NCBI RefSeq assembly: GCF_000243335.1
Contig: NZ_JH597773.1
Location: forward strand, 3,804,115-3,868,114
DNA from: Leptonema illini DSM 21528
GTDB taxonomy: Bacteria > Spirochaetota > Leptospiria > Leptospirales > Leptonemataceae
Length of the DNA: 64,000 nt
Reading direction: 5' to 3'
Each line of letters opens with the position of its first letter. Positions within the stretch are counted from its first letter, which is position 1. The translations under genes were made by a program, and so were the position numbers. Positions 1-64,000 of this stretch are shown piece after piece. The notes beneath the pieces were generated by a model. That model was not told the origin of the DNA. It did no database searches and worked only from the letters and a program-made list of their open reading frames with translations.

Positions 1-822
1 TTTTCAATCTCGCGAAAGTGGGTGCACGCCGTCGCCTTCCTGTATGGCGGATGGTTTTTTTCCAATCGCCTGCTCTCCGATCCGGCGCTATACTATAGTC
101 CGTTCTTTCGCGTTCTGGCCGGTTTCGTGATAATAGCGGGCATGGTCTTCGCGGTAGCATGCTTCCTGCGACCGAGGCCTGGCCTTCTTCGTGTGATGGC
201 CCTGATGCTGCTTCTTTTTCATGTGCGACTCATGCTTGTCGATATCGTTCGCGTGCAGGGGCCGAGCATGCAGCCCGCTTTGCATGATGGTGACCTCATC
301 GTTGTGGAGCGCCTGAGCAGCGGACTTCATCTTCCTGCCCTTGATTTTCCGTTCACGCTTTTTCGTGCAGACGATCCGGGCCCGCCCTGGTCGCGCACGC
401 TCTTTGCCACAACAGCGAAGAAAGGCGATGTTGTTGTCTTTGATTTTCCGGAACGCCGGAGTGCCGGGCGATTCTACGTCAAACGGGTCGTCGCCCTTCC
501 GGGGCAGCATTACCACTTTACCGAACACCTGCTTTTTATCGATGGAGAGCCGGTTTTGAATCCGGCCGGACAGATCGCCGTTATCGAGCCGTATCCCGAG
601 CGGCATCAGACTCCGGTTATGGATCCGCCGGCCCGCCTGCTTGCACTCGACGCAGCCTTCGTCTATGCCAGCATGAACGGCGTCGGTGTGTCGGGGCGTG
701 TGCCCGAAGGAGGCCTGCTTGTGATCGGTGATTCGTATAAAGAGAGCCGGGATTCTCGCGTAATCGGATTTGTTCCGATTTCGGCTGTACAGGGACGTCG
801 CTGGAGCGATCTGGTATTCTGA
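1..822 (+). CDS. lepB: Signal peptidase I (S26 family), 5' end outside window
   Basis: Leader peptidase that removes signal peptides from exported proteins at the outer face of the cytoplasmic membrane. The frame is open to base 1, so the true start probably lies upstream; the first internal candidate is a GTG at 22. Counting from that GTG, hydrophobic segments lie at about residues 25-50 and 55-75. They are followed by the catalytic-serine motif GPSMQP (Ser82) and the lysine box YVKRVVALPG (Lys154), which form the Ser/Lys dyad. A late GDSYKESRDSRVIGFVP motif matches box E of the family. The N-terminal membrane part is longer than in minimal family members. The ftsI-like gene follows 14 bases downstream on the same strand, so the two may share a transcript. 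The family call is firm; only the start is unknown. Confidence 0.9.
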   Translation, partial: FSISRKWVHAVAFLYGGWFFSNRLLSDPALYYSPFFRVLAGFVIIAGMVFAVACFLRPRPGLLRVMALMLLLFHVRLMLVDIVRVQGPSMQPALHDGDLIVVERLSSGLHLPALDFPFTLFRADDPGPPWSRTLFATTAKKGDVVVFDFPERRSAGRFYVKRVVALPGQHYHFTEHLLFIDGEPVLNPAGQIAVIEPYPERHQTPVMDPPARLLALDAAFVYASMNGVGVSGRVPEGGLLVIGDSYKESRDSRVIGFVPISAVQGRRWSDLVF

Positions 823-836
823 GATCAGAAATTCGT

Positions 837-2780
837 ATGGAAAAGCGCCGACTCAGATTGATGCTCTTTCTGGCCTTTCTCGGGCTTGGCTTTCTGGTGG
901 TGCTCGGTCGCGCCGCCTATCTTGCCGGTCTCTTCGATCTGTCGGATCGCATGCCCGGTCCGGGATCGTCGATCCGCGGCCCGATCAAGGATCGACGCAG
1001 TATCAGCCTGGCGGTTACCGAAGAGGCGAGCACCATCGGACTGGCGCCGCCCGAGCTGCTTGATCCGGAATTCACCGCCCGGTATCTTGCCGGTTATCTC
1101 GAAACCGATTCGGGCGAGATCCTGAGAAAGATCTATCTCTATCAGGGGCGCAAGTACTTTCTGTTGCAGAGGCAGGTGGATAACTTTACGGCGCAGCAGA
1201 TTATGGATCTGCGTCTGCCCGGCGTTTACAGAGAATACGAGAATCGTCGTGTTTATCCATCCGGACGTCTGGCCTCGAATCTGCTCGGCTTCACCGGCCG
1301 CGATTCGGCGCAGGCCCTGGCCGGTCTTGAATACGTATATAACGACGTGCTCACCGGCAGCGGTTATGAGCGCGGTCCTACGCTCTATCTGACAATCGAT
1401 TCCATCTTGCAGTACCGGATGGAGAAAGCCCTGCGTAAAGGCTTCGAAGGCTCCGGCGCCGATCGGGCCGTCGGAATCATGATGGACGTCGAGACGGGAG
1501 AGGTGCTGGCGGTGGCGAACCTGCCCGACTTTGATCCGAATTTTTACTACAGAGACGACGCCGCGGCGAAGGGAAACTGGGCCATTCGGTTAAACTTCGA
1601 GCCGGGCTCGACAATGAAGGTGTTCGCCGCCGCCGCCGTCCTGAACGAGCGACCTGAAATCCTGAATAAGCGTTTTATGTGCAAGGGAGAGTTTCCCTTT
1701 CAGGGAGGATCGGTACGCTGCCTGCGACATGGCAAGACGCAGGCACACGGTGAGCTCGACCTGTTCGGAATCATCGAGCAGTCGTGTAACGTCGGCATGA
1801 TCCAGGCGGCGTCGACGATCGACGATGCCACCCTCTACAAATACCTCGTCGAGTTCGGATTCCAGGAGCGCACCGGAGTTCTGCCCGAAGGCAGCGGCGA
1901 AACTCGCGGCTATATGCCCGAGCTGAAAAGCTGGGTGCAGTCCACGCACTATTATACGCCGATCGGCCAGGGCATCAGCGTTACGCCGATGCAGCTTCTG
2001 CGAGGTTATTCGGCCCTTGTGAACGGAGGCAGCCTGCTGCAGCCGTCTTTGATGAAGCGCATCGTCGCCGAAGAAGGCGTCGTGCTGGATGAGATGCAGA
2101 TTTTATCGAAACCGACTTCGCTTCGTCCGGAACGAATGCAAATCCTGAATCGCATGATGAGGGCAGTCGTCGCTACGGGCACGGGTCGGGCGGCTAACCT
2201 GAAAGAGATCGAGATCATCGGTAAGACGGGAACGGCGCAAAAATCCAGTGCTGCCGGCTATATCGATCGTTATTCGACGTCGTTTCTTGGAGCCTTTCCG
2301 GCCGACCGCCCGCGCTATGCCGTTTTGATTCTGTATGACGGCGTCGGTGGCGATCAGTCGGGCGGGGGGTTATCCGCTCCGGTATTCGCCGAATTCGTGA
2401 GAAGCATTCTGCCGTTGATTGAAGCGCATTCCGAGGTCTTTGATGTCGCCGATTATGAAAGGAAACGGGAAAAGCGCGAGCAGGCAGACGAGCAGAAGCG
2501 GGAAGAACAGGGCGAAAGAGATCGAGAGAGTAGCCAGGACGAACCCGACGGAGGAACCGGAGCGGAGCAGGCCTACAGGCTTGCCGTAAGGCGTCTGAAG
2601 GCCCGCGAAGGCGTCGTACCCGACTTCCGCAATCATCCGGTGCGCACAGCCATCGAATGGTCGGCGATGCATACCGGCATTCGTCTGAATGTGCGCGGAT
2701 CGGGCTATGTGTTCAGGCAGCAGCCGGCTCCGGGAACGCCGCTTCGCGACGCTCCGGAGCTGACGCTATTCGCCGAATGA
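837..2780 (+). CDS. ftsI: Penicillin-binding protein transpeptidase (FtsI/PBP2 class) with C-terminal PASTA-like domain
   Basis: D,D-transpeptidase that cross-links peptidoglycan, anchored by one N-terminal membrane helix (about residues 8-30). The class B PBP dimerisation region follows. The three transpeptidase motifs are then present: STMK (Ser258, Lys261), SCN (Ser316-Asn318) and KTGT (463-466). After the catalytic domain comes a strongly charged Lys/Glu/Arg-rich linker at about 535-575. The last 60 residues (VVPDF...) resemble a single PASTA repeat, which in other FtsI/SpoVD proteins tunes substrate or septal binding. ATG 837 is chosen because it follows the lepB stop closely. There is no division-cluster context (mraY, murE) here, so whether it acts in septation (FtsI) or elongation (PBP2) is not settled. 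Confidence 0.87.
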   Translation: MEKRRLRLMLFLAFLGLGFLVVLGRAAYLAGLFDLSDRMPGPGSSIRGPIKDRRSISLAVTEEASTIGLAPPELLDPEFTARYLAGYLETDSGEILRKIYLYQGRKYFLLQRQVDNFTAQQIMDLRLPGVYREYENRRVYPSGRLASNLLGFTGRDSAQALAGLEYVYNDVLTGSGYERGPTLYLTIDSILQYRMEKALRKGFEGSGADRAVGIMMDVETGEVLAVANLPDFDPNFYYRDDAAAKGNWAIRLNFEPGSTMKVFAAAAVLNERPEILNKRFMCKGEFPFQGGSVRCLRHGKTQAHGELDLFGIIEQSCNVGMIQAASTIDDATLYKYLVEFGFQERTGVLPEGSGETRGYMPELKSWVQSTHYYTPIGQGISVTPMQLLRGYSALVNGGSLLQPSLMKRIVAEEGVVLDEMQILSKPTSLRPERMQILNRMMRAVVATGTGRAANLKEIEIIGKTGTAQKSSAAGYIDRYSTSFLGAFPADRPRYAVLILYDGVGGDQSGGGLSAPVFAEFVRSILPLIEAHSEVFDVADYERKREKREQADEQKREEQGERDRESSQDEPDGGTGAEQAYRLAVRRLKAREGVVPDFRNHPVRTAIEWSAMHTGIRLNVRGSGYVFRQQPAPGTPLRDAPELTLFAE

Positions 2781-2795
2781 CAGAACGCTTTTTCG

Positions 2796-3260
2796 TTACC
2801 GATTGGCCTCGACAAAGCCGGCCGTGTCTTCATAGAAATCGTAGGTGAAGATCTTGCCGTCTTTGATAACGCATTTCAACGCCCAGGCGCTTTCGTAGGT
2901 CTTTCCCGTAGATTTCAGCTCATGCTTGAAACGGCCGTTTGCGAATACTACGTCGCCGCTGCCGATGACGTTCTCTACGGTGAACTCCTTTGTATTGAAT
3001 GCGGCTCCGAGGCTCTGGATGAACTCCTCCACGCCTTTTTTGCCTTTATAGGTACCGTAGGGCTCGCCGGGTTTACGTCTACCTTCACGGACGGCGTTTA
3101 TGGTCGCCTTCTCGTGAAAGCTGCCGATGAGTCCGGCCATATCGCCTTTGCCAAAGGCGTTGAAGAAGCCTTTAACGACGTCCACGCCGTCCGCCTTTTC
3201 TGCCTGAAGCGTCGATGCGAAGACCGACGATACAAGCAACATGAGTAATCTGTTACGCAT
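2796..3260 (-). CDS. Exported SnoaL/NTF2-like protein
   Basis: A 154-residue protein with an N-terminal signal peptide (MRNRLLMLLVSSVFASTLQA). It is followed by a cone-shaped SnoaL/NTF2-type fold typical of small ligand-binding or ketosteroid-isomerase-like proteins (VVKGFFNAFGKGDM near the start, a DGKIFTYDFYED strand near the end). The ATG at 3260 is preferred over longer in-frame starts because an AGGAG sits just upstream and the signal peptide begins there. It is transcribed divergently from a TetR gene, and two near-identical palindromes lie between them, so it is the likely target of that repressor. Substrate and enzymatic activity, if any, are unknown. Confidence 0.75.
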   Translation of the reverse strand: MRNRLLMLLVSSVFASTLQAEKADGVDVVKGFFNAFGKGDMAGLIGSFHEKATINAVREGRRKPGEPYGTYKGKKGVEEFIQSLGAAFNTKEFTVENVIGSGDVVFANGRFKHELKSTGKTYESAWALKCVIKDGKIFTYDFYEDTAGFVEANR

Positions 3261-3290
3261 TGTTTTCTCCTGATGACCGGCCCGTATTTT

Positions 3291-3330
3291 CGATACTGCC
3301 GGTATCGTTATTTCGATACCAGTAATATCG
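3291..3330. promoter_or_regulatory. Twin palindromic operator between divergent SnoaL-like and TetR genes
   Basis: Two 17-bp imperfect palindromes of the form CGATAC-N5-(G/A)TATCG lie at 3291-3307 and 3314-3330, their starts 23 bp apart, inside the 112-bp divergent intergenic region. The arms (CGATAC/GTATCG, second copy CGATAC/ATATCG) are shared between copies while the centres differ, as expected for a repressor half-site. TetR-family repressors commonly bind such sites next to their own gene. Assignment to the adjacent TetR gene is inference from position and symmetry. Confidence 0.6.
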
Positions 3331-3372
3331 TAATTCGCTTGACCGGCAATCTTTTTCTGCAAGAAAAGCGGG

Positions 3373-3969
3373 GTGAAGAAAAAAGAGCCGGATCGCAGGC
3401 GGGGGCGGCCTCGATCCGCTGAATACGAAGAGGCCATTCTTGCAGCCACTTACGCGCTGCTTGCCGAAAAAGGGTATCACGGTTTCTCTATAGAAGATGT
3501 CGTGCAGGCTACGGGTGTGGCTCGCACGACGATCTATCGACGCTGGCCGGACAAGGCCTCTCTTGCCATGCAGGCCATTCTCACACAGATCAGTCCGTAT
3601 CTGGACTTTGATGAACGACTTCCTTTTGCAGAGGCAATGAAGAAGCAGATGAAGGGTCTGGCCGGCGTATTTCAGGGAGATAACGGACGCGTCATTGCAT
3701 CCGTTATCGGTGCGGCCCAGGACGATGAACAGCTCGCGAGGTCCGTTCGCGATGACTATCTGCGTCCGCGAAGGCGCATCGCCCATGATTTCATCAAGGG
3801 CGCGATACGCCGCGCAGAGTTCCCCGCATCAAGCGAGGCCGAGATTGAAGGATTCATCGACCTTCTTTACGGAGGGTTATACTTTCGCCTGCTGTTAAAG
3901 CATAAGAGGCCGGGCCTTGATGGCGTGGAACGATGGATCGACCTCGTCTTCGCGGCCCTCAAGAAGTAA
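3373..3969 (+). CDS. TetR/AcrR family transcriptional regulator
   Basis: Repressor-type regulator of 198 residues. A basic N-terminus (RRRGRPRSAEYEEAIL) leads into a TetR helix-turn-helix at about residues 18-62 (ATYALLAEKGYHGFSIEDVV, then GVARTTIYRRWPDKASL). A helical ligand-binding region with a TetR_C-like pattern follows. The start is GTG 3373; the preceding AAGAAAAGCGG gives only a weak ribosome site, so translation may be low. It is divergent from the exported SnoaL-like gene, with a double palindrome between them, which suggests autoregulation and control of that neighbour. The ligand cannot be read from sequence. It ends 68 bases from the convergent 3D-domain gene. Confidence 0.85.
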   Translation: MKKKEPDRRRGRPRSAEYEEAILAATYALLAEKGYHGFSIEDVVQATGVARTTIYRRWPDKASLAMQAILTQISPYLDFDERLPFAEAMKKQMKGLAGVFQGDNGRVIASVIGAAQDDEQLARSVRDDYLRPRRRIAHDFIKGAIRRAEFPASSEAEIEGFIDLLYGGLYFRLLLKHKRPGLDGVERWIDLVFAALKK

Positions 3970-4036
3970 CTACAAAAGGTCAATCTATTGCTCTTGCCTT
4001 TCCTTACCCTGGAGGGCCTGTTTCTGGAACCGGCTT

Positions 4037-5272
4037 TTATCTCTTGCGCAGATCTCGTATCTGTCGGCCTGTTCTGCATCGTAGCAGTTCTCCCGACGGC
4101 ATGAAGGCAACCTGCATTGTAACGGCCTTCTCAGGCGTCGTCGTATGATAATCATGCAGGCAGTGCCGCTTCGGATCGGGCGCCTCGCCTTCTTTCGGAA
4201 GCCGGTTCAGATCGCACCAGATGCGTTGCGTTTCGGTCTGCCAGAGCCTCCAGTCCCACTGCACGCTGTTACGCAGTCCGGCGGCATACATGGAATTCCA
4301 CTGTCGCGAGGCGGGCAGATACGGATTGCCTCCGCCGTGGGCGCCGACAAAGATATCGATGCGATCTTCTTTGATGTGCGTCGGCGCTCCCGTGTCGGTG
4401 GCGCAGAACCATCCGTCGTGCACCGAGCCGTCTTCCATTTTCACATTGCGAGCGGCCACCTCGGGCATGAACACGGCGATGCCGAGTACGCCTCCGCGAC
4501 GGCAGCCTTCGCGCTGCACGGCATCGTTCGGATATAGACGCGAACAGAACCCTTTGAAGTTCACGGCGATCGTTCGGTACGGAAAAACCTCATAGCCACG
4601 CCCGGCGCCCATCCCCCATTCTTCGTCATAGATATGATAACGCCCCTGAGTACCCGAGTAATGGTATTTCGTGCCATCGTCGGCGATGCCGCTGCCCTGC
4701 CAGCGCACCTGCTTCTGGAATTCCTGCGACGTATGTCCGATCACCTTACCCTGCGGAGAGAGAACAGGCACCTTCGGGCCCGGATGATGCTCTTCAAGGG
4801 CGAGGTGATAGTAGGTGAACCAGAACTTACCGAGGCTTGCCTTTTTATATGAAGAAACGGTCTGCAGGGCATCCTCTTTTCTCAGGCCGAGAAACAGCAC
4901 CTCAAGCGGAAGCGGGCGATGATCGAGCTTCTGAACGGAAAGCACATGATCGACGGCTTCGGGCTGCCATCGCAGAGCGGCCGTCGGATAATAACAAACG
5001 TCTGCGTTTTTATCAAGCGGTTGACCTTTGTAGCGAGCAACTGGCGTGAGCTGCGCAACGGTCTCGCCGGCTTCGATCAGCGCCTCGTTATGATAGATGC
5101 GCGTGGCGACGTTCTTCTGATCCGCTCCTGAATAACAGGGGCAGCCTTCGGGCTGCATGAGGCAGACGGGTTTGGCGATACGGCCGTTTTTCACGGGGGC
5201 GCCGGGAAGCGTCGATGTGCAGAAGCTCAAAACGGCGATGAAGGCGAAAAGAGCGAAACGATGAGAAGGCAT
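4037..5272 (-). CDS. Secreted 3D-domain protein
   Basis: A 411-residue protein with a signal peptide (MPSHRFALFAFIAVLSF...). Its C-terminal third resembles the 3D (Asp-Asp-Asp) beta-barrel found in MltA-type lytic transglycosylases and YabE/YuiC proteins. Signs are the FPYRTIAVNFKG strand, GIAVFMPEV, then HDGWFCATDTG and RIDIFVGAHGGG carrying the conserved acidic residues. The N-terminal 200 residues carry several cysteines (CLMQPEGCPC) and are not recognised. A periplasmic or outer-membrane role in peptidoglycan remodelling is the reasonable inference, but the catalytic Asp cannot be assigned with certainty. ATG 5272 has a GAGG just upstream. Its start region overlaps the possible extended leader of the divergent SpoIIE-type gene. 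Confidence 0.65.
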   Translation of the reverse strand: MPSHRFALFAFIAVLSFCTSTLPGAPVKNGRIAKPVCLMQPEGCPCYSGADQKNVATRIYHNEALIEAGETVAQLTPVARYKGQPLDKNADVCYYPTAALRWQPEAVDHVLSVQKLDHRPLPLEVLFLGLRKEDALQTVSSYKKASLGKFWFTYYHLALEEHHPGPKVPVLSPQGKVIGHTSQEFQKQVRWQGSGIADDGTKYHYSGTQGRYHIYDEEWGMGAGRGYEVFPYRTIAVNFKGFCSRLYPNDAVQREGCRRGGVLGIAVFMPEVAARNVKMEDGSVHDGWFCATDTGAPTHIKEDRIDIFVGAHGGGNPYLPASRQWNSMYAAGLRNSVQWDWRLWQTETQRIWCDLNRLPKEGEAPDPKRHCLHDYHTTTPEKAVTMQVAFMPSGELLRCRTGRQIRDLRKR

Positions 5273-5368
5273 GAGTCCTCATCGTCGTCGGCGATTATCG
5301 CACAACCATTTTTAGAAAAGCGGCTTCGCGCTTGCTTCCTGATCCGTTTCGTACACTTTGTATCCCAC

Positions 5369-7390
5369 ATGCGAAAAAAAAAGAGAGCATGGCGGAGTGC
5401 CGGCCTTCTTGCCGGCCTTCTTGCCGGCTTTCTTCTGGTATTGTGCGTTCATGCAATTGATGCCGCTCCTGTCTCCGTTAATTTCGATCGCGTAGATCTG
5501 CGCGGTGCAGAGAAGGCGATGATTGAAACTTGCATCGATCCGGGGGGCGACATGCGCCTTGCCGATGTGATGCAGAGTGATTGCTTTCATCCTGAAAAGA
5601 AAGAGATCCCCGGCTTCGGGGAAACGACAAACAGTATATGGTTACGCGTGACGTTGAGTTCCGAATCTTACGTTGCAAGAATGCTCGAACTGCAATGGCC
5701 GCATATCGACGAGCTTGACGTTTACACCGTTCACTCACAGATGCTGCAGCAGGAGTGGTCTACGGGCGTGCGAAAGCCTTTTTCACAGAGGCCATACCCG
5801 ACGCGAACGTTCGCCTTCCCGCTACAGCTACAACCCGGCGAAACAACGATTTATCTCAGAGCGTGGGCGATCGGTAATCTGCAGATGCCCATGACGGTAT
5901 GGGAGGCCGAGGCCTTTGCCGTTCACGATCGCCGGGATCAGGTCGTGCAGGGCATGTACTTCGGCATCATCTTCGTAATGGGAATGTATAACCTTTTTCT
6001 CTTCTTCTCGTTTCGAGATATCAGCTATCTCTATTATGTTTTATACGTGGTCGCCTTTTCGCTTGTGCAGCTTGGATTTACGGGAACGGGCTTCGAGCTT
6101 TTCTGGCCGAACCTTCCGTATCTGCAGGTGCGGTATTTTCCGCTTTTTACGGGGTTAACGCTGATTTTTGTCTTTCCTTTTGCTCGCGAATTTTTGCAGA
6201 GCAGGGTGCACGCTCCGATCATGGATCGATTGCTCCAGGCTATGATCGTTCTTGGCGCTCTTTTCGTCGTGATGCCCTTCTTGATCGACCCGCATATTGC
6301 AAGCCGCATCGCTACGATCGCCACTCCCATTCCTCAGGTAATCGGTATTATAACGGCAGCCGTCGTTTACCGACGCGGATTCCGACCGGCGCGGTATTTT
6401 CTGCTCGCTTTCGGATTGCTTGCGCTGGCCATCGTCGTCACTCTCATGCGTTCGCTCGAACTGCTGCCCGTATCGTTCTTTACCGAGAACGGAATGCAGA
6501 TCGGTTCGATCAGCGAGGTGATCCTTCTCTCGTTTGCTCTTGGAGATCGTATAAACACTCTGAAATCCGAGCGCGAGCGAATTCTGCGCGGATCTCTACT
6601 TCAAGAGCAGAAGCTATCGATGCTACGCCATGAACTCGATGCCGCACGCCGTATTCAATCGAGCGTATTGCAGAAAACCATCCCCCGCATTGAGGGCCTG
6701 GGCGTGGCCTCGCGATACATGCCGATGAATCATGTCGGCGGAGATTTTTTCGACTGCCTGCAGTTAGGCGAATCCGAAGTCTGCTTCATTATCGCCGACG
6801 TTTCGGGGCATGGCGTGTCGGCCGCCCTCATCGCTTCGATGGGACAGATCGCCTTCGATTTGCAACTGGAGCGAGCCCGTCGGCCCGAGCATGTTCTGCT
6901 CGGTATGAACGACATCCTGCACGGTCGCACGGGCGACTATTTTCTCTCGGCAAGCTGCGTTCATATCGACGCGAAGAACCTGAAAGCGCGGATCGCATCG
7001 GCGGGTCATCCGGCTCTACTGCTCTACCATCCGAGTCGAGAATCGCCTCTCGAAACGCGGCCACGCGGCAGATTGATCGGGCCTTTTCCTGATCCCTCCG
7101 TCGAAGGATTGGACCTGGACCTGCTCGCCGGTGACCGTATGCTTCTTTTTACAGACGGCATAACCGAGGCGCGCAACGGCAGCGGCAAGATGTTCGGAAC
7201 CCGCCGTCTGAAGGAATTTCTGATCACGCATTACGAAGATGCGGTGGAGACCTTTGCCGACAGATTGTATGGCGAGGTGAGAAGATGGATCGGTACCGGC
7301 CAGTTTGACGACGATTTCACGCTGCTCGTCATCGACGTACGCAGAGACGGACAGACGGTCGTGGCGGTTACATCGGAATCGGCGCCGTAA
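5369..7390 (+). CDS. 7TMR-DISM sensor with SpoIIE/PP2C-type phosphatase output
   Basis: Membrane receptor that likely dephosphorylates a cytoplasmic partner-switch protein. From the ATG at 5369 the order is: signal anchor (about 1-30), extracytoplasmic DISMED2-like beta domain (about 45-175), seven hydrophobic helices (about 185-395), a short coiled coil, and a PP2C-like SpoIIE domain to the end. The phosphatase metal-site motifs are visible (HVGGDFFDCLQL and IADVSGHGVSAAL, and a late FDDDFTLLVIDV). The 5369 start is preferred over in-frame codons from 5261 because the signal anchor begins there and the longer version would overlap the divergent gene. No anti-sigma or anti-anti-sigma gene lies next to it, so its target is unknown. 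A 12-bp tandem repeat lies in the anchor. Confidence 0.85.
   Translation: MRKKKRAWRSAGLLAGLLAGFLLVLCVHAIDAAPVSVNFDRVDLRGAEKAMIETCIDPGGDMRLADVMQSDCFHPEKKEIPGFGETTNSIWLRVTLSSESYVARMLELQWPHIDELDVYTVHSQMLQQEWSTGVRKPFSQRPYPTRTFAFPLQLQPGETTIYLRAWAIGNLQMPMTVWEAEAFAVHDRRDQVVQGMYFGIIFVMGMYNLFLFFSFRDISYLYYVLYVVAFSLVQLGFTGTGFELFWPNLPYLQVRYFPLFTGLTLIFVFPFAREFLQSRVHAPIMDRLLQAMIVLGALFVVMPFLIDPHIASRIATIATPIPQVIGIITAAVVYRRGFRPARYFLLAFGLLALAIVVTLMRSLELLPVSFFTENGMQIGSISEVILLSFALGDRINTLKSERERILRGSLLQEQKLSMLRHELDAARRIQSSVLQKTIPRIEGLGVASRYMPMNHVGGDFFDCLQLGESEVCFIIADVSGHGVSAALIASMGQIAFDLQLERARRPEHVLLGMNDILHGRTGDYFLSASCVHIDAKNLKARIASAGHPALLLYHPSRESPLETRPRGRLIGPFPDPSVEGLDLDLLAGDRMLLFTDGITEARNGSGKMFGTRRLKEFLITHYEDAVETFADRLYGEVRRWIGTGQFDDDFTLLVIDVRRDGQTVVAVTSESAP
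5399..5434 (+). repeat. Three tandem copies of a 12-bp unit in a signal anchor
   Basis: GCCGGCCTTCTT is repeated at 5399-5410 and 5411-5422, and once more with a single change (C to T) at 5423-5434. It encodes an (Ala-Gly-Leu-Leu)-like repeat in the hydrophobic anchor of the SpoIIE-type receptor. Because the unit is a multiple of three, gain or loss would alter anchor length without breaking the frame. Confidence 0.8.
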
Positions 7391-7430
7391 ACGCCGACAG
7401 CACCGCGTTAACCAGATCGTTTCTGCCGTT

Positions 7431-8606
7431 TCAATCTTCGTCTTCTACGGCGCCTTTTTTCAGCGTTCCGGCCGAGAGATTCTTGAGATACGAGATCACA
7501 AACGGATCAAGATCGCCGTTCATCACCGATTCAACATCGGACGTCTGTTCGCCTGTGCGAAGGTCCTTCACCATTTTGTAAGGGTGCATTACGTAACTGC
7601 GAATCTGGCTGCCCCAGGCTACGTCCTTCTTCTCGCCTGCCTTGCTTTCGGCCTCGGCCTCTTTCTTCGCCTTTTCGACTTCATAGAGGCGAGCCTTCAG
7701 CATCTTCATGGCGCGATCGCGGTTTTTATGCTGTGAGCGCTCGTTCTGACACTGAACGACGATGCCCGTCGGAATATGCGTGATACGAATGGCCGAATCG
7801 GTTTTGTTAACGTGCTGACCGCCGGCGCCGCTTGCTCTGTAGGTATCGACGCGCAGATCCTTCTCTTCGATCAAAACGTTCACGCTGTCGTCGAGTTCAG
7901 GAGAGATATGAACGGAGGCAAAGGATGTATGACGTCTTTTATTGGAATCGAACGGAGAGATACGGACAAGGCGATGTACGCCGTTCTCGCCTTTCAGATA
8001 GCCGAAGGCGTTCTCTCCTTTTACAAGAAGCGAGGCGCTTTTAATGCCGGCCTCATCGGCCTCTTGAAAGTCGAGCGTCTCGACGTCATAGCCGCGTTTC
8101 TCAAACCAGCGCGTATACATGCGATAGAGCATCTGCGCCCAGTCCTGCGATTCCGTTCCGCCCGCTCCTGAAGAGATCGTCACAAGGGCGTTGCGTCCGT
8201 CGTCCTCGCCGAGAAGCGCCTCAGAAAGCTGCAATCCGTCGAACTGTTCTTTCATACGGGCGAAGTCTTTCGACAGCGATGCAAAGCCCTCTTCTTCGCC
8301 GAGCTCATCAATCGTCAGGGCGATCAGATCACCGAAATCGTCCACCTCGCGGCGAAGCTCCACCCAGGGCTCGGTCTTCTTTTCAAGGGCTGACTTCTGA
8401 CGTGAGATCTCCCGCGCCTGGTCGGCGTCATCCCAGAAATCGGGCTGACTCATGCGGTTTTCCATGTCAGAGAGCTCGACTCGCAGGGCGTCGATGCGGT
8501 TCTTATTCCAGCGCTTGAGAAAAAGCTCCTGGAATTCCCGCGCATCCTTTTCCAGTTCGTGTCGGTTTCGGTACTGGTAGTAATCTGTGCCCTTCTGCTC
8601 GGCCAT
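7431..8606 (-). CDS. prfB: Peptide chain release factor 2
   Basis: Class I release factor that reads UGA and UAA stop codons and triggers hydrolysis of peptidyl-tRNA on the ribosome. It carries the SPF anticodon-mimic tripeptide (RISPFDSNKRR), which is diagnostic for RF2 rather than RF1, and the GGQ catalytic loop (ASGAGGQHVNKTDSAIR). At 391 residues it is about 25 longer than the E. coli protein, mostly at the N-terminus. The gene is one uninterrupted frame: there is no in-frame UGA or CUUUGA slip site near codon 25, so the programmed +1 frameshift that autoregulates many prfB genes is absent. ATG 8606 has a GGAG nearby. It is last in the long minus-strand run that begins with the cytidylate-kinase-like gene. 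Confidence 0.95.
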   Translation of the reverse strand: MAEQKGTDYYQYRNRHELEKDAREFQELFLKRWNKNRIDALRVELSDMENRMSQPDFWDDADQAREISRQKSALEKKTEPWVELRREVDDFGDLIALTIDELGEEEGFASLSKDFARMKEQFDGLQLSEALLGEDDGRNALVTISSGAGGTESQDWAQMLYRMYTRWFEKRGYDVETLDFQEADEAGIKSASLLVKGENAFGYLKGENGVHRLVRISPFDSNKRRHTSFASVHISPELDDSVNVLIEEKDLRVDTYRASGAGGQHVNKTDSAIRITHIPTGIVVQCQNERSQHKNRDRAMKMLKARLYEVEKAKKEAEAESKAGEKKDVAWGSQIRSYVMHPYKMVKDLRTGEQTSDVESVMNGDLDPFVISYLKNLSAGTLKKGAVEDED

Positions 8607-8627
8607 AGCGCTCCAGTTCTCTGGCGG

Positions 8628-9236
8628 TCATTCTGGCGGCAAGACGAATCTGAACTCAGGATAGAGCTCGAATTGCAGCTCGTCCGTCATCGCAGACGTG
8701 CCGGTGCGTATCTCGAAGTAATAAAGAAGTTGTGGATTTGAATTTGACAGTTGCAGGCGGCGAAGAAGGGCAAAGCTATCCAGCGAATCCCGGCAGCGCA
8801 CCTGTAGCGTAGCTGCCCGTTCCTCGATCCGCACTGTATCGGGCGCGCATCCATCGCTGAGCTCGGCCGCCATGCTCTGAAGCGGAACGGCACGATTGTA
8901 GCGCAGAGTCGTCATTGCTATCTGTAGCGTCTCGGACCTGTAGCTGCGTGCCTCAAATCGGTAGAACGCTCCCTCTTTCCAGATGCGAAAGACGATATCG
9001 TCGGGAGCTACAAAGCTATACGGAAGGCGCTCGTCTTTAAAAACGTTACCTTTGCGAATACCGTCAGACCAGAGAAAGGGGCGCTTCGGTTCGGCCGCAA
9101 GTAGCGCGGCGAAAACGGAGAAGAAGATAGCGATGATCGAAAGCCGCGTCACTGTTCTAAAGGGCCGTGCAACTGTTAAGAACAGCCGGAATGCTGTTAT
9201 CAGCGATAATGACTGATCGGTCGATCTTGCCGTCAT
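8628..9236 (-). CDS. Exported or membrane-anchored protein of unknown function
   Basis: A 202-residue protein with a basic N-terminus and one hydrophobic segment at about residues 32-50 ending in an AAE-like cleavage site, so it is probably exported or anchored. The remainder is predicted mixed alpha/beta with a few cysteines; no family is recognised. The ATG at 9236 overlaps the stop of the upstream aspartoacylase-like gene by four bases (ATGA), and prfB starts 21 bases downstream, so it is translationally coupled inside the RimK operon. Its function is probably tied to one of those neighbours, but nothing in the sequence names it. Confidence 0.6.
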   Translation of the reverse strand: MTARSTDQSLSLITAFRLFLTVARPFRTVTRLSIIAIFFSVFAALLAAEPKRPFLWSDGIRKGNVFKDERLPYSFVAPDDIVFRIWKEGAFYRFEARSYRSETLQIAMTTLRYNRAVPLQSMAAELSDGCAPDTVRIEERAATLQVRCRDSLDSFALLRRLQLSNSNPQLLYYFEIRTGTSAMTDELQFELYPEFRFVLPPE

Positions 9237-10285
9237 TCGGGCCCGCCTGCAACCGGTCCCAGGAATTCATCAGAGATACGAATGATATCGCGGTAGGTCT
9301 GCAGCGTATCGTGCATGCCGGGCCCTGCTGCGCCGTCGAAGCGTGCCATGTGAAAGAGCGCCTCACCTTCGTTAACAAGGGGGATGTTGGTCGTGCAGAT
9401 GACCATGCCGGCGGCAGGATTGATAACGGCCGCCTGTTTTTCGGCAAAAGGATCGCCGATCCAGCCGAGTATCTCGTCGCGATCGACGATATCGCCGGGC
9501 TGTCGGGAATCCAGCATCACGCCCGAAATGGGAGCGCGGACCCAGGAACTCTGCTTGAAGATCAAAGGATCAAAGTCGGCCTTCTTCTCGCGAGTCGCTT
9601 TGCCGATCATGTCCAGATGTCGCATCACGCGTAGCAGTCCGCGCACGCCGGTGCGGATCGAAAGCTCGTCATAGCGAAGCGCCTCTCCCGCCTCGTAGAG
9701 CAGGCAGGGGATGTTAAACATTTTGCCGGCTGCGTGGCGCACCGATCCTTCGAAAGATTCGGAGTCGAGTATAACGGGAGCGCCAAAGGCTCTGGCGAGT
9801 TCGAGGTTGCGCTTTTCGGCTAACGTCGCGCGAATCTGCGGAAGGTTATAGCGATGCAGCGCTCCCGTATGGATGTCGATGCAGTGTGTGGCGATGGAGA
9901 GCAGCTCTCGAACGACGATGTGCGCCATGCGCGAGGTCAGGCTTCCGCGCTCCGAGCCTGGAAAGGAGCGATTGAGATCGCGCCGGTCGGGCATATACCG
10001 CGAATGCGCCTGCAGCCCGTAGACGTTCACGACGGGGACGGCGACGATCGCTCCACGAATCTTGCGCACGGACGGATTCGACAGCAGGCGGCGAATGATC
10101 TCCATACCGTTGATTTCATCGCCATGCACGCAGGCCAGGATCAAAAGAATCGGGCCTCTCTCTTTACCCGTAACGACGCGCACGGGCATCGACATGGGCG
10201 CATGCGCATAAAGACCCGGTACGGGAATCTCTACCGATGTCATGGATTCCGGCGGGATGTCGATGTCGGCGATTCGAAGGCGCAA
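9233..10285 (-). CDS. Succinylglutamate desuccinylase/aspartoacylase family zinc hydrolase
   Basis: M14-like zinc amidohydrolase of the AstE/AspA family (350 residues from the chosen start). The zinc-binding elements are visible: ACVHGDEINGMEI supplies His and Glu, and CIDIHTG supplies the second His. An NRSFPGSERG stretch lies between them, and a C-terminal lipoyl/hammerhead-like region (RAPISGVMLDSRQPGDIV) follows. I choose a TTG at 10285 because GGAG lies 7 bases upstream and it starts just after the RimK-like stop; an ATG at 10243 is the alternative, and longer starts would overlap the upstream gene. The substrate is unknown. Position after a RimK-like ligase and a RimB-like protease suggests it trims or removes an amino-acid or peptide tag. 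Confidence 0.8.
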   Translation of the reverse strand: MRLRIADIDIPPESMTSVEIPVPGLYAHAPMSMPVRVVTGKERGPILLILACVHGDEINGMEIIRRLLSNPSVRKIRGAIVAVPVVNVYGLQAHSRYMPDRRDLNRSFPGSERGSLTSRMAHIVVRELLSIATHCIDIHTGALHRYNLPQIRATLAEKRNLELARAFGAPVILDSESFEGSVRHAAGKMFNIPCLLYEAGEALRYDELSIRTGVRGLLRVMRHLDMIGKATREKKADFDPLIFKQSSWVRAPISGVMLDSRQPGDIVDRDEILGWIGDPFAEKQAAVINPAAGMVICTTNIPLVNEGEALFHMARFDGAAGPGMHDTLQTYRDIIRISDEFLGPVAGGPE

Positions 10286-10289
10286 CGTC

Positions 10290-11204
10290 TTACTCCGGAA
10301 CGGTACGCCGACGTCGGCGGGCGTTCGTTTTACTCTGATGATGCTCGACGAATTCGACGATGGCGCCTGCGATATCGAGCCCCGTCGCCCGCTCGATGCC
10401 TTCAAGGCCCGGCGAAGCGTTCACCTCCATCACAAGAGGGCCCCGATGCGAGCGCAGAATGTCGACGCCGGCGATGTTTAACCCCATCGCCTTTGTAGCG
10501 CGAACGGCCGTCTCGCGCTCTTCTTCGGTGATCTGCACCATGCGCGCATGGCCGCCGCGATGCAGGTTGGAGCGAAACTCTCCTTTCTGTCCCTGTCTGC
10601 GCATGGCGGCAACGACCTTGCCTCCGATGACGAAGCAGCGAAGGTCGGATCCTTCGGCCTCTTTTACATACTCCTGTACGAGAAAGTACTCTTTGAGACC
10701 GCGAAAGGCGTCGATGACGCTCGCCGCCGCCTGTTTCGTTTCGGCTAACACCACGCCGATACCCTGTGTGCCTTCGAGCAGCTTGATGATCAGAGGAGCT
10801 CCTCCTGCCATGCGAATGAGGTCGTCGGTGGCCTCGGGGGAGTGGGCGAATCCGGTGACGGGCAATCCGATGCCGCGCACGGCCAGCATCTGAAGCGATC
10901 GCAGCTTGTCGCGTGCTCGTGCGATGGCCCGGGCACGGTTCACCGCGTACACTCCCATCATCTCGAACTGTCGCAGCACGGCCGTCCCGTAGAAAGTGAC
11001 GCTTGCGCCGATGCGGGGGATGACGGCCTCGACGTCGCTCAGCATTCGACCGTTATAATGCACCTGCGGATCGTTCGCCGTAATATTCATATAGCATTTA
11101 AGCGGGTCAACGATTTCGCAGTCGTGGCCGCGCAGCCGGGCCGCTTCGGCGAGCCGTCGCGTCGAATAGAGGTTAGGCCCACGTGATAGTATCAATAATT
11201 TCAT
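10290..11204 (-). CDS. rimK: RimK-like ATP-grasp amidoligase
   Basis: ATP-grasp ligase of the RimK family, which in other bacteria adds glutamate residues to ribosomal protein S6 or makes poly-glutamate. Recognised parts are the N-terminal [18 protein letters not shown] domain, [20 protein letters not shown] in the nucleotide-binding lid, [19 protein letters not shown], and the metal-binding [13 protein letters not shown]. At 304 residues it matches the family length. ATG 11204 has GGAG upstream, and longer in-frame starts would run into the RimB-like gene. It is flanked by a RimB-like protease (58 bases upstream) and an aspartoacylase-like hydrolase (4 bases downstream). No rpsF gene is in the window, so S6 as substrate is inference from the family. 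Confidence 0.85.
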
Positions 11205-11262
11205 TGTGCGGTCTCCGTTCGGAACGGTATTCCTTTTACGTGTCGGTTTTGTGAGATGAGTT

Positions 11263-11691
11263 CTACTTAGATTCTGAACGGCCTGGATCGACGACAAAAC
11301 GTCCGATCAACGCCTGCCGTCCGAGCAGCATGCGAAAGATCATATCTTCGCGATTGGTCAGCGTCACCTCTATCGGGAACTCCTTCCCGGCGAGGCGGAT
11401 GCGTGTCTGTATGACGGGCCGTTTCTCGACCTTGCCGCCCGAATTCTTCACGGAGCGTTCTTCGATTACGTTGCATTCATGCAGCACGCTCAGATCGGTG
11501 CGGCGACGATACGGGCGAATCCGAAACGATACCTTGCGGTGGCCGTCTTTGAAGAAGATTTTCATATCATCAACATGCAAAGCGGATGTACGGGCACCCG
11601 TATCAATCTTCACCTTGATCCGCTTCACGCCCAGATCGGGAAGGGCGGCCCACTCCTTCCATCCGACGACGGTAACCTGATTGTCTGACAC
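11263..11691 (-). CDS. rimB: RimB-like retropepsin (putative ATP-dependent zinc protease family)
   Basis: Small 142-residue protein of the COG4067 family with a single-chain retropepsin-like fold. The catalytic-Asp motif [12 protein letters not shown] is near residue 28-40, and a second beta hairpin ends in [16 protein letters not shown], the flap and closing strand of the family. In Pseudomonas, RimB works with RimK and the c-di-GMP phosphodiesterase RimA to control S6 glutamylation. Here the same pairing recurs with an EAL protein immediately upstream, which supports the symbol. ATG 11691 is the natural start. It is 69 bases downstream of the GGDEF/EAL gene and 58 bases upstream of the RimK-like gene. 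Confidence 0.8.
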
Positions 11692-11760
11692 AGCGTGAGA
11701 ATCGGCCTTCTGTGCGGGCGGTCAAGTAGAAGCTGAGAATTCGACGACGCCGACGCATGA

Positions 11761-13533
11761 TTAACCGGGTATCCAGGCTGGCACCTGGTCTTCGGGCATC
11801 GGAGTCGCAATATAAAAGCCCTGAATCGCATGGCATCCCATTTCGGCCAGCGCCGCCCGTTGTTCGTAGGTTTCGACGCCTTCGGCGATGACATCGTGAC
11901 CGAATACTCCGGCGATGTTAATGATGGCCTGCACGACGGCCTTTCTGCGCTCTTCGTTGATCATACGATTCACGAAAAGTCTGTCGATTTTTACCGTCTG
12001 CACCGGTAGCTGGCTCAAGTAGGCCAGCGAGGAATATCCCGTACCGAAATCGTCCAGAGCGACGCGGATTCCAAGCGCCCGGCATCTTAAAATGATGTCT
12101 CTCGTTCGTTCGAAGTCGTTGATGGCGGTCGTTTCGAGGATCTCAATTTCGAGATCGGACACATGCGCTCCAGGAACCGATTCGATGACGGCCTTAAGAT
12201 CGTCGATAAATTCCGGATGTTGCAGATGGCGTCCGGCGATGTTCACGCTAACATGCGAGGCGAGGCCGAGTCTTCTCCATAGCGCCGATTGTTCGACGGC
12301 GCCACGCAGCACGTATCTTCCGATATCGCAGATCAGGTCGTTGTTTTCGATTTCAGGCAGAAAGGCGCCCGGCAGGATTACGCCATCTTCGCGATTCCAG
12401 CGCAGCAGAGCCTCAAAGCCGCGGATGTCGTTCGATCGGAGGTCGATCTGCGGTTGATAGTAGATGGATAGGTCGCCGTTCTCAAGGGCCGAACGAACCC
12501 GACCGAGCGTGCTTCGACGCTCGCGGGCAAGTCGATCCTGTTCGCTATCGAACCAGCGGATCGTGCCGTGAGCGTCACGTTTCGCGTCGTCAAGCGCCAT
12601 ACGCGCATGCCGCATCAGCATGTCGCCGTCTGTGGCATCGACGGGAAACAGCGAGATTCCGGCCGAGGCCTGCAGCTCTATCGTATGATCGTCAAGTCGG
12701 ATGATCAGATTTTTCGGTTCAAGGATCTGCAACAGTCTGTCCTGCGCCTCGTCGCGATCGGATACGTCGGTGATGAGCAGAGCAAACTCGTCCCCCAGGA
12801 TGCGGGCGGCGTAAAACCAGGGAGCCGGCCGTAAAAGAAGGGCGAAGTCGGTCAGGACTTGATCTCCGGCGGAGTTACCGTACGTGTGGTTGATCTTAGC
12901 GAATTCATCAAGATCGATCTGCACGACGGCAAGCATGCGATTCGACGTTTTTGAACGCTGTAACGCCTCGTTCAGGGTGGCGGCGAAAAGCTGAGCGTTA
13001 GGCAGATCGGTCAGAGCATCGTAGTGAGATTCACGCTCGATGCGTCGCTGCACTTCGCGCTCATACGTTTCGCAGAGCTTGATGGCCGTGCCGAGACGGG
13101 AGAGAACGGGCTGAAAGAGCGTCGTCAGCGGCAGCGTCGTCGTCGGAGCGTCCACGCCGAGCAGAATCATATGCCCGTAACCCGGCACGGGCATGGCTAA
13201 CGCTACGCGATAGGGACGACTTTTCTCATGTCCGTCGAGGATATGCTCGCCTTCAATAAGGCGGGATTCCTGACTCACAAGGTCTTTCGTCAATTGCAGG
13301 GCTTCCTTTCTTCTCTCAAGAAGCTTATAATCGCCGATTACCTGATCAAGGATCACACGGACGGAATCTCCCGCAATCAATTCATCCGTTACGAATATTC
13401 CGGCGGGAAATCCCGTATGATAAAGAAAACGTTGCAGCGTCTTCTGGATAAGGGCTTCGCGCGAGACATCGCTTCCGATCGTGAATGCCAGATCGTAAAG
13501 TACGACCAGAGCCTGTTCTCGATTTATCGACAC
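11761..13533 (-). CDS. GAF-like/GGDEF/EAL c-di-GMP signalling protein
   Basis: A 590-residue protein with an N-terminal GAF-like sensor (about 1-155), a GGDEF domain (about 165-330) and an EAL domain (about 340-585). The cyclase signature is altered to RILGDEF (first Gly replaced by Leu), so diguanylate synthesis is doubtful. The phosphodiesterase site looks intact: E374 in EAL, N431, E467, D494/D495 in DDFGTGYSS, K515, E551 in AEGVET and Q571. It should therefore hydrolyse c-di-GMP, with the GGDEF part perhaps sensing GTP. Its start overlaps the FIST gene stop by about 10 bases, and it is followed by the RimB- and RimK-like genes, matching the RimA-RimB-RimK logic known from Pseudomonas. Confidence 0.9.
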   Translation of the reverse strand: MSINREQALVVLYDLAFTIGSDVSREALIQKTLQRFLYHTGFPAGIFVTDELIAGDSVRVILDQVIGDYKLLERRKEALQLTKDLVSQESRLIEGEHILDGHEKSRPYRVALAMPVPGYGHMILLGVDAPTTTLPLTTLFQPVLSRLGTAIKLCETYEREVQRRIERESHYDALTDLPNAQLFAATLNEALQRSKTSNRMLAVVQIDLDEFAKINHTYGNSAGDQVLTDFALLLRPAPWFYAARILGDEFALLITDVSDRDEAQDRLLQILEPKNLIIRLDDHTIELQASAGISLFPVDATDGDMLMRHARMALDDAKRDAHGTIRWFDSEQDRLARERRSTLGRVRSALENGDLSIYYQPQIDLRSNDIRGFEALLRWNREDGVILPGAFLPEIENNDLICDIGRYVLRGAVEQSALWRRLGLASHVSVNIAGRHLQHPEFIDDLKAVIESVPGAHVSDLEIEILETTAINDFERTRDIILRCRALGIRVALDDFGTGYSSLAYLSQLPVQTVKIDRLFVNRMINEERRKAVVQAIINIAGVFGHDVIAEGVETYEQRAALAEMGCHAIQGFYIATPMPEDQVPAWIPG

Positions 13534-14645
13534 GGTACACCGACCAGGGTGGCGTTATGAAAGAGCGGATATCGGCTTTGATGCGAGGTTCCGATCTCGC
13601 CCAGAGAGAGCGCGCCCAGAATATTCCGGAAGCCTCCGCGCGACCGGATCTCATCGATTTCCTTTTCGGCCTCCGGGCCGCGATGGAGCCGCCGTCCGGC
13701 ACAGTAGAAAAGCAGCAGATCGGAGCAATCCGACATCGCGTTCAGGGATTCGGCTAACCGGGCCGGAGCTTTATGGGAGCCGGCGGCCGCATCGAGCAGA
13801 GTCAGGAAAGAGTTTGCCGGTATCTCGCCGATGCAGTAGATGCTGCCATCTTCGGTTAATCCTACGGGAATTCGCACAAGAACTTCGCCGTCGGCGCGCA
13901 TGATGCCGAACGGGAAGTGGACGGCATAGTTATAGAAGTTCTCCCGCGTCACTTCCACGCCCTTTCGCTCGAACATGATCTGTCGATATCGATCGAGGGC
14001 CGGTTGCCAGTCGATCTGAATGATCTTATTACCCTCTGCCGACGTTGCCGTAATGAATTCCGCCGGCGCCGGATAGCCATGTTCGAGAATCGCTCCCGGG
14101 TGATCGGGAAGAATCTGTAGAAGAACGGCATCCCGATACAGAAGTTCGTTATCGAACAGACAATCGATTGGAGTAAAGCTCTCGCTGCCGGCATTGACGC
14201 CGAAAAGCCTCACTCGATCGGCGACATGCAAATACCAGGTGTCGAGCTGCGTTCCGATATTGGGAATCAGAGCGTCGAATATGCAGAAAAGAGCGGCCGG
14301 TTCATTTGCGGGAAGGCTCTTTACATATTGCGCCATGCGAGCGGCATTATCAGCCATACATGCTTCAGACGAAGCGTTCTCGAGGATTACGGGCTCCGGA
14401 GCGGCTTGCATCTCGATGACGATACAGCCTGCGGCGTCGAAGCGCCCGTCTGCCAGCAGAGCCGGGAAAAGCGCCCCGCTGATGCGCAATCCATCAGGCA
14501 CGCTCTTCTGGATAACGGGAATCAGGCTCGCGTCTTTCTCTGAAAGAAGAAAGCAGTAACGGAGACTCGCATTGAGCTCGTTACATTGTTTGCTGATCGC
14601 TACGGGATCCGACGAATCCCATCTTTGAATTCGAAATCCGGCCAC
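13524..14645 (-). CDS. FIST domain sensory protein
   Basis: A 373-residue soluble protein resembling FIST-N plus FIST-C sensor domains, thought to bind small ligands such as amino acids and usually paired with signalling enzymes. Support comes from the overall length, the FPFGIMRADGEVLVRIPVG-type strand in the middle, the GEIPANSFLTLLDA stretch, and the C-terminal GEIGTSHQSRYPLFHNATLVGV, which matches the FIST-C closing motif. There is no signal peptide, so it is cytoplasmic. It begins 2 bases after the cytidylate-kinase-like stop and overlaps the GGDEF/EAL start, so it is the probable input module for that c-di-GMP enzyme. The ligand is unknown. Confidence 0.75.
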   Translation of the reverse strand: MAGFRIQRWDSSDPVAISKQCNELNASLRYCFLLSEKDASLIPVIQKSVPDGLRISGALFPALLADGRFDAAGCIVIEMQAAPEPVILENASSEACMADNAARMAQYVKSLPANEPAALFCIFDALIPNIGTQLDTWYLHVADRVRLFGVNAGSESFTPIDCLFDNELLYRDAVLLQILPDHPGAILEHGYPAPAEFITATSAEGNKIIQIDWQPALDRYRQIMFERKGVEVTRENFYNYAVHFPFGIMRADGEVLVRIPVGLTEDGSIYCIGEIPANSFLTLLDAAAGSHKAPARLAESLNAMSDCSDLLLFYCAGRRLHRGPEAEKEIDEIRSRGGFRNILGALSLGEIGTSHQSRYPLFHNATLVGVPCR

Positions 14646-14647
14646 GC

Positions 14648-15364
14648 TTACTTTGATTGCAGTATGTGTTTGCTGTAAAGCAAATCAATTGTGGCCGATT
14701 CAATCTGTGCGACGCTGACGGTCGCGCAGTTAAAGGCGACGTCGAAGAAGTCCGTCGTCGGCGTCTCGCCCGATAAAAACTTACGCAAAAAGACACGCTC
14801 CTGGTCGACGGATTGAATGCGACGCAGCGCCTCCTCTTTAGAAACCTTATCTCTTTCCATCACCCTGTCGAGCCGCCAGGCGACCGGTGCATAGAGCTGA
14901 ATGTGAAGGGAGTCGGGGATGTTGCGTGCAAGCATGGCGCCGCCCCTTCCGACGATGACATAGCGACCGTCCGTGGCCATTTTTAGAACGATGTCGGCAA
15001 CCTTCTTTTTGATCTTAACGTCTCCGGGCATCGGGTTGCCGGGAAGCGACCTGAAAAGATCAACAAGCGGATGCACGGGATGCGCCCTTCTGTAGATCTC
15101 GTTCACAAGAGATTCGGGTAGCTCGAAATGATCGGCCGCTTCTTTGAGTATCTCACGATTCACGGCCTTCCATTCGCCGCGGCTGCCATCGGCAAGCGTC
15201 TTGCGCGAGAGAGTGCCGGCCAGTTTTTCGGCAAGCGTAAAGCCAGGACAGCCGTATTCGCGCGATATGGTAACGACGGGACCGGGCTTCTTCGGTTCCA
15301 CCTCGGGGCCGAATTCGGCAAGGCGCCTCTCTTTCAGGTATTTTAAGATTGCATGTTCCGGCAT
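14648..15364 (-). CDS. Cytidylate kinase-like P-loop protein
   Basis: A 238-residue protein of the Cytidylate_kin2 family (AAA_33/CMP-kinase-like P-loop). The opening VVTISREYGCPGFTLAEKLA has the degenerate nucleotide loop of this family instead of a classical GxxGxGKS. YVIVGRGGAMLARNIPDSLHIQLYAP and VSKEEALRRIQSVDQERVFLRKF are further family features. It is not the housekeeping CMP kinase, and its true phosphate acceptor is unknown. ATG 15364 is the first gene of the eight-gene minus-strand run, and FIST starts two bases after its stop. Confidence 0.75.
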   Translation of the reverse strand: MPEHAILKYLKERRLAEFGPEVEPKKPGPVVTISREYGCPGFTLAEKLAGTLSRKTLADGSRGEWKAVNREILKEAADHFELPESLVNEIYRRAHPVHPLVDLFRSLPGNPMPGDVKIKKKVADIVLKMATDGRYVIVGRGGAMLARNIPDSLHIQLYAPVAWRLDRVMERDKVSKEEALRRIQSVDQERVFLRKFLSGETPTTDFFDVAFNCATVSVAQIESATIDLLYSKHILQSK

Positions 15365-15436
15365 GGGCTGAGCCTTCCCATAATGCTAAAGAAAATCAAG
15401 CAAATTTTGCTCTCCGGCAATTGATGAGATCGTGAA

Positions 15437-15853
15437 TCAAAATGATGCAGGACTCAAGGCGACGATCACGCTTGTAACAAGCATAAGGATTGCGACGGGC
15501 GCCCAGATCATACGTTCTCTTTTGCTCGGCGTTATAAGATTCAGTACAGTGGCGAGCAAGCTGAAGCCGACGACGGCCCAGATCGCTTTTACAGAAAGCT
15601 CGTAGAACTCTGAGCCGGCGATGCCCGCCCGCGCAAGCACGATAAACGTAATGAAGGCGAGTACAACGACCTGGACCAGAGCGGCGATGCGCATTGCCGA
15701 TGGAAGCTTCCCGGGAAAACGCCCTCCCATTGCGAATTCGCCCCACGGAGCGCCCGCAGCAAGGGCGATCTGGAATAGGATAACTACAATCGTGCAGAGA
15801 GCGAAGACAGAGGCGGCGACTTCGGACGTTGTGATTCCGTTGCTGACGAACAT
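15437..15853 (-). CDS. Small integral membrane protein, unknown
   Basis: A 138-residue, very hydrophobic protein with four predicted membrane helices (about 8-32, 55-78, 85-108 and 113-135). A conserved-looking loop, APWGEFAMGGRFPGKLP, lies between helices one and two and recurs in uncharacterised four-helix proteins of diverse bacteria. No catalytic motif is seen. It lies 72 bases upstream of the cytidylate-kinase-like gene on the same strand and could be the first gene of that transcript, but the gap leaves this open. ATG 15853 has only a weak ribosome site. Confidence 0.6.
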   Translation of the reverse strand: MFVSNGITTSEVAASVFALCTIVVILFQIALAAGAPWGEFAMGGRFPGKLPSAMRIAALVQVVVLAFITFIVLARAGIAGSEFYELSVKAIWAVVGFSLLATVLNLITPSKRERMIWAPVAILMLVTSVIVALSPASF

Positions 15854-15966
15854 CGCTCAGCGACGTCTGAATGGAATCGCTGTCAAACAGAAATACGAGA
15901 GCCGTTCTGTGACATTTCACCCATTTTGAAGCGATCAATTTCAAACGGCGAGTCACAGGAGTTTGC

Positions 15967-16167
15967 ATGCCTTACATCAACCTACAGATCACAAAAGGAG
16001 CTTCGCGCGATCAAAAGAAGAAAATTGTCGAAGAATTCACCGATACCCTTGTGCGTGTTCTCGGAAAAAAACCCGAGCATACGCACATCGTAATCCAGGA
16101 AATCGAAGAAGAGGACTGGGGCTTCGCCGGCATGCTGACGGACGATTACAGGAAGCAGCATCAATAG
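15967..16167 (+). CDS. 4-oxalocrotonate tautomerase family protein
   Basis: A 66-residue protein of the small tautomerase family. The initiator Met is followed by Pro2, which becomes the catalytic N-terminal proline after Met removal. The sequence MPYINLQITKGASRDQKKK and the segment EHTHIVIQEIEEEDWGFAG fit the beta-alpha-beta monomer, which assembles as a hexamer. An AGGAG lies 6 bases before ATG 15967. The physiological substrate is unknown. Its last seven bases overlap the end of the convergent gene. Confidence 0.88.
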   Translation: MPYINLQITKGASRDQKKKIVEEFTDTLVRVLGKKPEHTHIVIQEIEEEDWGFAGMLTDDYRKQHQ

Positions 16168-16637
16168 ATAATAAAATCGGGCTGGCGCGGCTCCGCCGAG
16201 AGAAATTCGAAGGCAGGCCGCCCTGCGTCGCTGTCAAGCAGCCGCTGGAAGTCGGGTGTTCCGGGTGGGTAAACGATGCGTCGTTCGATCAGGCCGAAAA
16301 ACTTGATGGGTAACCTGTAAACCTGGCCGGGAAGCAGATCGCGAATCTTTCGCTCTGCAAGATCATCGAATCGATCCGTACGATAGCGAAACAGAGCCTC
16401 TTTGCCGTCCAGATCGTAAAAGACGACATGATTCCATTCTCTCCCGCGATAGCGCAGATACAGAAAATCCGGCAGCGGCTTCTGCTCTTTTAAGGCGTCT
16501 CTGAATTGAAAGAGGCGCATGTCTGATTCGCGAAGAAGTCCTTCGTAGGGGGCGGATCCGGCCGGTTGCGCCTGGGCCGTGCCCGAGGCGACAAGGCATA
16601 GGAGAGCGAGGATTGTTATGCGTGCGCTCACTTTCAC
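16161..16637 (-). CDS. Secreted protein of unknown function
   Basis: A 158-residue protein with a clear signal peptide (ITILALLCLVASGTAQA, cleavage near residue 24). The remainder is a compact basic domain with many aromatic residues (RYRGREWNHVVFYDLDGKEALFRY) and no recognised family. It begins at a GTG (16637) that overlaps the stop of the HEAT-repeat gene by four bases, so the two are translationally coupled and probably work together in the periplasm. It ends seven bases inside the convergent tautomerase gene. Confidence 0.6.
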   Translation of the reverse strand: MKVSARITILALLCLVASGTAQAQPAGSAPYEGLLRESDMRLFQFRDALKEQKPLPDFLYLRYRGREWNHVVFYDLDGKEALFRYRTDRFDDLAERKIRDLLPGQVYRLPIKFFGLIERRIVYPPGTPDFQRLLDSDAGRPAFEFLSAEPRQPDFIIY

Positions 16638-17767
16638 AGCTCTTTCAGAACGCGCTCTGCCTCTTTGCGAACCTTCGGGCTTTCATCGTGTTTTGACTTG
16701 AACTCGACCAGATCGCGATACTCTTTTAACTTTAACTCGCCTATATAGCGGATGGCGCGAAAGCGCGTATTCGCATCGTCGTCCTGAGCGGCCGCCCGCA
16801 GCTCTTCTTTTACGGAATCGTCGCCCATGCGTATCATGGCGAGAATGGCCTGCTGTTTTAACATGTTCATGCGCGCACGCTGTCGCGAATCACGAATGTT
16901 GCGAATCTCGTCGAGCACGGCCTGCATCGCTTTCAGATATCGATCCCGGCTCTCGCCTGTGGCCTTGCCGCCGTCTTTTGCCGCCGTCTTTCCGAGAGAG
17001 TTAGCCGCATAGGAACGCATGACCAGATCGGCGTCTGTATCGGCGACGATTGCAAGAAGCTTCTCTTCCATTGAGATCGCCCGGATCGAGCCTGCATACA
17101 GCAAAATGCTGCGCCGGCTTTCCATTTCGGTCGCGGGGTTATCCAGAGCGTCAAGCAACCGCTTCGTGAATTCGGGCGATTCGTATTTCAGCGTGCCGAG
17201 CGTTCGAATAGCGGCGTGAATCACCGAGTCGTTCTCGTTTAGCTCAGACTCCGACACAAGCTTTGCCAGCTTTTCCCCGGCTTCTTTCAGCTCGATCTTG
17301 CGGATGCCTTTCAGCGCTTCGAGGCGAACGTTGCGCTCCGTATCGTCGAGTCCGGCGATGTAGGCCTCTTTCGCTTTTGACGTGGATACGCCTCCTTCAG
17401 CCAGAAAGCGGAGCGCAGATTCGCGCACGGCAGCATCGCGATCCGTTTTCACGATGAGAACGAGATCGTCGTAAAAGTCGGATTGCTCGTCTTTCTTGAG
17501 GCGCTTGAGGTCCCGGATAGCGCTACGGCGATCAGTGCTCGAAGCGTAGAGGATGCGTTTCTTTAAAAGGGAGAGCGCCTCTTTTCGCTTTTCAGGGGAT
17601 TCCTGCTTTCCCGGCTTTTCGAGGGTTTTCTCGGGCTGCTCTTCGGGCTCTTCGTCTTCTATGCCGTCGGGGTCGGCCGGGTCCGGGAAGACAGGCCCGG
17701 GTTGGAGAGCGGTCAGGGCGAGCAAAAGCATAAGCGTCGGAGTTCCGACGTGACGTAATACGGGCAT
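16634..17767 (-). CDS. Exported HEAT-repeat protein
   Basis: A 377-residue protein. An N-terminal hydrophobic segment (TLMLLLALTALQPG) is followed by an acidic, proline-rich spacer (about 30-70) and then a run of 30- to 40-residue helical pairs typical of HEAT/armadillo repeats, ending KVRKEAERVLKEL. Such repeats form binding solenoids; no enzyme domain is present. The ATG at 17767 is chosen because the leader starts there, although its ribosome site is weak; longer frames would overlap the response-regulator gene. One copy of a dispersed palindrome (17735-17750) lies in its first codons. It is coupled to the small secreted gene downstream. Confidence 0.7.
   Translation of the reverse strand: MPVLRHVGTPTLMLLLALTALQPGPVFPDPADPDGIEDEEPEEQPEKTLEKPGKQESPEKRKEALSLLKKRILYASSTDRRSAIRDLKRLKKDEQSDFYDDLVLIVKTDRDAAVRESALRFLAEGGVSTSKAKEAYIAGLDDTERNVRLEALKGIRKIELKEAGEKLAKLVSESELNENDSVIHAAIRTLGTLKYESPEFTKRLLDALDNPATEMESRRSILLYAGSIRAISMEEKLLAIVADTDADLVMRSYAANSLGKTAAKDGGKATGESRDRYLKAMQAVLDEIRNIRDSRQRARMNMLKQQAILAMIRMGDDSVKEELRAAAQDDDANTRFRAIRYIGELKLKEYRDLVEFKSKHDESPKVRKEAERVLKEL
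17735..17750. repeat. Dispersed palindrome copy (CGTCGGA-GT-TCCGACG)
   Basis: Perfect 7-bp arms around a 2-bp centre. This is the best copy of an element also present near 18440, 41979-42026 and 45928-45941, with a degenerate copy near 52711. On the minus strand it encodes the residues VGTPT of the HEAT protein leader, close to the start codon. Confidence 0.7.
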
Positions 17768-17816
17768 GATCGGGCGGACAATCGGCCGTATTGCGGGCGT
17801 CAGGCCGGGAAAAGGC

Positions 17817-18305
17817 TCAATTCTGCGATTCGATCTCCTGAACCTGCTCTTCAAGCTCGCGAACGCGGGCCTCAAGCCGGCGCAGCAGCCGGTGGTTCTC
17901 GACGTTGTCGCGATATCGGAGGATGAGCCTCTCAATATCGACATGAATCTCTTCCATATTCCAGGGTTTTTCCACATACAGGTTCAGGCCGCCGCGATTG
18001 ATGGCGTCGATCGCGTCTTTCAGACCGGCCTGCCCTGTTAGAAGGATCTTGATCGTCTCGGGAAGCATACGATGCACTTCTTCGAGCAGTTCATCACCTT
18101 TCAGGCCGGGCATGACCTGGTCCGTAATAACTACTTCGACCGATCCGCCCTGAGACATTATATCTTTGATCAGAGCAAGGCCCTCTTCTCCGCTTGTAGC
18201 CAGCTCCACGTCATGTGAGGCGCCAAAGAAGCGAAGCAGCTGCTCCCGCAGCGTTTCGAGAACGGCTCGCTCGTCGTCGATGCAGATGATGAATCCTTTT
18301 TCCAT
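17817..18305 (-). CDS. Single-domain response regulator with coiled-coil tail
   Basis: A 162-residue receiver protein that passes on phosphorylation from a histidine kinase not encoded in this window. The acidic pocket (D10/D11 in ICIDDE), the phosphoacceptor D62 (VVITDQVMPGLKG), the switch Thr in ILLTGQAG and the conserved Lys in VEKPW are all present. The tail (about 128-160) is a charged coiled coil, LEARVRELEEQVQEI, that probably mediates dimerisation or partner binding. There is no DNA-binding domain. Alternatively it acts as the receiver half of a partner phosphatase or cyclase system encoded elsewhere. Confidence 0.88.
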   Translation of the reverse strand: MEKGFIICIDDERAVLETLREQLLRFFGASHDVELATSGEEGLALIKDIMSQGGSVEVVITDQVMPGLKGDELLEEVHRMLPETIKILLTGQAGLKDAIDAINRGGLNLYVEKPWNMEEIHVDIERLILRYRDNVENHRLLRRLEARVRELEEQVQEIESQN

Positions 18306-18411
18306 AATAGCCTGAGATACCTGCCGTTTCTATCAGTGCCCGGCCGGTTTTCTATTCGAAAAACAGCGGCCCTCTGTTGCAAACCGAAAAAAGGTTGTTC
18401 CGGAGCAAGAA

Positions 18412-18684
18412 GTGGCAATTTCTTGCCCCATGCCTCCCACGTCGGAACTCCGCTACCTGAAAACCAGCCAGATTGTTCCGGGCAAAGGCATGAGCTTCAC
18501 CCTTTACGAAGTCGAGGGTGCCGACACCATTCTGAGAATGCTGACCACCCTGCCCGATGTGGACGAGATTTCGATCTACCCGAAGCCTCCTGTGAAAAAA
18601 CTCTTTGCTCCGGAGCGCTGCGAAACCGTTGCCGCCGAGGAGTTTCTGAAGCTCTGGGAAGAGGGCGAGTCGCGCCGGGCGTGA
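18412..18684 (+). CDS. Small conserved-looking hypothetical protein
   Basis: A 90-residue acidic protein of unknown function. It starts at GTG 18412, seven bases after a GGAG; an ATG at 18430 without a ribosome site is the alternative. It has no membrane segment. A partial copy of the dispersed GTCGGAACTCCG palindrome lies in its early codons. It is divergent from the response-regulator gene. That it is real is inferred from its ribosome site and the lack of a better ORF here. Confidence 0.5.
   Translation: MAISCPMPPTSELRYLKTSQIVPGKGMSFTLYEVEGADTILRMLTTLPDVDEISIYPKPPVKKLFAPERCETVAAEEFLKLWEEGESRRA
18440..18453. repeat. Partial copy of the dispersed palindrome
   Basis: CGTCGGAACTCCGC matches the dispersed element except at the distal end of the right arm. 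It lies within the first codons of a small gene, as the 17735 copy does for the HEAT gene. Confidence 0.5.
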
Positions 18685-18822
18685 TCCTCAGGGCTTCAGA
18701 TCGGGCGGTTACTCACTGTCGGGTCGTTCAAGAACCGGGTAGAACCATAATGACAGCATTTAACGCAAAAACATACTTCGTGTTCGTTTGTTTTTTTATT
18801 GATTTTGTTTGATTCTTTTGGG

Positions 18823-18851
18823 TTGACCTGCGTAACTGGTCTTTTTACGTA
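18823..18851 (+). promoter_or_regulatory. Weak candidate sigma-70 promoter before the lipoprotein cluster
   Basis: TTGACC (18823-18828) lies 17 bases from TACGTA (18846-18851). The -35 is close to consensus and the -10 poor. The site follows a T-rich stretch in a 203-base gap and is 36 bases upstream of the lipoprotein ATG at 18888. Position supports it more than the -10 does. Confidence 0.3.
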
Positions 18852-18887
18852 ATGCAAAAGCCTACTCTAAATAAGAGGGACAAGTAT

Positions 18888-19943
18888 ATGAATCAGTTTT
18901 CAAGAAAGGCCTCCGTACTGGTGGCCGGCGTGATGTCGCTGGCAATTCTGAGCAATTGTGGTGGCGATGACAACAACAATGATGCTCTGCTGCTTCTGGC
19001 GTTGCAGCAGCCCCCCGCATCGGGGTCAAATCCAACCATCGTAGGCTCCCCGGCAGCCATAACAACGACGCGTGGAGCAACCCTGGCTTCCTCTTCAGCG
19101 GGAAGCGCGGCCTCTCAGGCTGCCGGCATTTCGCCGACTGCCATGCAGGCAGAGCTGATGGCCAGTATGGCGCAGATTAAGGCGGCCGCACAACCGGCGG
19201 CAGCGCTGAGTTGGACCAATCAGCAGATTGATCTTTCAACGACTCCGGTCTCTTGCAACTATTGGCCTGGAGCGACTAAGGTTACTGAAATCTCAACGCC
19301 TACAGTTCAGGGCAGTTTTGCCTTCCGAACCGGTTCGAAAATCGTCATGAACGGTACCTATAACTCTACGTCCACAGGATCATATCCGAATACGAGTTCG
19401 ACGTTGGATGCCGACTATACGATGAATTCTGACTTTGTAGTGGACTTTACAGAGTGTGGAGTGACGGCCTTCGACGTGAACAACCTTGCCGCCTGGGACG
19501 GAAAGTACACTACCATTCCTGTGAAAAGCCTTGTGATTACGGGCGACGTTACATTTCAGGGGACCAGCACGAGAAAACAGCAGGGGACCTCAACAATGAG
19601 CCTGAATGGCTCTATCTATAGCTCTGAATCCAACCAGAACAGTCAATTCAGTTCTCAGTTCACCTCGTCTTCGACAGCCATGAAGGTTGCGAATACGCTG
19701 GCCGAACTTGCATCGGCCACAGCGAGCACCTCCTCTCTGACCGGCAGCGGTTCGGGTACTCAGGTAACGAATACAAAGACTGTACTGAATACCGATACCT
19801 CTGAGTATCAGGATTTTTCGATGCTGATGAACTGGAGCACGACGGAAACCGTGAAAGGAACAGTGAACGGCGAGAACGTCGAGATCACGATTCCGATGAC
19901 GCTCAGTTTCAGCTGCTCAAGCCTGAGTTCCTGCACTATGTAA
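18888..19943 (+). CDS. Putative lipoprotein, Ser/Thr-rich
   Basis: A 351-residue exported protein. The leader MNQFSRKASVLVAGVMSLAILSNC ends in a spirochaete-type lipobox (LSN-C). A short Gly/Asp/Asn linker and a low-complexity Ala/Ser/Thr stretch (about 45-110) follow, then a Ser/Thr/Asn-rich beta-structured domain with paired cysteines near the C-terminus. No family is recognised. ATG 18888 follows a GAGGG by 8 bases, and the longer frame from 18852 lacks a ribosome site. It opens a run of exported lipoprotein genes and is followed directly by a strong hairpin. Confidence 0.7.
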   Translation: MNQFSRKASVLVAGVMSLAILSNCGGDDNNNDALLLLALQQPPASGSNPTIVGSPAAITTTRGATLASSSAGSAASQAAGISPTAMQAELMASMAQIKAAAQPAAALSWTNQQIDLSTTPVSCNYWPGATKVTEISTPTVQGSFAFRTGSKIVMNGTYNSTSTGSYPNTSSTLDADYTMNSDFVVDFTECGVTAFDVNNLAAWDGKYTTIPVKSLVITGDVTFQGTSTRKQQGTSTMSLNGSIYSSESNQNSQFSSQFTSSSTAMKVANTLAELASATASTSSLTGSGSGTQVTNTKTVLNTDTSEYQDFSMLMNWSTTETVKGTVNGENVEITIPMTLSFSCSSLSSCTM

Positions 19944-19951
19944 AGCTATTT

Positions 19952-19982
19952 GATCAGACGCGAACTCAGTTCGCGTCTGATC
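19952..19982. terminator. Perfect 14-bp hairpin after the Ser/Thr-rich lipoprotein gene
   Basis: GATCAGACGCGAAC, a TCA loop and GTTCGCGTCTGATC form an uninterrupted 14-bp stem eight bases after the stop. There is no T-tract on the + side (CCCCTCC follows), so a classical rho-independent terminator is not certain. It could instead be an mRNA 3'-stabilising hairpin or processing site. Confidence 0.5.
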
Positions 19983-19999
19983 CCCTCCGGGCATCTTCT

Positions 20000-20557
20000 A
20001 TGAACCTCTGGCATTCTTTAACCATCTTTACTGTCTTTATTCTTTCCTGCTCCCATCCTCCACAGGCCGCCTTCGATCATTACCTGAATCATCTGAAATC
20101 AGGAAAGGCCGAGCCTTATAAAGAGCTCACTCTGAATGGCAAGCCGTTGCCATTTCTTGTCGGGCCGCCGATCAAGGCGCGCGACGACTTATTTCGAATG
20201 ATCGTCTCAAAGGCTCGCATCGAAACGCTCTCTTTTTCGAAGGGCGAGGACCGGGTTATCTATAAAGTTAAGATTCATACCCTTGATACGGAGAAACTCC
20301 TGGCGCAAACCCTCATGCATGTTGCCGTGATGCAACGTGTAGCCGTTGCTCCCGTTCCACCGGAGCAGCTGGAGGCTATTCCGTTTATTGAGATGTATCG
20401 CCTGGCTCTATTGCCTGATGCGCCGAAGAAGACCTTGCTTTCAGAGATTCACGTTGTGAAGAAAGACGCGAAGTGGGTCGTCGAGCCCCCTCCCGCATTC
20501 ATCGGTGCACTGTTCGGCTTCGAAGGCCCTGACGCTCCGCCGGCCGTTACGCAGTGA
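20000..20557 (+). CDS. Putative lipoprotein of unknown function
   Basis: A 185-residue protein with a short leader ending in a lipobox (TVFILS-C18 or so), which places it in a membrane after lipidation. The mature part is a small alpha/beta domain (KVKIHTLDTEKLLAQTLMH, SEIHVVKKDAKWVVEPP) with no named family; the pattern recalls DUF4878-like lipoproteins that end in a KDGKWKI strand. It lies between the Ser/Thr-rich lipoprotein and the subtilase, which starts 9 bases after its stop, so the last two are probably co-transcribed. Confidence 0.62.
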   Translation: MNLWHSLTIFTVFILSCSHPPQAAFDHYLNHLKSGKAEPYKELTLNGKPLPFLVGPPIKARDDLFRMIVSKARIETLSFSKGEDRVIYKVKIHTLDTEKLLAQTLMHVAVMQRVAVAPVPPEQLEAIPFIEMYRLALLPDAPKKTLLSEIHVVKKDAKWVVEPPPAFIGALFGFEGPDAPPAVTQ

Positions 20558-20566
20558 GGTCTGTAT

Positions 20567-22348
20567 ATGCTGACGCGCATCCTCTCGCTGACGGTTCTCT
20601 GTTCTTTATCGGTTTCAGCCTGTACGAAAAGAGACGCTGCCTCAGATTCCCTGATGGAAGGGCTGCTGCTGGCCAGTGCCGGAGCAGGGGCATTCTGCGG
20701 TCTGAGTTCCGACGGGATTGCCATGGCGGGCGAAGTCCTTCTTGATGTCACCAGTTCGAGCCCGTCTTTGATTGAAGAGTTGAAAGCGCGTGATTCTTCG
20801 CTTGCCATAATCTCATCCGGTTCAGGCCTCCTCCGAGTACAGACAGAGCGCAGCTCTGAGTGGTTCAAAGGGATTCGAGGAGTGCGAAGTGCTCAAAGAA
20901 ATTTCGTCTACCATATGCAGGCCACACCGGATGATGCCCTGTATGCCGATCTTTCCTGGCCTGCATTGATTGCGGCGCCGGCAGTTTGGGATCAGAGATC
21001 TGACTGCTCCTCCGTCGTTATAGCCGTCATTGACTCGGGTATCGGGCTTGGTCACTCCGAATTTGCCGGGCGATTGTGGACCAACTCCGGTGAGATTCCC
21101 GATAACGGTATTGATGACGATGGAAACGGTTTTGCTGACGATGTGCACGGCTGGGATTTTATCGAAGACGATGCAACGCCGGATGATCGTTACGGTCACG
21201 GCACGCATGTGGCAGGACTGATCGGTGCGGCCGGCAATAACGGGGATGGCGTGACCGGAATTTGCTGGAATGCTCGCATCATGGTGTTGAAGGTTTTCGA
21301 CGCAGCCGGGTTAACCACTACGGACCGCGTGGTTCGGGCTCTGGACTACGCCGTTGAAAACGGAGCATCGGTTATCAACCTCAGCCTCGGCGGTACAGGA
21401 GGAGCGAACGGCGATCTGACGTATGGGGCTCTTGAAAGGGCTCGATCGAGCGATGTACTCGTCATTGCCGCCGCAGGTAATGAGGGGCGGGATAACGACA
21501 TCGAGCCCTTTTTTCCTGCATCTTATGATCTGGATAATATCATCGCCGTTGCCTCCAGTTCCAGTGCCGACGGTATTAGCTCTTTTTCGAACTATGGAGC
21601 TGTATCGGTCGATATGGCGGCTCCGGGCGAATCAGTCCTGTCCACCTTCCCCTTCCTGAACGGAAAAACGGATTTCGAGGCGTTTGACTCGATCCAGGAT
21701 TGGCGTCACGTTTCTGCCTCGTGGCGAGTGGAAGAAGTGGATGCTGTAGACAAACGGCTCTGTGGACTCAGCGATCCTTCGGGAGCGGGCAGCAGATACA
21801 CGGCAAACTCCGATTCCATGGCATTCCGTCAGTACGATCCTGAGGGAGAGGGGCCTGTTAGAGTTTCTTTTCTCGCAAAGATCGATACGGAGCCCCTACA
21901 TGATCGTTTCGAAGTCCTCTGGGGAACAGGCTCTTCCGCTCCTCAGAATTTGCTGACCTATGCAACTGGCCCGCGATTCCAGACAGTCGGCTGGATCCAG
22001 TATTCTTTTCTCATTGAAGAGAGCGGTCCGATTCAGCTTGGCTTTCGCCTGAAGTCCAACAGCAGCGTTGAGGCTGAGGGAGTGACTGTTTCTGCCCTGT
22101 CTCTGAGCAGGCAGAATGATGTTTCCGCCTATAAAAGGATGTCTGGAACATCCATGGCCACACCGCTGGTTGCCGGTGCAGCTGCTCTATTGCGCAGCGC
22201 AGATCCGAGCTGCCCATACTTAGATATTAAGAACGCCCTCCTTGCCGGAGGTCGACCCGCCCCGGCCTTTGCCGGGAAGTCGGGTACAGGCCGCATCCTG
22301 GATCTGCCGGGTGCTGCGGCAAACGGGGGCACCTGCTTGTTTCCATGA
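20567..22348 (+). CDS. Subtilisin-like serine protease (S8), lipoprotein, with large insert before the catalytic Ser
   Basis: Exported subtilase of 593 residues. The leader ends in a lipobox (SVSAC19), and an inhibitor-like region spans about 50-120. The catalytic triad is complete: D156 in AVIDSGIG, H211 in YGHGTHVAG and S529 in GTSMATP, with oxyanion N305 in AAAGNEG. Between the DMAAPG loop (about 350) and the Ser motif lies an insert of about 160 residues with beta-strand character (about 362-523), where ordinary subtilases have some 20. A Ca-binding-like DDDGNG stretch lies at 183-188. GAGGT precedes ATG 20567. It may process neighbouring surface lipoproteins; no substrate can be named. 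Confidence 0.9.
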   Translation: MLTRILSLTVLCSLSVSACTKRDAASDSLMEGLLLASAGAGAFCGLSSDGIAMAGEVLLDVTSSSPSLIEELKARDSSLAIISSGSGLLRVQTERSSEWFKGIRGVRSAQRNFVYHMQATPDDALYADLSWPALIAAPAVWDQRSDCSSVVIAVIDSGIGLGHSEFAGRLWTNSGEIPDNGIDDDGNGFADDVHGWDFIEDDATPDDRYGHGTHVAGLIGAAGNNGDGVTGICWNARIMVLKVFDAAGLTTTDRVVRALDYAVENGASVINLSLGGTGGANGDLTYGALERARSSDVLVIAAAGNEGRDNDIEPFFPASYDLDNIIAVASSSSADGISSFSNYGAVSVDMAAPGESVLSTFPFLNGKTDFEAFDSIQDWRHVSASWRVEEVDAVDKRLCGLSDPSGAGSRYTANSDSMAFRQYDPEGEGPVRVSFLAKIDTEPLHDRFEVLWGTGSSAPQNLLTYATGPRFQTVGWIQYSFLIEESGPIQLGFRLKSNSSVEAEGVTVSALSLSRQNDVSAYKRMSGTSMATPLVAGAAALLRSADPSCPYLDIKNALLAGGRPAPAFAGKSGTGRILDLPGAAANGGTCLFP

Positions 22349-22436
22349 AAAGGCAGATCGTTGTAAGAATACATTTAAAAAACAGACTGAATGTTCTTTT
22401 TCTGGAAAATAGCGTATGTGACTTTGTTCAGTCTTT

Positions 22437-23906
22437 ATGGCGACTGATCTCAAAGAAACCCATGGCCCTGGTCTATTATTGTGCCTGTTGCTGCTTACCT
22501 CCTGTATGCAGGCCGAGAAGGTCAGCCTCGATTCATCGGGCCTGGAAGGCCTTTTACTGAACGGGATTACTTTGAATGCAAATTCTTCAGCAGGTGATAC
22601 CGGTGGAGGCGGAGATGGAGGCGGAGATGGGGATGGTGGGGGACCGACCACGCCGCCTGTGGCGCTGACGATGACGGCTTCGACACCAGCCTCGCTTTCG
22701 TCTCAGGATCTGCTTCTGGGCCGAAATGGCATTTCTATCACCATGAGCGAAACGCTCGACGATTCCGTTTCTCCGGTAGTGCACCTTTACATTGTTCGCT
22801 CGGGAACGGCCTATGAGCTGACCGGCTTGAATGAGACCGTTGCGGTAACCGGAAACTCTATCACTGTGGATCCTCATCTGCATGTCTGGCCCGGTATAGT
22901 TCGGATTCGTGTGGTCATAGAAAAGGCCAGTCTACGCACGGTCGACGGACGCTCGCCAGCTTCCGATATCAGCCTTGAATTCACTACGGCCGATACAAGT
23001 GGCCTCTACAGGGCTCCGATTCCGTTAACACGGACATACACGAACAGTGGCGGGGGCACACCTTACTATTCTGAGCCGGCCAGCGGGATGTACTGGATGC
23101 CCTGTGTGCAGGGGCGCAGCGGAGCCGATTGTTCAAGCGGTGTCGTTCAGCTCTTTACGTTTGAGCAGGCTCAAGCAGCCTGTGGAGCTCTGAATGCCGG
23201 TAGCGGGTACGGCGGCCTGAAAGGATGGCGTGTTCCGACAATAACCGAACTGGAAACCCTGCCCGATTACGGCAGAGTGAACCCGGCTATCAGTCCGACC
23301 TTCCCCGCAACGTGGTCTCTTCCTCATTGGACAAGCAGTTCCCGAGGGGCGGATGATGCCTTTGCCTGGACAGTAGATTTTCATGCAGGTGAAGTGCTTC
23401 TCAAAAATAAAGCCGAGAGCTTTCCTGTTCGATGCGTGCTGGATCAGCACGGATTCCATACAGACTCTGTGAGTCATGGGTTCACCTGGGATACGGATGA
23501 ATTTGGAAGCACCTACTTGACGGACGGATACAGCTCTTTGCCGAAATTTGATATGTGTCCGTATGGATATTCTGCGGGCGGCCTTTCCTGCGTCGGTTCA
23601 GGAAGCGAGCTTGCCGCACAGGCCACGATCCGTACCGCCTGTCAGGCAAGAGAACCGGATTTTTTTCAGACTCAGCTCGCTTCGGTCAATGACATGAAAT
23701 ATATCATGCGACGGTTCAACCCGTCGGGTATGGCTCCGGGGCTTGCCACTGGAAACAGTAAAATCTACTGGACCGATACAAGGTTGGTGGGGAATCCATC
23801 ACTGGGTTTCGCGGTAAACATCGCTACAGGCGAGATCTTCCTTGTAGATGTAAACACATTCAATACGGGGCGCTGCATCGTTGTTGCTCCGATTATTCTG
23901 GGTTAA
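22437..23906 (+). CDS. DUF1566 (Lcl-like) lipoprotein
   Basis: A 489-residue exported protein. A lipobox leader (LLLCLLLLTSC) is followed by a glycine/aspartate-rich flexible linker (about 53-70), a Big-like beta domain (about 75-190), and two DUF1566-type modules. These have the WRVPTITELETLPDYG and FPVRCVLDQ signatures, and Cys pairs that probably form disulfides. DUF1566 domains occur in surface lectin-like and fimbria-associated proteins. A degenerate paralogue follows directly. The ribosome site for ATG 22437 is weak. The role may be in surface adhesion or matrix binding, which is inference. Confidence 0.78.
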   Translation: MATDLKETHGPGLLLCLLLLTSCMQAEKVSLDSSGLEGLLLNGITLNANSSAGDTGGGGDGGGDGDGGGPTTPPVALTMTASTPASLSSQDLLLGRNGISITMSETLDDSVSPVVHLYIVRSGTAYELTGLNETVAVTGNSITVDPHLHVWPGIVRIRVVIEKASLRTVDGRSPASDISLEFTTADTSGLYRAPIPLTRTYTNSGGGTPYYSEPASGMYWMPCVQGRSGADCSSGVVQLFTFEQAQAACGALNAGSGYGGLKGWRVPTITELETLPDYGRVNPAISPTFPATWSLPHWTSSSRGADDAFAWTVDFHAGEVLLKNKAESFPVRCVLDQHGFHTDSVSHGFTWDTDEFGSTYLTDGYSSLPKFDMCPYGYSAGGLSCVGSGSELAAQATIRTACQAREPDFFQTQLASVNDMKYIMRRFNPSGMAPGLATGNSKIYWTDTRLVGNPSLGFAVNIATGEIFLVDVNTFNTGRCIVVAPIILG

Positions 23907-23913
23907 CAGTTCT

Positions 23914-25340
23914 ATGAATACCGGCGTAAAATCCATAGGCCTGCTTGTTCTTGTTTTGTTATCAGCCTGCATGCAGGCCGAGAAGGGCTTCTGCTGAACG
24001 GGGTTGCATTGAATGCTAATTCTTCAGCAGGCAATAACGGTGGAGGCGGAGGCGGAGACGGCGGCGGATCGACCGGCACGGCACCCGTCATGCTGGACGC
24101 CAATCCTGATGCAGCCGATGGTGTCGTCTTCGTCAATGTGCACTTCTCAGGGCTTTATTTTGACTTTGATACGAACTTGCGAGCGACAGATACGCCAACC
24201 GTCAAGGTGGCCTTCTGGAACGGCAGCGTATGGGAAGAGCCTTCGAATCTGAATATTACGACATCCATATCGGGCTCACGGCTAACCGTTCAAACCGGTC
24301 TGGTCTTTTTTCCAGAGAACACCCGCGTTCGTGTCACCGTCGTCGGTTCCACGCTGCACAGCGCCGACGGTCTTGCCGGCACACAGGACTTCACGACAGA
24401 ATTCCTCACAAACAAGATCGGGCCCCGCGTGATAACGACAGGATCGGGCAGATTTCAGTCAGCGACTTTAAGCGGAAATGATGTAGTAATTGATAATGCG
24501 ACGACTATCCGCTGGACGAAGTGCGCACTCGGAACGGCCGCGGATTGCAGTGGAACTCCGCAGCTCTATTCACAGGGCCAGGCGATGGGGGCCTGTGCAG
24601 CTTTAAATACGATGAATAGCGGAGCGGGTTATGCAGGGCGTACGAACTGGCGCCTGCCGTCTATCGAAGAACTTGAAAGCCTTCCGGACTTTGAGCGAAC
24701 CCAGCCGCTTCTTCCGTCGGCTAACTTTCCGAACCTCACAAGCGGGCAGTACTGGTCGATGAGCGCCGTGGGGCCCACCAGCACGCTTGCCTGGAGCATG
24801 AACCTTTATACGGGAGAACAGAACCAGACGGGACGAGCAACGGCGCTTCCGGTTCGATGTCTCAGCGATGAAGCAGGGTTTGGGCCATACAATTCTGGCA
24901 GCATTACGAGCGGTGGAGGATACAGGTTAGACGAAGACGGGTTGTCCATCTCGTACTACAGGCTGGATCTCTTCCCGACCTACTATTTTTTAACATGCGC
25001 GCTCGGGTTCTCATCGGTTTACTCCGGCAGCTATCTCTGCGAGACGCCACAGACTATTGCGGGAGTGCATTCTGAGCGCGTTGCTGCATGCGCCGCTGTG
25101 TCAGGTCGAAGGGCTCCAGCCATAGACGAGCTCCTGTTGATACTCCGTCGTGAACTGCCCGCAACGGGCTACAGGGCTGCGGATTTTTACGGAGCCGGCG
25201 GCGATACCATCGTCTGGTCGTCTACGACTGCAGCGGGAAGCAAGGCCTATGCCGTTGATTTTCAGACCGGAGCAATCAAGCTTTTGCCGCAGGCTGAATC
25301 ACACGCCATCCGTTGTTTGCGGACGGCTGCGCCGTTTTAA
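23914..25340 (+). pseudogene. DUF1566 lipoprotein paralogue, frameshifted after the signal peptide
   Basis: The leader (ATG 23914, MNTGVKSIGLLVLVLLSACMQAEK) matches the paralogue just upstream but meets TGA at 23995 after 27 codons. The rest of the protein resumes in another frame with LNANSSAG and runs to 25340, containing the glycine linker, a Big-like domain and DUF1566 modules (WRLPSIEELESLPDFER, LPVRCLSDE). Compared with the upstream paralogue, 28 bases are missing between two GAAGG direct repeats, which shifts the frame. The long body lacks stops, so the break is recent or the product is made from an internal TTG near 24009, without export. A sequencing error is possible. The 3' end shares the TTAA with the convergent gene. 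Confidence 0.7.
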
Positions 25341-25957
25341 TCCTCGTTGAAGCAGAGAATCATCGCCGATCCGCGCTCGGGTAGCAGCGTTAACTGAAGC
25401 GCTGTGAGCACGGCGACGACGCGATCGGCGTCGACAAGAGAGGCGTGATCGAAGCGGTCAACGACTTCGATGCGGGCCCGCTCCGGCGCTTCGCCGAAAA
25501 GCTCCGAGACGCGATGACCGTTTGCCGGGTCGCGCAGGATGACGAACTGTTCGAATCGATCAAGGCCGCGATCAAGCACGACTCCTGCGGGGCAGCGGAT
25601 GCGCGAAAGCACTTCACCGACGCGTCCGCCCAGAGGCTCGTCTGCGGCGAAGAGGCCGGCAGCTCCAAGAAAAAGATAATCCGGATTAAAGGCTTCGGTG
25701 TGCCGGACGATGGCGTCGGTAATGTTCGCCGCTTCTCTGTAAACGAAGCGAACGCGTGTTTGCAGCTCATCGGCGACGGATTTCAGGCGATCGAAGGATT
25801 CGGCGGTGTTATATGCCGCCTCTTCTCGGGGCACCGTCGGATCAGGCGAAAAATGAATGGCCTGAAGTTCTGCGGTCGGTCGCAAGAGATGCGCCAGCCT
25901 CAAAAGCAATTCGCCCATGCGCGGACGTCCGAATGATATTAGAATACGATCGCTCAT
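25337..25957 (-). CDS. UspA-like protein
   Basis: A 206-residue soluble protein. The N-terminal half looks like a universal-stress-protein Rossmann fold (RILISFGRPRMGELLLRLAHLL, then NITDAIVRHTEAFNPDYLFLGA in the position of the ATP-binding segment). The C-terminal half is unassigned and could be a second, degenerate Usp unit. It also resembles the cytoplasmic tail of CPA-type cation/proton antiporters, but no transporter is adjacent. Its stop codon overlaps that of the convergent DUF1566 copy within TTAA. tRNA-Phe lies upstream on the same strand. Ligand binding is not shown. Confidence 0.6.
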   Translation of the reverse strand: MSDRILISFGRPRMGELLLRLAHLLRPTAELQAIHFSPDPTVPREEAAYNTAESFDRLKSVADELQTRVRFVYREAANITDAIVRHTEAFNPDYLFLGAAGLFAADEPLGGRVGEVLSRIRCPAGVVLDRGLDRFEQFVILRDPANGHRVSELFGEAPERARIEVVDRFDHASLVDADRVVAVLTALQLTLLPERGSAMILCFNED

Positions 25958-26018
25958 GGCCTGAGAGGAGGAAATCAGGAGGATCGGTTTTCGTCAAGGG
26001 AAACGGAGGAGGGGAATA

Positions 26019-26091
26019 TGCCCAGGGGCGGAATCGAACCACCGACACATGGATTTTCAGTCCATTGCTCTACCGACTGAGCTACCTGGGC
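26019..26091 (-). tRNA. tRNA-Phe (GAA)
   Basis: The minus strand folds as a full cloverleaf: acceptor GCCCAGG paired with CCTGGGC, a D-arm GCTC/GAGC, an anticodon loop CTGAAAA giving anticodon GAA, and a T-arm with GGTTCGATTCC. The discriminator is A. CCA is not encoded, as TAT follows. Confidence 0.97.
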
Positions 26092-26129
26092 GACCGTTGC
26101 AGACACTGTTTTCCCTGCCGGGAGTCGTG

Positions 26130-27449
26130 TCAATCGAAATCACTCTCTGGCTTCCGGGCCCGCAGGAATACGTTATGGTCGAAGTCGTTCCGGTGGCCGG
26201 GCTCCGTAACGAGTCGTTCAAACGTATCATACGGCAGATTCTGCATCAGAGCAAAAGAAGACCGGTACTCTTCAACGCTGATCTTTCCGCAGAAGAGGTT
26301 GGACTGGAACTGATAGATGCGGTGTTCCATCAGGAACTGAAGCGTGTCAAGATCCTCGACGGCCTCGGCCGTGATGGCCGCCTCTCTGTTATCGGCCAGC
26401 CTTTTACAATAGGCGATGAAGGCCAGGTTATCCAGGAACTTCGTCTGATCTTCGTTGGCCTTGAACCGAAAGCTCATCGGATCAAGCTTGAATTCGCGAA
26501 TCATGATACCGAGATCAAGGATGACCTGATGGCTCTGACTTTTAACTCCGAAATCGTCGGCGGCGAAACCGATGCCGTATTGCCAGAACAGTTTGCAAAC
26601 CTCTTTAAGAGAAGCGCGTCTTTCTTCATAGGGCTTCTCTACGAGTTCAAAGAGCATGCGTTCCGGTTCGAGGCCGATGCTCTGAATGAGTCCGTGCAGT
26701 CGCTTGACTTTCAGTTCATCGTGAAAGGTATCGATGAAGGATTGCGGCGAGATGTTAAACTTCAATTTGCCGGGAAGCCCCTCAGATGCGAGGATGAGTT
26801 TCTCGAGAATCAGCAACTCGAAGCGATTGAGATCCTGGTCGTCGGGCAGATCGGCGATCAGGTCGCGGTAATGAGCATAGTGGCCTCCGCCGATGAAAAG
26901 CTCGCCCCCTTTTACGGAGAATGTGTTCGTCGCCGGATCAAAGGCGACGGCCGGTTGAATCATCGCCTCGCGCTTCGATCCCGATAGATACATATTGGCT
27001 CTGTTGAAGAACGTCCACTTCCAGCGAGTCACGTTATCGTTCAGATTCTTGAGCGACGTTCCGTACAGCTCGCGATAGATCTCGACGCTGGCTGAGAGAT
27101 AGTTACACGGCGTACGGCCGACTCCAAATTCAAAGGCGCAGAGCCCGTTTTTTGCGCATTCGTCCTGAAATCGACCGACGGCTCCGTCGATGTTCGGAAT
27201 CTCGGTGCGGTCGTTGCGCGGAGAGAGACAGAGCAGAACGGTGTTCAGTTCTTCGAGCACGAGAAAGCCGAAGTCGATGTCGGTGGCGTTGACCAGCGAA
27301 TGGATCTCTTCGTAGAGCAGGGAGGCGAAATCATCGAGAGGAAGACTGATTCTTTCAAAGCGGATGAGGAAAAGCGGACGTCCGCGGTTTACGGCAATAA
27401 AGCGCCTGATAAACGTTTCTTCTTCCCTGAATAGAGTGTCTTCGAGCAT
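26130..27449 (-). CDS. EAL-like c-di-GMP protein with degenerate motifs
   Basis: A 439-residue soluble protein. The C-terminal region (about 170-410) follows the EAL fold with several hallmark residues: FNISPQSF (Asn), LFELVEKP, ADDFGVKSQ, EFKLDPMSF (Lys), TAEAVEDLDT (Glu) and FQSNLFCG (Gln). The name-giving EAL is replaced by a GELF-like sequence, and TGYSS after DDFG is replaced by VKSQS. It may bind c-di-GMP without efficient hydrolysis, or act as a protein-protein adaptor. The N-terminal 165 residues are a degenerate GGDEF-like or unknown domain. It is divergent from the HDOD/REC-cyclase pair across a 145-base region with a strong palindrome. Confidence 0.72.
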   Translation of the reverse strand: MLEDTLFREEETFIRRFIAVNRGRPLFLIRFERISLPLDDFASLLYEEIHSLVNATDIDFGFLVLEELNTVLLCLSPRNDRTEIPNIDGAVGRFQDECAKNGLCAFEFGVGRTPCNYLSASVEIYRELYGTSLKNLNDNVTRWKWTFFNRANMYLSGSKREAMIQPAVAFDPATNTFSVKGGELFIGGGHYAHYRDLIADLPDDQDLNRFELLILEKLILASEGLPGKLKFNISPQSFIDTFHDELKVKRLHGLIQSIGLEPERMLFELVEKPYEERRASLKEVCKLFWQYGIGFAADDFGVKSQSHQVILDLGIMIREFKLDPMSFRFKANEDQTKFLDNLAFIAYCKRLADNREAAITAEAVEDLDTLQFLMEHRIYQFQSNLFCGKISVEEYRSSFALMQNLPYDTFERLVTEPGHRNDFDHNVFLRARKPESDFD

Positions 27450-27488
27450 GAGCCACTGCGATCGCCCGCAGCGGCGACGATGTCAAGG

Positions 27489-27516
27489 TCAATCCTGTCG
27501 GTTCTGACAGGATTGA
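27489..27516. promoter_or_regulatory. 11-bp palindrome between divergent EAL-like and HDOD genes
   Basis: TCAATCCTGTC, a GGTTCT spacer and GACAGGATTGA form perfect inverted repeats, with no T-tract after either arm. It lies in the divergent region between two signalling genes, so an operator for a dimeric regulator is more likely than a terminator. It is 78 bases from the HDOD ATG. Confidence 0.5.
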
Positions 27517-27594
27517 TAGGAGTTTGTAGCGAATGAGGTTCGCCGGGTACGAAAAACTGTTGATCGGGTTTCCAGAATAGAAGAAACTGGCGGC

Positions 27595-28431
27595 ATGGCC
27601 GATATCAAGGACTTCAACGTCCCCCCCCTTCCTGCCGTTGTTATGAAAGTCATGCAGTACGATCATACTTCGGCCGATGCCTCCGTTCACGACATCGAAA
27701 AGATCGTCGAAGGAGATAAGGGGGTGGCCGCCGAGGTCTTGAGAGTCGCTAACTCCGCCTTTTACGGACGATCAGGGAAGATCAAGATTCTCAAAGATGC
27801 GGTGACCCTGCTCGGTCTGAAGGCCCTGAAGAACCTCGTCATCTTTCTCGGTACAAAAGCCATGAATTCGAGCGTCAAAGATAAGACTCTGCGACGCTAT
27901 GTGAACGAGCTGCCGATCGTCACAGCCCTTCTCGGCAAAGATATCGCGCATGATTTGAAGAAGAACGACATCGGCGAAGAGGTGTTTCTTGCCGGTCTTC
28001 TGCATAAGATCGGCATGAGCATCCTTGCTTTGAATAAATCCGAGCACTATGCGTTTCTTGTGCAACAGGTCGAGCAGAACGGCTTTGATCTGAACGAGAT
28101 GGAGCAGAATTCGTATCAGGTGAGCAACGAAGTCCTCGGTCGCTCGACGGCCGAGAACTGGAAGCTGCCCGACGAGTTCGTGCGATGCGCCGGCATCGGG
28201 CCTCATACGAAGTTAGGCGATCTTCAATCCGACATGGAGCGCATCACCTACGTCGCATCGATCCTATCGATGCAGCTTCTGGGATTGCCCGTCACTCCCT
28301 CCGTCGCCTCGAATGCATCGGCCGTTTATGAATACATGGGCGGAGAAGGCGATCCAGCCGCCGTCTATGCAGGCGGAACGGTATTTGAAACGATCAAGGC
28401 GCATCCGTTTTATCAGATGGCCGTAAACTGA
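27595..28431 (+). CDS. HDOD domain signalling protein
   Basis: A 278-residue HDOD protein (catalytically inactive HD-related output domain). Visible family elements are the N-terminal PPLPAVVMKVMQYDHTSADA, EVLRVANSAFYGRSGKIKILKDAVTLLGLKALKNL, and the degraded HD site AGLLHKIGMSILAL (HK in place of HD). HDOD proteins interact with nucleotidyl cyclases, kinases and phosphodiesterases instead of hydrolysing nucleotides themselves. ATG 27595 opens a gene whose stop is one base from the ATG of the REC-cyclase, so the two are translated together and probably act as a complex. Confidence 0.88.
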   Translation: MADIKDFNVPPLPAVVMKVMQYDHTSADASVHDIEKIVEGDKGVAAEVLRVANSAFYGRSGKIKILKDAVTLLGLKALKNLVIFLGTKAMNSSVKDKTLRRYVNELPIVTALLGKDIAHDLKKNDIGEEVFLAGLLHKIGMSILALNKSEHYAFLVQQVEQNGFDLNEMEQNSYQVSNEVLGRSTAENWKLPDEFVRCAGIGPHTKLGDLQSDMERITYVASILSMQLLGLPVTPSVASNASAVYEYMGGEGDPAAVYAGGTVFETIKAHPFYQMAVN

Positions 28432-28432
28432 A

Positions 28433-29593
28433 ATGTCCACACGTCGTCCGCATCGCATCCTCATCGTCGAGGACGATGAAACGCAGGCGCAGATGCTGCG
28501 GCATTTCATCGCGATGTGGGGATACGAGATTCAAGTGGCGATGACGGGCGAAGACGCCATCAGCGCCCTTGACACCTATCAGCCCGATCTCGTACTGCTC
28601 GATCTCTATCTTCCAGGCATTCCCGGCCTCGACGTATTGAAGCAGATTCGCGAGAAGAGCAAGCTACAGGATATTCCCGTCTTCGTCGTTTCGGCCGATG
28701 ATAGCGAAGAGATTAAGATCGTATCGATGTCGTCGGGAGCGAGCGAATTCTTAAGCAAGCCCGTCGTCATGGCAGATCTTGTGATGAAGATTCAAACGGC
28801 TCTTGAACTGCTTGAATCGCGCCGCACCATCGAAGAGCTGAACCGCAAACTTGAAAAAGAGAAGAAGCGCCTGCTGCGTTATTTTTCAGAAGACCTCGTT
28901 GAAAAGATATTAACCGAAGAGATCCCGGCTGAGTTAGGCGGCGATATCGTTCCCGCATCGGTCATGTTTTTTGACATCAGGGGCTCCACGCCGATGGCCG
29001 AGAAGATGGGCCCGAAAAACTACGCTACCTTTATCAGTGATCTTTTCGCCGACATCATGGATATCATCTTCGCGAACAGAGGATCGGTGAACGAACTTCT
29101 TGGCGACGGTATTCTTGCAACGTTTGGATGCCCCGTTCCCACCGACGACGACGCCTTCAACGCCATCCGCACGGCCGTTGATATTCGCACCTACGTGCAG
29201 AACTTCAACTCCATGGTCGTCGATAAGATCGGATACGGCATCGGCATAGCGACGGGTCGAATCTTCGCCGGCAATATCGGCTCCATTCGCCGCATGAAGT
29301 ATGCCGTGATGGGCGATCCCGTAAACGCGGCGGCCCGCATCCAGGATATGACGAAAGAGCTGAACGCTCCGATACTGTTCGATCATCATTCCTTCCAGCC
29401 GATTCGTAATCGCGTGCGGGCCCATTCGCACGGGCATTTCAAGCTTCGCGGAAAGGAAGAGGTGATCGAGATCCTGAGCCTTGATGAAAGACATCCTTTT
29501 ATTGATAAGAAGCTCGATACCGAAGACGAACCCGCTCCGCAGAGCGGCCTGTTTCAGATGTTTCACGAGCGCGATCGCTTTATAGACGGTTGA
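28433..29593 (+). CDS. REC-class III nucleotidyl cyclase
   Basis: A 386-residue response regulator with a receiver domain (about 8-125; phosphoacceptor D57 in LVLLDLYLPG, VVSADDS, and LSKPV), a coiled-coil linker (about 130-148), and a class III cyclase domain (about 170-355). Both metal-binding aspartates are present (D181 in FFDIRGST and D225 in LLGDGILATFG), and VNAAARIQD carries the transition-state Asn/Arg. Receiver phosphorylation would switch cyclase activity. Whether the product is cAMP or cGMP is not certain from sequence. It is coupled to the HDOD gene by a one-base gap. Confidence 0.9.
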   Translation: MSTRRPHRILIVEDDETQAQMLRHFIAMWGYEIQVAMTGEDAISALDTYQPDLVLLDLYLPGIPGLDVLKQIREKSKLQDIPVFVVSADDSEEIKIVSMSSGASEFLSKPVVMADLVMKIQTALELLESRRTIEELNRKLEKEKKRLLRYFSEDLVEKILTEEIPAELGGDIVPASVMFFDIRGSTPMAEKMGPKNYATFISDLFADIMDIIFANRGSVNELLGDGILATFGCPVPTDDDAFNAIRTAVDIRTYVQNFNSMVVDKIGYGIGIATGRIFAGNIGSIRRMKYAVMGDPVNAAARIQDMTKELNAPILFDHHSFQPIRNRVRAHSHGHFKLRGKEEVIEILSLDERHPFIDKKLDTEDEPAPQSGLFQMFHERDRFIDG

Positions 29594-29702
29594 TATTAAA
29601 AACGGTTGATGATCCGATCAGCGCCAGGCAGGCCTGACGTTTTATCGACGCAAGGTACACGATTTCCCGAAGCGGCTAACGTTCTTTACTACCGGTCGAA
29701 CC

Positions 29703-30905
29703 TTACTTCACGTCGATCACGAGCCGGAATCCGGCCTTATCGAGCTCAGAGGCCGGCATGCGCGCTTCGGCCCGCGCACGATCGGCGGGAAGATAGAACG
29801 CTCCTCCGCGAAGCACCCGCCGGATCCTGCCCATGTAGCGTTGAAACCGTGCACCGGGATACGGCGCATAATAGGACGACGTCCACTCCGGGGCGTTTCC
29901 GCACATGCCCACAAGGCCGCGGCGATTCTTATCCTGCAGCTCGTTCACGGCCACCGATCTGCCATGTTCGAGCGTTATACATCCCGTCGGATCTGCTCCG
30001 GCCGGATACGAGGGCGGAGATTCGCTGAATTCGTCGATGCCTTCGCGCTCGCGCAATCCGCCGCGGGCCGCAAGCTCCCACTCCCACTCGGTGGGCAGAC
30101 GTTTACCCGTCCAGCGGGCGTAGGCCTGAACGTCGGCGAAGGTCGCATAAACGAAGGGATGATCGGCCTGGTCGGCCGGGAATCCTTCTTTCCATTCCGG
30201 CGGCATCGCATGCCCGGTTTTCTTGCAGAAGCGATAGTACTCCTGATTCGTCACCTCCGTGCGATCCATATAGAAGGCTCGGATGTGCGGCGTGACGCTC
30301 ACCTCTCTTTCGTAGAAGTGCGGATTGAAATCGTCGCCCGCTTCGTCGGTTCCCTGTCCGAAGACGAGATAGTCCTCGGGAATGTACAACATCTCTTTCT
30401 TGTCGACGGCATGGCGTATAAGCGTCGGCCGCTCCTTCTTGCGCGAAAGTATGCGTGCAGGTGGATCGATCCTTTTTACGGGCAGATACTCCCCAAACGC
30501 AAAGCCGGCGCGGATCTCGGAGGTCGGTTCGACTAACATAGCATTCATATTCAAGACGCCGCCCGATTCGTTGAGACGTGTGATGCGGCATCGGGCCGTC
30601 TCGCTTCCGTCTTCAGAGACTATGATCCACTCTCGATCCGACCACACAAAGTAGGCCTCGACGGCATCGGGCGAACGATGCTTGAGAAAGCCGGGACGCT
30701 CCGCTTTAAGAATCAGCTCGGACTGTGATCGGATCTGACTGATGACGCCACGCCTCTCGAATCGCACCGGCTCATCGGCGCTGAGCGTTGATGCGGCGAC
30801 CAGCAGCAGGGAAGCCATCAGAGAAACTATCACAGGCAAGGCCTGCGTGAAAGCGCTCTCTCTCTGGCCTTGTATATATGAAGAAAAACGACGTTTCACG
30901 GACAT
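29703..30905 (-). CDS. Exported SUMF1/formylglycine-generating enzyme-like protein
   Basis: A 400-residue protein with a signal anchor (about 22-42) and a C-terminal FGE-sulfatase (SUMF1) fold (about 195-400). Fold marks are FYMDRTEVTNQEYYRFC, GKRLPTEWEWELAARGG, VGMCGNAPEWTSSYY, RRVLRGGAFY and AGFRLV. The copper-binding cysteine pair of true formylglycine-generating enzymes is not evident, so it is more likely a non-catalytic relative acting in surface or envelope assembly. The region at 45-190 is an unrelated beta domain. It is convergent with the REC-cyclase gene, 109 bases away. Confidence 0.78.
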   Translation of the reverse strand: MSVKRRFSSYIQGQRESAFTQALPVIVSLMASLLLVAASTLSADEPVRFERRGVISQIRSQSELILKAERPGFLKHRSPDAVEAYFVWSDREWIIVSEDGSETARCRITRLNESGGVLNMNAMLVEPTSEIRAGFAFGEYLPVKRIDPPARILSRKKERPTLIRHAVDKKEMLYIPEDYLVFGQGTDEAGDDFNPHFYEREVSVTPHIRAFYMDRTEVTNQEYYRFCKKTGHAMPPEWKEGFPADQADHPFVYATFADVQAYARWTGKRLPTEWEWELAARGGLREREGIDEFSESPPSYPAGADPTGCITLEHGRSVAVNELQDKNRRGLVGMCGNAPEWTSSYYAPYPGARFQRYMGRIRRVLRGGAFYLPADRARAEARMPASELDKAGFRLVIDVK

Positions 30906-31073
30906 TCACCCACTGATCGTAGTATCGGTTTCTTTCGAGTGCAGTGTGTTATTTTTTTTAAGCTTCGAGAATGATGTCGAAACAACTCTTATCGTATGCG
31001 ACTGTCGCTTTTCTGAAGCAAAACCTTGACGGATTCCGTAAAAGGTTGGTCCCTGTCGTAAACAGGAGGAGTT

Positions 31074-31628
31074 ATGAAGATCATTAAGACTGCAGGGGCC
31101 GTTCTCGCGGCCGTCATCATCGTGCCGTTACTTGTGGCGGCCATTCTACCGAAAGAGTATACGGTGAAGCGATCGACGGTTATAGAGCGTTCGGCCGAAG
31201 AGGTCTTTTCTTATATAAAGATGCTCAAGAACCAGGATAACTACAGCGTATGGGCGAAGATGGATCCCGACATGAAGCGTGACTTTCGCGGCACTGACGG
31301 AACGGTCGGTTTCGTAAGCGCCTGGGACAGTGAAAAAGAGGATGTCGGCAAAGGCGAACAGGAAATCAAAAAGATCGACGAAGGCAAGCGCATCGATACG
31401 GAGCTTCGCTTTATCGAGCCGTTTGAATCGATAAGCGACGCCTATATGACGACGGAGCAGCTCGCCGATGGAAAAACAAGAGTCGTCTGGGGATTTCACG
31501 GTCGGATGAGTTATCCGATGAATCTCATGATGCTTTTTATGGATTTCGATGGCATGATCGGCAAGGACTTTGAGACGGGATTGGCCGATCTGAAGAAGAT
31601 CCTCGAAGCCGAAAAGACAGGCCCATAA
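31074..31628 (+). CDS. SRPBCC (START-like) family protein
   Basis: A 184-residue protein with an N-terminal hydrophobic anchor (TAGAVLAAVIIVPLLVAAIL) and a polyketide-cyclase-like hydrophobic-ligand fold. The fold begins at YTVKRSTVIERSAEEVFSYIK, with strands such as RVVWGFHGRMSYPMNLM. AGGAG precedes ATG 31074. The ligand is unknown. A VOC-family gene with its own ribosome site follows 84 bases downstream, so the two could be co-transcribed. Confidence 0.78.
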   Translation: MKIIKTAGAVLAAVIIVPLLVAAILPKEYTVKRSTVIERSAEEVFSYIKMLKNQDNYSVWAKMDPDMKRDFRGTDGTVGFVSAWDSEKEDVGKGEQEIKKIDEGKRIDTELRFIEPFESISDAYMTTEQLADGKTRVVWGFHGRMSYPMNLMMLFMDFDGMIGKDFETGLADLKKILEAEKTGP

Positions 31629-31712
31629 AGAAAGCCTGCTAAAGTAAGGCCTGTTCGAGAAGATCGAGATAGTTATTGGAACAGTCACTTTGCGAATCCC
31701 TATCGGAGGAAA

Positions 31713-32138
31713 ATGATGTCAGAAAAAAGATCGTTCAGCCCGTATCTGTTCTTTCCTGGAAACGCCGAAGAGGCCTTTCTTTTTTATAAGAAGGCCTTCG
31801 GCGGTGAATTTTCATCGGTGATGCGTTATAAGGATCTGGAGGGACAGGAATTCCCGCCCGACGCCGTCGAGAAGATCATGCATATCTCGTTGCCGATAAG
31901 CGAGGGATTGGAGCTGATGGCCTCTGATTCCATCGAGTCGATGGGCCCGGGGTTAGTCGTCGGCAATAATTTCGCCGTCTCGATCGATGTGCAGAGCCGC
32001 AAAGAGGCCGACCGTTTGTTCGAACAGCTCTCGTCAGGCGGTAAGGTTCACTCGGCGATGAAAGAAGAATTCTGGGGCTCTTACTTCGGCATGCTCGCCG
32101 ATCGCTTCGGAATTCAGTGGATGATTTCGAGTAAGTAA
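31713..32138 (+). CDS. VOC superfamily (PhnB/glyoxalase-like) protein
   Basis: A 141-residue protein of the vicinal oxygen chelate fold, PhnB-like. It opens with FSPYLFFPGNAEEAFLFYKKAFGGEF and closes with EFWGSYFGMLADRFGIQWMI, the pattern of the 3-demethylubiquinone/PhnB group. Metal and substrate are unknown. A GGAGGAAA precedes two adjacent ATGs (31713 and 31716), and the first is used here. A good rho-independent terminator overlaps its stop. Confidence 0.85.
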   Translation: MMSEKRSFSPYLFFPGNAEEAFLFYKKAFGGEFSSVMRYKDLEGQEFPPDAVEKIMHISLPISEGLELMASDSIESMGPGLVVGNNFAVSIDVQSRKEADRLFEQLSSGGKVHSAMKEEFWGSYFGMLADRFGIQWMISSK

Positions 32139-32167
32139 GGCCTCTTTTCATGGGAGGCCTTTTTCTT
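32137..32167 (+). terminator. Rho-independent terminator after the VOC gene
   Basis: AAGGCCTC (32137-32144) pairs with GAGGCCTT (32154-32161) around a 9-base loop. A T-rich tail TTTCTTCT follows. The first two stem bases lie in the stop codon of the VOC gene. Confidence 0.8.
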
Positions 32168-32268
32168 CTGGATTTCCTGACCAGAACTTGAGACAATGTC
32201 CCGACGCGGAGCTATGATGAGAGGCGCTCCGCGGTGAGGGAAGGTCTGTGTATGGTGCAGGAGGGGGG

Positions 32269-34300
32269 ATGAGGAACAAGGAAGAGGTAGAATCTCTATT
32301 CAGATACATTGTGTCCGAAATCGCCGAGCAGCGAGTCGTTGTCTTCGTCGGCTCTGGTTTCTCACTCAATGCTCGGCCGGCTGACAATCGCAATTTGCGA
32401 ATGAGAACCTGGGATGAGTTGAAGCGAATGGTTCAGCAGAGACTCGGATTGAGTGAAAAAGAGGCCCAGAAAATCAATACCCCTCGCCTGATCCAACTCT
32501 TTGAAAGTCGGTTTGATCTTCGTCAACGGAACGATTTGATCGCCGAAGCAATCCCTAATGATGCAGTCGAGCCCGGTCCGCTCCACCGAGAACTTGTGAA
32601 GTTTAATTGGGATTCGATTGTAACCACGAATATCGATACTCTAATCGAGCGGGCCTTTAAATTTGAAAAGCGGGCGTGTACTGTGATTTCGCAGGAACAC
32701 GCAATGGCTCGAATTAAAACCATGCCCATCTATAAGATTCATGGCTCATACGAAGATGAAGCCACGTGGATTTTTTCTGAAAAGGAATATAACCAGAACG
32801 TTCAACCGTTATTCATCGACAAGCTGCGCACCATTTTTGCTGAGAAAACCGTTCTCTTCGTAGGCTACAGCTTGAATGACCCCGACTTAGATGCAATTCT
32901 ATACCAGATACAGGCGCGTCTGGGACATTTCCAACGACGAGCCTATCTGGTCAGTCTGGATGATCAAACCATTCACAGAGCCTATTGGTTACAGCGGAAT
33001 ATTGATATCATTTCGGCCTCTGATGTCGATAGGGTTTCAGGCCATGTTGAAAGCTGTAATGTGGGGTCACATTCAGTATTCTTAGAGGCTTTTCTTGAGA
33101 CCCTGCACCAGTTCGAGGGAGGGAATCCGATTTCGTATCAACGAGAGTCTACCTACCTATGGCGCGAGCGTGTTCTCAAGAAAGCCATGCGGGATCGAGC
33201 CGGGTCAGCCCTTGATACTGTTTTCTTGATGAATAACGAACTGTTTCAGAATAGAAAACGGTCAACAGTGCCGATCTCAGAGGAGGACTGCAACAGATAT
33301 TGCGATGCGATATTGCAGCTGTATTCACTCTGCGACCGTGAGGGCTTCTCCCAGTATCGATTGGAAGTTCTTGCTGTCATCTTCGATGTCGGTGATGGCT
33401 CGATTTATGATGGAGCACGATTGTTTGATCTCGTTAGATCTTCCCTTTCGTCTGCCTTTAAGGAAGAATCAACTAAGAAGGTAGCAACAGTCTATAGTCT
33501 CTTTTCTGAAGCCTTATGGGAGCGACTTGTGGCCGGCCGTCTTACCGGTGTGGACGATGAGGTGCTCGAAAGGCATGTGAAGGATTCCAGGAAGGCGATG
33601 AGAAAAGCTTCTTTCGGCAAGGAAACGGCAGATTCATTGCGCTCTTCTATTCTGAGTTTGCGAATCCTACGATATGTTTCAGGCAACGGCATGAAAGAAA
33701 CCAATCTTCTGCGTGTTCTGAAGACGCTATTGGTAAAGGATTCGATTCCGAAAAGGGCGAAAGCTTATATACGCCTGCGTTTTGCGATTTCCTGTCTATA
33801 TTTAAACAATCTGAAGTCCGTGGAGGATTGTATTCGAGACAAAAAGGCTCTGGAGAAGAATCCATTCTGGAAGTCTCAATGGACAGCGATGCTGCAATGC
33901 GAATTAGGATTAGTGCAAGAGGCTGCCGCTGTTTATCAAATTCTGCGCTCAGCAGAATACTCGTTGGAAGTGCGGTATATGGCAACACAGGCCCTGCTGG
34001 ATCTTTTGCCAGTAGCCGGTTCGTTTGTAGAAGCGATCCAGCAAAAGCGCGAGCACCGCTATGATTTGCTCAGTCGCCTTGAGGAGATCGAAAACGAAGC
34101 CGTTAAGGCCGGTGTGATGCTGGATGCTCATGATTTTATAGGGAAAATCAGAAAGGGCTTTATTGCGGAGCTAACTGAGAAGGCATTGGATGAGAGTGTA
34201 ACAAAACAGAACCAATCAGAGGGAGTTTCGATTACGCTCATCAAATCAGACTCGCTGCAATTTGTGAATGGCGAGCTTTTTAAACGGGCGTTGAACGGTA
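32269..34300 (+). pseudogene. SIR2-domain large protein, 5' fragment (interrupted by IS)
   Basis: N-terminal part of a very large SIR2-like (SIR2_2, predicted NADase) protein. Counted from ATG 32269, which follows an AGGAGG ribosome site (an in-frame GTG lies at 32248), motifs are FVGSGFS (about 26-32), TTNID with catalytic Asn121, IHG with His158, and FVGYSLNDPD (about 197-206). About 450 further residues are helical and of unknown fold. An IS3-family element inserted after base 34300 adds about 17 foreign codons up to TGA 34350, cutting off the rest. The SIR2 domain is intact, so the shortened product of about 694 residues could still cleave NAD. Flanking G+C is visibly lower than in neighbouring core genes. 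Architecture recalls single-gene DSR-type anti-phage sirtuins. Confidence 0.85.
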
Positions 34301-34328
34301 TGATCTTCCCCCAATATTCCGGAGGGAA

Positions 34329-35195
34329 TCATGCAATTTGCTGTGCATAAGCTACCGGGCTTAAGTACCCGAGAGCAGAATGCCTCCTTCTACGGTTGTA
34401 GAACACTTCGATATAGTCAAACAGAATTCTTCGTAGGTCTTCAAAATTCGGAAAAAACCCGATTCTGTATAAACATTCAGTTTTCAAGGTATGGAAGAAC
34501 GATTCCTGAACAGCATTGTCCCAGCAGTTCCCTTTGCGACTCATGCTCTGGCTTATCTTCTTACCTTTCAATACATCACGATACTCTTTCGATGCATATT
34601 GTACCCCACGATCTGAATGTATAATCAGGCCTTTGGTATTCTGCCCCCTTCGATTCAAGGCCTGCCTCAAAGCGGCAACGATCGACTCCGATCGCATATT
34701 GTCAGAAAGTTTCCAGCCGACGATTTCACGATTTCCAAGGTCCATGAAGGTCGTCAGGTAAGCGAATCCTCCGGTTGTTTCGATATAGGTGATATCAGTT
34801 ACCCAGATTCGATCAAGTGCACCTGGCTCAAAGTTTCGCTGAACAAGATCGGGCGAAACCGGCAATTCATGATTGGAATCCGTCGTCTTTACACGAAAAA
34901 CCCTCGGATTTCTTGCAGAAATGTCGTTTTCCCTCATCAGCCTTTCCACCCGCTTTCGGTTAACTTTCATGCCTGTATTATGGAGCTCCGGAGTCACGCG
35001 AGGACTGCCATAGGTACCAAACGTTTCATCAGCGATCACTCTGATTGCTTCCACAATTCGAGCATCTTCTGTTGAGCGCTGTGAAGGAGGTCGAATCTGT
35101 GATTCATAAAAGCCGCTCTCCGATACATCAAGCACACGGCACATCTTCCTTACCGAAAACTCGGAGCGATTCTCCTGTATCCAGGCGAATTTCAT
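34329..35195 (-). CDS. IS3-family transposase OrfB (DDE integrase core)
   Basis: A 288-residue catalytic transposase part. An HTH_21-like region (VRKMCRVLDVSESGFYESQ, GTYGSPRVTPELH) precedes the rve/DDE core with the first Asp in IWVTDITYIE, the second in LIIHSDRGVQYAS and the Glu in NAVQESFFHTLK. It ends with the family signature [14 protein letters not shown]. Its ATG overlaps the orfA stop (ATGA at 35192-35195). It is made either by coupling or, as common in IS3 elements, as an OrfAB fusion by -1 frameshifting near the CGAAAATGA stretch. Confidence 0.95.
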   Translation of the reverse strand: MKFAWIQENRSEFSVRKMCRVLDVSESGFYESQIRPPSQRSTEDARIVEAIRVIADETFGTYGSPRVTPELHNTGMKVNRKRVERLMRENDISARNPRVFRVKTTDSNHELPVSPDLVQRNFEPGALDRIWVTDITYIETTGGFAYLTTFMDLGNREIVGWKLSDNMRSESIVAALRQALNRRGQNTKGLIIHSDRGVQYASKEYRDVLKGKKISQSMSRKGNCWDNAVQESFFHTLKTECLYRIGFFPNFEDLRRILFDYIEVFYNRRRRHSALGYLSPVAYAQQIA

Positions 35196-35473
35196 TTTCG
35201 GGGTTTCAAGAAGATGGCAACGGACTTTTTTAGAATATCGCGCTCCTCCTGTAGCTCCATGACTTCCTTTTTTAAACGATTAACTTCCTCTTGCAGGTTT
35301 TGCTGCTGGGGTCCACCCGGTTCTGATAGATACAGCGCTTTCCATGCTCTCAAGGAATTGACAGAGATTCCAAGATCGTCGGCTACTTCCTTGCTGGTTT
35401 TGCCGCCGCGAATCCACCGATCCACCGCCATTCTGCGAAAGCTATCATCGTAATGCTGGCCTCTTTTGCCCAT
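35192..35473 (-). CDS. IS3-family transposase OrfA
   Basis: A 93-residue DNA-binding protein with a transposase_8-type helix-turn-helix (YDDSFRRMAVDRWIRGGKT, VADDLGISVNSLRAWK) and a leucine-zipper-like coiled coil (LQEEVNRLKKEVMELQEERD). It binds the IS ends and forms the N-terminal half of the OrfAB transposase. Its stop overlaps the OrfB start by four bases. Confidence 0.95.
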   Translation of the reverse strand: MGKRGQHYDDSFRRMAVDRWIRGGKTSKEVADDLGISVNSLRAWKALYLSEPGGPQQQNLQEEVNRLKKEVMELQEERDILKKSVAIFLKPRK

Positions 35474-35530
35474 AAATTACCCCTTTTCATTTTACTGTCT
35501 CCTGTCCAGGAAAAGGGGGGAAGATCAGTA

Positions 35531-37269
35531 TTCCCCTGCTACTGAACATGAGAGTGAAGCAAGTTCGCAAGGGATTGAACATTTTGTATGATGGTCCTGG
35601 AAAATTGCCGGCGCTAATCGAGCTACAAGGCTTGTTGCCGATTTTTGATGACTACGGCCAAGAGAAACTTGTAAGCAATATGGGTATTTTGGCATGGAAT
35701 CGACCAGGTATATGGTTAGCCTTACAGTCTCAGGTGGCTCAGCAATTCGATGATCTTGTCTCCTTCTTCTTGACATCATCGACGGCTAGAGGTCTACCTG
35801 AATCATCGCCGCCGTTTGTAAGATTGGCCTCGCTGATAAGCCTTGTCACATATACGTTTGCTTTCGCCTCTCGGGCCGTTCGAAATCGCATGCAAGCAAC
35901 GGTAATAAGAATACTACAAAACCTGGAGCAATTGTCCTCGGCTGATCGTCCGGAGATCCTGAAGGCACTTCGATATCTATTCGATTGGCTGCTGGATAAT
36001 CGAACAGCACGGGAAAAGGCCGATATTTTATCCCTTCTGCCGTTAAATGTATGGATTTCAATGCTCGGCGAGGGCATTATTGAGCAGTCGGTCGAGCAGT
36101 GGGATAATGACGTGTGGGAATGCATCTCCATTGATATTCGCACTGCCGTAGTTAAGCACATACAAGACAATGCAGACCGTAACCCATCTTTTTTCTTCCC
36201 ATTGCTGGCATTTGCGCGTCGTGGCGGTGACGATCATCCCGTTTTGAATGCAGTTATCTCAGGTGTCGAGCGCTTTAGGGAAAACGAATCTGCTCACATC
36301 GAAAAGCAGGTCAAAGATGCTGCCGAGAAGACGCCGGGAAGTCGCAACATTGCGCAACTCGAAAAGGAACTCGACGAGCTGAAACGACACGAGCATTACA
36401 CTGACAAAGATTTGCGAGGTTGGTTGCTCAGGATTGGCCGAGTCAAAGAGCCATTTGCATCGACTGCTTCAGTCAGTTTTATTGAAAATCTCCGAAGATC
36501 TCTTTCTAAGCAGTCGTTCGGTATCACTTCCCTTGGCGGCATTTTTTCTTTTTTGCGAACCGACCCTAGCGACGAAGAGAAGCAGGCGCTGGCAGAGTTG
36601 ATTCCAGAAGTAATCGATAGGGAGCGTAAGAGCCCAAAAGGCGGCTGGCGTCTGGTACAGGGTGAGCCCGTCTTGGAAGGCGTTGCTGCCTACTACTGGC
36701 ATTGCGAAATGTACGACGCTTGGTTTGATCTGATGGAAGAATTTGGCGTGTTCCTGTATCCAATGAATGCTCCAGACTTGCTTTCTAAAATGCGTGCGGC
36801 CGATGAAGAGAGTTCAAAAGGGTATGTCGAGCGGTTGCTATTGCATGCGCTGTCGGTGCCACGGCGAAACGATAGGCTTGAGGTCCTGCATATTCTTGAG
36901 GATCTTGTCTTGCATGCAAGGCTCGTTCTGCCTGCAGATATCAGGAGTCTTGCCATCATATCGAGGAATCCCGATTTTGTGGATTATAGGCCTTCTCTTT
37001 TTGCAATTCTGGCTACGGCGATGCTTAAACACTCTGATGATGAAGTAAGCTTCCATAGGGTTTGCAGCACGCTCGAAAAAGTATTGAAGCGAAATTCACT
37101 GCAGATTTCGCCATGGGCTTTATCGCGCTTTCTGGATTTATTCGAGGTTATTAAGCCGCGACTGACGGACGGTTCTTCTTTGCTCAAATCGATTCACAAT
37201 GCAGAGGAAAAGTTTGCCATGCTTGACTTTCGCTACGCTCCCCTAACCAAGTACAGGACCGACCCATGA
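35531..37269 (+). pseudogene. SIR2-domain large protein, 3' fragment
   Basis: Continuation of the interrupted gene. Joining base 34300 to 35531 (that is, removing the IS and one GTA) restores the frame exactly: the codon ATT is followed by CCC CTG CTA CTG AAC ATG AGA, so the ATG at 35548 was an internal Met. The fragment adds about 580 residues, predicted all-helical with a charged coiled coil (IAQLEKELDELKRHEH). There is no recognised domain, which suits a sensor or oligomerisation role in a SIR2 effector. The whole uninterrupted protein would have about 1256 residues. Whether this fragment is translated alone from ATG 35548 is doubtful, as no ribosome site is evident. Its stop overlaps the next ATG. 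Confidence 0.85.
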
Positions 37270-37532
37270 ACCGAACAATAAAGATAGCATTCATTATCGA
37301 TACCGTCATGGCCTCAGGGCTGGCCGCTTCCGTTTTTCTGCCTTCCATATCCATCGTCATAGCCCTTCTCGCCAGTGGACTGCTCTTCTTCATCGGCCTG
37401 GGATTTGGCGTGGCGGCTCTGGGGAAACGTGATGTTCCGATCGCTTTGCAAATCCTCGGCCTGCTTGGCCCTTTCCTGGCCTTCCTGCCGCTTCTACTGG
37501 CAATGGATGTCGCTTCCAGACCCGCACTATGA
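37266..37532 (+). CDS. Small membrane protein downstream of the SIR2 gene
   Basis: An 88-residue protein of three predicted membrane helices (about 8-28, 30-55 and 60-82) with hardly any loops and no recognised family. Its ATG overlaps the SIR2 3' fragment stop (ATGA), so it was translationally coupled to the intact SIR2 gene. If the SIR2 protein were a cell-suicide effector, a small membrane partner could be a helper; this is inference. Expression may now be low because of the IS. Confidence 0.55.
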   Translation: MNRTIKIAFIIDTVMASGLAASVFLPSISIVIALLASGLLFFIGLGFGVAALGKRDVPIALQILGLLGPFLAFLPLLLAMDVASRPAL

Positions 37533-37553
37533 CCAGACGCGAGAGGCACATCT

Positions 37554-37823
37554 ATGAAGAACTTGAAAAAAATCCCGGTATTTAAAGAACCAAAGTCTGA
37601 GTTTGAATTCTGGCAAAAGCACGATTCAACAGAGTTCATTGACTTTACAAAGGCAAAGCGCGTGAGCTTTCCCAATTTGAAGCCGTCCACGAAATCCATA
37701 TCCATTCGTCTGCCCGAGCCTCTGCTCGAAAGACTGAAGATCCTTGCAAATCAGCAGGATATACCATATCAGTCTCTTATAAAGATCTATCTGCATGAAC
37801 GCGTCGAGCAGGAGTCAAAGTGA
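37554..37823 (+). CDS. CopG-type antitoxin, orphan
   Basis: An 89-residue protein matching the CopG_antitoxin family (partner of BrnT-like or related toxins). Hallmarks are FTKAKRVSFPNLKPSTKS, ISIRLPEPLLERLKILAN and PYQSLIKIYLHERV. The latter half is a ribbon-helix-helix DNA-binding fold. The toxin normally encoded directly upstream is absent; in its place is the small membrane gene, ending 21 bases before. It may be a relic, or neutralise a toxin elsewhere, or regulate the SIR2 region. Confidence 0.75.
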   Translation: MKNLKKIPVFKEPKSEFEFWQKHDSTEFIDFTKAKRVSFPNLKPSTKSISIRLPEPLLERLKILANQQDIPYQSLIKIYLHERVEQESK

Positions 37824-37906
37824 TTACTTGCACTTCTTCTTGCTCTCGCTAACCTCGCCTTTTTCCCGCTTTCCACCGCAGCCGGCCAATCCGCAATTGG
37901 TCATCT

Positions 37907-39154
37907 ATGTCCCATGATCCGGCTGCGGCGCTGCGACTGCCCGACTATCGCTTCTTCTTGCTTGCCCGCATCTCGTTCACGCTTGCCATGCAGATCCAGG
38001 CCGTCGTCGTCGGCTGGCAGATCTATGAGCTGACGAAAGATCCGCTTGCGCTCGGATTGATCGGACTCACCGAGGCGGTTCCGGCGTTAACCATGGCCCC
38101 GTTCGGCGGCCATTTCGCCGACCGGCATCGTCGCAAGCCTATCGTGCTCGGCGCGCTGATCTTTCTTTTCTTCGCCTCTCTTACGCTGACGACGCTGGCC
38201 GTAACGCTCGGCTCCGATCCGCAGAGCGTGCCGTATCTGTATGGCGTCATCTTCTTCACCGGCCTTGCCCGCGGACTACTTTCGCCTGCCTTTGTCGCTT
38301 TGCTCGCACAGATCATGCCGCGCGAGCTCTATGCGAATGCCGCCACCTGGAATAGCGTCGGCTGGCAAGGGGCTTCCGTTATCGGTCCGGCGGTGGGCGG
38401 CTTCGTCTACGGCTTTTTCGGATTAGCCGAGGCCTACGCACTCGATGCCACGCTTGTTGGGTTAGCCGCCTGTAGCTTTTTCTTTGTTACGAACCGACCT
38501 GCTCCGGATCGTCCGCAAATCGCCGAGCCCATGTTACAGAGCCTTTCTGTCGGCGTGCGTTACGTTTTCAAGAAGCAGGAAATCCTCGGTGCCATCAGCC
38601 TCGATCTGTTCGCCGTTCTTTTCGGAGGAGCGGTGGCCCTTCTGCCCGTATTTGCAAAAGAGGTGCTTTCGGTCGGGCCGGAGGGCCTGGGTCTTCTTCG
38701 TATGGCTCCGGCGGTGGGGGCGGTCGTCATGGCCGTCATTCTCATGCTGCGTCCGCCGATGCGTCACAGCGGCTGGGTGCTTCTTTACAGCGTGGCCGGA
38801 TTTGGCGCCTGTATGATTCTGTTTGCCCTTTCCACCAATTTCTATTTCTCTCTGTTCATGCTCGCTCTGAGTGGCGCCTTTGACAACGTAAGCGTCGTCA
38901 TCCGATCGACGATCTTGCAGAGCCTGACCCCCGATCATATGCGCGGCCGCGTCGCCGCCGTGAACACGATGTTCATCGGCAGCTCCAACGAGATCGGCGC
39001 CTTTGAATCGGGAGTGGCGGCCCGGCTGCTTGGCCTGGTCCCCTCTGTGATCTTCGGAGGAACGATGACGCTGCTGGTTGTGGTGACGACAGCGCTGCGT
39101 GCTCCGAGGCTGCGCGACCTGCATCTTGGTGATCTGGAGAAAAATCAAGCCTGA
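37907..39154 (+). CDS. MFS transporter, EntS-like (MFS_3)
   Basis: A 415-residue, 12-helix major facilitator. The N-terminal LPDYRFFLLARISFTLAMQIQ, QAVVVGWQIYELTKDPL, the loop GGHFADRHRRKP between helices 2 and 3, and ARGLLSPAFVALLAQIMP match the EntS/MFS_3 branch that exports siderophores or drugs. The substrate is unknown. It starts 84 bases after the antitoxin gene and belongs to the core-like sequence again. A TetR gene follows. Confidence 0.88.
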   Translation: MSHDPAAALRLPDYRFFLLARISFTLAMQIQAVVVGWQIYELTKDPLALGLIGLTEAVPALTMAPFGGHFADRHRRKPIVLGALIFLFFASLTLTTLAVTLGSDPQSVPYLYGVIFFTGLARGLLSPAFVALLAQIMPRELYANAATWNSVGWQGASVIGPAVGGFVYGFFGLAEAYALDATLVGLAACSFFFVTNRPAPDRPQIAEPMLQSLSVGVRYVFKKQEILGAISLDLFAVLFGGAVALLPVFAKEVLSVGPEGLGLLRMAPAVGAVVMAVILMLRPPMRHSGWVLLYSVAGFGACMILFALSTNFYFSLFMLALSGAFDNVSVVIRSTILQSLTPDHMRGRVAAVNTMFIGSSNEIGAFESGVAARLLGLVPSVIFGGTMTLLVVVTTALRAPRLRDLHLGDLEKNQA

Positions 39155-39355
39155 GCTGAAAATTTCCGGTCGGACCTGGTTTTCTGTCCCGGTCGCCTGC
39201 TAAGCTGACCGGGTGACTGCTGTTCTACTTACTGCCCCGGGCAATAGCGCCCGGCAAGAAGCGAAGTCTCTGATCTCAAGAAAGCCCGAGGTTTTGAGAT
39301 TCTTTGAGTCGCCCGAGACAGGGAAAAAATCGGGAAAAAGTGTCGCCGGTAAAAG

Positions 39356-39365
39356 TGAACGTTCA
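39356..39365. promoter_or_regulatory. Palindrome TGAACGTTCA upstream of TetR gene
   Basis: A perfect 10-bp palindrome 13 bases before the TetR ATG. Sites of the TGAACGTTCA type are often operators of TetR-family repressors of efflux genes. It could mediate autorepression of the TetR-MFS pair. Inference from symmetry and position. Confidence 0.4.
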
Positions 39366-39377
39366 TTTAGTTATGCC

Positions 39378-39971
39378 ATGCGTCGGCGAGATGTAGAAAA
39401 GGAGCGATTGATTCGCGAGAATGCCTTCAAGATGTTCTTCGAAGAAGGCTTCAGCGGCTTCAGTATGCAGAAGCTGGCGAAGGCATCGGCAGTTTCGCCG
39501 GCGACGCTCTACATCTATTTTAAAGACAAAGACGACCTGATCATGCAGCTTTACGCCGAAGAGATGCAGAAGATGACTTCGGCGACTCTCGAAGGCTTCG
39601 AGGCCTCCATGCCGTTTGCCGACGGATTGCGCATCCAATGGATGAACCGAGCGCGTTACTTCCTGGCGAATCCATATCAGGCGCATTTTCTCGAACAGGT
39701 GCGTTATACGCCATTTCACGATCGCGCGATGGGTGTGATCGATCCGCATTTTCTCAAGCAGATGAAAGGCTTCGTGCACAATGCCATACGTAACGGGGAG
39801 CTGGTCGATGTTCCCGTCGAGATCTACTGGTCTGTGGCCTTTTCGCCTCTTTATCAACTTATAAAGTTCGATCTTCACGGCGTGAGCTTTCCGGGAATCC
39901 CCCGATTCAAGTTGAATGAGAAATCGATGCTCAAGGCCCTGGAGCTTGTCTTGAAGGCGCTCAAGCCGTAG
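39378..39971 (+). CDS. TetR/AcrR family regulator
   Basis: A 197-residue regulator. The HTH (RLIRENAFKMFFEEGFSGFSMQKLAKASAVSPATLYIYFKDKDDL, with the recognition helix near SPATLYIYF) occupies about residues 8-56, and the rest is a helical ligand domain. The ATG at 39378 fits the usual family start and follows a palindrome; a longer in-frame start at 39213 would add 55 low-quality residues. It is 46 bases upstream of an MFS transporter gene on the same strand, so it very likely regulates it. Confidence 0.87.
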   Translation: MRRRDVEKERLIRENAFKMFFEEGFSGFSMQKLAKASAVSPATLYIYFKDKDDLIMQLYAEEMQKMTSATLEGFEASMPFADGLRIQWMNRARYFLANPYQAHFLEQVRYTPFHDRAMGVIDPHFLKQMKGFVHNAIRNGELVDVPVEIYWSVAFSPLYQLIKFDLHGVSFPGIPRFKLNEKSMLKALELVLKALKP

Positions 39972-40017
39972 GCGCAGATCCGCAAAAATTCGTAATACGT
40001 TATACAGAGAGACTCCA

Positions 40018-41274
40018 ATGAAACAGACACAGACAAAAGCAGCCGCATTCAGTCCGTACGAATGGTTTGTCGTCGGACTTCTGGCCTTCATCCAGTTCAC
40101 GGTCGTCCTTGATTTCATGATCATGGCGCCGCTTGGAACGATCCTGATCGACGAGATGGGTATAACGCCCTCGCAGTTTTCGCTCGTCGTTTCTGCCTAC
40201 GCTTTAAGCGCCGGAACGTCGGCTCTATTGAGCTCCGTTGTGGCCGATCACTTCGATAGAAAGAGATACCTGCTTGTGTTTTATACGGGCTTCGTCGTCG
40301 GTACGCTCTTTTGCGGACTGGCTCCGACGTATGAGACGCTACTGGCGGCTCGCATCTTCACCGGACTGTTCGGCGGCGTGATCGCATCGATCAGCCTTTC
40401 CATCGTCGCCGATCTCTTTCCCTATCAGGTGCGCGGACGGGTGATGGGCATCATTATGGCCGCCTTTTCGGTGAGTCAGGTTCTCGGATTGCCGCTCGGT
40501 ATGTGGCTGGCGTCACACTGGAACTGGCATATTCCGTTTATGATGATCGTCGCCGTCGCAGCTCCTGTCGGGGTGATGATCGCCCTGCGTTTACAGCCGA
40601 TCTCCGGCCATCTGGCAACAAGCCGTGACCGTCAGGCCTTTCGCCGCATGGCGAAGATCCTCTTGAAGAAGCATCACATAGAGGCCTTTGCGGCGACGGC
40701 GCTGCTTGCCACAGGCGGATTCATGCTGATGCCGTTTGCGAGTACGTTTAGCGAGCATAACCTCGGTCTGACTCGAGATCAGATCTCGCTCGTCTACCTC
40801 GTCACCGGTATCGCCTCGGTCTTCGCCGGCATCATAGCGGGTTACCTGTCGGATCGTATCGGAAAGTACGCTATGTTCGTCGTGGGCTCGATCATCGCCA
40901 TCGTCGTCGTGCTTCTGTACACGAACATGGGATTATCGCCCATGTGGATGGTTATGGTCGTCAGCGCCGTGCTTTTTGTCGGCATCTCGGCTCGTATGGT
41001 TTCGGCGCAGGCGTTAACCTCCGCCGTGCCGGAGCCTCAGGATCGAGGATCGTTCATGGCGCTGAATTCGTCCGTGCAGCAGTATTCGGGCGCCATCGCA
41101 TCGATTATCGCCGGTCTGATCGTCGCACAGAGCGGAAACGGAAAGCTCGAACATTACGAAGAACTCGGGTACGTCGTCGCAGTGGCGATGGTCGTTACCG
41201 CACTACTCATGTACCGCCTGCATGCGCGGTTTACCAGGGCCTCTGAAAAGCAGATGTCAGAGGCCCCAGAATAG
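40018..41274 (+). CDS. MFS transporter, DHA1/AraJ-like
   Basis: A 418-residue 12-helix MFS protein. After a short hydrophilic head come VVLDFMIMAPLGTIL in helix 1 (the Asp-containing motif of the DHA1 drug:H+ antiporter group), the signature loop VVADHFDRKRYL, and GRVMGIIMAAFSVSQVLGLPLG in helix 5 (motif C, characteristic of antiporters). It probably exports a drug or sugar; the substrate is unknown. GAGAG lies upstream of ATG 40018. It is co-directional with and probably controlled by the TetR gene 46 bases upstream. Confidence 0.88.
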   Translation: MKQTQTKAAAFSPYEWFVVGLLAFIQFTVVLDFMIMAPLGTILIDEMGITPSQFSLVVSAYALSAGTSALLSSVVADHFDRKRYLLVFYTGFVVGTLFCGLAPTYETLLAARIFTGLFGGVIASISLSIVADLFPYQVRGRVMGIIMAAFSVSQVLGLPLGMWLASHWNWHIPFMMIVAVAAPVGVMIALRLQPISGHLATSRDRQAFRRMAKILLKKHHIEAFAATALLATGGFMLMPFASTFSEHNLGLTRDQISLVYLVTGIASVFAGIIAGYLSDRIGKYAMFVVGSIIAIVVVLLYTNMGLSPMWMVMVVSAVLFVGISARMVSAQALTSAVPEPQDRGSFMALNSSVQQYSGAIASIIAGLIVAQSGNGKLEHYEELGYVVAVAMVVTALLMYRLHARFTRASEKQMSEAPE

Positions 41275-41331
41275 GAGGGATTATGCTGGGCTTTACGTTC
41301 TGGCTTTTTGTGGCTCCCGCCGTAAAGGGAG

Positions 41332-41757
41332 CTACTCTCCCATCGCCGTCAGAAGAATCCGTCGTAGAGATGGATGCGTCCGATGTTCGCAAAGATAGAT
41401 CCCCTGCCAGGTCCCAAGGCCGGGGCGACCGTCGGCAATCGGTATCTGAAGCGAAGCGCCGATCAGCACGCTCTTGATATGCGCCGTCATGTCGTCGTCC
41501 CCTTCGAGCGTATGTGTGAAATACGGCGCTCCGTCGGGGACGGCACGGCGAAAGTAGGCTTCGAGGTCGACCCGTACGTCCGGGTCGGCATTCTCGTTGA
41601 TGGCGAGTGACGCCGACGTATGTCGTAAAAACAGGTTGAGCAGACCGCGCCGCACCTTCATCTCACGCAGCGCCTTTTCCACCGAACCGGTAATCAGATG
41701 AAAACCGCGGGAGGGCGCTGTGACTGAGATTTCGGTCTGAAAGATCTGCATGCTCAT
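41332..41757 (-). CDS. YjbQ family protein (UPF0047, ThiE-like side activity)
   Basis: A 141-residue protein of the YjbQ family, which has thiamine-phosphate synthase side activity in E. coli. Motifs are LLNLFLRHTSASLAINENADPDV and GTWQGIYLCEHRTHP, where His and Glu/Asp residues cluster. The true role is unsettled in the family. It is translated from an ATG overlapping the tautomerase stop (ATGA at 41754-41757), so both form one operon. Confidence 0.9.
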   Translation of the reverse strand: MSMQIFQTEISVTAPSRGFHLITGSVEKALREMKVRRGLLNLFLRHTSASLAINENADPDVRVDLEAYFRRAVPDGAPYFTHTLEGDDDMTAHIKSVLIGASLQIPIADGRPGLGTWQGIYLCEHRTHPSLRRILLTAMGE

Positions 41758-41960
41758 CCCTGTTTGCGGATTTCAGCGACGCTGCGTCCTCCGATGCCGT
41801 ATTGATCCGTCGGAATCTGCTGCAGGGTGACGACGCATGTCTTTTCGCCTCTTCCCATCACCTCGACAAAGGTCTGCGTCAGGCGCTGGATCAGTGCCTG
41901 CTTCTGTTCCGGTGTAGTTCCACCATCTTCTTCTGTCATCGTTACTTGAATTACGGGCAT
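41754..41960 (-). CDS. 4-oxalocrotonate tautomerase family protein
   Basis: A 68-residue protein beginning MPVIQVTMTE, with Pro2 as the predicted catalytic N-terminus after Met removal. TPEQKQALIQRLTQTFVEVMGRGEKTCVVTLQQIP fits the family. ATG 41960 is used because only this start exposes the proline; longer in-frame starts reach 42044. It is co-translated with the YjbQ gene. Two copies of the GTCGGAGTTCCGAC palindrome lie just upstream. Confidence 0.85.
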   Translation of the reverse strand: MPVIQVTMTEEDGGTTPEQKQALIQRLTQTFVEVMGRGEKTCVVTLQQIPTDQYGIGGRSVAEIRKQG

Positions 41961-41978
41961 ATTCCATTTATCGGCGCC

Positions 41979-42026
41979 GTCGCAGTTCCGACCTGATTTT
42001 CCCGCCAGTCCTGTCGGAGTTCCGAC
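41979..42026. repeat. Two copies of the dispersed palindrome in tandem
   Basis: GTCGCAGTTCCGAC at 41979-41992 (one mismatch) and GTCGGAGTTCCGAC at 42013-42026 (perfect) lie 34 bp apart, each followed by CTGAT. They are in the divergent gap between the tautomerase/YjbQ operon and the vapBC pair, in promoter position. Confidence 0.65.
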
Positions 42027-42101
42027 CTGATCGTCGAACCACACAGGAACATCAGCCCGGAAAAAGCTCGACTATTGATCTCTATATGCTTTTATGCTTT
42101 T

Positions 42102-42371
42102 ATGCGTACGACAATCGACATGCCCGACCGGCTGTATCGAGAGGCGAAGGCGCGGGCCGCCCTCGAAGGCTTATCTTTGAAAGATCTACTGATTCATAGC
42201 ATCGAAGCCCACCTTTATGGGACGGCAGGCGAGGCAACGTCCGTGGGCCCGACCTGGAGAAAGCAGTTCGAAGATGTCTCGCGTGAATTGACGCAGGCCG
42301 CTCAGAAGTCGTCTGTTTCGGCTCTGGAACAGCTGCGGGCAGATCGATCGCGGTTGGATGGCGAGAGCTGA
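42102..42371 (+). CDS. vapB: VapB-type antitoxin (ribbon-helix-helix)
   Basis: An 89-residue antitoxin. MRTTIDMPDRLYREAKARAALEGLSLKDLLIHSIE is a ribbon-helix-helix domain of the ParD/CopG type that binds its own promoter, and the C-terminal tail would wrap the toxin. ATG 42102 is preferred over an in-frame ATT/ATG series from 42075, as the fold starts there. Its stop overlaps the toxin ATG by one base (TGATG). The DNA upstream holds a T-rich promoter-like stretch. Confidence 0.85.
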   Translation: MRTTIDMPDRLYREAKARAALEGLSLKDLLIHSIEAHLYGTAGEATSVGPTWRKQFEDVSRELTQAAQKSSVSALEQLRADRSRLDGES

Positions 42372-42793
42372 TGCCGGCACGCTCTCTCGTTATTGATGCC
42401 TCGGTTTTCATCTCGGCCTTTCTCGCAAACGAACGCTTTCATGAACAGAGCCAAACATTCCTTCTCGGGCTTGCATCCAGTCGGATTCACATGAGCAGCT
42501 ATGGCCTCTGGGAGCTATCTGCCGCTCTTTTCAGGCGCACCGGAAATCGCACGGCCACGGACCGAGCGATGAAGCTCATCCTTGAACTTGTAAGCGATCA
42601 CCATCTTTTCGATTCGGCATCCTGTCAGACGCACTTTCCAGAAAAGCTCTATACCACGGCCTTGCGAGCAGCTGACTTCGTGTATGTCTCTCTGGCCCTT
42701 TACACAGGAAGCACGCTGGTCACTCTTGATGATGAGATGCTTGAGAGAGCCGCCTCTGTTGTAACTGTCGTTCGACCTGAAGCCTTTGCCTGA
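42371..42793 (+). CDS. vapC: VapC-type PIN toxin (ribonuclease)
   Basis: A 140-residue PIN-domain RNase toxin. The acidic metal site is complete: D9 in VIDASVF, E48 in LWELSAAL, D102 in AADFVYVSLAL and D120/D121 in LVTLDDEM. VapC toxins cut tRNA or rRNA; the target is unknown. It overlaps vapB by one base. A 178-base gap with a strong promoter follows. Confidence 0.88.
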   Translation: MPARSLVIDASVFISAFLANERFHEQSQTFLLGLASSRIHMSSYGLWELSAALFRRTGNRTATDRAMKLILELVSDHHLFDSASCQTHFPEKLYTTALRAADFVYVSLALYTGSTLVTLDDEMLERAASVVTVVRPEAFA

Positions 42794-42922
42794 CGCCGGC
42801 GGAGTAGCCGTCAGTTATGCGCATGCTGTTAAAAAAATAAAAAATTCGCGTGCATTATGTCCCGGAGATAGTCTAAATATATAAGGGCAGGAAAAAAAAC
42901 CTGAGTTGAGACGGAAAAACGC

Positions 42923-42951
42923 TTGATACTTTAAGTAGTCATCCGTATAGT
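42923..42951 (+). promoter_or_regulatory. Near-consensus sigma-70 promoter
   Basis: TTGATA (42923-42928) and TATAGT (42946-42951) are each one mismatch from consensus with a 17-base spacer. Transcription should start near 42958, leaving about 14 bases before the ATG at 42972 and including an AGGAGG ribosome site. This is one of the best promoter sequences in the window. Confidence 0.75.
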
Positions 42952-42971
42952 AAACACATCAGGAGGGGATT

Positions 42972-43190
42972 ATGATAGTTCGTAAGATCCAGAGCCCGGT
43001 ATATCACAGACGCCGACCGACTCCGCTTCCGGGGCGCGGCAACGAAGCACGACAGCCCGAGCTGTTTCCGTCACGGTTTGAAGAGGCCCTTCTTGAAGCC
43101 GTCGGTGGCGATGTAGTTCGTAAAGGCGAGAGCTTTGCAAATTCTCTCAGCTCCTTCCAGCGAGAGAACATCATTCGCCTCAGCGGCTGA
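42972..43190 (+). CDS. Small basic protein of unknown function, strongly expressed by prediction
   Basis: A 72-residue protein, rich in Arg and Pro in the first half (IQSPVYHRRRPTPLPGRGNEAR), with a helical second half. No family or membrane segment is recognised. Support for being real is a near-consensus promoter and an AGGAGG six bases before the ATG. Its last 11 bases overlap the end of the convergent bioF gene. Confidence 0.65.
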   Translation: MIVRKIQSPVYHRRRPTPLPGRGNEARQPELFPSRFEEALLEAVGGDVVRKGESFANSLSSFQRENIIRLSG

Positions 43191-44313
43191 GCCGGAGTGC
43201 CGTAACAAGCCCTTCGATCTCTTCCTCGGTATTGCCGGCGTGCACACTGATACGCAGCCGGCAGGCGCCGGCGGGGACCGTAGGCGGGCGAATGGCGAAA
43301 ACAGAAAAGCCCTGCTGCTTCAGTCGGGTCGCTGTTTGGATCGTTCGCTCTTCAGCGCCGAGAATGATCGGCGTGATATGCGAAGGTGTTACTCCGGTAG
43401 CAAAGCCCTCTTCGTTCAGCCGCTTGAAGAGAAGCTCGCTTAATTTGCGCAAACGTATTCTCCGCTTCTCCATTTCGTCCGTTCCCATCTCTTCAATCAC
43501 CAGCCGCAGCAGATCAGCCAGCAAGGGCGGCTGTGCCGTTGAATATATAAAGCTGCGAGCATGATTCACAAGAAAGGCCTTCAATTCAGGAGGGCCTGCA
43601 ACAAAGCATCCCATCAGGCCAGGCGCTTTGCCCATCGGATAGCTGAGCACAGCAAATCTCTGTTGCTCCGGATGAGCAAGGCCGCGACCCGCTTCGCCGA
43701 TTACTCCGATAGCATGGGCCTCATCCAGATATAAAAGGCAATCGTTCTGTTCGGCCAGGGCAAGCAGGGCATCGCGATCGGGTCGGTCTCCGTCCATGCT
43801 GAAGACGCTTTCGGTTACGATCCAGCGTCGCTTGCGCGTGCTGTGCTTTCTTAGAAGTTCGCTCAGATGCTCAAGATCGTTATGCCTGAAGTAATGCCGT
43901 GTGGCTCCCGAAAGGCGAATGCCATCAAGAAGACTGGCATGGCAGAGGCGATCGGCAAAGACAAGATCACCGGGAGAGAGAAGGGCCTGTAATGTGCCGA
44001 CGTTGCCGGCATATCCGCTGTGAAAAAGCAGAGCGCCGTCAAGACCAACCCAGTCGGCAAAGGCTCGTTCGGCCCGATCAAAGGCCTCTCGATGGCCGCG
44101 AATCAGGCGTGATCCCGTACTGCCGAGATCCTGGGTGGAAAGCGGAAGCAGCGATTCAAAGAGCCGCTTCACGGTTCCATCGGAGTTCAACGAGAGATAG
44201 TCGTTCGAAGAGAAATCGACCGATCCGGCAGGTGATGTCTCCAGGCGACGTAATAATCGCCTGTGCTCTCGCTCGGTCACGGCCTGCTGCAGTTCATCTC
44301 TCCAGGATTGCAT
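43180..44313 (-). CDS. bioF: 8-amino-7-oxononanoate synthase
   Basis: PLP-dependent alpha-oxoamine synthase that condenses pimeloyl-ACP or pimeloyl-CoA with L-alanine in biotin synthesis. Recognised elements are FSSNDYLSL at the start, GSTGSRLIRGHREAFDRAERAFADW, ESVFSMDGDRPD, YLDEAHAIGVIGEAGRG, and the PLP lysine in LSYPMGKAPGLMGCF. At 377 residues it is of normal length. No other bio genes are nearby, so biotin specificity over related KBL/ALAS activities is inferred. Upstream is an unrelated divergent operon. Confidence 0.85.
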   Translation of the reverse strand: MQSWRDELQQAVTEREHRRLLRRLETSPAGSVDFSSNDYLSLNSDGTVKRLFESLLPLSTQDLGSTGSRLIRGHREAFDRAERAFADWVGLDGALLFHSGYAGNVGTLQALLSPGDLVFADRLCHASLLDGIRLSGATRHYFRHNDLEHLSELLRKHSTRKRRWIVTESVFSMDGDRPDRDALLALAEQNDCLLYLDEAHAIGVIGEAGRGLAHPEQQRFAVLSYPMGKAPGLMGCFVAGPPELKAFLVNHARSFIYSTAQPPLLADLLRLVIEEMGTDEMEKRRIRLRKLSELLFKRLNEEGFATGVTPSHITPIILGAEERTIQTATRLKQQGFSVFAIRPPTVPAGACRLRISVHAGNTEEEIEGLVTALRLSR

Positions 44314-44394
44314 TGTGTCGTGATGCGCAAAGCGGATTGACGGGGAACGAAAAAAATTGCAACGAAACCGTCATCAGAGAATCCTACCAGATAT

Positions 44395-44805
44395 ATGCAG
44401 GACGTATCCGTTCAGGAACAACTTCAGCAGATCCTTTTGCAGCTGCAGAGACTGGAAGGTCAGCATACCGATCCCGTAGCGCAGATTCTGCTCAGCCTGG
44501 TTCCGCTGGTCGGTATTATCGCCGGCATGGTCGTTCTTATTATTTTTATACGGCATTATTATGCCACACGGCGACAGATGATCGAAGCGGGGCGGTTTCC
44601 GACGCCCACGATTCAGTATCTGCGTTCGCTGGCCTTGCTTGGCGGTATCCTGGCGATTTCGTCGGGTCTGCCTCTGACGTTGCTCTTCCTTGTTGTGGAG
44701 GGGATCTCGTATCCTCTTCTGGGCGGATTGATTCCGCTGTTTGTCGGTATCGGGCTCCTGATCTTCTTCTCTCTTTCCAGGACGGAGAGTGAGCAGGATC
44801 GGTGA
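44395..44805 (+). CDS. Membrane protein (DUF6249-like) preceding ECF sigma gene
   Basis: A 136-residue protein with a short helical N-terminus (VQEQLQQILLQLQRLEGQ) and three predicted membrane helices (about 28-52, 76-98 and 105-128). It fits a family of small membrane proteins commonly found next to ECF sigma factors. It overlaps the sigma start by four bases (GTGA). Its role may be in sensing or in anti-sigma control; no more can be said. Confidence 0.62.
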   Translation: MQDVSVQEQLQQILLQLQRLEGQHTDPVAQILLSLVPLVGIIAGMVVLIIFIRHYYATRRQMIEAGRFPTPTIQYLRSLALLGGILAISSGLPLTLLFLVVEGISYPLLGGLIPLFVGIGLLIFFSLSRTESEQDR

Positions 44806-45326
44806 AACAACCCGGCATCGATATTGCCGAGCTGTTCGAACAGACCAGGAATATGGTGTTCGGACTGGGGATGCGTTTATTTCGTAACCCCGAAGAAGCC
44901 GCCGATTTCAGCCAGGACGTGTATCTGCGCGTCATGGACAAGATCGATAGCTTTCGTGGAGACTCGAAGCCGTCGACATGGGTCTATTCGGTGGCCATGC
45001 ATCTCGGGTTGAATCGGCTGCGCCGGATGAAGCGCATCCAGTTTCTTCCCGAAGATGCCGAAGAGCCGATCACGGAAGAGACGCCGGAAAGCCTGTTAAC
45101 CGAGGCTCTGGACCGGCAGGAGACCGAAGAGCGCGTGCAGCAGGAGCTGATGAATCTTCCCGATTCTTACAGAGTACCTTTGCTGCTGCTTTATTATGAC
45201 AGGATGTCTTACAGGGAAATGAGCGAAAAGCTCGGCCTTCCTGAAGGGACGCTGAAATCTCTGGTGCATCGCGGGAAGCGTATTCTCAGAGATAGACTTG
45301 TAAAATCAACGAGCCCGGAAGGCTGA
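44802..45326 (+). CDS. ECF-family RNA polymerase sigma factor
   Basis: A 174-residue group IV sigma factor, with region 2 (MVFGLGMRLFRNPEEAADFSQDVYLRV) at about 15-80 and region 4 (LPDSYRVPLLLLYYDRMSYREMSEKLGLPEGTLKSLVHRGKRILRD) at about 118-165. The GTG start at 44802 overlaps the membrane protein stop. An anti-sigma gene follows 11 bases downstream. No target promoter motif is proposed. The trio forms an envelope-response module. Confidence 0.9.
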   Translation: MKQPGIDIAELFEQTRNMVFGLGMRLFRNPEEAADFSQDVYLRVMDKIDSFRGDSKPSTWVYSVAMHLGLNRLRRMKRIQFLPEDAEEPITEETPESLLTEALDRQETEERVQQELMNLPDSYRVPLLLLYYDRMSYREMSEKLGLPEGTLKSLVHRGKRILRDRLVKSTSPEG

Positions 45327-45337
45327 AGGCGGAAGAT

Positions 45338-45799
45338 ATGAACGAACGACTGGTTAACGATGGCCATTGCCTGACGATGATCCGGACCGATCTGCTGCTG
45401 CTCGGAGCGGCAGAGATGCGGCATATTGAGGGCTGCTCAAAGTGCCGCACAGAATACGAGATCTACCAGCGACTCGAACGCGCCATTGCTACGCTGCCTG
45501 AAGCCGCGATGCCCGAGATTTTGCGTAAGCAGATTCTTGCCGAGATCCTGCAACCGGGGTATTCGCTTCGTCATCTGCTGGCGGCCCTTGGCATTGCCTG
45601 TCTCTCGCCTGTGCTGCTCAGCTTATTGAACCTGAAGGCCTTCTTTGCGCCAGGACTGCTTGCCAGTATCTATGGTGGAAGCGGACTGTTAATCGTTCTG
45701 CTTCTCATGCCCATCGTGCATTTTCTGATTTCTCGTCACCGCATCGATATCGATTCTTTGAAGGATCGCATCGACGATCTTCTCGAAAAAAGAGCATAA
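45338..45799 (+). CDS. Zinc-binding anti-sigma factor
   Basis: A 153-residue protein. The N-terminal part carries the ZAS zinc signature H-x3-C-x2-C (His29, Cys33, Cys36 in RHIEGCSKC). Two predicted membrane helices (about 82-103 and 108-130) and a cytoplasmic amphipathic tail (IDIDSLKDRIDDLLEKRA) follow. It would hold the ECF sigma at the membrane until a signal, perhaps redox or zinc, releases it. Its gene follows the sigma gene closely, so they are co-transcribed. Confidence 0.85.
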   Translation: MNERLVNDGHCLTMIRTDLLLLGAAEMRHIEGCSKCRTEYEIYQRLERAIATLPEAAMPEILRKQILAEILQPGYSLRHLLAALGIACLSPVLLSLLNLKAFFAPGLLASIYGGSGLLIVLLLMPIVHFLISRHRIDIDSLKDRIDDLLEKRA

Positions 45800-45927
45800 G
45801 TCACACCCGCACCGCATCTTCGGCCGGTGGTGCTTTGTTGTTGGGTTGAGCACCAGGCCGGGCTCGGGTGGAGCCTGTGGAACGGTCAGGGGGAGCGAGC
45901 GGGCTCTGTAGGCCTGTTTTATGTCAC

Positions 45928-45941
45928 GTCGGAACTCCGAC
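45928..45941. repeat. Perfect copy of the dispersed palindrome
   Basis: GTCGGAACTCCGAC, preceded by CA and followed by CGGG. It lies in the 250-base gap between the anti-sigma gene and the 71-residue gene, on the promoter side of the latter. Confidence 0.65.
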
Positions 45942-46049
45942 CGGGCTCAAAAACCCAAAAAAATGCTTCAGGAATACAGGATTTCGCCGATTCTGCAAAC
46001 AGGTCGATACATGCACGGATGCAGGTGACCATAGAGAGCATGGAGGCGA

Positions 46050-46265
46050 ATGATGTTACACGATTGGATCTACGAAGAACTGGACTCCGACCTTCAGTGG
46101 AAGATTTATTTTACACGGAAGAAGCTGCTCGGAAGCCTTGAAAGCCCCACCATCCTTCCCGATAACGGTCTGACGGCAGAAGACCTGCTCAGCCCCGAAC
46201 AATTGCAAAAAGTCGATGAGATTCGACAGAGGCGTCTTGCCTCGCTTGCTGCGGCGCTGCGTTAA
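46050..46265 (+). CDS. Small hypothetical protein
   Basis: A 71-residue acidic helical protein (WIYEELDSDLQWKIYFTRKKLL, then LLSPEQLQKVDEIRQRRLASLAAAL) with no membrane segment. It looks like a short adaptor. A GGAGG lies seven bases before the ATG, and a terminator hairpin follows the stop. No family is recognised. Confidence 0.6.
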   Translation: MMLHDWIYEELDSDLQWKIYFTRKKLLGSLESPTILPDNGLTAEDLLSPEQLQKVDEIRQRRLASLAAALR

Positions 46266-46268
46266 GAG

Positions 46269-46289
46269 AACGGGGTCGGCGACCCCGTT
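46269..46289. terminator. Bidirectional terminator hairpin
   Basis: AACGGGGTC, a GGC loop and GACCCCGTT form a 9-bp stem between two convergent genes. The + side T-tract is short (TTTC) and the minus side reads CTCTT, so it could serve both genes, weakly. Confidence 0.65.
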
Positions 46290-46294
46290 TCAGA

Positions 46295-46753
46295 TCAGTG
46301 TACGTGGCCGTGAGCGATCTCTTCAGGAGACGCTTCGCGCACCGAAACGACGGTGACGTCGAAATTAAGGTTTGCTCCTGCAAGCGGATGGTTGCCGTCG
46401 ACGATGACGACGTCATCGCGGATCTCGGCGATGGTGAGGATGTGAATGCCGTCTTCGCCCTGAACCTGAAACTGCATGCCTACTTCAATCTTCTCGTTTT
46501 CGAAAAGATTTTTCGGAACCTCTTGAACCATCTCTTGAGCGCGCGGTCCATAGCCTTCTTCGGGCGGAACTTTGACCTGGAGCTGCTTGCCGGCTTCGTG
46601 TCCTTCGAGCGCCTTCTCGAGTCCGGGAATCAGATTATTATTCCCGTGAAGATATCGAAGCGGATCTTTTCCTTCTGAAGAATCGATCACCGTACCGGCA
46701 TCGTCCTTTAACGTGTACTGAATGGCAACGACACGGTTGCGTTCGATTTTCAT
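46295..46753 (-). CDS. slyD: FKBP-type peptidyl-prolyl isomerase, SlyD-like
   Basis: A 152-residue prolyl isomerase and chaperone. The FKBP half (YTLKDDAGTVIDSSEGKDPLRYLHGNNNLIPGLEKALEGH) flanks the IF chaperone insert (VPPEEGYGPRAQEMVQEVPKNLF), ending in NHPLAGANLNFDVTVVSVREA, the SlyD signature. The short His-containing tail (HGHVH) replaces the long metal-binding tail of E. coli SlyD. ATG 46753 is chosen for its AGGAGGT ribosome site. It acts in the cytosol, with a possible nickel role. Confidence 0.9.
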   Translation of the reverse strand: MKIERNRVVAIQYTLKDDAGTVIDSSEGKDPLRYLHGNNNLIPGLEKALEGHEAGKQLQVKVPPEEGYGPRAQEMVQEVPKNLFENEKIEVGMQFQVQGEDGIHILTIAEIRDDVVIVDGNHPLAGANLNFDVTVVSVREASPEEIAHGHVH

Positions 46754-46960
46754 ACATACCTCCTGTGGTGCAAGCACCGGATCCTGTTGGATTAAATTAA
46801 ACCGATGCTGCTCGAGTATGGGGGGAAACGAGGAGGATGCGGTCCTGATTTCAAATAATGGTTTGCACGGAGACGGTCAACCAATTCCATGCAGTTGTCA
46901 CTGCTCCCTCTCTGTGCTTTTTCATTGACGGTGCCCCTTCCGCTCATTTTCTCGCAGAAG

Positions 46961-47032
46961 GCCCCCGTAGCTCAGAGGATAGAGCAGTGGTTTCCTAAAC
47001 CATGTGCACAGGTTCGAGTCCTGTCGGGGGCA
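46961..47032 (+). tRNA. tRNA-Arg (CCT)
   Basis: Cloverleaf with acceptor GCCCCCG/CGGGGGC, D-arm GCTC/GAGC, anticodon loop TTCCTAA giving CCT, and T-arm CAGG-TTCGAGT-CCTG. The discriminator is A at 47032. CCA is not encoded. The 3' end is one base from the prfA ATG. Confidence 0.96.
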
Positions 47033-47033
47033 T

Positions 47034-48128
47034 ATGTCTCGTCTTAATCTGAAAGAGCATCTATCCCGCCTGCTCAATCGGTTCGACGAAGTTGAAGCGG
47101 CGCTTGCCGATCCGGTCGTTCTTGCCGATCCCGTTCGTTTTCGTTCTCTTTCTTCTGAGCACAGTCGCCGTCGCAACGACATGGCCGATGTGCGTCGGTA
47201 TCTGGAACTTCTCAAATCAAAAGAAGAGGCCGAAGCGCTTCTTCAGGGTAACGATGAAGAGTTGAAACAGATGGCCAGAGAAGAACTTCTTACAGTCGAA
47301 GAAGAGCTTTCCAGTCGCGCATTTGATATGGAGTCGCTGCTGCTTGATCCTGATCCGAACGAAGGACGGGGCGTTATCGTCGAGATCCGCGCCGGAACAG
47401 GCGGCGAAGAGGCGGCGCTTTTTGCCGGCGATCTCTTTCGCATGTATTCGCGCCTCTGTGATCGCGAAGGCCTGCGTCTTGAGATGCTCTCTGAATCCGA
47501 ATCAGAGCTGGGCGGATTCAAAGAGGTGATCTTCTCGGTCGAAGGCGCATCTGCCTGGAGGCTCCTGCATAATGAAGGCGGAGCGCATCGCGTGCAGCGC
47601 ATTCCGGCGACGGAAAGTCAGGGGCGCATCCATACAAGCGCCGTCACCGTCGCCGTGCTTCCGGAGGCCGAAGAGGACGAGGTCGAACTCGACGAGAAGG
47701 ATCTGCGCGTCGACGTTTACCGCGCAAGCGGCGCCGGCGGTCAGCACGTCAACAAGACCGAATCGGCGGTGCGTCTGACGCATATTCCGACGGGCCTTGT
47801 CGTGACCTGTCAGGATGAGCGATCGCAGCATAAGAACCGAGCGAAAGCAATGAAGGTTCTGCGTTCTCGCCTGAAGCAGATGGAAGAAGAGACCCGTCAC
47901 AAAGAGATGGCTGATCTGAAGAAAAGCCAGGTGAAAACCGGGGATCGTTCGGAGCGCATCCGCACCTATAACTTCCCCCAGGGACGTGTGACGGATCATC
48001 GCGTGGGCGTTACCCTGTATAATCTGGCAGAGTTCATGGAAGGCAACATGAACGAAATCCTCGAAGCGCTTGTGCGGCACGAAAAAGAGGAGCAGCTGGA
48101 GCAGCTGCGCAGGCGCGAGATCGGCTGA
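47034..48128 (+). CDS. prfA: Peptide chain release factor 1
   Basis: Class I release factor for UAG/UAA. The PAT anticodon-mimic tripeptide (VQRIPATESQGRIHTSA) marks it as RF1, in contrast to SPF in the RF2 encoded at 7431. The GGQ loop is present (ASGAGGQHVNKTESAVR). The protein of 364 residues has the normal RF1 length when started at ATG 47034. Family alignment puts the first helix (LKEHLSRLLNRFDEVEAAL) immediately after this Met. A GTG at 47004 would lie inside the tRNA and is rejected. There is no room for a ribosome site: tRNA-Arg ends one base before the ATG, so tRNA 3' processing would make a nearly leaderless message. Confidence 0.95.
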   Translation: MSRLNLKEHLSRLLNRFDEVEAALADPVVLADPVRFRSLSSEHSRRRNDMADVRRYLELLKSKEEAEALLQGNDEELKQMAREELLTVEEELSSRAFDMESLLLDPDPNEGRGVIVEIRAGTGGEEAALFAGDLFRMYSRLCDREGLRLEMLSESESELGGFKEVIFSVEGASAWRLLHNEGGAHRVQRIPATESQGRIHTSAVTVAVLPEAEEDEVELDEKDLRVDVYRASGAGGQHVNKTESAVRLTHIPTGLVVTCQDERSQHKNRAKAMKVLRSRLKQMEEETRHKEMADLKKSQVKTGDRSERIRTYNFPQGRVTDHRVGVTLYNLAEFMEGNMNEILEALVRHEKEEQLEQLRRREIG

Positions 48129-48208
48129 CCCGGATCTGTCGATTATCTTGAAGTAAAGACCGACGAAATAAAAAGTCGACAGGGCGAAGCCATGGGTTTC
48201 TGTAAGGT

Positions 48209-49285
48209 ATGGTCCTGCAGCTCTTTTACGAGTGGCCCGTCTATTCGAAGTTCTGGTTTTTCATGTCCATCCTGCTGCTTGTGGGGCTGGCGCTGGCCGC
48301 CTATCTGTATGCCCTGCGACGGAATCGGCAGGAGCGGCTGTGGTTGAAGTTTGTCGGTCGCTCGTTGCAACAGGGCATGACCTACGCCGAACTTGAGGCG
48401 TTGAAGCCGCTCTATTCTGAGATGTATACGATCGGTCTGGGCAACGTTATCCTGAATCCCGTCGGTTTTCGTCCGCATCTGCTGCGCTATCTTTCAGAAC
48501 ACCAGCGAGACCAGAAAGAGGTACGCCGCGATGTGCATATCTTTCGCAAGCTTGCCTTTACCAAACATACGGACGAGTTGCTTGAGGGGAAGGAGCTCGA
48601 TCTTATGGAACCGGTTTCGATGGAAACGCTGCACGGCGAGGTTGCCTGTTTCTGTCAGATAGAGAAGGTGCGACCGGACACGCTTGATCTTCGTATTAAA
48701 GGAAAGCTCCAGCCCGAGTTCACCCCAGGCGTACTTGTACAGCTGTATTTCTACAGACCTGCGTCGGGCGGTTATCTACTTCGTGCAAAGATAGAGAACA
48801 TTTTTGAGAAGACGATCACGCTGCATACGAGCTACCAGTTTGTTCACGCCGAAGAGCGGCATTTTATGGCCGATATCTCCATGAAGGCGGCGCTCTGTAT
48901 AAACATGGTTCCGCTGATCCGACTGAAGTCGTTGCCTTCGCGCGAAAAGACCGAGCCGGTGCAGCATGAGCCCGTTCAATGGAAGCATCTTGATCCGCAT
49001 CTGGGGCAGTTTCCGGCTGAGACCGTGCGCATTTCGGATCGCGGCATCGTTCTGTATGTGGACGAAACGAAAAGCCCGCGCATCGATAAGAACTTCTTGA
49101 ATCAGGCCTATCACATCAACGTCGACTTTATCGATGGCGAGCCTCTTGAGGCGATCGGGCATCTGCTTGGAATGGGCCGCCGCGGGTATTATCTTTTTCG
49201 CTTCGGAGAGCTTCTGCCCGAGGCCCGCGCCCGCGTCAACAAAGCGGTTCGAGAGAATAATCCGCAGAAAGAGCGCCTTGCCTGA
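48209..49285 (+). CDS. Membrane-anchored PilZ-like protein
   Basis: A 358-residue protein with one N-terminal membrane helix (about 13-35) and a basic cytoplasmic stretch. A YcgR-N-like region lies at about 145-240 (CFCQIEKVRPDTLDLRIKGKLQP, then LVQLYFYRPASGGYLLRAKIE). A PilZ-like C-terminal barrel with the strand VRISDRGIVLYVDE resembles the D/N-x-S-x-x-G element that binds c-di-GMP. The matching basic RxxxR motif is not clear, so nucleotide binding is uncertain. It fits a spirochaete c-di-GMP receptor or flagellar brake. Its ATG is 80 bases after the prfA stop. Confidence 0.55.
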   Translation: MVLQLFYEWPVYSKFWFFMSILLLVGLALAAYLYALRRNRQERLWLKFVGRSLQQGMTYAELEALKPLYSEMYTIGLGNVILNPVGFRPHLLRYLSEHQRDQKEVRRDVHIFRKLAFTKHTDELLEGKELDLMEPVSMETLHGEVACFCQIEKVRPDTLDLRIKGKLQPEFTPGVLVQLYFYRPASGGYLLRAKIENIFEKTITLHTSYQFVHAEERHFMADISMKAALCINMVPLIRLKSLPSREKTEPVQHEPVQWKHLDPHLGQFPAETVRISDRGIVLYVDETKSPRIDKNFLNQAYHINVDFIDGEPLEAIGHLLGMGRRGYYLFRFGELLPEARARVNKAVRENNPQKERLA

Positions 49286-49363
49286 AAGCCTGCCCGTCAG
49301 GGAAGGCGAACCGGAGCCGACCCATCCGACTTAACAGGAGGATCGGCCGAGGCGGGCCTGCCT

Positions 49364-50185
49364 CTATTTGTAATTCGGCCTTCGTCGCTCTTTAAAGGCC
49401 GACATCAGCTCACGAAAATCGTCGCTATCAAGAAAGGCGGCGTTCCAGACGGCGACATAGTCCAGGCCTTCGTCAGGAGTATGGTTATACATAAAGTTCA
49501 GGATCTGCTTTGTCCCCTTGAGAACGATGGCTGGATTGGCGGCGATCTCTTCTGCAAGGTTGACGGCGCGGTCCATCATGGCATCACGATCTTCGAGAAC
49601 CTCGTCAAAAAGACCCATACGATGACATTCGGCGGCGTCAAAGTCGGCGCCTGTGAGGGCCATACGGCGGGCGTTGCCATGACCGACGATAAAAGGAAGC
49701 AGATTCAGGCTACCCATGTCGGCGACGATGGCGACCTTTGTTTCACGCAACGATACGACGGCATCCTTTGAACCGAGGCGGATGTCACAGGCACAGATCA
49801 GATCGAGTCCTCCTCCGATGCAGTGACGATGAACGGCTGAGATAAAAATGCGATCGCTTTTCATCATGCGTTGAAAGCCCTTCTGCATCTCTTTGATCAG
49901 ATCATAGAGCTTCATGCGCGTATCGGCCGTCTCGCCGCGCAGGCGGTCGGCAAAACGCCCGTCGAATTCTTCGAGATCGAGCCCGGTCGTAAAGGATTTG
50001 CCGCGAGCGGCGATGACGACGGCACGGATACGCTCATCGGACTCGATGGCGTCGACAACGGCCGGCAGGCCCGACCAGAACTCCCAGCTCATGGAATTGC
50101 GTTTATCGGGACGGTTGAGATAAACGATGGCGATGCGTTTTTCGGGGATTTTCTCGATTTCAAAGAAAGAGGTCGTTGAACTCAT
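49364..50185 (-). CDS. Enoyl-CoA hydratase/isomerase family, delta3,5-delta2,4-dienoyl-CoA isomerase-like
   Basis: A 273-residue crotonase. It has the CoA-binding RGKSFTTGLDLEEF oxyanion loop and HCIGGGLDLICACDIR. Acidic residues D128, E148 and D156 reproduce the 20- and 8-residue spacing of the catalytic Asp-Glu-Asp set of mammalian dienoyl-CoA isomerase (176/196/204 in rat ECH1), so this activity in odd-double-bond fatty-acid oxidation is favoured over plain hydratase. Leptospirales live on long-chain fatty acids, which fits. ATG 50185 is chosen for alignment and an AGGA upstream; a longer in-frame start exists at 50224. It has no coupled neighbour. Confidence 0.85.
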   Translation of the reverse strand: MSSTTSFFEIEKIPEKRIAIVYLNRPDKRNSMSWEFWSGLPAVVDAIESDERIRAVVIAARGKSFTTGLDLEEFDGRFADRLRGETADTRMKLYDLIKEMQKGFQRMMKSDRIFISAVHRHCIGGGLDLICACDIRLGSKDAVVSLRETKVAIVADMGSLNLLPFIVGHGNARRMALTGADFDAAECHRMGLFDEVLEDRDAMMDRAVNLAEEIAANPAIVLKGTKQILNFMYNHTPDEGLDYVAVWNAAFLDSDDFRELMSAFKERRRPNYK

Positions 50186-50302
50186 GGCCGATCCTGTAAG
50201 GCGCTTTTCCTGGAGCAAGAACAATCGGCAATATCACTTGACAGTCCGACGGAGCGCTCGTTTGCTTGAAGAGCAATCCGTCACGGATTCAGGCTTATTA
50301 CG

Positions 50303-50917
50303 ATGACGCCGGACGAATACAGAAACAAGGTTCTGACGATCAACCGGGGTTTTCAAATGGCCCGGGACATCGAAGAATGCGCCGAGCTTGCGGCGAAAAC
50401 GCCTCTCTACCTGCCAGTGCTGAAGTCCCTTCTCAACGAAGTGCTCGAAAGACAGGACTGGAAGAGTCCGCAGTGCGCTCGAACGCTGCACATCCTCATC
50501 CGCAGCGGAACATCGAGCTCTTTATTCACCGTCTTCGATTTCATCAAACGTATGCCCGAAAGCGTTCCTTTTGCGCTGGTCGAGCTTCTTGGAAACCTGC
50601 TGCCTTCGTATAAGAAGATCGTTCTCGGTCCGGCGAAAGAGCTCTGTGAATTCCCGCAGGGATCGCCGCAGCGAGCGGTGGGCATTCAGACTCTGTGCAA
50701 TCTGCATCTCGAGGAATTGCTGCCGCCCGAAAACCTGAATTACCTGGCGTCGCTTCTGAGCAATTTCGAGGTGGATCCATTCTTTACCGATTATCTTGTC
50801 GATATGGTGCGCAGTACGCGATCCTATCGCATGCGCAACCGAACGCCCGCCCAGGAGGATGCCGTATTTGACGACATCCTTGTCGAGCTGAATCCTGAGA
50901 CGAACGGCGATCGCTGA
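50303..50917 (+). CDS. Hypothetical helical protein
   Basis: A 204-residue soluble protein, all-helical in pattern (VLKSLLNEVLERQDWKSPQCARTLHILIR, AVGIQTLCNLHLEELLPPENLNYLASLLSNF), possibly a HEAT-like solenoid. No family is recognised. It is convergent with, and ends 3 bases from, the stop of the ferredoxin-cyclase-peroxidase gene. Its frame has normal codon use and no overlap with stronger genes. A function link to the fusion protein is possible but unsupported. Confidence 0.6.
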   Translation: MTPDEYRNKVLTINRGFQMARDIEECAELAAKTPLYLPVLKSLLNEVLERQDWKSPQCARTLHILIRSGTSSSLFTVFDFIKRMPESVPFALVELLGNLLPSYKKIVLGPAKELCEFPQGSPQRAVGIQTLCNLHLEELLPPENLNYLASLLSNFEVDPFFTDYLVDMVRSTRSYRMRNRTPAQEDAVFDDILVELNPETNGDR

Positions 50918-50920
50918 TTC

Positions 50921-52537
50921 TCAGGCCATGCGGATCATTTTCAGATAGGCGTTGCGGAAATCGTTAAAGAAGAACTCTTCATCGCCGGCGTATAACTCCA
51001 CAAGCTGCCTCGTCTTCTCGTCCTTTAAGAACTCGCGATCGCTTGCAAGCATGGCAAGGCTGAGCGACATATCGTCGCGAAGAAGCCGCCTGAAATACTC
51101 GTTATCAAAGCGATACGGATTCTCGGTAAACTGGCGACCGTGCGCCTTGCCAAGCGTATGAGCGCCTGTCAGAGCGACCATCTCTTTGCGGTCGAGCCCC
51201 GCTCGTCTGAAGCGGATGAGCAGAGCCGGGAATCCTTCCATCTCTCGCGGTATACCGGGCGATTGAATCGACGGTTCGACGACGCTCTTTTTCTCGATGG
51301 GCAGCTCGATGGGAATGTAGGGGCCGCCTGTTAACTCGACGGCGACGGCTCCGGAAAGATAGATCAGCTCTGACGGCGAAATCGTCGGTAGCTCATGCCT
51401 TGCCACGCCGTCGGCCACCTCGTTAATAAAGGAAATGGCCGGAGCCAGGCCTTCATTATCCTCGTCGGCCAGTAGCTGTTCCATCGCCTCTTCGTCGCTG
51501 AGCGCTTTTGAGAATTCGCCGCGGGTCATCGCCTCATGAAAAGCCAGCCGCAGAATTTTTGGCGTGATGGTTAACGGCATCTTCCCTTTTAAGTACCGGC
51601 GGATAATCATTACGCCGTCGAGCTGGTTCTCGTTACAGGCCGATAGTTCATAGAGCTTCTTGCGCTCAGCCTTGCCCTTGAGGCGTGCGAGAAATACGCG
51701 GCCGACCTTAATCGTATCACAGGCGTTCGTAACGAATTCTTCAGAGGCGAGAATGGAGGCATTGGCCTTCTTCGTCGTGCTTTCAATGCGACTGGCCGTG
51801 TTTACGCCGTCGCCAAGAGCGGTGAATTCGCGGTGTTTGGGATGACCTACTTCGCCGACGACGACCCGGCCGAAATGAAGCCCGATGCCGATGCGGAATT
51901 TTTCGCCGAAATGCTTTTCGACGTATTCGTTAACATCGTGAAGTCCGCGTACCATCTCAAGAGCGGCTCTTGCCGCATTGCGACACTTCTCGGCATCGGG
52001 TTCGCCGTTCAGTCCGAACAGGGCCATGATGCCGTCGCCGATGTACTTGTCGATATGACCGCCGTTGTCGATGATAGCAGACCCCATCTGCTTGAAATAG
52101 CGATTGAGGATGTGAATGATGTCATAGGGTAACTGGCGTTCGGCAAAGGGAGTGAAGTCACGGATATCGCTGAAAAGAATGGCCAGACGCTCTTCATGTC
52201 CACCGGGGCCCGACGTTGAAACGGCGATCTCGGCGTCGGTATCGTCCATGACAAGCCGACGGATGCGAGCATCGCCGCGGATGCGCGCCTGGCAGGCAAG
52301 GCGGATGCCTTCTTCGAAATTCTTCTTTCGTGCGAGCTTCTTTTCTTCATCGGTTTGAGGCTCGAGGTTGTCCATCCCGTCGAGCACCATCACCCGACAC
52401 GTAGAGCAGCGGGCGTTACCCCCGCAGACGTGCATATGCGAGATGCCATTCTTTAGAGAGGCCTCAAGAATCGTGCTCCCACTTTCTGCGGAGAATGCGC
52501 CTTCATGTTCGTAGGTTAAAGTGATTTCATCGGCCAT
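50921..52537 (-). CDS. [2Fe-2S] ferredoxin - class III nucleotidyl cyclase - class I haem peroxidase fusion
   Basis: A 538-residue three-domain protein. (1) Plant-type ferredoxin, about 5-95, with cluster cysteines C38, C44, C47 and C82 (CGGNARCSTC, LACQAR). (2) Class III cyclase, about 112-300, with both metal Asp (D124 in FSDIRDFT, D168 in IGDGIMALFG) and N246/R250 in VNTASR. (3) A class I peroxidase-like domain, about 315-538, resembling ascorbate peroxidase: distal R330, F333 and H334 (LRLAFHEA), SGAVAVELTGGP, proximal H460 in ALTGAHTLGKAH, D478 in RFDNEYFRRLL, and the APX-like tail from 480 onward. The tryptophans of APX/CcP at the distal and proximal sites appear as Phe (F333, F470). 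It is cytoplasmic and overlaps the upstream membrane gene by 11 bases. It is likely a peroxide- or redox-gated second-messenger enzyme, which is inference. Confidence 0.9.
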   Translation of the reverse strand: MADEITLTYEHEGAFSAESGSTILEASLKNGISHMHVCGGNARCSTCRVMVLDGMDNLEPQTDEEKKLARKKNFEEGIRLACQARIRGDARIRRLVMDDTDAEIAVSTSGPGGHEERLAILFSDIRDFTPFAERQLPYDIIHILNRYFKQMGSAIIDNGGHIDKYIGDGIMALFGLNGEPDAEKCRNAARAALEMVRGLHDVNEYVEKHFGEKFRIGIGLHFGRVVVGEVGHPKHREFTALGDGVNTASRIESTTKKANASILASEEFVTNACDTIKVGRVFLARLKGKAERKKLYELSACNENQLDGVMIIRRYLKGKMPLTITPKILRLAFHEAMTRGEFSKALSDEEAMEQLLADEDNEGLAPAISFINEVADGVARHELPTISPSELIYLSGAVAVELTGGPYIPIELPIEKKSVVEPSIQSPGIPREMEGFPALLIRFRRAGLDRKEMVALTGAHTLGKAHGRQFTENPYRFDNEYFRRLLRDDMSLSLAMLASDREFLKDEKTRQLVELYAGDEEFFFNDFRNAYLKMIRMA

Positions 52538-53720
52538 GAGAAAAGACCTCTCGGATAACGGAATAGAGTGCGACGGATTCGCTCAATGTAAAGCCGTACA
52601 GACGATGCGGAAAGGCAAAAAAGCGCTTCAGAGCGAGATCCATCAGCTGCACGGGATTCAGCGTGATGTTGCGTACAAGCGCTCTGTAATCATCGCCGAA
52701 ATAACCGACGGCGGGAACTCCGACATGAGGAGAGAATACAAGGATGGGGGTGTGGTTTCGATCGCCTTTCGACGATGCTGCGAGATTTGAAGAAGAGACG
52801 GAGGCGCCGCCGGCCGTCGATGACGCTATGTCGGAGCGGAATACCGAGAAGCGTCGTTTAATAAAACGTCCCGATATGACGGAAAGTCCTTCATCAAAAA
52901 AGAGCGAGCGAATCGTGGAAAACGTTATCCACCCTGCGATCAAAATGAGAACGGGAAACACAAAAACAGCCGCCAGAATCGGAATCCCCTCAGCGAAGGC
53001 CGTAATCGCCATCGAGGCGATAAAGAGCAGGAACAGCACCGAGAGCGAGCTATGCTTTCGAGCTGCCGGATCTTTAAAGCGAAGCGTGCGCATATCGGGC
53101 GATAGAACGATGCGGCCCTCGGCCTTCAGACGCTGGATAACCCCTTTCAGATCGCCGGCTTGATCGACACGCAGCTCGGCCTGCAACTCCGGGATGGCGT
53201 GAGTGATCCGCAGACGCTCTTCGGGAGACGACGGCTCGGCAGGCGGCGTAAATCCCGATACGGAACAGAGCAGCTGTAGATCGGCGATGGCCTTTTCCTG
53301 TGAGCCATAGCTGGATATATCAAAATCAAGCCCGGCCGGACCGCGAAGATAAACGTAAAAAGGGCCCCGCCTGCGTCTACCCGACGAGCGAATACCGCAC
53401 TCTTTAAAAAAAGAAAGCGGCAGGGTCAGAGGAGGCCCCTTCTTTTCGAGGATGCGAAAGATACTGCGGTCGATCTGAAAGCCCGCAGGCTGAAAGCGGC
53501 CACCCAGTATTAACAGCATGCCGCCGGCTTCGGTGATGGATCCGAAGCCGAGAACCATCCACGAAAGCTTATCGAGCCAGTTTGAAGAAAGCAGCATCAA
53601 GACGCCGAGCGGAAGCAGAAAGCTACCCAGCACGACAAGGGCGATGCCGATTATTCTGCCTCGCTGTTTATAGCGAATAAACAGCGCTCCGTTCGTTTTT
53701 TCGTATACGGCGGGAAACAT
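52527..53720 (-). CDS. Membrane protein of unknown function
   Basis: A 397-residue protein with two N-terminal membrane helices (about 24-43 and 53-73), a cytoplasmic domain (about 80-220) and two more helices (about 228-265), followed by a C-terminal domain. A degenerate copy of the dispersed palindrome encodes HVGVPAVGYF in it. No enzyme motif is recognised. It is in the recG operon run: 11 bases after the leucyl aminopeptidase gene and overlapping the fusion protein by 11 bases, so it may supply the membrane link to the ferredoxin-cyclase-peroxidase. Confidence 0.6.
   Translation of the reverse strand: MFPAVYEKTNGALFIRYKQRGRIIGIALVVLGSFLLPLGVLMLLSSNWLDKLSWMVLGFGSITEAGGMLLILGGRFQPAGFQIDRSIFRILEKKGPPLTLPLSFFKECGIRSSGRRRRGPFYVYLRGPAGLDFDISSYGSQEKAIADLQLLCSVSGFTPPAEPSSPEERLRITHAIPELQAELRVDQAGDLKGVIQRLKAEGRIVLSPDMRTLRFKDPAARKHSSLSVLFLLFIASMAITAFAEGIPILAAVFVFPVLILIAGWITFSTIRSLFFDEGLSVISGRFIKRRFSVFRSDIASSTAGGASVSSSNLAASSKGDRNHTPILVFSPHVGVPAVGYFGDDYRALVRNITLNPVQLMDLALKRFFAFPHRLYGFTLSESVALYSVIREVFSHGR
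52711..52724. repeat. Degenerate copy of the dispersed palindrome
   Basis: GCGGGAACTCCGAC keeps the right arm and centre of the GTCGGAACTCCGAC element; the left arm differs at two positions. It is coding here, so chance or codon constraint cannot be excluded. Confidence 0.35.
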
Positions 53721-53731
53721 CGGTATTCCTG

Positions 53732-55306
53732 TTAACCCTGCGATAGCTCACGTAAGAAGCCCATCAGCCCGCGAACGGCGATGCCCGTAGCCTTTTCTTC
53801 AGACGTCATGTCGCCGCCGGCAACGTCGAGATGAAGAAGAGGCCTGTCGGATTTCTTTAATCCCGAGAAAACGAAAGCGGCCGCCGTCTGCGCTCCGCGA
53901 TACTTTTCATGACCGGTGTTGTTGATATCGGCGCCGTCAAGCTTGCTTTTGATGTCTTCGAAATCCTCTTCGACGATATCAAGCGTCTGACAGGGTTCTC
54001 CGTGACGTTCGCACGAGGCGGCGAAGCGATCGCGCCACTGCGTATCGGTGGCCATGAGGGCGATGCGTGGTCCGACGGCGCGCGAAGCGGAGCCGGTTAA
54101 CGTAGCGATCGTGAAAAGCAGATCGGGATTCTCGCGCTCCGCCTGCGTGACGGCGTCGATCAGCGTCAGGCGCCCTTCGGCGTCCGTATGTCGTATCTCG
54201 ACTTTTTTGCCGCTCGACGTGTTCACGATGGAGTCGGGAATCATCGCGTCGGAATCGATCTTATTCGGAGTGGCCGCCAGATACGCCGTTACCTCGACGT
54301 TCGGCAGCTTCAGAGCGGCGATCTCTCGTAAAACGGAAAGCACGGTGGCGCCGCCCGTCATATCGGCCTTCATCGTGTTCATGTAAGGATCGGGCTTCAC
54401 CTGATAGCCGCCCGTATCGAAGATCACGCTCTTGCCGATCAGGGCGATGCGGTGCCGTACATCGGTCGCCGGCTTATACGTGGCCGTGATCCACTTCGGA
54501 GGGTCGGTTGCAAGCGATCCTTTCGCCACTTCGAAGAAGCAGGGCATCTGTTCGCTGATCCATTTCACGTCGTCTTCGATACGAACGGCGATGCCCTGAC
54601 TTTCAAGCGTACGCGCCTCGTCGACAAGCGTCGTTGTGCGCTTGATGTTCGCCGGCATGTTTACGAGATCCATGGCTGATGCCCGTGCTCGCGCCGTCGC
54701 AAGGCCGAAGTCGGGCAGAGAAGCGAGATCGCTTGCGCTTCCGTGAAGCAGAAGTTCGGATAACGCTTTGCCTGGCTCCTTTGCCTCGCGTGAATGATAG
54801 CAATAGTCGCCGGCCGCGCAGATAAGCTGCAATCCGACCTGATAGGCCGCAGAACCGTTCGTCGAGCCGGATTCCAATGTCAGGTTCGAACCGGAATCAA
54901 TCGTCGGCTGCAGCGTGGCGATCATAGCGGGAAGATCTTTACGTTGAATGGAGGCAAAGGCCTTCGCGAAGGCCTTATGCAGCCGGTAAGGGCGGGCCTT
55001 GCTCGATTTGCCGAGGCCGACAAAGAGCATGGGATTGGAAAGGGAGGGCGAGCTGAGGTACACCGAAGAGGCGGCCGCTCCATTAAAGCCCTCGCCTTTC
55101 AAAAAGGCGGGAAGATCAAGGCCGGTGAGCTGTTGCAGTTCATTCAACTGTGCATTGAGCACGAAAGAGGGTTCGGGCTCGTCCGATTCGGACTGAAAGA
55201 CGGGCAGCACGGCAAGGGCGCCGGGCTTTGCTTTGAGCAGATCAGAGAAGGAACCGGAGGAGGCGCTGACGGATTGAAGGCGAGTGGGCATGAGACAGTG
55301 GTCCAT
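53732..55306 (-). CDS. pepA: Leucyl aminopeptidase (M17 family)
   Basis: Zinc/manganese aminopeptidase of the PepA family. The C-terminal catalytic domain has the metal and active-site motifs: VIFDTGGYQVKP, MNTMKADMTGGATVL and HTDAEGRLTLIDA (family NTDAEGRL with Asn changed to His), followed by LLFTIATLTGSA. The N-terminal macro-like domain is shorter and divergent. The start is uncertain: ATG 55306 is chosen with GGGGG upstream; ATG 55291 is the alternative and TTG 55324 is possible. It is central to the minus-strand run, 33 bases after the HAMP-cyclase gene. It recycles peptides in the cytosol. Confidence 0.87.
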   Translation of the reverse strand: MDHCLMPTRLQSVSASSGSFSDLLKAKPGALAVLPVFQSESDEPEPSFVLNAQLNELQQLTGLDLPAFLKGEGFNGAAASSVYLSSPSLSNPMLFVGLGKSSKARPYRLHKAFAKAFASIQRKDLPAMIATLQPTIDSGSNLTLESGSTNGSAAYQVGLQLICAAGDYCYHSREAKEPGKALSELLLHGSASDLASLPDFGLATARARASAMDLVNMPANIKRTTTLVDEARTLESQGIAVRIEDDVKWISEQMPCFFEVAKGSLATDPPKWITATYKPATDVRHRIALIGKSVIFDTGGYQVKPDPYMNTMKADMTGGATVLSVLREIAALKLPNVEVTAYLAATPNKIDSDAMIPDSIVNTSSGKKVEIRHTDAEGRLTLIDAVTQAERENPDLLFTIATLTGSASRAVGPRIALMATDTQWRDRFAASCERHGEPCQTLDIVEEDFEDIKSKLDGADINNTGHEKYRGAQTAAAFVFSGLKKSDRPLLHLDVAGGDMTSEEKATGIAVRGLMGFLRELSQG

Positions 55307-55339
55307 GCCCCCGTCTGACTTCAAGCAAATTCAGGCCTG

Positions 55340-57190
55340 CTATTTTGAAGCGACGCGAAAGATGCCGTCCCAGGGAACGGGCAGACCTTTCTTGCGATAG
55401 TAGATGATCCTTTTTAGGTAGGCGATGACGGCTCGATCGGTCGGCTCGTCATGATACAGCTTCTTGAAAACACGGTAGGCATCGTCCATTCTGCCGGCTG
55501 CAAAATGCTGCACGCCCATCTCGAAGGCCTCGCGATTCACCCAGCGCACCTTCGGATCGGTCTCCAGCGTCGACGTCGCCGGTGCATCAAGTGCCTCGTA
55601 CACATCGACGCCTTCTTCGCGTCCGACGACGCGTACCCGCCCCATATGGCGGAAGCGGTCGCGCGTTCCCATACGATCCACCGTATCTTCGCTGACGAGC
55701 ACGGTGACGCCGAAGGCCTTGGTCAGCCCTTCGATGCGCGACGATAAATTCACCGTATCGCCGATGACGGTCGTATCCATCCTTTGGTTTTCGCCGATCG
55801 TGCCGAGCATGATCTGTCCGGTGTGGATGCCGATGCCGATGCGCACCGGATACTCGCCCGCCTCTTCGCGGCGATCGTTGAAATCTCGCAGACGGCGACA
55901 TATCTCAAACGCCGCTTCGAGCGCGTCTTCTGGGCGCGCGGGGAAGAGCGCCATGATGCCGTCGCCAATATACTTGTCGATGAAGCCCTGATGTTCGCGC
56001 ACCGCCGGGCCGATACGTTCGAGGTAACCGTTGATAAAGCGGAACGTACCGTCGGGACCGAGACCTTCCGAAAGCGTCGTGAATTTGCGGATGTCAGAGA
56101 ATAGAATCGTCATCTCGGCGCCGGACTGTTCGCCGAGAAAGACCTCGGTGATATCTTCTTTGCCGAGGCGATGCAAGAACTCAAATGGCACAAAACGCCG
56201 GAACGATTCCAGCAGCCGGCTCATGCGACGGTCGTATTCGAGAATCGTATCGGCCATGTTGTTGAAGTTAGCCGAAAGCACGCCGATTTCGTCGGCCGAT
56301 TGCACATGTGAGCGCACGCTGAAATCCTTCTGGCCGAACTGAAGTACGATGCGGTTTAATGCAAGGACAGGCCCTGTAAAAAGGCGCCCCAGCCAGATCG
56401 ATATGGCCGAGGTGATGACGATGGCGAAAATGCCGACAAGAATGGAGGATCGCGTTACCTGACGCAACGCTACCTGCATATTCTCGCTGGAAACGTCGAG
56501 ACCGAGCACGGCGACGGGACGGCCGCTCACGTCGCGAATCGGCGCGTAACCGGTGAAGCTGTAGATCTGATACGCCTCATCGAAGTAGAATTCATCGTCG
56601 ACGGCCGCCTTCATCTCGCGAAGGGCCGTGATAGCGGTCGGCATGGTGCTGATATCGTAGGTCGATCCGAAATGAGAGATCTCTTCGACCTCTTCGCCTC
56701 GTCCGGCCGCCTCTTTTAATTTGAGCACGTCGGCGTCGGCAAGAAATACGGCCTCGGCTTCGTTAATCGATGGAATCCAGATGTAGGCATAGCGGATCAG
56801 CTCAGGCTTTGTATCGCGAATAAAATTCAGTTCTTCGCTCAGTCTTTTATAGTCAGCGCCCTTTTCTATAGAATCAGCATAAGCAAAGGCAGCGTTCGTG
56901 CCGGCAGAAGGATCGGTCGTATCTTTGCCGTCGCCGGTCGCTGATCCGGCATTGGGATTCTGCGCGCGAAGCCTGTCTGCAAGTCTCGCCGCAGTCGTCG
57001 CATCGATCGTTTTCGCGCTGAGCGTGACGACCTGCAAGAGCCGATCGCGGACCTCGATCGTGAATTCGCGTTCAAGAATGCGATAGGAAACGAAGGCCAG
57101 GGTAACGCTGAGAGCGATACTGAGCATGAGAAAGGCGGCCGTAATTTTCAGACGAAGGCTGGAGAGGAATTTCACTTTGATTTCTTCCAT
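55340..57190 (-). CDS. Membrane sensor-HAMP-class III nucleotidyl cyclase
   Basis: A receptor cyclase of about 616 residues. Transmembrane helix 1 lies near residue 15-38, a periplasmic dCache-like sensor (about 40-250) at FTGYAPIRDVSGRPVAVLGLD, helix 2 near 255-275 and a HAMP linker near 275-330. The cyclase domain is near 360-530, with metal Asp in ILFSDIRKFTTL and YIGDGIMALFP, and NLSSRIE for the Asn/Arg pair. A short TPR-like tail follows. An ATG at 57190 is used; a GTG at 57205 is also in frame. An extracellular ligand would regulate nucleotide production. It lies between recG and pepA. Confidence 0.9.
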   Translation of the reverse strand: MEEIKVKFLSSLRLKITAAFLMLSIALSVTLAFVSYRILEREFTIEVRDRLLQVVTLSAKTIDATTAARLADRLRAQNPNAGSATGDGKDTTDPSAGTNAAFAYADSIEKGADYKRLSEELNFIRDTKPELIRYAYIWIPSINEAEAVFLADADVLKLKEAAGRGEEVEEISHFGSTYDISTMPTAITALREMKAAVDDEFYFDEAYQIYSFTGYAPIRDVSGRPVAVLGLDVSSENMQVALRQVTRSSILVGIFAIVITSAISIWLGRLFTGPVLALNRIVLQFGQKDFSVRSHVQSADEIGVLSANFNNMADTILEYDRRMSRLLESFRRFVPFEFLHRLGKEDITEVFLGEQSGAEMTILFSDIRKFTTLSEGLGPDGTFRFINGYLERIGPAVREHQGFIDKYIGDGIMALFPARPEDALEAAFEICRRLRDFNDRREEAGEYPVRIGIGIHTGQIMLGTIGENQRMDTTVIGDTVNLSSRIEGLTKAFGVTVLVSEDTVDRMGTRDRFRHMGRVRVVGREEGVDVYEALDAPATSTLETDPKVRWVNREAFEMGVQHFAAGRMDDAYRVFKKLYHDEPTDRAVIAYLKRIIYYRKKGLPVPWDGIFRVASK

Positions 57191-57298
57191 AAAGCGAAGG
57201 ACCACGTTACGAACGGCCCCTTGCGCGTATGCCGAAAACAGCGCCTTACACGGCTCTGTTTACTGCGCAATATGACGGTATCGATGAGAAGAATCCGA

Positions 57299-59374
57299 TC
57301 AGTTTGGAAAAACGATGACGCCTTCTTCGAAGCGATGACGGATGGCCTGCACGGCGGCCTCGGTCAGATCGCCGCCGGTGCGGGCATCCTCATACGAAAT
57401 CTCGACAAGAGTGCGATCCTTCACGAAGTCGGCAAGCTTGAAGCCGGGAAGACCATGTTGCTTGAGCCCCAGAAGTTCGCCCGGTCCGCGAAGCCTCAGA
57501 TCGACCTCGGCAAGCGCAAAGCCGTCTTCGCTATCGACCAGGGCCTGCAGGCGTTCGCGGGCGGAATCGGTCGTGCTATCCGACATGAGAACGCAGAAGG
57601 ACTCTTCGCTTCCGCGGCCCACACGTCCGCGAAGCTGATGCAGCTGCGAGATACCGAAGCGATCGGCATGCTCGATAACCATGATCGTCGCGTTGGGCAC
57701 GTCTACTCCGACCTCGATGACGGTCGTGCTGACGAGGATCTGCACGCGTCCGGCGCGAAACTCGTTCATCACGCGCTCGCGATCAGGCCCTTTCATCTTG
57801 CCGTGCAGAAGCTCGACCTTGAATTCAGGAAAGATCGCCGTGCGCAGCTCTTCGCAGGCGTCTGTGGCGGCCCGCAGATCGAGCTTCTCGCTTTCGTCGA
57901 TGACGGGAAAGACGATGTAGCACTGACGTCCCTTCGAGACATGATTGCGGATGGACTGATACATACCCTTGCGGCGCTCTTCGGTCAGCCACATCGTCTT
58001 GATGGGCTTGCGTCCGGCGGGCTTTTCTTTCAATAAAACGGGCTCAAGATCGGCGAAGACGGTTAAACATAGCGATCGCGGAATCGGAGTGGCCGTCATG
58101 GCGATCAGATCGGGGTTCTTGCCTTTACGGCGCAGAAGCTCTCGCTGCTCCACTCCGAAGCGATGCTGTTCGTCGATGATGACGAGGCCGAGGCTTTCAA
58201 ATTCGACGCTCGGTTCGATCAGGCTGTGTGTGCCGATGATGAGGTTGGCGTCGCCTCGCTTGATGCGGTCGATCGTCAGCTCTCGGCTTTTCTTCGTGTC
58301 GGCCGCCGTCAGGATCTCCATATGCACGCCCGGAAGCATGCCGGGCAGCGTCGACAGCGTACGAAAGTGCTGTCGTGCGAGAATCTCAGTCGGAGCCATC
58401 AGCGCCACCTGACAGTTGTTCTCGATGTAATGCAGGGCGAGCGCGAAGGCCACAAGCGTCTTGCCCGAGCCGACGTCCCCCTGTAAAAGATACGCCGCCA
58501 TCGAATCGCGCTGGCATCCGGTCACGATCGTCTCGATGGCTTTTTTCTGCGCTGCGGTTAACTCGAACGGCAGGTTGAGGATGAGCTGCTGGAACAGGGC
58601 GCTCTTGCCGTAAGGCAGGGGCCAGAGCTCGCGGGTGAAGCGACGGCGCAGCTCCTGTTTGCGATGCATCAGCGCTCCGAAAAGAAAGAGCTCTTCGTAT
58701 TTCAGATGCCGTATCGCCTCGGCTAACGATTCTTCGGATTCCGGAAAATGAATCTGCTCAAGCGCCCATCGTCGCCCCTGAAATCCGTGCTTCTTGCGGA
58801 TGGATTCGGGAAAAAGTTCGGGTACGTCGAAAAGCGTCGGCGCTTGAAACGCTGCATCGATGAGACGACGCATTCCGCGGCTGTCGAGCGACGCCTTCTT
58901 CAACCGATCGTTACCCGGATAAAGCGGCACGATGCGGCCGGAGTGAATCGCCCCTTCCATATCGGCGGAGTCGAGCGTTTCAAGCTCCGGATGCACCATC
59001 TGAAATCCGCCGCCGAATTTCTCAAGGCGACCGGACACGGCGAGATAGGCGTCGGCCTTCAGAGCATAACGGTAGAAGTTCACGCCGTGAAAGAATACAA
59101 GCGTCAGCGGATGCCCCTGTAACGTACGCACCTGCGCCATCAGACGCGAACGCTTGCCATGTGCGAGAAAGCTTGACTTTACCTGCACCACAAGCGTCGC
59201 CGGACCTTCTTCAAGAAAGACCATCTCGCGCACGGACCGATCAAGATATCGTCGCGGCAGATAATAGAGAAGATCTTCAACGGTGGCGATGGCCTCTTGC
59301 AGCAGGGCCTTTTTTTTCGCTTCTCCGACTCCTTTTACAAGATCTACCGGTACTTCAGAGAAGGAGCGGGGCAT
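57299..59374 (-). CDS. recG: ATP-dependent DNA helicase RecG
   Basis: Superfamily 2 helicase that remodels stalled replication forks and Holliday junctions. The wedge/OB region (about 1-190; EVPVDLVKGVGEAKKKAL and RSRLMAQVRTL) precedes the helicase core: Walker A GDVGSGKT (299-306), DEQHRFGVEQR (DExH box), MTATPIPRSL (motif III), and STTVIEVGVDVPNA plus QLHQLRGRVGRG in the second RecA lobe. At 691 residues it is a standard length. It starts the five-gene minus-strand run towards the ferredoxin-cyclase-peroxidase gene. Confidence 0.95.
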   Translation of the reverse strand: MPRSFSEVPVDLVKGVGEAKKKALLQEAIATVEDLLYYLPRRYLDRSVREMVFLEEGPATLVVQVKSSFLAHGKRSRLMAQVRTLQGHPLTLVFFHGVNFYRYALKADAYLAVSGRLEKFGGGFQMVHPELETLDSADMEGAIHSGRIVPLYPGNDRLKKASLDSRGMRRLIDAAFQAPTLFDVPELFPESIRKKHGFQGRRWALEQIHFPESEESLAEAIRHLKYEELFLFGALMHRKQELRRRFTRELWPLPYGKSALFQQLILNLPFELTAAQKKAIETIVTGCQRDSMAAYLLQGDVGSGKTLVAFALALHYIENNCQVALMAPTEILARQHFRTLSTLPGMLPGVHMEILTAADTKKSRELTIDRIKRGDANLIIGTHSLIEPSVEFESLGLVIIDEQHRFGVEQRELLRRKGKNPDLIAMTATPIPRSLCLTVFADLEPVLLKEKPAGRKPIKTMWLTEERRKGMYQSIRNHVSKGRQCYIVFPVIDESEKLDLRAATDACEELRTAIFPEFKVELLHGKMKGPDRERVMNEFRAGRVQILVSTTVIEVGVDVPNATIMVIEHADRFGISQLHQLRGRVGRGSEESFCVLMSDSTTDSARERLQALVDSEDGFALAEVDLRLRGPGELLGLKQHGLPGFKLADFVKDRTLVEISYEDARTGGDLTEAAVQAIRHRFEEGVIVFPN

Positions 59375-59481
59375 GACTCAAGAAAGCAACGCAGACTGTG
59401 ACGTCAAATCTTCGATGAATGCCAGTGGAATTGACAGTTCCGAAAAGTACCGACAGAATTAAGATAGTTTTTGTTTGACCG

Positions 59482-60459
59482 ATGTCGGACCCGGCGCGAG
59501 CGTTTCTCGTGCAGAATCCCCATGACAGGCTGTTCAAAAAGATTCTCGGTTCTCAAGCGAATGCGATCGACTTTTTTCAGAACTACCTGCCTCCGGAGGT
59601 TCTCGCTCGTATGGACCTGGCCACGCTTCATCCGGAAGAGAAGAGTTATGTCGATGAATCTCTGCGAGAGAGTTACTCAGATCTGCTCTATTCTGTAAGC
59701 CTCAAGGACAGTGCCGGTGTAGCACATGACGGTTTTCTCTATCTCTTGATGGAACACAAGAGCACCCCCGACCGGTTCACTGCCTTGCAGCTGCTTCATT
59801 ACATGACCATGATCTGGAAGAGCGTAGCGGAGCATCCGACTACGGATTCCGGTCACGATTCGCGTCTGCTGCCCATGATCTTGCCGCTGGTTCTTTATCA
59901 CGGAGAATCCGCCTGGCGTTTCGGATGCGATTTTTCTTCGTTACTCGATCTTCCGGGCGAAGCGTTTCACAAGTATGCCGTGAACTTCGAGTACCATCTG
60001 TGGGATCTTTCCGCCATTCCGGACACAGAGATCAAGGGCGTGGTGCTAACGCAAACCTTTCTGCTTATTCTGAAACACGTTCGTGATGCTCGCTTCCATG
60101 AGAAGCTACCGGGTATTCTTGATCTTATTGTCTCGCTTTACAACAGCGACAGAACCGGGCTCGAAGACCTACGGGCCCTTCTCATCTATATCTTCAAAGC
60201 GGCCGATAGGATTGACAGTCGAGAGGCATTACAGTATATTGAGTCAAGACCTGTTTTGAAGGAGAGGATTATGCCGACCATCGCCGACCTGATTGGACAG
60301 GAAGCCAGACTCGATGGCAGAACGGAGGGTAAACTCGAAACCGCTCGCCGAATGCTTGCCGATGGCCTGCCTGTGGAAAAGGTGCTGCAATATACGGGTC
60401 TTTCTCTCGACGAGCTGCGCCGGGCCGGAATGCTTCAGGGCGACAAGCCGAAGGACTGA
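59482..60459 (+). CDS. Rpn family recombination-promoting nuclease/putative transposase
   Basis: A 325-residue protein of the PD-(D/E)XK-nuclease family formerly called transposase_31 (Rpn). FFQNYLPPEVLARMD is followed by YSDLLYSV with catalytic Asp67 and the LMEHKST pair Glu91/Lys93. A helical tail ends with a variable short repeat-like region (GRTEGKLETARRMLADGLPVEKVLQYTGLSLDELRR). Rpn proteins promote RecA-independent DNA exchange and also show anti-phage activity in some studies. It is located divergent from recG. It appears intact. Confidence 0.9.
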   Translation: MSDPARAFLVQNPHDRLFKKILGSQANAIDFFQNYLPPEVLARMDLATLHPEEKSYVDESLRESYSDLLYSVSLKDSAGVAHDGFLYLLMEHKSTPDRFTALQLLHYMTMIWKSVAEHPTTDSGHDSRLLPMILPLVLYHGESAWRFGCDFSSLLDLPGEAFHKYAVNFEYHLWDLSAIPDTEIKGVVLTQTFLLILKHVRDARFHEKLPGILDLIVSLYNSDRTGLEDLRALLIYIFKAADRIDSREALQYIESRPVLKERIMPTIADLIGQEARLDGRTEGKLETARRMLADGLPVEKVLQYTGLSLDELRRAGMLQGDKPKD

Positions 60460-60482
60460 GGCATTACCGATATTCAGCCTCC

Positions 60483-61151
60483 TCACACCCTTCCGTAGAT
60501 GATCTGATGGCGATCTGAAACGATCTCGATGCTTAACGGCAGGCCTGCCGCTTTGAGCTGTGCTCCGACTTCATCGGGACGGAAGGCGGCCAGAAGCGAA
60601 TGATAGAAGTCGTGCTTGAGGATGTCGGCCTCGTTCCCGCTGTGTCTCTCGACGATCTCTCGCGCCTCTTCTTCGGATGCCGGACGCAGAAGATCTGACA
60701 CGAAGACATAACTTCCCGGAGCGACGGCGCCGGCGATGGTCTTCCAGAAGACGAACGGATCATGGATATGATGCAGAAGCGAGTTCGAGAAGACAAGATC
60801 ATAGGATTGCGCCGGCATATCCTGAATCGTCGTGCACGACCACTGCACGGGAAGCGGCGCCCCTCCGCCCATGGCGATCTGCGCGAAGAAGCGTCGTGCC
60901 GCTTCGATCATGCGCGGCGATCCGTCCACGGCATGCAGCGCCGCCGCCGGAAAAAGGCGATGCAGGCGGTAGGTCATGTCGCCCGATCCGCAACCAAGAT
61001 CGAGGATACGTTCAATCTTCTGCCCGGCCGGCAGATGCTTCTTTAAATGAACGAGCAGCGAGTTGTGCGCCTCAGCAAAGTCGGCGTCGGCATAGGCCTG
61101 CACCTGATCTTCGTCGTTCATCAACTCGGGTTCGGGCGTGCGAGCAAGCAT
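60483..61151 (-). CDS. Class I SAM-dependent methyltransferase
   Basis: A 222-residue methyltransferase of Rossmann type. Motif I is RILDLGCGSGDMTYRL, with the acidic cap D in LHAVDGSPRMIE; post-motifs are SYDLVFSNSLLHHIHDP and a final IIYGRV strand. The target is unknown; the pattern is like UbiE/TehB-type small-molecule methyltransferases. ATG 61151 is the first start with a full Rossmann fold. It lies between an Rpn-like nuclease (convergent) and a membrane gene of lower G+C. Confidence 0.8.
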   Translation of the reverse strand: MLARTPEPELMNDEDQVQAYADADFAEAHNSLLVHLKKHLPAGQKIERILDLGCGSGDMTYRLHRLFPAAALHAVDGSPRMIEAARRFFAQIAMGGGAPLPVQWSCTTIQDMPAQSYDLVFSNSLLHHIHDPFVFWKTIAGAVAPGSYVFVSDLLRPASEEEAREIVERHSGNEADILKHDFYHSLLAAFRPDEVGAQLKAAGLPLSIEIVSDRHQIIYGRV

Positions 61152-61191
61152 GGAGTAGCTCTACGTCAGGCTTGCAGGCAGGCAAGCGATT

Positions 61192-62139
61192 TCAGGGGAG
61201 GGGGGGCGGGGCAGCAGTGTGCAAAGCTAAGCATGTGTTCTTGAAGGATTCAGGATTTGATTTAAAGGTGTTCTCGATAGCATGCTTTGCCAGTATTTCG
61301 AGCTTGGGCGCGGACAGTCCGATAAAGATTTCGCAGCAGTTGTAGAAATGGAGTCGAGATTCGATACTATGCTGAGCCAGAGTAGCATTTATCTGGATTG
61401 AGGTCATCCTAAATTCATCTTCCGGAATCGAAGCAAGAAAACTGTGAGTTTCTTGAGCAGATTTCTCAAATCCAAAATTCAGGAAGAATGTAAAGGAATA
61501 CCAGATTGGGTTCTCCAGCAATGTCTCCCTCAGCACACGCTCGAAATAATGTCGGCACAGAACGGTGTTCTTGTTCGTGATAATGTAAGAAAGGCTATTT
61601 CTTGTGTCTTGGTCTATTTCGCCCGATAGAATTTCATATATTCGATTGATGTGGGATTCGGATTCAACGAGGTGTTGATTTAAGGATAAGTACAGGCATG
61701 CTCGTTTCTTCATCTCGAACGTTCCAGACTGAATGTCGTTCAAATATGATTCTATTCGTCGATATTCATGTTCTTCAATATAGGCAGCGAATTTTTTCTC
61801 TATAAGAGCGTCGACAGAATCCTGGATATTCGCAATTTCTTTGGCAGCCTTTTGGGCAGGGCGGATTGCGAAAAAGTAAGCAATCAACGGGATGATAATG
61901 CTCGCCAAACCCAGAAGAATAGCCAACCCGTTGAAGAACAGTGCCATTTGAGAAATGGTCTTTTCCTGTGAGTCAATGACTGAAAGAAGTAACTTCTCAT
62001 ATGGATGATTACTCGTCTGCCCGTCACCCATTTCTTGCGGCATAATGATTGGCTTTTTAGGCTCGGTATCCTTTGCTGGCTGTGTTTGGGCCATGGATAG
62101 TGGAAGCAAAAAGAAAATCAAAGAGGCTAAGACTCGCAT
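61192..62139 (-). CDS. Membrane-anchored hypothetical protein
   Basis: A 315-residue protein with a signal peptide (MRVLASLIFFLLPLSMAQTQ), a transmembrane helix at about 68-92 and a cytoplasmic helical region of about 220 residues (KAAKEIANIQDSVDALIEKKFAAYI). No family is recognised. Its A+T content is higher than that of its left neighbours, consistent with accessory DNA. The stop lies 40 bases from the methyltransferase start. Confidence 0.55.
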   Translation of the reverse strand: MRVLASLIFFLLPLSMAQTQPAKDTEPKKPIIMPQEMGDGQTSNHPYEKLLLSVIDSQEKTISQMALFFNGLAILLGLASIIIPLIAYFFAIRPAQKAAKEIANIQDSVDALIEKKFAAYIEEHEYRRIESYLNDIQSGTFEMKKRACLYLSLNQHLVESESHINRIYEILSGEIDQDTRNSLSYIITNKNTVLCRHYFERVLRETLLENPIWYSFTFFLNFGFEKSAQETHSFLASIPEDEFRMTSIQINATLAQHSIESRLHFYNCCEIFIGLSAPKLEILAKHAIENTFKSNPESFKNTCLALHTAAPPPLP

Positions 62140-62223
62140 TCAATATATCCTTAGAGGTTCTATTAATTGTTGCACACTAGCCCAGTAGCCGGGCTCTATA
62201 CGAAGACAGCTGCCCGGCACCCT

Positions 62224-63063
62224 CTACTCCTTGATGATAACCTCTATACCGTGCTGTTTGCATTGCCTGGTATAGTTCGCCAAGTCCTTCGGCTTGGCTC
62301 CGGCGTTGACGAGGAATAGAATCAAGCTTTCATTATAAGTCCGCCTGTAATCGAAAAGTTGAGCGACCATCTGCCGCAATTCTGGCATCTTCCACGGGGT
62401 CTTTACTTCCACGCCGACTCCAAGGACTTCAAAATCAATACGGCCTCCGGTAACAGGAACCTGTCGACTGACATTCAATCGGCCGAAGCGGGCAACCAGA
62501 GCCTGATCAAGTTCATCCTCGATAATACGTGAGGAAATTTCGTAAGCCTGGACCCTGTAATCTTTGAGGAACGCGAATACCTCGCTAAACTGACGGGGTT
62601 TTTCAGAGTCCGTTTGCTTTACGGGAGGTATCGCTTCGACCGGTTTCTCATGGTGAGCATTGCGGCCTTCTTTTTCTTTTAAAGCCGAGATGATGCTGGC
62701 AACTGTGTTAGATTTCAGGAAACTGGGTCGAATGGAAAGTAGCTCGCAGACTTCGGCGAGTTCATCCTTATCGAACATTTCCAGAATTTCCTGAAGCCGA
62801 TATTGCTTTGATCGCACTATGCGGTCTATTATATCTGCTTTTGTCCCGGAAGCTCGCGTGCCGAGACGTCTTGCGATGCTCTGGAGGCCATACTTGGTGA
62901 AACCACTCAGCAGTGTGAGTTCGATGCCCGTTAAGTCAGAGCGCATCATGCTCTGAATCATTTCTTCTTTGCCACCCCTTAAGGTAATGTCGAGACTTTC
63001 ACCCAGCCTGCGCAGGTCGGCGCGATCAAAGAATTGCTCAAGAAAATCACTCAACTCAATCAT
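62224..63063 (-). CDS. SAP-like repeats plus PD-(D/E)XK nuclease domain
   Basis: A 279-residue protein. The N-terminal half has three SAP-like helix-extended-helix units (about 14-40 LRRLGESLDITLRGGKEEMIQ, 58-85 LQSIARRLGTRASGTKADII, 101-130 LAEVCELLSI...), which bind DNA. The C-terminal domain (about 175-279) has a nuclease pattern with Asp210 in GGRIDF, then Glu219 and Lys221 in VEVKTPW, consistent with a PD-(D/E)XK restriction-type active site. It is probably a sequence-unspecific or damage-linked nuclease, or an element of a defence system. No methylase or other defence gene is fused. It is adjacent to accessory TA genes. Confidence 0.75.
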   Translation of the reverse strand: MIELSDFLEQFFDRADLRRLGESLDITLRGGKEEMIQSMMRSDLTGIELTLLSGFTKYGLQSIARRLGTRASGTKADIIDRIVRSKQYRLQEILEMFDKDELAEVCELLSIRPSFLKSNTVASIISALKEKEGRNAHHEKPVEAIPPVKQTDSEKPRQFSEVFAFLKDYRVQAYEISSRIIEDELDQALVARFGRLNVSRQVPVTGGRIDFEVLGVGVEVKTPWKMPELRQMVAQLFDYRRTYNESLILFLVNAGAKPKDLANYTRQCKQHGIEVIIKE

Positions 63064-63293
63064 TGGCCTTTCCCTGCTCTCAAATGCGGCATCAGGCAGC
63101 CCAATCAGGACGGCCTGCGATGACTATACGCGAAGGCCAGGGGTTGCCGCAAGTATTTTTCTAAGAGCCTGATGAGTAGAGTGCGCAGCGACGTTCTGTC
63201 GAGAGCTACGATTCGGGTAAACGGTCTACCGCTTCGCCGCTAAGAATAGAATGAAGAGAGAAGGATTTCACATAATACAGAATCCGAGCCTTC

Positions 63294-63689
63294 TCATTTA
63301 TTGCCTTCGTATAGAAGCTCCAGCACCTCGGCAATCCTTTGCTTTGAAGACTTTCCGGAGGCTACGCCTATTACGAGCTCATAGAGCGTTCCTGCAGGAT
63401 CCAGTATCTCTATTGCATTCATCTCCAGGAAAACCAGACCACTCGCAAGGGCTGTTCTCTTGTTCCCGTCAAGGAATGGATGGTTCTGACAGATATGGAA
63501 AATATATGCCGCTCCCATGAGCCATATACTGTCATGCAAATACACGTCCTGATACGTAGCTCGTGGTTGCTCGATGGCCGAGGTGAGTGCACCTTCGTCC
63601 CTTATTCCCGATGCCCCACCATAGCGCGTAATCTGGTCCAGGTGTATCTCGATTACATCTTCGAGATTCAGAAAATCTATATATTGCAT
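63294..63689 (-). CDS. doc: Doc/Fic-type toxin
   Basis: A 131-residue Fic-fold toxin. The core HPFLDGNKRTA (His70 to Arg78) is the Fic/Doc motif; Doc proteins phosphorylate EF-Tu and halt translation. ATG 63689 is used; an in-frame TTG at 63701 lies inside the antitoxin gene. It starts one base after the stop of the AbrB-type antitoxin gene, the order being antitoxin first. Confidence 0.88.
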   Translation of the reverse strand: MQYIDFLNLEDVIEIHLDQITRYGGASGIRDEGALTSAIEQPRATYQDVYLHDSIWLMGAAYIFHICQNHPFLDGNKRTALASGLVFLEMNAIEILDPAGTLYELVIGVASGKSSKQRIAEVLELLYEGNK

Positions 63690-63690
63690 C

Positions 63691-63924
63691 CTATTCCGCA
63701 AGCTTCTGAAGAGTCTTTGAATGATTTTTGTTCACTTTTTTTAAAGCCGCTGAGACGGACTTTTTCCTCTCCACCGTGTCTGGGCGTACCGGTACAATCA
63801 TTAAGGAGCGACCATCTGTGCTGAGTTCCAGTGTCGTGTCCATATCGATCTTGAGAAGGTCGAGGATCGGTTTATCTATTACAAGCGCGGCGCTATTACC
63901 GTGCCGTGTCAGCTTCTTTTGCAT
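63691..63924 (-). CDS. AbrB/MazE-type antitoxin
   Basis: A 77-residue antitoxin of swapped-hairpin AbrB type: MQKKLTRHGNSAALVIDKPILDLLKI, then DTTLELSTDGRSLMIVPVR. The C-terminal tail is basic and probably binds the toxin. ATG 63924 is chosen as the start of the fold; a TTG at 63942 is in frame. The pair is like the Phd-Doc modules but with an AbrB-type partner. It is the last gene that can be read before the window ends. Confidence 0.85.
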   Translation of the reverse strand: MQKKLTRHGNSAALVIDKPILDLLKIDMDTTLELSTDGRSLMIVPVRPDTVERKKSVSAALKKVNKNHSKTLQKLAE

Positions 63925-64000
63925 CGGCCAATGGTAATACAAAGGTGATACATTGTCAATACGATAAACTGGAAAAGGGAGCAGGGCAATAGGTGGAGGC

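Follow-up and report, generated by a model that had tools for sequence, protein, structure and literature searches.

Frameshift pseudogenes that arise through deletion between short direct repeats, by slipped misalignment, are a known kind of disrupted gene. Phase variation commonly affects surface lipoproteins, and the vls locus of Borrelia is a silent-cassette antigen system. Domains of the DUF1566 (Lcl_C) type can be targets of diversity-generating retroelements, and DUF1566 turns up, by listing, in the literature on these elements. The leptospiral protein Lsa25 is described as a surface protein that binds laminin and carries both a signal peptide and a DUF1566 domain (PMC3444417).

Here we describe a tandem pair of Lcl_C genes of Leptonema illini 3055T, a spirochete described as non-pathogenic (PMC3746420): copy 1 and copy 2, the second of which is quite probably a frame-disrupted lipoprotein paralogue, pseudogenised or nearly so. 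Positions are those of the window, a stretch of 64,000 nucleotides from a genome of 4,522,760 bases in three contigs (4,325,094, 184,087 and the remaining 13,579). A literature search, mostly by titles and the starts of abstracts, found no published report on the copy 2 locus.

The tandem pair and its relatives

The pair lies downstream of a subtilase-family gene, and comprises the following features:

22437-23906, plus strand: copy 1 lipoprotein gene, 489 aa, intact by inspection
22517-22549, plus strand: copy 1 stretch with two GAAGG 28 nt apart, encoding the conserved SLDSSG core that has no counterpart in copy 2
23907-25340, plus strand: copy 2 body, an open frame of 477 codons without ATG, GTG or TTG before 24009
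23914-23997, plus strand: copy 2 leader ORF of 27 residues; signal peptide and LSAC lipobox, both by inspection
23966-24061, plus strand: copy 2 leader-linker tract resembling copy 1 (22501-22624), silent sites included, with much less similar flanks
23982-23986, plus strand: the single GAAGG of copy 2, where the 28 nt are missing
24009-25340, plus strand: copy 2 body from its first possible start, TTG, 443 aa, with no signal peptide seen in frame

Copy 1 displays, in order, a signal peptide, the lipobox LTSC (Cys codon at 22503), a leader motif shared with other loci, a Gly-rich linker and an Lcl_C body. Signal peptides and lipoboxes were assigned by inspection throughout, without a signal-peptide predictor. 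The n-region of the copy 1 signal peptide (22437-22503) is unusual, MATDLKETHGPG, with little positive charge, and the start of this gene may be misplaced or altered. The copy 2 leader opens with an ATG at 23914, separated by 7 bases from the copy 1 stop, and ends at the TGA at 23995-23997. The ORF positions thus bear out the initial annotation, which had placed a stop in the leader at 23995 and had the body open to 25340. The copy 2 signal peptide and lipobox hence do not share a frame with a mature body, as they would in a bacterial lipoprotein.

Both bodies, which are about 33% identical to each other, belong to the Lcl_C family (PF07603, curated cut-off 34.9 bits): copy 1 matches in one stretch with 87.1 bits and copy 2 with 110 bits, a second repeat in the copy 2 body staying under the cut-off at 28.6 bits. 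Matches of the copy 2 body to the NCBIfam models of Lsa25 (NF047850, 27.6 bits) and Lcl (NF046116, 17.4 bits) are weak and partial, far below the respective cut-offs of 260 and 500, and hence do not place it with the Lsa25 adhesins. Among 40 relatives, 34 have a match to copy 2 and 33 to copy 1 (best E among the matches listed 8e-24 and 2e-23, respectively); most of them do not reach beyond the Lcl_C part, and no whole-gene orthologue of either copy was found among the matches listed. Contig scans for a strain comparison, from which the genome itself may be left out, gave no match. The genome also has 10 reverse-transcriptase (RVT_1) matches in two equal-score groups of 3 and 7 copies, which we take to be, probably, multicopy mobile group II introns rather than parts of a diversity-generating retroelement.

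The leader family and the 28-nt loss

Two queries were run against the genome: the copy 1 leader, and a profile built from six intact leaders. The full leader motif was recovered at seven loci with six distinct sequences (two loci being identical), to which copy 2 is additional. The profile finds each of the seven loci with E 7e-21 or better; copy 2 is found in two weak pieces, covering profile positions 2-16 (E 0.013) and 22-47 (E 0.009), which lie in different frames. In an alignment of 7 rows (copy 2, copy 1 and five further leader paralogues), a 28-nt gap within the leader motif is seen in copy 2 only, the remaining gaps falling in the variable linker. The S, L, D, S and G residues encoded by the missing segment are invariant in all six distinct leaders. 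Since all these leaders keep the 28 nt, the loss is the derived state and copy 2 is the disrupted member.

In copy 1 the two GAAGG copies lie at 22517-22521 and 22545-22549; the exact repeat is 5 nt long and sits within an imperfect repeat of 11 nt, as read from the sequence. The left flank of the loss is identical to copy 1 at 20 of 21 nt, and the right flank at about 80% over 103 nt (E 6e-22), or 83% over 86 nt in another alignment. Both the leader alignment and the repeat positions agree with the initial annotation, which had proposed a 28-bp deletion between GAAGG repeats at this site; its reading that copy 2 lost its frame by a net loss of 28 nt between short direct repeats is thereby supported. 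Microhomology of at least 5 nt, the length at the copy 1 site, occurs at 423 of 62,900 possible 28-nt deletions in the window (0.7%). This rarity favors, without proving, an origin by slipped misalignment or microhomology, on the presumption that the copy 2 ancestor resembled copy 1 at the site. The net 28 nt could also have been lost in two steps instead of one.

Several other members of the family have contexts of their own. At L091:3396-7460 (about 2794400-2798460) two transposase ORFs, one DUF772/DDE and the other rve-type (IS3-like), break up a further leader-family locus, which speaks in favor of a disrupted copy 2. At L091:1-1883 and 1984-3658 a tandem repeat of one leader plus its upstream sequence (spacing about 1.77 kb, 100 N in between) reflects either genuine duplication or faulty assembly. 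At L092:1577-6497 the leader is common to three tandem lipoprotein-like genes: two without a Pfam match above cut-off and a third combining Big_5 with a double Lcl_C.

Across 198 genomes of the phylum, including its own, the copy 1 leader matches at E<=0.01 in two only: its own genome and G019 (E 0.002). The latter match sits some 500 codons into a long open frame and was taken as chance; no convincing copy of the leader was thus found in this set outside the genome itself. The S-L-D-x-S-G core was considered as a Leptospirales-wide lipoprotein motif and dropped on low counts among lipobox ORFs: a hydrophobic residue or P followed by D-x-S shortly past the lipobox Cys is seen in 0/9 such ORFs of G022, 1/15 of G005 and 3/22 in stretches of the genome itself, two of these three being family members; these counts come from small samples and a crude lipobox filter. 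Loosely similar stretches behind lipobox-like N-termini are observed in three relatives, in L125 of G027 (…PLD.SS…, E 0.60), L126 of G012 (…PLDTSQ…, E 0.78) and L059 of G028 (…PWDMST…); a distant leader motif shared by these is conceivable.

Leader tracts of tandem neighbors

In their leader blocks, copies 1 and 2 are alike beyond what their protein similarity calls for: among the 19 positions with a common residue, 14 use an identical codon, against an expected 6.2, a value reached in 1 of 20,000 draws. Past the gap, the identity at third positions amounts to 0.78 over the initial 23 aligned codons and to 0.12-0.48 in 18 later segments, being near random in the body; just upstream of the lipid Cys the copies are dissimilar as well (13/45 nt, ungapped). 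A second tandem pair, L064 and L065, has 17 of 21 leader codons identical (expected 8.3; none of 2,000 draws as high) and a DNA tract of 195 nt in common, though its bodies are dissimilar. Other pairs are mostly not above expectation; copy 1 with L062 (p 0.017) and L062 with L065 (p 0.012) are above it, uncorrected for 15 pairs. These silent-site patterns suggest local copying of leaders between neighbors, the tract looking younger than the bodies in two tandem pairs. L066, which adjoins L065, has no excess with L064 or L065, at 8/17 codons each (expected 6.4 and 6.9; p 0.29 and 0.38), and this counts against a simple rule of local copying.

Two stronger readings build on this pattern. One is that the leader, SCMQAEKxSLDTSGxEGLL, is shuffled by local gene conversion, whereby bodies would be swapped on and off export, with copy 2 in the unexported state; we regard this as very unlikely. 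The other would have copy 2 as a silent body store, re-expressible via the copy 1 leader tract as leaders recombine among neighbors. It could draw on the codon excess of the copy 1/2 leaders while the third positions of their bodies are near random, and on the same pattern in L064/L065 with their dissimilar bodies. However, L066 lacks the excess with both L064 and L065, the data come from a single genome, the exact matches are short, the tract may go back to one old copying event and dedicated recombination is not seen, such that this is the least probable of the readings considered here.

Fate of copy 2 and comparison with known systems

On its sequence we judge copy 2 to be a pseudogene or a gene without surface function. 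Against its intact homologs it shows a derived frame disruption, as is typical of a frameshift pseudogene. The deletion would have occurred by a slipped-strand or microhomology-mediated event between the GAAGG copies; ribosomes would then make the 27-residue leader peptide and stop, and any body protein started at TTG 24009 would be cytoplasmic, unlipidated and unable to act as a surface lipoprotein. Its function may be covered by copy 1 and other paralogues. The copy 2 body shows no decay: in frame it has 0.015 bits per codon, as compared to 0.018 in copy 1 and -0.50 to -0.60 for the two remaining forward frames, and both its Lcl_C match and its weaker second repeat are still recognizable. 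This counts against the pseudogene reading, as copy 2 may still be used. Nevertheless, stops accrue slowly: a neutral sequence of this length gains only about 0.5 stop per 1% substitutions, and by the same arithmetic has none about one time in twenty even at 6% divergence. Hence, the open body bounds the age of the change only loosely, and the loss of frame may be of some age. The proposal that the change is recent is accordingly supported only in a loose way. With one genome compared, the allele could also be a variant of one culture.

The undecayed body would also fit a gene that is split but still expressed, with either coupled stop and restart at TTG 24009 or ribosomal frameshifting providing a useful body protein. 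TTG 24009 is 11 nt past the leader stop and, as read from the sequence, has GGGG 5 nt before it, so that the internal initiation suggested by the initial annotation is possible; as compensation it falls short, the product being devoid of signal peptide and lipobox. No start that would rescue the body with a signal peptide was found, whereas each of the three intact Lcl_C members of the leader family (copy 1, L066 and L093) has an export signal by inspection. For frameshifting a slippery motif is missing: 23915-23998 has no X XXY YYZ heptamer in any phase and no homopolymer above 4, which leaves programmed -1 frameshifting without its signal. We therefore consider a split, functional gene unlikely. 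Somewhat less likely is a sequencing or assembly error that hides a gene intact in the organism. As an improved draft, the assembly still contains gaps, including one of 100 N in L091 beside another leader paralogue, and similar leaders could confuse an assembler. However, the copy 1 and copy 2 tracts diverge at roughly a fifth of their sites and share no exact match above 16 nt, which makes a collapse unlikely, and the coverage of the Illumina-polished consensus is 1,312x; for L. illini 3055T, 1,276.9x Illumina and 35.5x 454 are reported, with an error below 1 in 100,000 (PMC3746420). A sequencing error is thus an unlikely cause of the 28-nt loss.

The direct repeats around the segment in copy 1 and, again, the undecayed body could also indicate a phase-variable contingency locus, in which the 28 nt are lost and regained, turning the lipoprotein off and on. 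This is highly improbable, and for reasons of logic more than of data: after the loss a single GAAGG is left without a template, such that slippage cannot restore the segment. Efficient RecA exchange needs roughly 20-25 nt, and regain by recombination with the copy 1 leader, the nearest donor, would have to start from an exact match of 16 nt at the longest. No tandem array of the kind seen at slippage loci is listed at the copy 2 site. The suggestion of phase variability is therefore not upheld; under slippage the change would be one-way, with no phase switch.

In terms of known systems, ordinary gene decay is what the change in copy 2 looks like. Copy 2 is an ordinary broken paralogue and the leader family behind it is mildly interesting. 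The broken gene itself matters little: it informs annotation and removes one candidate switch. The leader sits in front of dissimilar lipoprotein bodies, with its silent sites kept similar in two tandem pairs, and could help explain the spread of export leaders among spirochete lipoprotein genes. With Lsa25 and the Legionella Lcl, copy 2 has in common an Lcl_C body above the Pfam cut-off, but it differs from them in the want of an in-frame export signal. With the silent cassettes of the Borrelia vls type, the pair has in common neighboring surface-lipoprotein genes, one of them without a usable leader; in contrast to vls, there are only two copies with bodies of about 33% identity, no array and no observed variation. 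From slipped-misalignment frameshift pseudogenes copy 2 differs in nothing essential, even with its short repeat (5 nt) and a possible two-step origin: it has in common with them a short junction repeat of which one copy is left, and a lost frame.

Follow-up and report, generated by a model that had tools for sequence, protein, structure and literature searches.

A conserved ferredoxin–class III cyclase–haem peroxidase fusion in Leptonema illini is a candidate redox-gated adenylate cyclase

Ferredoxin-bearing class IIIb adenylate cyclases with cytochrome-b-like anchors have already been described (cluster 1, e.g. Rhodopseudomonas palustris Q132R4; PMC4821796), and PMC10463352, citing Wissig 2019, reports that CyaC of Sinorhizobium meliloti, a dihaem-b protein, responds to respiratory redox state. 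A 64,000-nt stretch of the Leptonema illini DSM 21528 genome (GCF_000243335.1, contig NZ_JH597773.1, positions 3,804,115 to 3,868,114; hereafter the window) encodes a protein, P0001, that falls within a broad group of ferredoxin-linked class III (IIIb-like) adenylate cyclases, in which a four-cysteine Fer2 domain lies N-terminal to the cyclase. Like the cluster 1 proteins of PMC4821796, it carries a ferredoxin immediately ahead of a class IIIb cyclase, together with a redox-type partner, but its chain lacks their six-transmembrane dihaem anchor (Fer2 begins at residue 15 and a membrane gene is separate) and its partner is a C-terminal haem peroxidase. Plasmid-borne, mostly rhizobial ferredoxin-cyclases match residues 2-306 of P0001 with 37-42% identity; among the plasmid sequences none covered 80% of the query and none matched the peroxidase domain. 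No description of a protein combining ferredoxin, cyclase and haem peroxidase was found in the open-access literature. An initial reading of the DNA, made from its letters and open reading frames (the sequence-only reading), had held that no protein of this kind was described, which stands, as far as that literature goes, for the peroxidase fusion but not for ferredoxin cyclases (PMC4821796) or for the redox-responsive CyaC (PMC10463352). The three-part protein is real and conserved, and apparently undescribed.

The gene and its neighbours are arranged as follows:

50303..50917, plus strand: convergent gene next to P0001, 204 aa, family not assigned
50921..52537, minus strand: whole P0001 gene (ferredoxin-cyclase-peroxidase), a single 538-aa frame
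52527..53720, minus strand: membrane protein gene, 397 aa, without a Pfam family, overlapping P0001
53732-55324, minus strand: M17 aminopeptidase, in the same collinear run
55340..57205, minus strand: HAMP-linked membrane class III cyclase, the second cyclase of the P0001 operon
57299-59374, minus strand: recG, in a collinear operon with P0001

Frame inspection placed the start ATG at 52537, just downstream of a Shine-Dalgarno-like AGAGG, and the end of the stop codon at 50921. The frame carries Fer2, Guanylate_cyc and haem peroxidase domains, all above curated cut-offs, as expected from the sequence-only reading, and every residue that this reading had singled out (C38, C44, C47, C82, D124, D168, R330, F333, H334, H460 and D478) was found in place. 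Its account of the surroundings was also borne out: recG, the HAMP-linked cyclase, the aminopeptidase, the membrane gene and P0001 are collinear with short gaps, P0001 standing at the end of this run, and the membrane gene directly upstream overlaps P0001 by 11 bases. The window additionally encodes a response-regulator-linked class III cyclase (28427-29590, plus strand). Genome-wide, there are 23 cyclase places and 26 matches to cNMP-binding domains. A search of 48 class genomes, that of the window among them, yielded intact full-length homologues in eight other genomes (41-46% aligned identity); these come from three other genera and align end to end with P0001.

The N-terminal part of P0001 comprises two domains and the segment that joins them:

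52280..52495, minus strand: [2Fe-2S] ferredoxin, Fer2 PF00111, residues 15-86 (Pfam 2.4e-11)
52193..52279, minus strand: ferredoxin-cyclase connector, residues 87-115, containing RIRRLVMDDTD, a candidate transducer segment
51725..52192, minus strand: class III nucleotidyl cyclase, Guanylate_cyc PF00211, residues 116-271 (Pfam 2.9e-22)

In a PDB sequence search, the ferredoxin was nearest to the ISC/adrenodoxin type, and the best relatives of the N-terminal part included class III cyclases. The cluster cysteines C38, C44, C47 and C82 are invariant, both in the nine full-length homologues and in all 35 members of the wider ferredoxin-cyclase family. Connector residues 91-102 scored 0.66 for conservation across 29 soluble family members, versus 0.67 for both domains; because the first half of the connector is thus conserved as strongly as the domains that flank it, it is a candidate transducer. 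The cyclase has a complete catalytic set (D124, D168, K164, T239, N246 and R250), of which the metal ligands D124 and D168 and also N246 are invariant in all nine intact fusion homologues, while K164 is retained in eight of nine and position 239 is Thr in eight and Ser in one. In one homologue, L011 (genome G014), Gln replaces Lys164 and Lys replaces Arg250, so this cyclase, in a protein that is otherwise intact, may be weak or altered. Lys164 and Thr239 form the ATP-selecting purine pair of the CyaC type, so cAMP is the expected product. The sequence-only reading had proposed a cAMP/cGMP switch; the pair narrows the likely product to cAMP.

A ferredoxin-cyclase of some kind is encoded in 31 of the 48 class genomes. 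Among 35 members scanned, all of which have Fer2 and the cyclase, nine carry a peroxidase, 12 an NAD/FAD reductase, four a YceI domain and six a membrane anchor, and some consist of the core without any partner. The reductase and YceI partners are C-terminal, in the same place as the peroxidase, and the anchor is N-terminal. Reductase-type members have an NAD-binding module and, in most cases, the FNR-type motifs RxFS and GIG(I/V)TP; these ferredoxin-cyclase-flavin reductase proteins (L020-L027 and L031-L034) come from 12 genomes, and G009 is the only genome that holds both the flavin reductase and the peroxidase forms. They resemble a BenC-type dioxygenase reductase with a cyclase inserted between the ferredoxin and the flavin domain, and P0001 differs from BenC-type reductases in having a peroxidase where the flavin/NAD domain stands. 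The YceI fusions (L036-L039) occur in four genomes, which is unexpected on a presumably cytosolic cyclase. YceI is an isoprenoid-binding fold that is usually periplasmic and is not itself a redox enzyme. The six anchored members, which form one separate clade, begin with a hydrophobic region of about 250 residues and several helices. Their domain order is like that of the cytochrome-b-like-anchored ferredoxin cyclases of PMC4821796; Pfam and PDB sequence searches gave no match between these six anchors and cytochrome b. Since most of the exchanged partners handle electrons, the shared input is plausibly redox, an argument that YceI keeps from being airtight. Overall, the pattern suggests a family of redox switches that convert the redox state of the cell into a cAMP signal.

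The reading that we favour, with roughly even confidence, is that P0001 could be a soluble, redox-gated class III adenylate cyclase whose peroxide input arrives through the haem domain and sets the redox state of the ferredoxin. The ferredoxin, joined to the cyclase by the short conserved connector, would act as a redox switch upon it, and the C-terminal class I-like haem peroxidase would be the input. Haem would react with H2O2, the oxidised haem would draw electrons from the ferredoxin, and the altered state of the cluster would change the cyclase dimer and hence the level of cAMP, which the many cNMP-binding proteins of the cell would detect. Across the family, the partner would set the state of the ferredoxin: a flavin reductase would reduce it, and a peroxidase supplied with H2O2 would oxidise it. 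What we infer in this scheme is that the protein binds haem and a cluster, that peroxide is its signal, that electrons flow from ferredoxin to haem, and in which direction the cyclase responds.

The features of the C-terminal part on which the peroxide input depends are listed here:

50984..51571, minus strand: haem peroxidase PF00141, residues 323-518 (Pfam 4e-29)
51536..51550, minus strand: distal pocket R330-L-A-F333-H334, Phe for the class I Trp; R, F and H invariant in 9/9
51455..51457, minus strand: N361, counterpart of APX Asn71, which hydrogen-bonds to the distal His; invariant in 9/9
51158..51160, minus strand: H460, predicted proximal haem ligand; invariant in 9/9
51128..51130, minus strand: F470, counterpart by alignment of APX Trp179 and CcP Trp191; radical Trp absent
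51104..51106, minus strand: D478, counterpart by alignment of APX Asp208, the proximal Asp

PF00141 matched P0001 with 102.5 bits against a curated cut-off of 27, and the closest PDB entries were cytosolic ascorbate peroxidases (APX; 8ff6 at 6e-29 and 1apx at 1.4e-26), followed by cytochrome c peroxidase (CcP) at 8.5e-16. A profile built from eight homologues reached ascorbate peroxidase at 1.4e-44. Single-sequence AlphaFold models had pLDDT values of 40 and 35, too low for fold comparison. The likeness to ascorbate peroxidase pointed out by the sequence-only reading is upheld by both the best PDB relatives and the aligned residues, and these sequence matches place the domain in the haem peroxidase superfamily, closest to class I. 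With cytosolic APX (1apx, 8ff6) it shares homology over nearly the whole domain, the distal Arg, His and Asn, the proximal His and, in this copy, the Asp, but it differs in having Phe for both the distal and proximal Trp (F333 and F470, the substitutions that the sequence-only reading had reported), in a shortened Arg172 loop and in the fused cyclase. The distal residue is Phe in all nine homologues, and the position of F470 is Phe, Met or Tyr in relatives. The loop preceding the proximal Trp, which bears the ascorbate-binding Arg172 in APX, is six residues shorter in P0001, with Gln at the aligned position. With neither the distal Trp of class I nor the ascorbate site, the domain does not warrant the name ascorbate peroxidase. 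CcP and KatG belong to the same fold family and are more distant in sequence than APX. CcP is a class I peroxidase that is fed electrons by a protein donor; P0001 lacks the CcP radical Trp and, with this usual residue missing, transfer between ferredoxin and haem would take another route.

Position 478 is Asp in four of the nine intact homologues, Asn in one and Ser in four, so the proximal Asp is absent in five. Together with the absence of the class I Trp, this means that some copies may have little peroxidase turnover, or none. It also bears on an alternative that we consider unlikely, though the best of those examined, in which the peroxidase fold would be a haem-based sensor of NO, CO, O2 or haem supply that gates the cyclase without turning over peroxide, the ferredoxin being a second and separate redox input. 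A retained proximal His and distal pocket, accompanied by loss of the class I Trp and, in these five copies, of the proximal Asp, is what such a sensor could look like. However, the distal Arg, His and Asn, which make up the O-O cleavage set, are invariant in 9/9, whereas a pure sensor needs no Arg-His pair, and class II and III peroxidases function with a distal Phe. Of the peroxide or redox gating originally envisaged, redox gating is now better supported, because the same core is fused elsewhere to a flavin reductase, YceI or a membrane anchor, while the uneven retention of the proximal Asp leaves peroxide gating as a proposal.

P0001 is the sole PF00141 protein of its genome, and KatG is absent from nine of the ten genomes that carry the fusion, a small and closely related sample from which we claim no pattern. 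Both observations would suit a ferredoxin-dependent peroxidase whose main job is detoxification and whose cyclase mainly reports turnover or is tuned by it, as would the shortened Arg172 loop, which makes a non-ascorbate donor likely, and the presence of a ferredoxin in the same chain. We nevertheless regard this explanation as quite unlikely. The genome encodes an ordinary, full monofunctional catalase, which means that peroxide scavenging need not fall chiefly to the fusion, and elsewhere in the family the ferredoxin-cyclase occurs with no peroxidase attached. In the closest pair of homologues, L012 and L013, dN/dS was 0.04 for the ferredoxin, 0.028 for the cyclase and 0.067 for the peroxidase, which indicates purifying selection on all three domains and a cyclase conserved at least as well as the peroxidase. 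Synonymous divergence in the same pair was 0.3-0.4 over the ferredoxin-cyclase part (approximately residues 1-300) and 1.4 over the peroxidase part (320-538), a contrast that suggests recombination within the gene.

It is also very unlikely that the peroxidase is a protective or structural add-on, guarding an oxidant-sensitive [2Fe-2S] cluster or aiding dimerisation while some other reductase or membrane protein, perhaps the product of the overlapping gene, supplies the signal. The overlap itself is suggestive, but when the neighbourhoods of P0001 relatives were compared no counterpart of the 397-aa membrane gene was found near any of them. A homologue of the convergent 204-aa gene adjoins the peroxidase fusion in G009 and a peroxidase-less ferredoxin-cyclase in G015, and this neighbour, shared with the window, indicates one locus in two forms, one that includes the peroxidase domain and one that lacks it. 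That the syntenic G015 gene dispenses with the domain would fit an accessory role; if it were only a guard, however, one would not expect a reductase or YceI to take its C-terminal place in sister proteins. No remnant peroxidase was found behind the G015 gene. A Dps-like frame (L018:822-1494) lies there, between the ferredoxin-cyclase and the convergent gene, in the place occupied by the peroxidase domain in the window and G009.

The history of the fusion was examined with a peroxidase tree comprising the fused domains, both KatG domains (N and C) from this phylum and two plant APX. All fused domains fell into a single clade (99/98), which sided with APX, a placement limited to a sample with few APX entries and in which bacterial APX-like proteins were otherwise not represented. 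Within the clade, P0001 grouped with L009-L011, and L014 with L012, L013 and L015, while L016 stood apart; the ferredoxin-cyclase tree showed this same order, and its data did not reject a single origin (p-AU 0.46). The trees fit one fusion event followed by descent and loss. Most of the 48 class genomes lack the peroxidase fusion, a point against the favoured reading, as are the L011 substitutions and the broken G012 copy. In this peroxidase tree the fused clade is distinct from both KatG domains, which rules out a degraded KatG half as the source. Elsewhere in 393 genomes of the phylum, PF00141 was confined to KatG-sized frames and to evident fragments that lay at contig ends or contained stops. 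A contig search beyond the phylum, seeded with exact peptides and hence of low sensitivity, returned only one distant cyclase. An artefact or chance joining through a frameshift, assembly join or annotation error has a negligible probability and is ruled out as the origin of P0001, given eight intact copies in as many genomes and three other genera, 41-46% identical over their full length and with congruent trees, against a single frame-broken copy in G012.

A redox-gated adenylate cyclase with peroxide input thus remains our preferred reading of P0001. We suggest, more tentatively, that it may be a one-chain switch from peroxide to cAMP within a modular family that could take NAD(P)H (through the flavin reductase), quinone or isoprenoid (through YceI or the membrane anchor) or peroxide as its signal by the exchange of one domain. 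If so, this would be, to our knowledge, the first haem peroxidase through which a nucleotide second-messenger pathway receives its input. The family with its exchanged partners would also make the question of how a ferredoxin gates a class III cyclase testable, by means of natural variants in which oxidising, reducing and membrane partners are attached to one core.
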